A model generated the notes under the pieces. That model did no database searches. It saw only the letters and a program-made list of their open reading frames with translations, and was not told where the DNA came from. Shown one piece after another: positions 1 through 12,785 of a DNA stretch of 12,785 nt. The position numbers and the translations under genes are program-made. The stretch lies in contig JAGAXP010000214.1 in NCBI GenBank assembly GCA_017940955.1, positions 1-12,785 of the forward strand, read 5' to 3'. This DNA is from Oribacterium sp. Lineage in GTDB: Bacteria; Bacillota_A; Clostridia; Lachnospirales; Lachnospiraceae. Each line of letters starts with the position of its first letter. Position 1 is the stretch's first letter.

Positions 1-252
1 AGTAACTGTATCAACAGGTGCACCCTTATAGCTTTCTCCTATATAAACTTCATAATTTCCATTTTCAAATTTCGAAATATCAACATAATTGATTATTGGA
101 CCATTAGGATCATCATATACCATATAAACACCTTCAACAGGCACATATGTTCCTTCAGCATCCTTGAAATCCGAAGCCATAGCTCCAAAGCTTAGAAAAA
201 TGATGAAAAAAATGGTAACGATCGAAAGAGCCAATGAGTTTTTCTTTAACAT
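1..252 (-). CDS. Secreted or membrane-anchored small protein, N-terminal part (runs off left edge)
   Basis: An 84-codon open frame begins at ATG 252 and continues past the window edge without a stop. An AAAGGAGGA ribosome site sits just upstream, which makes the start convincing. The N-terminus is MLKKNSLALS followed by a hydrophobic stretch to about residue 24 ending in FGAMAS, a typical Sec signal peptide with a possible signal peptidase I cleavage after AMA. The mature part is acidic and rich in Tyr, Asp and Gly, with short beta-type phrases such as GTYVPVEGVYMVYDD. I do not recognise the family. It could be an extracellular or cell-wall protein whose remaining domains lie outside the window. 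Transcription is co-directional with the oxidoreductase to its right, but a 362-base spacer with hairpins separates them, so a shared transcript is unlikely. Confidence 0.8.
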   Translation of the reverse strand, partial: MLKKNSLALSIVTIFFIIFLSFGAMASDFKDAEGTYVPVEGVYMVYDDPNGPIINYVDISKFENGNYEVYIGESYKGAPVDTVT

Positions 253-374
253 GATTCCTCCTTTGAAATAGTGCGAATGCTATAAAACAAAGAGCAAATG
301 CTATCATTGTAAGTTTCGTGATAGCCTACTCTACCATTGGTATTTCGGTTGAAAAGTGAAATATATAATAGCAA

Positions 375-403
375 CAAGAGTCTCCCCGGAAAGAAGACTC
401 TTG
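375..403. terminator. Small hairpin, possible weak terminator
   Basis: CAAGAGTCT (375-383) is the exact reverse complement of AGACTCTTG (395-403), giving a 9-bp stem with an 11-nt loop. The sequence downstream on either strand is only moderately T-rich. It could terminate minus-strand transcription from the oxidoreductase before the secreted-protein gene, or be part of that gene's leader. Confidence 0.3.
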
Positions 404-471
404 ATATTAAGTTTATTTGATACGGTTGATTTTATTAATCTTAACTTCCAGTAATTTTACCACTCAAGTAA

Positions 472-517
472 AGGACCGTTTTAAGGATAATTAGTAATAT
501 ACCCTTAAAACGGTCCT
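472..517. terminator. Perfect 15-bp hairpin downstream of the oxidoreductase gene
   Basis: AGGACCGTTTTAAGG (472-486) pairs perfectly with CCTTAAAACGGTCCT (503-517) around a 16-nt AT-rich loop. It lies about 100 bases beyond the oxidoreductase stop codon, where a terminator is expected. The T-tract after the stem is poor on both strands (TTTACTT on the minus strand). It may therefore be a terminator, a 3' mRNA-stabilising stem, or an unrelated small palindromic repeat. Confidence 0.45.
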
Positions 518-614
518 CTTAACTTTGTTTATAGAATAACATCAAACTTTTTTAAACTTCTATACACTTCACACCGTGTAAATATGTTATCGAAGGTTAA
601 GCTGTGTATTTGTA

Positions 615-2534
615 TCACTCCATTACACGTATAGCATGGTACGCTTCATGAATAGCAGTGAGTATCTTTCTGGGAGCGATGGCATCTCCAACTACTGTCA
701 CATCTTCATATGATTCATCAAGTATGTCTTCTAACTGATTGTTTGCTCTAAATCCGGCAGCATTTAACACACTGTCACAAATGATTGTCGTTTCTTTACC
801 ATCTTTTTCGAATATAACACTATCCTTTGTGATTTTAAGAACCTTAGCACCTGCTTCAACCTTTACACCACGTTCTCTAACCATCTTTCTAAGATGCTGA
901 TCATTATTAAGGCAGTGTGCTGCAGTATAAAGAATATCTGGAAGCATCTCAACGATGGTAACTTCATCTGCCTTAGTAGCAATATCACAAGCAGCTTCTG
1001 TACCCGCAAGACCTCCTCCGATAACTACGACCTTTCTGCCAACTTCCACTTTGTGTGTAAGATAATCACTTACAAGTGCTGTATTTTCGATACCTTCAAT
1101 AGGCGGAACCACAGGAGAAGCACCGGCTGCAAGTATAACTTTATCAAACTTACCATCTTTTATATTCTCAGCAGTTGCAGTTTTATTGAGTCGTATGTCT
1201 ACTCCCAGTTTGTAGCATTGAATCTCAAGGTGTCTGATAAGACGGAGAACATCTGACTTAAAGTCTGGACCTCCGGCAGCCCATAATGTTCCTCCAAGTC
1301 TTGAATCCTTCTCCCAAAGCTGTACATTCCATCCACGTTTTCTGGCAGAAATTGCAGCCTCCATTCCTGCAGGACCTCCACCGATGACAAGAATATCCTT
1401 TACACTGCCATCCGGCTTAGGAAGATCAAATGTCTTTTCAGCATAGCAACGTGGATTGACTGCACAGTAATAGTGCTTTCCTGAAAATCCTGCAAGTAGA
1501 CACTCATTGCAACCAACACAAGGAGTAATGTCATCTAAATGTCCTGTCTTTACTTTTGTTGGCCAGAACGGATCAGCAAGCATCTGATGACCCAGACCCA
1601 CATAATCAACTATCTCATCTTCTATTGTCTTCTTGGCAACTTCCGGCTTAAGCTGCTTTCCATCACCAAGTACAGGAATACTAACAACTTCTTTGATTGC
1701 TTTCTGTGCATCAATTTTGTGTGCATCTTCACTATACACTGTTGTTATAGCCTGGAACCATTCCTCATAGCAACCTGTGTCAACATGAAGTGCTGCGATC
1801 CCGGATTTTTCAAAAATCTTTGCCATCTCTATACCTTCCTCGATGGTACGGAATCCTTCAACACGCTGTATAGGCGTGAATTTAACTATAATCGGGAAAT
1901 TCTTAGGGACATTTTTCTGTATAGCTTCAATACACTCAAGAGAAAATCTCATTCTATTCTCAAGACTTCCTCCGTATTCGTCAGTACGGTTATTCCACTG
2001 TACTGACTGGAACTGATCGAGAAGATATCCGCCGTAAGCATGTAACTCAATCGCATCTGCTCCGGCATTTACTGCCAAATATGCGGAATAACCAACTTTC
2101 TCAACAAGATATTTTATATCTGCAACTTCAAAAGGTTTGCATATCAAATCCGGAAACCAGAATGAGCTGACACTTCCGGCACTATATGGTGCCGTAAACG
2201 GATCTGTAAACTGCTGTCTTCCAAGTCCGGGAGAAAGCTGTACACAAACCTTTGCGCCATAATGATGACATCTTTCTATAAGCATATTAAGACGTTCAAC
2301 ATGATGAAAATTAGAAAGTTCAGTACATGGTCTCGGCTCATACTTTGTAGATACTACATTCGCACCGGTGATGATGAGACCTGCACCACCTTTTGCTCTT
2401 TCCTCAAAATAATTTATACCTTCAATGCAATAGGAGCCATCTGCTTCTCCTGTTGTCCCCATTGGAGACATAAATATCCTGTTTTTAAGCTTCATAGACC
2501 CAAGTGTTGTTTTGTCAAATAAACTATGTGACAT
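615..2534 (-). CDS. OYE-family NADH:flavin oxidoreductase with 4Fe-4S site and FAD/NAD domain (BaiH / 2,4-dienoyl-CoA reductase-like)
   Basis: This 639-residue cytoplasmic flavoenzyme has the layout of 2,4-dienoyl-CoA reductase, trimethylamine dehydrogenase and BaiCD/BaiH. An FMN-binding TIM barrel covers about residues 1-335 and includes the OYE signature NNRTDEYGGSLENR. A cysteine cluster, C-X2-C-X2-C-X11-C at residues 339-357, should bind a 4Fe-4S centre. An FAD/NAD(P) reductase domain follows, with two dinucleotide motifs, GGGPAG (about 385) and GGGLAG (about 506). Such enzymes reduce activated C=C bonds; the substrate here is unknown and could be an enoate, steroid or bile-acid-type compound. 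The usual barrel motif HxxHGYLLxQF reads HAYGGYLLDQF, so the second active-site His is Gly. An in-frame ATG exists at 2555, but AAAAGGAGG at 2541-2549 sits 6 nt from ATG 2534, so I chose 2534. It is divergent from a TetR regulator, its probable repressor. Confidence 0.9.
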   Translation of the reverse strand: MSHSLFDKTTLGSMKLKNRIFMSPMGTTGEADGSYCIEGINYFEERAKGGAGLIITGANVVSTKYEPRPCTELSNFHHVERLNMLIERCHHYGAKVCVQLSPGLGRQQFTDPFTAPYSAGSVSSFWFPDLICKPFEVADIKYLVEKVGYSAYLAVNAGADAIELHAYGGYLLDQFQSVQWNNRTDEYGGSLENRMRFSLECIEAIQKNVPKNFPIIVKFTPIQRVEGFRTIEEGIEMAKIFEKSGIAALHVDTGCYEEWFQAITTVYSEDAHKIDAQKAIKEVVSIPVLGDGKQLKPEVAKKTIEDEIVDYVGLGHQMLADPFWPTKVKTGHLDDITPCVGCNECLLAGFSGKHYYCAVNPRCYAEKTFDLPKPDGSVKDILVIGGGPAGMEAAISARKRGWNVQLWEKDSRLGGTLWAAGGPDFKSDVLRLIRHLEIQCYKLGVDIRLNKTATAENIKDGKFDKVILAAGASPVVPPIEGIENTALVSDYLTHKVEVGRKVVVIGGGLAGTEAACDIATKADEVTIVEMLPDILYTAAHCLNNDQHLRKMVRERGVKVEAGAKVLKITKDSVIFEKDGKETTIICDSVLNAAGFRANNQLEDILDESYEDVTVVGDAIAPRKILTAIHEAYHAIRVME

Positions 2535-2566
2535 AAAATACCTCCTTTTACGCATGTAAACGCATC

Positions 2567-2582
2567 ATTGACCTAGGTAAAT
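2567..2582. promoter_or_regulatory. Likely repressor operator over the oxidoreductase -10/start site
   Basis: ATTGACCTAGGTAAAT is a 16-bp palindrome with one imperfect base pair per arm. It overlaps the end of the -10 box and the predicted start site of the oxidoreductase promoter. The 12 bases TAGGTAAATTAT starting at 2574 match TAAGTAAATTAT within the palindrome near the TetR gene at 11 of 12 positions, suggesting one protein binds both. TetR-family dimers typically bind such palindromes and block RNA polymerase. The binding itself is inferred. Confidence 0.5.
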
Positions 2583-2610
2583 TATCGCTTGCTTGTTATT
2601 GTTTTGTCAA
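2581..2610 (-). promoter_or_regulatory. Promoter of the oxidoreductase gene
   Basis: On the minus strand a perfect -35 box TTGACA (2605-2610) is followed after 18 bases by GATAAT (2581-2586), a five-of-six match to the -10 consensus. The predicted transcription start is near 2574, giving a leader of about 40 nt that includes the AAAAGGAGG ribosome site. Confidence 0.7.
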
Positions 2611-2686
2611 TAATATTTGGGCATTATTCATAGTTTAGCTGTTTTAAACAAATATCACATATTACTTTTGTACAAATCGGAATCAA

Positions 2687-2692
2687 TATAAT
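2687..2692 (+). promoter_or_regulatory. Candidate -10 box for the TetR regulator gene
   Basis: A perfect TATAAT lies on the plus strand about 100 bases before the TetR start. No good -35 box is at the right distance (TTGTAC is only 13 bases upstream), so this is tentative. CATAAT at 2747-2752 is an alternative that would put the start site inside the 2753-2772 palindrome. Confidence 0.3.
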
Positions 2693-2752
2693 AGATGTAA
2701 ATATTTTGATTGGTTAACTATGTACTGTATTTTTTAAACATGTTAACATAAT

Positions 2753-2772
2753 AAGTAAATTATTATTTACTT
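2753..2772. promoter_or_regulatory. Palindromic operator candidate upstream of the TetR gene
   Basis: AAGTAAAT (2753-2760) and ATTTACTT (2765-2772) form a perfect inverted repeat with a 4-base centre. It ends only a few bases before the ribosome site AAAGGTGG of the regulator gene. The shared 9-mer GTAAATTAT also occurs at 2577-2585 in the oxidoreductase promoter. A separate 10-bp perfect palindrome, ATGTTAACAT, lies just upstream at 2740-2749. Autorepression by the adjacent TetR protein is the simplest reading. Confidence 0.5.
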
Positions 2773-2789
2773 TGGTAAAGGTGGCGCAC

Positions 2790-3389
2790 ATGAAAACGAT
2801 AGATAAGGAATTTATTAGAAACAATACAATAGAACTTATACGAAACAAAGGTTACGCAAATGTTACAATAAATGACATTTGCTATGCCTGTAGTATAACA
2901 AAACCCACATTCTACAAATATGCCGGTTCAAAAGATGAACTGATTTTAGATTTATATGACACTACGATTAAAGAGCTTGTTTCTAATCCATATTATTTCA
3001 TCGGTAGTGATTCATCACTCGATCAACTCCTTTATATTTTTTCTAAACTCATTAATGATACTATAACTTTCGGAAGTGATCTTTTTAGTCATATGATCAT
3101 TTCAAACCTGCAGGAAAATCGTCATAGTTTCGACATGCGAAATCATCTCACGGAAATCTGCGTCCTTATAATAAAAAAAGCTCAGGAGAAAAGTGAGATA
3201 CAAAATACCAATTCTCCCGAGATACTTTACAATGTAATAGCGCATTTATTTACCGGACATGAAGTGAAATGGTGCATTAGCAAAGGTAAAAGCAAGGATT
3301 TTGAGGATTTTTTCCTAGAACTCAATGCCATACTGGATGTTCGTGAAGATTTAAAAAACCTATATAAGAACTATTTACCTACTGATTGA
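2790..3389 (+). CDS. TetR/AcrR-family transcriptional regulator
   Basis: This 199-residue protein has the classic TetR layout. The N-terminal helix-turn-helix, about residues 10-50, contains VTINDICYACSITKPTFYKY followed by AGSKDELIL, matching the family's usual spacing of the recognition helix and the Y-K/F-x-S-K-x-E-L phrase. The C-terminal two thirds is a mostly helical ligand-binding and dimerisation domain with no specific signature. Length is normal for the family. A TTG at 2772 is in frame, but ATG 2790 has AAAGGTGG five bases upstream and I take it as the start. It is transcribed away from the oxidoreductase gene and shares with it a 255-base control region holding two related palindromes. 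It probably represses that gene and itself, and is released by a substrate-like ligand; the ligand is unknown. Confidence 0.9.
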   Translation: MKTIDKEFIRNNTIELIRNKGYANVTINDICYACSITKPTFYKYAGSKDELILDLYDTTIKELVSNPYYFIGSDSSLDQLLYIFSKLINDTITFGSDLFSHMIISNLQENRHSFDMRNHLTEICVLIIKKAQEKSEIQNTNSPEILYNVIAHLFTGHEVKWCISKGKSKDFEDFFLELNAILDVREDLKNLYKNYLPTD

Positions 3390-3450
3390 ATTGCCACAGT
3401 ATATTCCATAAAATGCAGTCATCAATTACGCTTTACCTTTTTACTTAACT

Positions 3451-3517
3451 ACTCAAACTACCACTAAATACATAGTAGTAGTTTGAGTCTATAACTAATC
3501 AAAGACATAGTTATAGA
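3451..3517. repeat. Two adjacent hairpins downstream of the TetR gene
   Basis: ACTCAAACTACCACTA (3451-3466) pairs with TAGTAGTAGTTTGAGT (3473-3488) over 16 positions with one mismatch and a 6-nt loop. Immediately after, TCTATAACTA (3488-3497) pairs perfectly with TAGTTATAGA (3508-3517). The two stems abut, sharing base 3488. They lie about 60-130 bases after the TetR stop, so they may be its terminator region, but neither has a T-tract. Confidence 0.5.
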
Positions 3518-3560
3518 TAGCTCTAAATCAATAAAAACATCACTCTTTCTTTAGTACAGT

Positions 3561-3566
3561 TATAAT
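3561..3566 (+). promoter_or_regulatory. Candidate -10 box for the AAA ATPase gene
   Basis: A perfect TATAAT lies 25 bases before the GTGATAAA repeat array. The -35 region is not recognisable. If used, transcription would start near 3573 and the whole array would form the mRNA leader. Confidence 0.3.
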
Positions 3567-3590
3567 CATCCAACATCATCTATACTTCTC

Positions 3591-3668
3591 AAAAGTGATA
3601 AAAAGTGATAAAATATCAAAAAGTGATAAAAAGTGATAAACGGCAGTTGAGGTGATAAAAAGTGATAA
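3591..3668 (+). repeat. Six-unit GTGATAAA iteron-like array ending in the ATPase start codon
   Basis: GTGATA occurs at 3595, 3605, 3623, 3633, 3652 and 3662. The units form three pairs, each with a 10-base offset, and the pairs recur every 28-29 bases. The first two pairs are embedded in AAAAGTGATAAAAAGTGATAAA-like sequence. In the last pair, the first unit is part of the ribosome site GAGGTGAT and the second supplies the GTG start codon of the ATPase gene. The 10-base spacing puts paired units on the same face of the helix. The array is probably a binding site for a regulator, possibly the ATPase itself. Confidence 0.75.
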
Positions 3669-4714
3669 ACAATAAGAACAACCCTTATACTCTGATGTTT
3701 GGTAAACAACCGGCACAAAACATACCGAGATTAGTAGAGTTAAATGAAGTTCTGGACTCATTTCTCAATGAACCTGCAAACCAGCAAATATATATGATTA
3801 CCGGTGTACGAGGATGCGGCAAGACCGTTTTTATGACCGAGGTAGCTAACGAACTTAAGTCGCGAAAAGAATGGGAAGTACTGGAACTGAGCACAAGTCA
3901 AAATTTACTTAGCAGTATGGCAGATGCATTATCCAAAGAAAGCAGATTTACCCAATTCCTGAAACGAGGAATCGGTGTATCCATAGCCGGATTTGGAGTA
4001 CAACTTGATGCTCATAAAGAAATCACAAGCCCTCAGATAACCATCAAAAACACCCTTGATGCGTTAAAAAAGCATGATAAAAAGCTCTTGATTTGTATTG
4101 ATGAAGTTATTTCCAATGATTATGTAAAAGAATTTGCAAGTATTTTTCAGATACTGGTCAGAGAAGATTATCCAGTTTATCTCTTAATGACCGGTCTGTA
4201 TGACAATATCAACGACCTAAGAAATGAGAAAAATCTAACATTTTTATATAGGGCGCCTGAAATCAAAATGAAGGCTCTTAATATGGCTACCATGGCTGAA
4301 AACTATAAAACCAATCTCGATGTTTCCCTTGATCAGGCAAAAGAGATGGCAAAATTAACTCTGGGTTATTCTTTCGCTTTTCAGGTCTTAGGTTACTTCA
4401 CTTTTAGACATGACGGAAATTATAATGAAGCACTTTCAGAATTCAGACAATACCTTGAAGATTATGTTTACGAAAAAATCTGGTCAGAACTATCTTATAT
4501 GGATAAAAAGTTTCTTTACGCTGTCGCAAGCACAAAAACCGGAAAGGCCAAAGAAATAAAGGATAGTCTCGGTTGGACCAACAATAAGTACACCCCATAT
4601 AGAAACCGTCTGATCAAAAAAATGATCCTAAACGGAGATGATTATGGTTATCTCAAGATCACATTACCTTTGTTTAATGAATATATCATCAACACTTTCG
4701 ATGACGATATGTAA
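3662..4714 (+). CDS. Orphan AAA+ ATPase with C-terminal winged-helix-like region (archaeal-ATPase / Orc-Cdc6-like)
   Basis: This 350-residue protein has a P-loop GVRGCGKT at residues 48-55 and a Walker B motif LLICIDE at 142-148. The N-terminal NPYTLMFGKQP phrase, followed by a short linker to the P-loop, is typical of the archaeal-ATPase/AAA_16 group common as orphans in Clostridia. From about residue 270 on, KIWSELSYMDKKFLYAVAS and the following helices look like a winged-helix DNA-binding fold, as in Orc1/Cdc6-like ATPases. The GTG start at 3662 has GAGGTGAT at 3649-3656 and preserves the conserved NPYT region, so a downstream ATG would truncate the protein. No toxin, nuclease or transmembrane part is visible. 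Function is unknown; the iteron-like array over its own start suggests autoregulation. The gene stands alone on its strand, 145 bases before the AraC gene. Confidence 0.8.
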   Translation: MINNKNNPYTLMFGKQPAQNIPRLVELNEVLDSFLNEPANQQIYMITGVRGCGKTVFMTEVANELKSRKEWEVLELSTSQNLLSSMADALSKESRFTQFLKRGIGVSIAGFGVQLDAHKEITSPQITIKNTLDALKKHDKKLLICIDEVISNDYVKEFASIFQILVREDYPVYLLMTGLYDNINDLRNEKNLTFLYRAPEIKMKALNMATMAENYKTNLDVSLDQAKEMAKLTLGYSFAFQVLGYFTFRHDGNYNEALSEFRQYLEDYVYEKIWSELSYMDKKFLYAVASTKTGKAKEIKDSLGWTNNKYTPYRNRLIKKMILNGDDYGYLKITLPLFNEYIINTFDDDM

Positions 4715-4769
4715 TTATCTAAGATTCTTACACTCCAACGATAAGATATATTGAGAACTTAAAGATGTT

Positions 4770-4798
4770 TTGACTCAGTAATCCACTCTGGCTATAAT
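4770..4798 (+). promoter_or_regulatory. Sigma-70-type promoter of the AraC regulator gene
   Basis: TTGACT (4770-4775) and a perfect TATAAT (4793-4798) are separated by 17 bases, a near-consensus housekeeping promoter. The start site should be near 4805, giving a leader of about 55 nt before ATG 4860. Confidence 0.8.
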
Positions 4799-4859
4799 AC
4801 ACAAATAGTGCATGTATTCACCAGTGAAAACACCTTAACTATAAGAGGATATTCCCAGC

Positions 4860-5828
4860 ATGAACCAGGAAATACTGAACAGGCTGTCACAACTCACTCA
4901 CGAAGAAAAAGAACTGCTGAGCGGTCACAAAAGCATTGACCGCTCTCTTTACTATGCTCCGGAAAAAGGTAACAAAAATACAGTTATAGATTCCTCAAGA
5001 GTCCTCGATAACGGCAAGCTCATAGACATTCGCCCACACACAAGGTTCGTGCATTTCCCAAAGCATACACACAACTACATAGAGTTCGTTTACATGTGTC
5101 AGGGCAGCACTAAGCACTTAATAGACGACCGGCCCATCACACTTATGGAAGGAGATCTCCTGTTTATGAATCAGCATGCAACCCAGGAGATACTCCCGGC
5201 AGGAAATGACGACATTGCCGTCAACTTCATGATACGGCCTCAGTTTTTTGATGATGTCCTGCCCAAACTGTCCGGCGAGAACAATCTTCTCCGTGACTTT
5301 CTGGTAAGCTGTCTCACAGACCGTGATATGGGTGGAAACTATCTGTACTTCCCTGTACGTGACTTGCTTCCGGTTCAGAACCTTATGGAAAACCTCATCT
5401 GGATAATGCTTAACAATCCGGCTTATACGAGAAATCTTGCACAGCAGAGTATGACGCTGCTTTTTGATCATCTGGTTGAGCAGGCGGTAAACATTCGCGT
5501 ACCAGAAAACTCCTATGAACAAAACCTCATCATCAGGCTTCTGAACTACATCGAGACAGAATACAAAAATGCTGCCCTTTCCGTTTTTATCGAAAAGAAC
5601 AGCATAGATATCTACACTATGAGCCGTATCATAAAGAAAAATACCGGCATGACCTTTAAAGATCTTCTCATTCAAAAGCGTATGAAGACTGCGGCTTTTC
5701 TTCTGGAGAACACAAGTCTCTCCATCATGGATATCAGCTTTACGGTAGGCTATGAAAATACCAGCTACTTCCATAAAATCTTCAGGGAGAAATTCGGAAT
5801 GTCACCAAGAGAATATCGAGGGAAATGA
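4860..5828 (+). CDS. AraC-family transcriptional regulator with cupin sensor domain
   Basis: This 322-residue regulator has an N-terminal cupin-like sensor, about residues 55-130, with the metal/ligand-type phrase FPKHTHNYIEF and the following EGDLLFMNQ. The C-terminal AraC/XylS DNA-binding domain spans about 222-322, with two helix-turn-helix units. The second contains SIMDISFTVGYENTSYFHKI and ends in the family's hallmark FGMSPREYR. This class usually senses a sugar or other small nutrient and activates neighbouring catabolic genes. Here no such gene is adjacent: it converges with the zinc-ribbon membrane protein on its right. AAGAGG upstream of ATG 4860 is a modest ribosome site at a longer than usual distance (11 nt). 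A strong own promoter suggests separate, fairly constitutive expression. Confidence 0.9.
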   Translation: MNQEILNRLSQLTHEEKELLSGHKSIDRSLYYAPEKGNKNTVIDSSRVLDNGKLIDIRPHTRFVHFPKHTHNYIEFVYMCQGSTKHLIDDRPITLMEGDLLFMNQHATQEILPAGNDDIAVNFMIRPQFFDDVLPKLSGENNLLRDFLVSCLTDRDMGGNYLYFPVRDLLPVQNLMENLIWIMLNNPAYTRNLAQQSMTLLFDHLVEQAVNIRVPENSYEQNLIIRLLNYIETEYKNAALSVFIEKNSIDIYTMSRIIKKNTGMTFKDLLIQKRMKTAAFLLENTSLSIMDISFTVGYENTSYFHKIFREKFGMSPREYRGK

Positions 5829-5927
5829 TAAATGTCAAAAACCTTCCCGGGGTCATAGATCCCCAAAATCACCTTAAAATGTGAATCAGACATTCTTAAT
5901 TTGTTTTTGGAAACGTTTTACCCAATA

Positions 5928-7478
5928 TCACACGATATCGTATTGATCGATAACCCAGTCGTATGATTTTAGATCCAGATTCCTTCCGCATTGTTTACAG
6001 ATCTTGCCGTCCATCAGCGAAATGCTGGCACCGCAACCCTGACACTTCAATGCAGAGGCACCGCAGACTGCCTGAGTCTTGCATCCGGCATCCTTGATAA
6101 GCTTAATCTTCAGTTTTTCTTTACGTTCAATGATCCTTCCGTGATTCAGTTCCATAAGACGAAGCTCTACGCTTACATCAGCGCTCTGCAGATTCTCGTC
6201 TGCGCGGTAGGATTCCATAGTGATCTTCAGGATATCAATATCCACTACATTCATATATTTTTTTATCAGAAATGACAGGTCATTCTCTGAAAAGGCGTTA
6301 ATCTCCATAGGATTTTCTGCGTAATGTATGGCAGCAAGCTTGTTCTGGATACCTCCGAAAAAACTCTGAAGTGAAAAGAGCGGGTCTGTCTTCCTGACCT
6401 GGTCCGCCATTCTTTTTTCCTGTTCTTCTTCCTGCCTGCGACTGTAAATCATCTTTAGGTCCATTGTCTTTGAAGATGCACTGATGAGTAACAGGAAAGG
6501 AAGCATAAGAATCAGGAATATCGACTTGAGGCTCCAGCCGAGAAGCCCAAACAGGCCGGATGCCAGAAGTCCCGTAGCCAGTCTCAAAAAGATGTTTTCA
6601 TCCGGCATATACACAAATGCCCCGATCAGTCCAAAATAGATTAGCGGCAGCATTACTATCAGAGTCGACCAAGGAAACGCCAGTTTCCTGACAGCTTCCT
6701 TCTTGCTGGTATTTGTATGGAAATCCCGCCTTAATCCGAAACTGTCGACCTTATTTTCCATATCTTCAACAGTAAATAATGTGCCGCAGAAATCACAGCC
6801 ATCCAGAAGATTCTCTCTTGTGGTTATATTCCCACATGAGGGACAAGTGACCTTGTCTCTACCGACCTTATTCGCAGAAAGCAGTGTAAAATGTGCCACT
6901 TCATTATCCCTAATGCGTTTGATGATCCTGCCGTCCTGCTTTATTGTTCTTACTGCTGAGATCTCCTCATAGATATCATTAACCAGATATCTCCCATCAA
7001 AATATTTGTTTTCCCTGACACAATTTCCGGAATAGGCTCTTCGTGCAGAATCCATCTCTAACGTAAGATGGTTTTTCAGGAGACGTTTTTTCTGCAGCGC
7101 TGTACTGTGCCATAAAAGCTGAGATGCATGGTTCTGAAGATCGCTGTTCTGCTCTTCCCGTCCGTTTGATAAATAATCGCTGTAGCTTCTACGAAACCCA
7201 CTCAACCTCTTCGTCAGTTTATCATAATCCTTCACAATCGGATAATTTGGAAAATACCTGTGTAGTAATGCCGGCCATTCTTTCCCGGTCTTGTCGTATT
7301 CTTTATAGAGTGTAAAGAGTGCCCAAAAGGTAGCTATGCACATTATGAAGAATCCCAGTGCGACCATACCATTCAGATATTCTGTCTTCGGCGCGAAAAT
7401 GATGACAAGCATAAGCCCCGTCAACCAGGCAAGTCCCGGAGCGGTAAATGACCTTATATTGATCCTGTAGTCACCCAT
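5928..7478 (-). CDS. Membrane protein with two zinc ribbons and a Tim44-like C-terminal region
   Basis: This 516-residue protein has two N-terminal membrane segments (about 12-30 and 36-57) and a soluble part with a CPSC...CDFC zinc ribbon (Cys 212, 215, 228, 231). Two to three further membrane segments follow at about 268-336, then a charged linker rich in Glu, Gln and Arg. The C-terminal domain begins TDPLFSLQSFFGGIQNKL and runs to a second zinc ribbon (Cys 479, 482, 494, 497) and a final DWVIDQYDIV. The FSLQSFF, IHYA and terminal zinc-ribbon pattern resembles Tim44-like proteins of Firmicutes. The family's bacterial role is poorly known; a membrane-associated binding or export-related function is possible. 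ATG 7478 has a G-rich ribosome site (GGGGGA) 8 bases upstream. It converges with the AraC gene and follows the decayed rpiB remnant on the same strand. Confidence 0.75.
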   Translation of the reverse strand: MGDYRINIRSFTAPGLAWLTGLMLVIIFAPKTEYLNGMVALGFFIMCIATFWALFTLYKEYDKTGKEWPALLHRYFPNYPIVKDYDKLTKRLSGFRRSYSDYLSNGREEQNSDLQNHASQLLWHSTALQKKRLLKNHLTLEMDSARRAYSGNCVRENKYFDGRYLVNDIYEEISAVRTIKQDGRIIKRIRDNEVAHFTLLSANKVGRDKVTCPSCGNITTRENLLDGCDFCGTLFTVEDMENKVDSFGLRRDFHTNTSKKEAVRKLAFPWSTLIVMLPLIYFGLIGAFVYMPDENIFLRLATGLLASGLFGLLGWSLKSIFLILMLPFLLLISASSKTMDLKMIYSRRQEEEQEKRMADQVRKTDPLFSLQSFFGGIQNKLAAIHYAENPMEINAFSENDLSFLIKKYMNVVDIDILKITMESYRADENLQSADVSVELRLMELNHGRIIERKEKLKIKLIKDAGCKTQAVCGASALKCQGCGASISLMDGKICKQCGRNLDLKSYDWVIDQYDIV

Positions 7479-7517
7479 ATGATTTCCCCCAATATTGAGA
7501 CCTAATCCATATTTATC

Positions 7518-7793
7518 TCACTCCCACTTTTTCCATACATCCGGCTGATATCCTATAGTAGAAAGGTTTGCTATAAGTGCGCTTCCATAACCTACTCCGT
7601 CACAAAATATCCCCCGGTCACATTCTCCTTTTGCGACCGCAAGAGCTGCCGGTTAAACAAAATCCGATAAGTCACAGGACTCCTTATCATATGTTCCAAA
7701 GTCCTTTACTTCATGACCCTGTGATATGAGATAAGCCTTTATCTCCTATTTTATCTCTGTTCCTGCGTGATCGTTTGCCATTGCTATTATCAT
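7518..7793 (-). pseudogene. RpiB/LacAB-family sugar-phosphate isomerase remnant with two in-frame stops
   Basis: Reading from ATG 7793, which has GAGGAGG just upstream, gives MIIAMANDHAGTEIK, stop, EIKAYLISQGHEVKDFGTYD, KESCDLSDFV, stop, PAALAVAKGECDRGIF, CDGVGYGSALIANL and then an unrelated-looking tail ending at TGA 7518. The ANDHAG start, GHEVKDFGTY and the GECDRGI...GVGYG block are diagnostic of ribose-5-phosphate isomerase B / galactose-6-phosphate isomerase-type enzymes, which interconvert aldose and ketose phosphates in the cytoplasm. The frame stays the same throughout, with TAG at 7746-7748 and TAA at 7653-7655. About one third or more of the usual ~145-residue length is missing from the C-terminus. 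It is a recently decayed pseudogene unless the stops are assembly errors. Confidence 0.8.
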
Positions 7794-7831
7794 AGTAACC
7801 CTCCTCGTATATAACTTATACCTGATAAACC

Positions 7832-7894
7832 TTACGCTAAGATAGATGTCAATGCAGCAAATATTGATGACAGAATCGCGTATAACAACCACAT
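7832..7894 (-). pseudogene. N-terminal stub (20 codons) of an EamA/DMT-family transporter
   Basis: ATG 7894 with a GGAGGC ribosome site reads MWLLYAILSSIFAAL then TSILA and stops at TAA 7832-7834. This is the characteristic first helix of EamA-family (drug/metabolite) transporters, which normally continue with KIG or similar. After the stop the frame reads GLSGIS, reminiscent of the expected continuation, before homology is lost. It starts 14 bases after the deformylase stop, so the original gene was in that operon. A C-terminal EamA piece lies inverted at 8926-9135. The alternative is a 20-residue leader peptide. Confidence 0.6.
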
Positions 7895-7908
7895 ATTACT
7901 GCCTCCTA

Positions 7909-8319
7909 TTATATCAACTGGCCTGAAAAATGGTCGATTTCATGCTGTATAACTTGTGCAATAAAATCATTATATTTACCGTGCTGCTTTTGGAAGTTCT
8001 GATCCAGGTAATCTACCTCAATTTCTTTGTAACGGGTGCAACGGCGCATGCCATCCAAAGAAAGGCAGCCCTCTTCTGTCTCATATTTTCCTGATTTATT
8101 TGTGATCACAGGATTTATCATCGGGATAATTATGGGACCTACCGCAACCACTATGATCTGCTTACGTTCTCCAATCATATTTGCTGCCATGCCGACGCAT
8201 CTTTCCAGATTTGCATTTAAAGTATCTATAAGGTCCTGAACTATTTCCTTATCAGCTTCTGTTGCTGGTTCTGACTTCTGCTGTAGGAACATGGGATCAC
8301 GTACTATCTTTCTAACCAT
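7909..8319 (-). CDS. Peptide deformylase-like protein with altered active-site motif 1
   Basis: Peptide deformylases remove the formyl group from the N-terminal Met of new proteins using a metal held by one Cys and two His. This 136-residue protein has motif 2 EGCLS (residues 83-87, metal Cys85) and motif 3 HEIDH (126-130, metal His126/His130 and catalytic Glu127). Motif 1, normally GxGLAAxQ, reads CVGMAANM (41-48): the catalytic Gln is Met48 and the first Gly is Cys. The length is complete for the short form of the family. The start at 8319 has a perfect AAAAGGAGG ribosome site. It is the only intact gene of a decayed minus-strand operon. It is probably a second, specialised deformylase-like enzyme rather than the essential housekeeping one. 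A deformylase acting on another substrate, or a weak enzyme, is possible. Confidence 0.85.
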   Translation of the reverse strand: MVRKIVRDPMFLQQKSEPATEADKEIVQDLIDTLNANLERCVGMAANMIGERKQIIVVAVGPIIIPMINPVITNKSGKYETEEGCLSLDGMRRCTRYKEIEVDYLDQNFQKQHGKYNDFIAQVIQHEIDHFSGQLI

Positions 8320-8370
8320 CGATTACCTCCTTTTAAACACTTTCTATCATTTCTAATATCTACTGTTTTG

Positions 8371-8662
8371 CTACTTCGTACAGCAGAAATACACCATTGA
8401 ACCATCAATATGAATGTCAATGTCCTTGTACATATGCTCCAGAATTTTTATAAGCTCTTCCTCGGTATGAAACGGAGGATTAAACCAGCCTTTCTTTGAA
8501 ATTACCAGGAATATAAGAAAGAACCTTACGAGCTATCTCATTATCATCAGTTCCGCTCCAGAAGATCTTAATATACATTTTGCTTAGGGAACTTCCCTGA
8601 GTGATCACATCATCATATATGTTCTTTGATGCCCTATATGCTTTCTGAATCTTGTCCGCCAT
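8371..8662 (-). pseudogene. Class I SAM-dependent methyltransferase remnant, central domain deleted
   Basis: From ATG 8662 the frame reads MADKIQKAYRASKNIYDDVI, continues through KMYIKIFWSGTDDNEIARKV and LSYIPGNFKERL, and stops at 8480. This is the N-terminal ~60-residue cap of a class I methyltransferase, just before the glycine-rich SAM-binding strand, which is missing. The sequence resumes in another frame as SKKGWFNPPFHTEEELIKIL to DGSMVYFCCTK and stops at TAG 8371, which resembles the C-terminus of the same kind of enzyme. About half of the gene (the SAM site and catalytic core) has been deleted, leaving a frameshifted fusion that cannot be active. It follows the thiazoline hydrolase remnant by 28 bases and precedes the deformylase by about 50, indicating one former operon. 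Confidence 0.7.
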
Positions 8663-8690
8663 TACAAATTTCCCCGTCCGATATTTTCTA

Positions 8691-8948
8691 TTATATCTTC
8701 TTGTACCCGCAGTCACAGTACTGTCCACCTGATGCCAGTGTATATTTTCTCACAAACGTAGACGTTCCGCCCATGTCATTCATTGTATAGTCCAGATGAC
8801 ACATAGCAGGAACAAACTCATAAATCCCAATTTCCTTCATAAGTGTACAGATTCCGCACTTAGTGAACCTGGCTTCGTATCCAGATTCATCACCATAATC
8901 TATAAATTCCATGTTCCAGGAATAAGGATTCCTGTCGGCAGCACAGTT
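8691..8948 (-). pseudogene. L-2-amino-thiazoline-4-carboxylic acid hydrolase, C-terminal fragment
   Basis: The open frame reads NPYSWNMEFIDYGDESGY, then EARFTKCGICTLMKEIGI, EFVPAMCHLDYTM, VRKYTLASGGQYCDCGYKKI and stops at TAA 8691. The CGIC, PAMCHLDY, R.YTLA.GG..CD blocks match the C-terminal half of the ATC-hydrolase family, which in pseudomonads opens the thiazoline ring on the route to L-cysteine but in Clostridia is mostly of unknown role. The conserved Cys residues of this half are kept. The frame extends past the first ATG (8912) to about 8948, where it meets a fragment of an EamA gene on the other strand, so the ~150 N-terminal residues are lost. A short protein from ATG 8912 could be made but has no evident ribosome site. 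Confidence 0.75.
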
Positions 8949-9135
8949 CTCTGTTACTGCTACCTACAGTCATGCACCCTCAAAGGAGATCTCCGTCTAT
9001 GATTACACTCAGGTGCTCTGGGCAGCAGTCTTCGGATTCCTCCTGTTCGGTGATATCCCGGATCTTCGGAGCGTAGTGGGATACTTCCTGATCATCGGTG
9101 CAGCAGTTGTGATGTTGTTGTACAATCAAAGATAA
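8926..9135 (+). pseudogene. C-terminal fragment of an EamA/DMT-family transporter
   Basis: The plus-strand frame from 8926 to TAA 9133-9135 reads AAQFSVTATYSHAPSKEISV, YDYTQVLWAAVFGFLLFGDI, PDLRSVVGYFLIIGAAVVML and LYNQR. The AP.KEIS.YDYTQ segment and the last two membrane helices are typical of the end of the second EamA repeat. The rest of the gene is absent: the frame is closed at 8923-8925 and the sequence to the left belongs to another gene in the opposite direction. No start or ribosome site is visible. It is probably the other half of the transporter whose N-terminal stub lies at 7832-7894. Confidence 0.75.
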
Positions 9136-9155
9136 TAAAGCAGTGATGATCATGT

Positions 9156-9704
9156 TTATCCAAATACTATACCCAGTACTGCCGCAAATATTATAAGGTG
9201 TATGGGGGAAGCCTTCCTCTTCAGGAAGCGTTTGTGCAGCAGCATAAACATAAAAAGGATCAGGGTTATCAGGATATTCACATAGCTAAAGCCATCTACG
9301 GAACGGCAGTTATTTATGATCATATAAAGCCCAGTGGATATGATGATACCGATGATGCAGGGCTTAATGCCTTTGAGCACTGCCCGGAAATGCGGATTGT
9401 CCGTAAAATTCTTCAGTATGGTTGAAACGATAAGTATTATGATAAATGACGGTAAAGCGACAGCAGTAGTTGCTATGAGGGCACCGGATATCCCGGCCTG
9501 ACTGCTTCCTATATAGGTGGCCATATTCACCATGATAGGACCAGGTGTACTTTCACTTACGGCAATCATATAGGTGAGCTGATCCTCGCTGAGCCATCCA
9601 TAGTTCATGACCACGTCACGTATGAGAGGAATTGCACCATAGGCTCCACCAAATGCAAATATTCCTATCTGCAGAAATCCCAGTAATAGTTCAAGATATA
9701 TCAT
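9156..9704 (-). CDS. Chromate transporter (CHR family), second half-size subunit
   Basis: This 182-residue, strongly hydrophobic protein with five to six predicted membrane segments is a single-domain (short-chain) CHR transporter. Its signatures are FAFGGAYGAIPLI (about 17-29) and the conserved SESTPGPIMVNMATYIG (about 50-66). Short-chain CHR proteins usually act as pairs encoded side by side. They export chromate or, in anaerobes, probably transport sulfate-like or other oxyanions; the real substrate is not shown by sequence. The start at 9704 has only a weak ribosome site (AAAGAAAGAG), so translation may depend on the upstream partner gene, whose reconstructed end is about 80 bases away. 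It converges with the EamA remnant. Confidence 0.85.
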   Translation of the reverse strand: MIYLELLLGFLQIGIFAFGGAYGAIPLIRDVVMNYGWLSEDQLTYMIAVSESTPGPIMVNMATYIGSSQAGISGALIATTAVALPSFIIILIVSTILKNFTDNPHFRAVLKGIKPCIIGIIISTGLYMIINNCRSVDGFSYVNILITLILFMFMLLHKRFLKRKASPIHLIIFAAVLGIVFG

Positions 9705-9785
9705 AGGTTGGTTTCTCTTTCTTTAATGCAGGTATAAGTGAGTAAAAAGGATCTGACACGGAAGGGTGTTTAGTTCCATAAAGCA

Positions 9786-10333
9786 TTACTTTTTCACCTT
9801 TTGTAAACTGTTGCAGATGAGACCGATCAAACCAGCCGTCATCATCATGATAACTGTGGAGACCTTAAATCCCAGAAGCTCCGAACAAAGCATCAGCAGC
9901 ATTGATGAAGAAAAATAATGATGGGAAAAAGCTTCTTTTTCATTTTTGAAAGCATTCCTATTCCGGCATTGAAAATCAAAAGACCCACTGCAAGCTTGAT
10001 GCCCCTGAAGGCATCGGCAACTATTTTTATCTCCATAAAATTGCTTAAAAAACAGGAGATGATATATATGATTAGAAATGCAGGAAGGATTACTCCAAGT
10101 GTCGCGGCAAAGGCGCCTTTTAATCCGTTTATTTTATAGCCCACATAGGTGGCGCAGTTTATGGCGATGGGACCCGGGGTGGACTCCGCGATGACAGTCA
10201 TATTCATCATCTCATCATGAGTTATCCATTTCTTTTTTGTTACGCAAATGTCTTCGATAAGGGAGATCATGGCGTACCCTCCCCCGAAGGTAAAGCTTCC
10301 GATTTTTGCAAAGGTTAAGAACAGTTCAATCAT
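9786..10333 (-). pseudogene. Chromate transporter (CHR family), first half-size subunit, frameshifted near the C-terminus
   Basis: From ATG 10333, with a GAGGAG ribosome site, the frame gives a normal CHR start with FTFGGGYAMISLIED and ESTPGPIAINCATYVG. It runs to KKKLFPIIIF and then ends abnormally (LHQCC, stop at 9893). A different frame picks up the expected last helix immediately: MLLMLCSELLGFKVSTVIMM through TAGLIGLICNSLQKVKK to stop 9786-9788. A small indel in the T-rich stretch around 9900-9920 therefore splits the gene. The joined product would have about 182 residues, the same as its neighbour. The truncated 146-residue product lacks one membrane segment and may be nonfunctional, unless the shift is a sequencing error. 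Confidence 0.75.
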
Positions 10334-10367
10334 TTTTGCTCCTCTTTTTTAGTGATAAACATACACA

Positions 10368-10397
10368 ATGATACCATCGAAACCTGACAATCAACAA
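10368..10397 (-). promoter_or_regulatory. Candidate promoter of the chromate-transporter operon
   Basis: On the minus strand TTGTTG (10392-10397) and TATCAT (10368-10373) are 18 bases apart. The -10 is preceded by TGG, an extended -10 motif. The start would be near 10361, leaving a leader of about 28 nt before ATG 10333. Confidence 0.4.
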
Positions 10398-10456
10398 GCC
10401 TATATTCTTACTCACTGCTCCCCTTGGTCCACCGGCTGAACTGTTACTTAACCTCT

Positions 10457-10600
10457 TCATTTTGTATTCAAAGATTCCCGTGCTTTGTCAGAGTAAAAGC
10501 ATGAAACCTCAAAAGTAGTATTTCCTATCTTTTTAGAAAAGCCAGCACATTTTTCCTGTGCTGGCTTTTCTACATTCTGTATTCTATTGTTGTTTTCCAT
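10457..10600 (-). CDS. Small TnpW-like transposon-associated protein, probably truncated
   Basis: From ATG 10600, preceded by AAAAGGGGG, a 47-residue frame reads MENNNRIQNVEKPAQEKC, AGFSKKIGNTTFEVSCF, YSDKARESLNTK and stops at 10457. The polar N-terminus followed by KKIGNTTFEVS.FYS..ARE.LN.K is the pattern of the small TnpW-type proteins found in clostridial conjugative transposons; their role is unknown. Known members normally continue with a K-x-x-R-L-I type tail. Here the sequence KMKRL appears in the next frame just after the stop, suggesting a one-base frameshift at 10460. The gene contains a 16-bp perfect inverted repeat in its middle. It sits with other mobile-element debris (relaxase and Rpn genes) on the same strand. 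Confidence 0.6.
   Translation of the reverse strand: MENNNRIQNVEKPAQEKCAGFSKKIGNTTFEVSCFYSDKARESLNTK
10534..10572. repeat. Perfect 16-bp inverted repeat inside the TnpW-like gene
   Basis: TAGAAAAGCCAGCACA (10534-10549) is the exact reverse complement of TGTGCTGGCTTTTCTA (10557-10572), with a 7-nt loop. Alone it looks like a bidirectional terminator with T-rich flanks, but it lies within the reading frame of the small gene, encoding EKPAQEKCAGFSKK. Confidence 0.8.
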
Positions 10601-10623
10601 AAAGTCCCCCTTTTCCGAACACT

Positions 10624-10657
10624 AAAAAAGCAGCAGACTATTCCTAATCTACTGCTT
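10624..10657 (-). terminator. Intrinsic terminator of the Rpn-family gene
   Basis: On the minus strand AAGCAGTAGA (10648-10657) pairs with TCTGCTGCTT (10628-10637), nine of ten positions, and is followed by TTTTTT. It lies 24 bases beyond the Rpn stop codon, in the right place and orientation. Confidence 0.7.
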
Positions 10658-10680
10658 GAATACATATCATACTATAAATA

Positions 10681-11517
10681 TTATTTCTGTAGCATATTTG
10701 CTATAATGGTACGCTCATTCCCAGTTATTTCAAGTGTGTTCATGGCATCTTCCAATGAACATTTCATATTCTTCATCATTTTTCGAATATCACTGACAAG
10801 CGTATCAATCCTAGTAGCTTCAGAACTCTTTCTAGCTTCTTCTTCTGCATATTTTCTTACTGATTCACACACAATATCACGTCCTTCCTTTGTTTCCTTA
10901 AAATGGTGAAGACCATCTGCCAATAACTTATAATTCATATTCTTGGAAGTTTTAGCATGAAAATCTTCTATCAACTTACCAATCTCATCATCACCTTTAT
11001 ATCTACCATTAACATAAATGATATGAGAGCCATCACCAAAGGCTGTTCCTATTTCTTGTACAGTTCTATCTATATGATACATCGGCAAACCTGCACCAAA
11101 CTTATCGTACTTATAGATAAAAATCACATAAGAGTCTTTCAGTAATTTGAATGGATCACCTTCTTTGAGCATTCGCGAATCCATTACCGCACTATGAAAA
11201 CGAGTTCTTCTTACATGTGCACCTTCTGAGCCACCTTGTACTTCAATATCAATTTCAGTGCCGTCTGCATCTATAGCGTGAACGTCAAGTCTGATATCTC
11301 TGCCACCAATCTCAGGACTCCTCATCTCTTCCTGCGTTTGAATATCTATAACTGTAATTTTTCTGCCAAATATAATACCCAGAATTAATTCTGTAGCAGG
11401 AATGTTCTTTCTAAAAACAAGAGTCATCAAATCATCGTCAAATAAATCCATTTCATCGACAATCTTATTGATTTGCTTATTTTCCTGAGTCTTGCCACCA
11501 GCCTCCATATTATCCAT
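10681..11517 (-). CDS. Rpn-family recombination-promoting nuclease / PD-(D/E)XK putative transposase
   Basis: This roughly 278-residue protein opens with DLFDDDLMTLVFRKNIPATE and has RDIRLDVHAIDADGTEIDIEVQ in the first half, the D...(E)xQ core of the PD-(D/E)XK fold seen in Rpn/YhgA-like proteins. RRTRFHSAVMDSRMLKEGD and the YVIFIYKYD strand follow in the expected order. Rpn enzymes cut DNA and promote RecA-independent exchange, and are often near mobile elements. The C-terminal third is a Lys/Glu-rich helical tail (EEEARKSSEATRID...). The frame is open to 11571, but a good promoter at 11551-11578 would start transcription near 11544. I therefore place the start at ATG 11517; ATG 11508 is equally possible. 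The gene has its own promoter and terminator and lies between relaxase and TnpW-like remnants. Confidence 0.85.
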   Translation of the reverse strand: MDNMEAGGKTQENKQINKIVDEMDLFDDDLMTLVFRKNIPATELILGIIFGRKITVIDIQTQEEMRSPEIGGRDIRLDVHAIDADGTEIDIEVQGGSEGAHVRRTRFHSAVMDSRMLKEGDPFKLLKDSYVIFIYKYDKFGAGLPMYHIDRTVQEIGTAFGDGSHIIYVNGRYKGDDEIGKLIEDFHAKTSKNMNYKLLADGLHHFKETKEGRDIVCESVRKYAEEEARKSSEATRIDTLVSDIRKMMKNMKCSLEDAMNTLEITGNERTIIANMLQK

Positions 11518-11550
11518 TCCCTTTTCATTTCTCCTCACATTAATAGTAGC

Positions 11551-11578
11551 ATCATACCACACCCAAAACAATTAGCAA
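11551..11578 (-). promoter_or_regulatory. Promoter of the Rpn-family gene (extended -10)
   Basis: On the minus strand TTGCTA (11573-11578), a 16-base spacer and TATGAT (11551-11556) preceded by TGG form an extended -10 promoter. Its start site, about 11544, helps choose the translation start of the Rpn gene. Confidence 0.55.
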
Positions 11579-11627
11579 CGAGCTGATTTAATGCAAACTT
11601 AATATGTGTAAAATGCACATCTGAACT

Positions 11628-11669
11628 AAGAAAAAGCACAATTACCTGTCAAGATAACTGTGTTTTCTT
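11628..11669 (-). terminator. Probable terminator at the end of the relaxase remnant
   Basis: On the minus strand an A-rich stem AAGAAAACACAGTTA pairs with TAATTGTGCTTTTTCTT around a 10-nt loop, with a two-base bulge and a G-T pair. The T-run in the right arm gives it terminator character. It overlaps the last codons of the small frame ending at 11642. Confidence 0.4.
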
Positions 11670-11794
11670 GTCTGATGTCGTATAAATTGTCGTTCTAGTG
11701 TGCTACGGTCATTTGCCTGCTCACGTTCTTCTTTGGTTTTGTTTAACTTTATAACCTCTGCATAAGCTAAATCATTAACCTCTGCGCTCATCAT
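11642..11794 (-). CDS. 50-codon frame overlapping the end of the relaxase fragment (coupled small protein or frameshifted relaxase tail)
   Basis: ATG 11794 overlaps the relaxase fragment's TGA (ATGATGA), a layout typical of translational coupling. The product reads MMSAEVNDLAYAEVIKLN, KTKEEREQANDRSTLERQ and FIRHQTRKHSYLDR: 50 residues, charged and helical. The same frame is open further upstream to 11824 (GHGEQFPIEN), so it could instead be the continuation of the relaxase after a frameshift near 11825. I do not recognise the family with confidence. The A-rich, Glu/Lys/Arg-rich composition resembles small proteins carried on mobilisable elements. No strong ribosome site is present. Confidence 0.4.
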   Translation of the reverse strand: MMSAEVNDLAYAEVIKLNKTKEEREQANDRSTLERQFIRHQTRKHSYLDR

Positions 11795-12159
11795 ATTCTC
11801 AATTGGAAACTGCTCTCCATGACCTTTCGGTTATAATCTCCACGCTCTATATGGATGCCTTTTTTCTCCAAGGCATTTGCTTTACTTCCAAGATGAATTG
11901 TGTGTGGTTCTTCTATATCAAGTTCTTTGAAAGACCTATGCTCCCAATACTCATTTATTTTGAGTGCATCATTAGTTTCGTTGATAAGCTCTGTGAGATT
12001 CTTTCTCCACATTTTCGCCTTGCTTGGGCCATCCCAATCCGTGGTCTTTTCAGTCTTGGATTTATAACCTTTCTTGGTGCGGATTTTGTTGCCGTCTTGA
12101 TCAAGGATATAGATTTTCTTTTGCTTGGGCATCCACTTACCACTTTCGATTGGGCACAC
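11791..12159 (-). pseudogene. MobA/MobL-family relaxase fragment lacking the catalytic N-terminus
   Basis: The frame reads CPIESGKWMPKQKKIYILDQ, DGNKIRTKKGYK, TTDWDGPSKAKMWRKNLTEL, YWEHRSFKELDIEEPHTIHL and GSKANALEKKGIHIERGDYN. The K-x-Y-x-LD-x-DG, DWD..., HRSF and P-T-I-H-L-G...E-K-G-I...ERGD-x-N-R blocks are hallmarks of the region following the catalytic domain in MobA/MobL (MOBQ) relaxases, which nick plasmid or transposon DNA at oriT. The N-terminal part with the catalytic Tyr and His cluster is absent, because the frame is closed just upstream of 12159 and an inverted repeat (12166-12215) begins there. The C-terminus also ends early at 11791. The piece is a leftover of a mobilisable element. 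A GTG at 12159 could start it, but no ribosome site is present. Confidence 0.75.
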
Positions 12160-12165
12160 GTAAAA

Positions 12166-12215
12166 ACCTCAGATCAGGATTGCCACGTCTTTTTGTGGTA
12201 ATACTGTTCTGAGGT
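12166..12215. repeat. 21-bp imperfect inverted repeat at the relaxase break point
   Basis: Bases 12166-12186 pair with 12195-12215 at 18 of 21 positions (one further position is a G-T pair), with an 8-nt loop containing TTTTT. It abuts the point where relaxase homology ends on its N-terminal side. It could be the end of an inserted element, including a right-hand end or MITE-like piece, or a terminator. Confidence 0.6.
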
Positions 12216-12221
12216 TGCACT

Positions 12222-12239
12222 GTAAGTATTAAAACTTAC
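12222..12239. repeat. Small hairpin
   Basis: GTAAGT (12222-12227) and ACTTAC (12234-12239) form a 6-bp stem with an AT-rich loop. It is short and listed only as part of the hairpin cluster before the IS200 element. Confidence 0.3.
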
Positions 12240-12253
12240 GTACTCTTGACATA

Positions 12254-12287
12254 AACACCCTCATCGAGGTGAACCGATGAGGGTGTT
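12254..12287. terminator. Strong 13-bp hairpin upstream of the IS200 element
   Basis: AACACCCTCATCG (12254-12266) pairs perfectly with CGATGAGGGTGTT (12275-12287), with an 8-nt loop and moderately T-rich flanks on both sides. It would stop or reduce transcription entering tnpA from the left, as the terminator at the left end of classical IS200 does. Whether it lies inside the element or just outside is not clear. Confidence 0.55.
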
Positions 12288-12305
12288 ATTAATTGTAGGT
12301 CGTGA

Positions 12306-12331
12306 CCACGTGCCTCGCGCTATGCATGTGG
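12306..12331. mobile_element. Probable left-end (LE) subterminal hairpin of an IS200/IS605 element
   Basis: CCACGTGC (12306-12313) pairs with GCATGTGG (12324-12331), including one G-T pair, around a 10-nt loop. IS200/IS605 transposases recognise short imperfect hairpins close to the element ends as single-stranded DNA, and this lies about 85 bases before the tnpA start, where LE is expected. The exact tip and target site cannot be fixed from one end. Confidence 0.45.
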
Positions 12332-12349
12332 GTATTCTAGTTATACAAA

Positions 12350-12410
12350 ATCACCGTATCCTGACTATAATAGTAGTGCTCAAGCCACTATGTAAAAAGG
12401 ATACGGTGAT
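12350..12410 (+). promoter_or_regulatory. tnpA leader: promoter inside a ribosome-site-hiding inverted repeat
   Basis: ATCACCGTATCCT (12350-12362) is the exact reverse complement of AGGATACGGTGAT (12398-12410), which contains the ribosome site four bases before ATG 12415. A perfect TATAAT (12366-12371) lies between the arms, with only a weak -35 (TTATAC at 12341). RNA made from this promoter starts near 12378 and lacks the left arm, leaving the ribosome site free. RNA reading in from outside has both arms and would fold to hide it. Confidence 0.65.
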
Positions 12411-12414
12411 AAAA

Positions 12415-12785
12415 ATGGCGAATAAAGAATAGAATACTCGCTCGCCCATACGAAATGGATGTGTAAATATCATATCGTATTCACACCAAAGTATAGACGA
12501 AAAGTAATTTACAATCAATATGCGTGACGCAATAAAGCATCTATGTGATTACAAAGTTGTGGAGATAATAGAAGGACATCTGATGCCAGATCATGTACAC
12601 ATGTTGGTTTCAATACCACCCAAATATAGTGTTTCATCATTTATGGGTATTTAAAAGGTAAATCTGCATTGATGATGTTTGATAAACACGCAAACCTGAA
12701 ATATAAATTTGGAAATAGGCACTTTTGGTCAGAAGGTTATTATGTGTCAACAGTAGGACTTAACGAAGCAACAATCAAGAAATAT
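12415..12785 (+). pseudogene. tnpA: IS200/IS605-family transposase TnpA, frameshifted and cut by the window edge
   Basis: TnpA of this family is a small HUH enzyme that moves single-stranded transposon DNA with a catalytic Tyr. Four blocks in shifting frames rebuild most of it. They are MANK; EYSLAHTKWMCKYHIVFTPK and YRRKVIYNQY (from 12429); DAIKHLCDYKVVEIIEGHLM with PDHVHMLVSIPPKYSVSSFM (from 12526); and YLKGKSALMMFDKHANLKYK to FWSEGYYVSTVGLNEATIKK plus Y. The HUH motif is HVH at 12592-12600. The putative catalytic Tyr is the last codon in the window (12783-12785). Frame breaks lie near 12427, 12524 and 12648, so the gene is dead as it stands. No tnpB is seen, fitting an IS200-type (tnpA-only) element. 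Confidence 0.85.

Follow-up and report, generated by a model that had tools for sequence, protein, structure and literature searches.

In a fold search, the solved structures nearest to the ATPase encoded in the window analyzed here (the window being the whole 12,785-nucleotide stretch of an Oribacterium sp. contig) are those of the archaeal ATPases PABY2304 (2QEN) and SSO1545 (2FNA), with Orc2/Orc1/Cdc6 and NLR/apoptosome proteins coming next. PABY2304 and SSO1545, both archaeal ATPase_2 proteins, share 18% and 13% identity with the window ATPase, respectively; an upstream array of short repeats such as that of our locus is absent at 30 genes retrieved with the ATPase_2 model, all of them from the phylum. 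The archaeal Orc1/Cdc6 and Orc2 initiators (2QBY, 2V1U and 1W5T) show 13–14% identity to the window ATPase, and here, unlike at those initiators, the array sits in the predicted promoter of the ATPase gene itself. Iteron plasmid Rep proteins combine a winged helix, phased direct repeats and autoregulation, features held in common with the reading of the array ATPase for which we argue below; to our knowledge, these Rep proteins are not AAA+ proteins. The STAND regulators MalT and IniR likewise place a STAND-type ATPase module in a DNA-binding regulator. The available portion of the IniR study describes an 818-residue protein that controls the iniBAC operon and combines a MalT-III-like domain with a C-terminus resembling LuxR, and likens its ATPase domain to SSO1545 (PMC5760070); unlike IniR as portrayed there, the system considered here is a single short protein with sites almost only at its own gene. 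In the plant NLR Rx1 and in NLR/apoptosome proteins, the NTPase core and the winged helix follow one another in the same order as in the window ATPase. Rx1 has been reported to bind and bend DNA, and differs in that a sequence-specific private operator is not described in the accessible part of that report (PMC4599002). Our literature search found no description of the array or of this ATPase family, with most subscription papers lying outside the reach of the search.

In the window, six exact copies of the unit GTGATAAA start at positions 3595, 3605, 3623, 3633, 3652 and 3662 of the forward strand and form three pairs (3595..3612, 3623..3640 and 3652..3669), with successive spacings of 10, 18, 10, 19 and 10 bp and pair starts 28 and 29 bp apart, which bears out the phased paired repeats that the original prediction had placed upstream of the ATPase gene. 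The 18-mer pair GTGATAAAAAGTGATAAA occurs three times without mismatch, compared to an expectation in shuffled sequence of 0.05 matches with up to three mismatches allowed, and three copies were reached in none of 200 shuffles; over the whole window, GTGATAAA occurs 8 times against 0.89 expected, with the array accounting for six of these. Unit 5 overlaps the heptamer AGGTGAT (3650..3656, forward strand), which lies 5 nt ahead of the GTG, should be complementary to 16S rRNA and is presumably the Shine-Dalgarno sequence, while unit 6 coincides with the GTG start codon of the ATPase reading frame (3662..4714). The N-termini of homologues (M..NPYTL.FGK) agree with this start, such that the proposed identity of the last pair with the ribosome site and start codon holds in the window. 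As a general trait it fails, since the start falls within the last two units in only 11 of 131 homologous arrays (with start codons picked by our own start-choosing rule), and the fusion is thus real in the window and a side feature of the family rather than its essence. We note two further observations on the surrounding DNA. Between the TetR gene and the array lies an inverted repeat (about 3438–3504); stretches of 29–59 bp from this region recur at 80–100% identity in at least 5 of 17 genus genomes among the candidates scored, and may represent a small repeat element or a terminator held in common. Further along, the window holds two adjacent single-domain chromate transporter genes (9156–9704 and 9893–10333; PF02417, the second matching positions 1–140 of 166), and its right end shows signs of a mobile element in the form of a PD-(D/E)XK transposase-family protein (10681–11571) and a MobA/MobL fragment (11791–12159).

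The ATPase itself comprises 350 amino acids (3662..4714, forward strand) and matches Pfam ATPase_2 (PF01637) with 44.5 bits against a cut-off of 33.2, over profile positions 4–143 of 225 only. Sequence and alignment place the motif GVRGCGKT, which we take to be the Walker A motif, at residues 48–55 (3803..3826). An AlphaFold2 model built from 38 alignment rows (mean pLDDT 84.5) predicts an NTPase core and a helical part, followed at the C-terminus by a winged helix (residues about 279–333, 4496..4660) that consists of helices 279–290, 296–303 and 307–319 and then a small hairpin. This prediction supports the winged-helix-like C-terminus suggested earlier. In the model, residues 307, 311 and 312 form one face of the predicted recognition helix (residues 307–319, 4580..4618), and residue 328, a tyrosine in this protein (4643..4645), lies in the wing loop. 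The order of core and winged helix, together with a fold match along most of the chain, suggests a STAND/ORC-type AAA+ protein, and the label "Orc-like" given to the gene at the outset is best rendered, from the fold search, as ORC/STAND-like; the Orc1/Cdc6 family profile TIGR02928 yields 14.2 bits for the window ATPase, far under its cut-off of 181.3. Among the PADLOC defence models, six families match around the P-loop only, the best being PDC-S01 (7.2e-06, residues 28–80).

The family to which this protein belongs comprises 3131 proteins at E ≤ 0.001 among 5302 candidates. Gut and rumen bacteria are its home, and it extends to records titled Olsenella, Eggerthellaceae, Enterorhabdus, Solobacterium and Spirochaetales, several of which are metagenome bins and may be mixed. 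To examine the upstream regions, we combined the best 80 of 491 confirmed contig matches with loci from genome searches, and a scan of these gave 178 hits, or 157 distinct loci after removal of duplicates. A chained array scoring above 5.0, the top score reached by 157 shuffled regions (one letter shuffle per region), is present upstream at 148 of the 157. The nine loci at or below this value comprise the gene fragments L104, L108, L111 and the second L122, as well as L012, L141, L106, L113 and L103, the last three of which score exactly 5.0. By comparison, the highest score at the 30 ATPase_2-model genes was 4.0, where the control gene was taken as the longest reading frame over the middle of the locus and may in a few cases not be the matched gene. 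Among the plasmid relatives examined (8 of 21 matching records), the array is clear in four (Pseudobutyrivibrio, Lactobacillus crispatus and two related Arthrobacter) and not clear in the other four. At the Arthrobacter plasmid loci L238 and L242, GACTCACA units spaced 10, 9 and 10 bp stand upstream of ATPases of 29.1% and 26.8% identity. From these sequences, the array system appears to reach plasmids of Actinomycetota.

What is constant across the family is the architecture, with 10 bp within pairs and 19 bp between them: in arrays scoring above 6, the spacing is 10 bp in 475 cases, 19 bp in 251 and any other value in 68. As the array caller favours precisely these two spacings, we also computed the autocorrelation of 142 upstream regions, which is free of this bias, and obtained peaks at lags of 10, 19, 29 and 39, with no such peaks in control sets of 142 gene-body and 134 further-upstream regions. 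The letters of the unit, in contrast, vary by gene. Each array has one consensus unit, and those seen across genes include GTGATAAA, ATGATAAA, GTAATAAA, ATCGTAAA, ACAGTAAA and CCAGTAAA, as well as ACTATAAA, ATTATGAA, GTTATAAC, ATTATATA and more; base 5 of the unit is T in 130 of 131 arrays, although the register was chosen partly by that T. The original prediction had proposed comparing the upstream regions of homologues, and had taken a lack of GTGATAAA-like repeats there as grounds for rejection. In that comparison the array is kept and the letters often differ (ATGATAAA, ACAGTAAA, ATCGTAAA, ATTATGAA and others), and read literally, this yardstick would have misfired. We also considered whether paralogues within one genome avoid sharing a unit; 52 of 53 such pairs differ, but shuffling already leads one to expect only 0.74 equal pairs, and this provides no evidence of avoidance. 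Likewise, pairs of loci that share little DNA identity and lose their similarity at the edge of the array show only conservation of array and gene.

If each ATPase reads its own array, the letters of the unit and the residues of the winged helix should change together, and they do. The comparison covers the 131 of 157 loci with a called unit, an array score above 6 and a family score above 200. Of the 70 arrays with A at base 1, 68 go with H, R or Q at residue 328, and of the 61 with G (as in the window), C or T, 54 go with Y, the other seven going with R (5), H (1) or F (1). Units with CAG at bases 2–4 are accompanied by T and N at residues 307 and 311 in 32 of 33 cases, TGA units by N and T in 18 of 24, and TCG units by D and S in 5 of 5; with the 12 arrays that have a letter other than A at base 6, P and V, elsewhere the most frequent residues at 312, do not occur at that site. 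Among 344 protein columns, residue 328 has the highest normalized mutual information with base 1 (0.29, compared to 0.14 for the next column); column 307 leads for base 2, 311 for both base 3 and base 4, 314 for base 5 and 312 for base 6. For base 7, which rarely varies, the best column is the core residue 177, and for base 8 it is 281, followed by 42 and 316.

As shared ancestry can produce such associations, we controlled for it on a tree built from the ATPase part alone (residues 7–275), along which base 1 changes 32 times and residue 328 changes 27 times. Across 12 independent pairs with different letters at base 1, residue 328 shifts in the matching direction in 6.7, in the opposite direction in 0.0 and stays unchanged in 5.3 (averages), with a median p of 0.0156. 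The corresponding values are 2.8, 0.0 and 4.2 for base 2 with residue 307 (7 pairs, p = 0.25) and 4.9, 0.0 and 2.1 for base 6 with residue 312 (7 pairs, p = 0.06), while the links of base 3 with 311, base 4 with 311 and base 3 with 307 give p values of 0.5–1. The base 1/328 link is therefore the only one to pass the strict tree test at p = 0.05 on independent pairs; the others miss this level because there are few informative pairs, and none of them leans the other way. In a scan for co-change along branches, the top place among 344 columns goes to residue 328 for base 1, to 307 for base 2 and to 281 for base 8, whereas 311 falls outside the top seven columns for bases 3 and 4, and the background is such that columns of the ATPase core get to p near 1e-4. 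Taking these tests together, the case that is robust to ancestry rests on base 1, and the links of bases 2 and 8 are suggestive. Among 17 loci left out of the fit for their lower array or family score, one (L129) was not callable, and residue 328 called the base-1 class correctly in 14 of the other 16 (Fisher p = 0.013, with rows L083/L107 and L172/L173 being close kin); the two failures are L169 and L180. The original prediction had suggested that the ATPase may bind its own iterons. Of this, the expected co-variation between unit letters and recognition-helix and wing residues is present, and from it we infer the binding itself.

The array is also placed where a bound protein could control the gene. 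By promoter consensus, the window has a −35 box TTCTCA (3586..3591, forward strand; 4/6 matches at the expected place), whose first base is also the first that is homologous with Oribacterium sp. KHPX15, and, after a 17-bp spacer, a −10 box TAAAAT (3609..3614; 5/6 matches) built from the TAAA of unit 2. Pair 1 thus fills the gap between the two boxes and overlaps the −10 box, with pairs 2 and 3 in the predicted transcribed leader. Across the family, 76 of 130 arrays have a −35 match of 4/6 or better at the position expected for it, and 55 have one of 5/6 or better, compared to 12–19 (4/6 or better) and 1–4 (5/6 or better) at four shifted control places in 126–130 arrays; in 63 of 130, the TAAA in the second unit of pair 1 is continued by AT, completing TAAAAT. 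The remaining 54 of 130 arrays have no −35 box of 4/6 at the expected place, and for some arrays (L016, L017, L019 and L029) visual inspection places a −35/−10 pair immediately ahead of the array. The overlap of a putative operator with the promoter of its own gene, as judged from these consensus matches, is consistent with autoregulation.

Sites of this kind are found almost only at family genes in the genomes searched. A search of KHPX15 that tolerated up to three mismatches gave five hits, of which three make up the array and the other two have three mismatches; a reversed-pattern control gave one. Eleven genomes with GTGATAAA arrays hold 15 sites with one mismatch allowed, 12 of which are at family genes, while the control pattern hits none. 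MCAGTAAA arrays account for 26 of 26 sites at family genes (24 of 25 genomes with sites) and ATGATAAA arrays for 9 of 9 (9 of 11 genomes with sites), both assigned by comparison of coordinates; where a genome gave no hit (of L054, L019 and L031), its array deviates from the exact search pattern. The three GTGATAAA sites away from the family are a single pair inside a reading frame (L190), a single pair (L191) and a four-unit array (L187). The single near-match pair at L191 (G319:C54, 430–447) stands upstream of a different AAA-like reading frame. At L187 (G156:C13:49500-54500, about 2041–2087 of the locus), which belongs to the genome of L003, an exact four-unit GTGATAAA array with 10-19-10 spacing precedes a DUF362 gene (PF04015), possibly as a second target or as the trace of a lost ATPase gene.

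We consider it likely that each ATPase binds its own array as a private operator and thereby autoregulates, and probably represses, its own promoter. In the mechanism that we propose, the C-terminal winged helix of one protomer would read one 10-bp unit, with the recognition helix (residues 307, 311 and 312) contacting bases 2–6 and the wing (residue 328) contacting base 1. Paired protomers would sit one helical turn apart, and the 29-bp pair repeat would hold an ATPase oligomer in register along the promoter. The bound ATPase would then block transcription, as negative autoregulation, because pair 1 fills the spacer between the −35 and −10 boxes and the later pairs cover the transcription start and, in the window, the ribosome site. 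Given an ATPase module of the ORC/STAND switch type, assembly and release may depend on the nucleotide and on some signal.

The strongest competitor, which we regard as rather unlikely, is that the bound ATPase activates its own promoter, or that the array is part of a wider regulon. Activation is how STAND regulators of the MalT type work, and the exact array ahead of the DUF362 gene would be a possible second member of such a regulon. Sites within the spacer or over the −10 box and downstream of it are, however, typical of repression, which is the layout of pair 1 and the later pairs, respectively, and array sites elsewhere are few in the genomes searched; site layout favours repression.

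A less probable account, to which we give little credence, is that the array is an origin-like or element-maintenance site, i.e., the iteron cluster of a minimal mobile or replicating unit with the ATPase as its initiator, by analogy with iteron plasmids and archaeal Orc1/Cdc6 origins. Beyond the resemblance of the fold to Orc1/Cdc6, it draws on the evidence that the unit of array and gene has moved, for which we claim no mechanism. The KHPX15 copy is 93.6% alike to the window from 3586, at the −35 box, to 4708, shortly before the gene ends, and the flanks on either side are unrelated, while KHPX15 keeps the TetR locus of the window (91% over 2.2 kb) without the ATPase gene; with 93.6% so near to 91%, relocation during vertical descent is no less and no more likely than a recent transfer. 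In one genome bin, the two copies L032 and L033 are 99.7% alike over 1833 bp and diverge 27 bp past the stop codon, although one of them lies at a contig start and an assembly effect is possible. The distribution is patchy as well, with a match in 9 of 17 genus and 61 of 299 family genomes, some of them only fragments or weak matches. Against such a site, no other replication or transposition gene travels along in the pairs compared, the array fits a promoter, and the family has no match among 50,697 phage records, while in viral contigs 14 stretches fitted a pattern and none was confirmed. Flanking direct repeats, considered as possible element ends, exceed the top control score of 31 at 14 of 148 loci (by far at L032, L165, L066 and L002), but share no common position or sequence, and we therefore claim no mechanism of transposition. 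A clean empty site was likewise sought and set aside, since KHPX15 retains the TetR locus and lacks the AraC side, and G014 and G009 match the AraC side only.

Still further behind is the proposal, raised at the outset as an alternative, that the repeats, as part of the mRNA leader, serve as decoys for ribosome sites or start codons, which we find very hard to sustain. It is prompted by the window, where GTGATAAA contains GTG and part of a Shine-Dalgarno-like string, and does not carry over to the family, in which ATG, GTG or TTG occurs in only 36 of 131 unit consensuses and is absent from 95, and in which array and start codon are seldom fused, as noted above. In addition, the predicted start of transcription comes only after pair 1, the winged helix co-varies with the unit letters, the leader RNA of the window shows no unusual fold (z = 0.84), and the window has no Rfam match at the gathering score. 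That the arrays are functionless low-complexity repeats, kept alike by replication slippage, would fit their AT-rich units and tandem layout and is nonetheless next to inconceivable given the 10/19 spacing with differing spacers kept across phyla, the co-variation with the protein and the absence of arrays at other genes found with ATPase_2.

Private autoregulation by the ATPase, if correct, would assign a concrete role, testable at the molecular level, to a common protein family whose function our literature search did not find described. More tentatively, and as a possibility that we would not yet favour, the loci may form a large, horizontally spread family of minimal units, each consisting of a promoter-embedded array and one STAND/ORC ATPase, with protein and address changing in concert and several members coexisting within a genome without cross-talk; the array might then be the DNA template for an apoptosome- or ORC-like ring or filament, released when the template is lost or upon entry into a naive cell, and the table of letters and residues a natural recognition code of the winged helix. 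Under private autoregulation, the family would also offer a naturally occurring table that connects residues of the winged helix with DNA letters, a set of distinct regulator–operator pairs and, in bacteria, a tractable model for an ORC/NLR-like ATPase with possible assembly on DNA.
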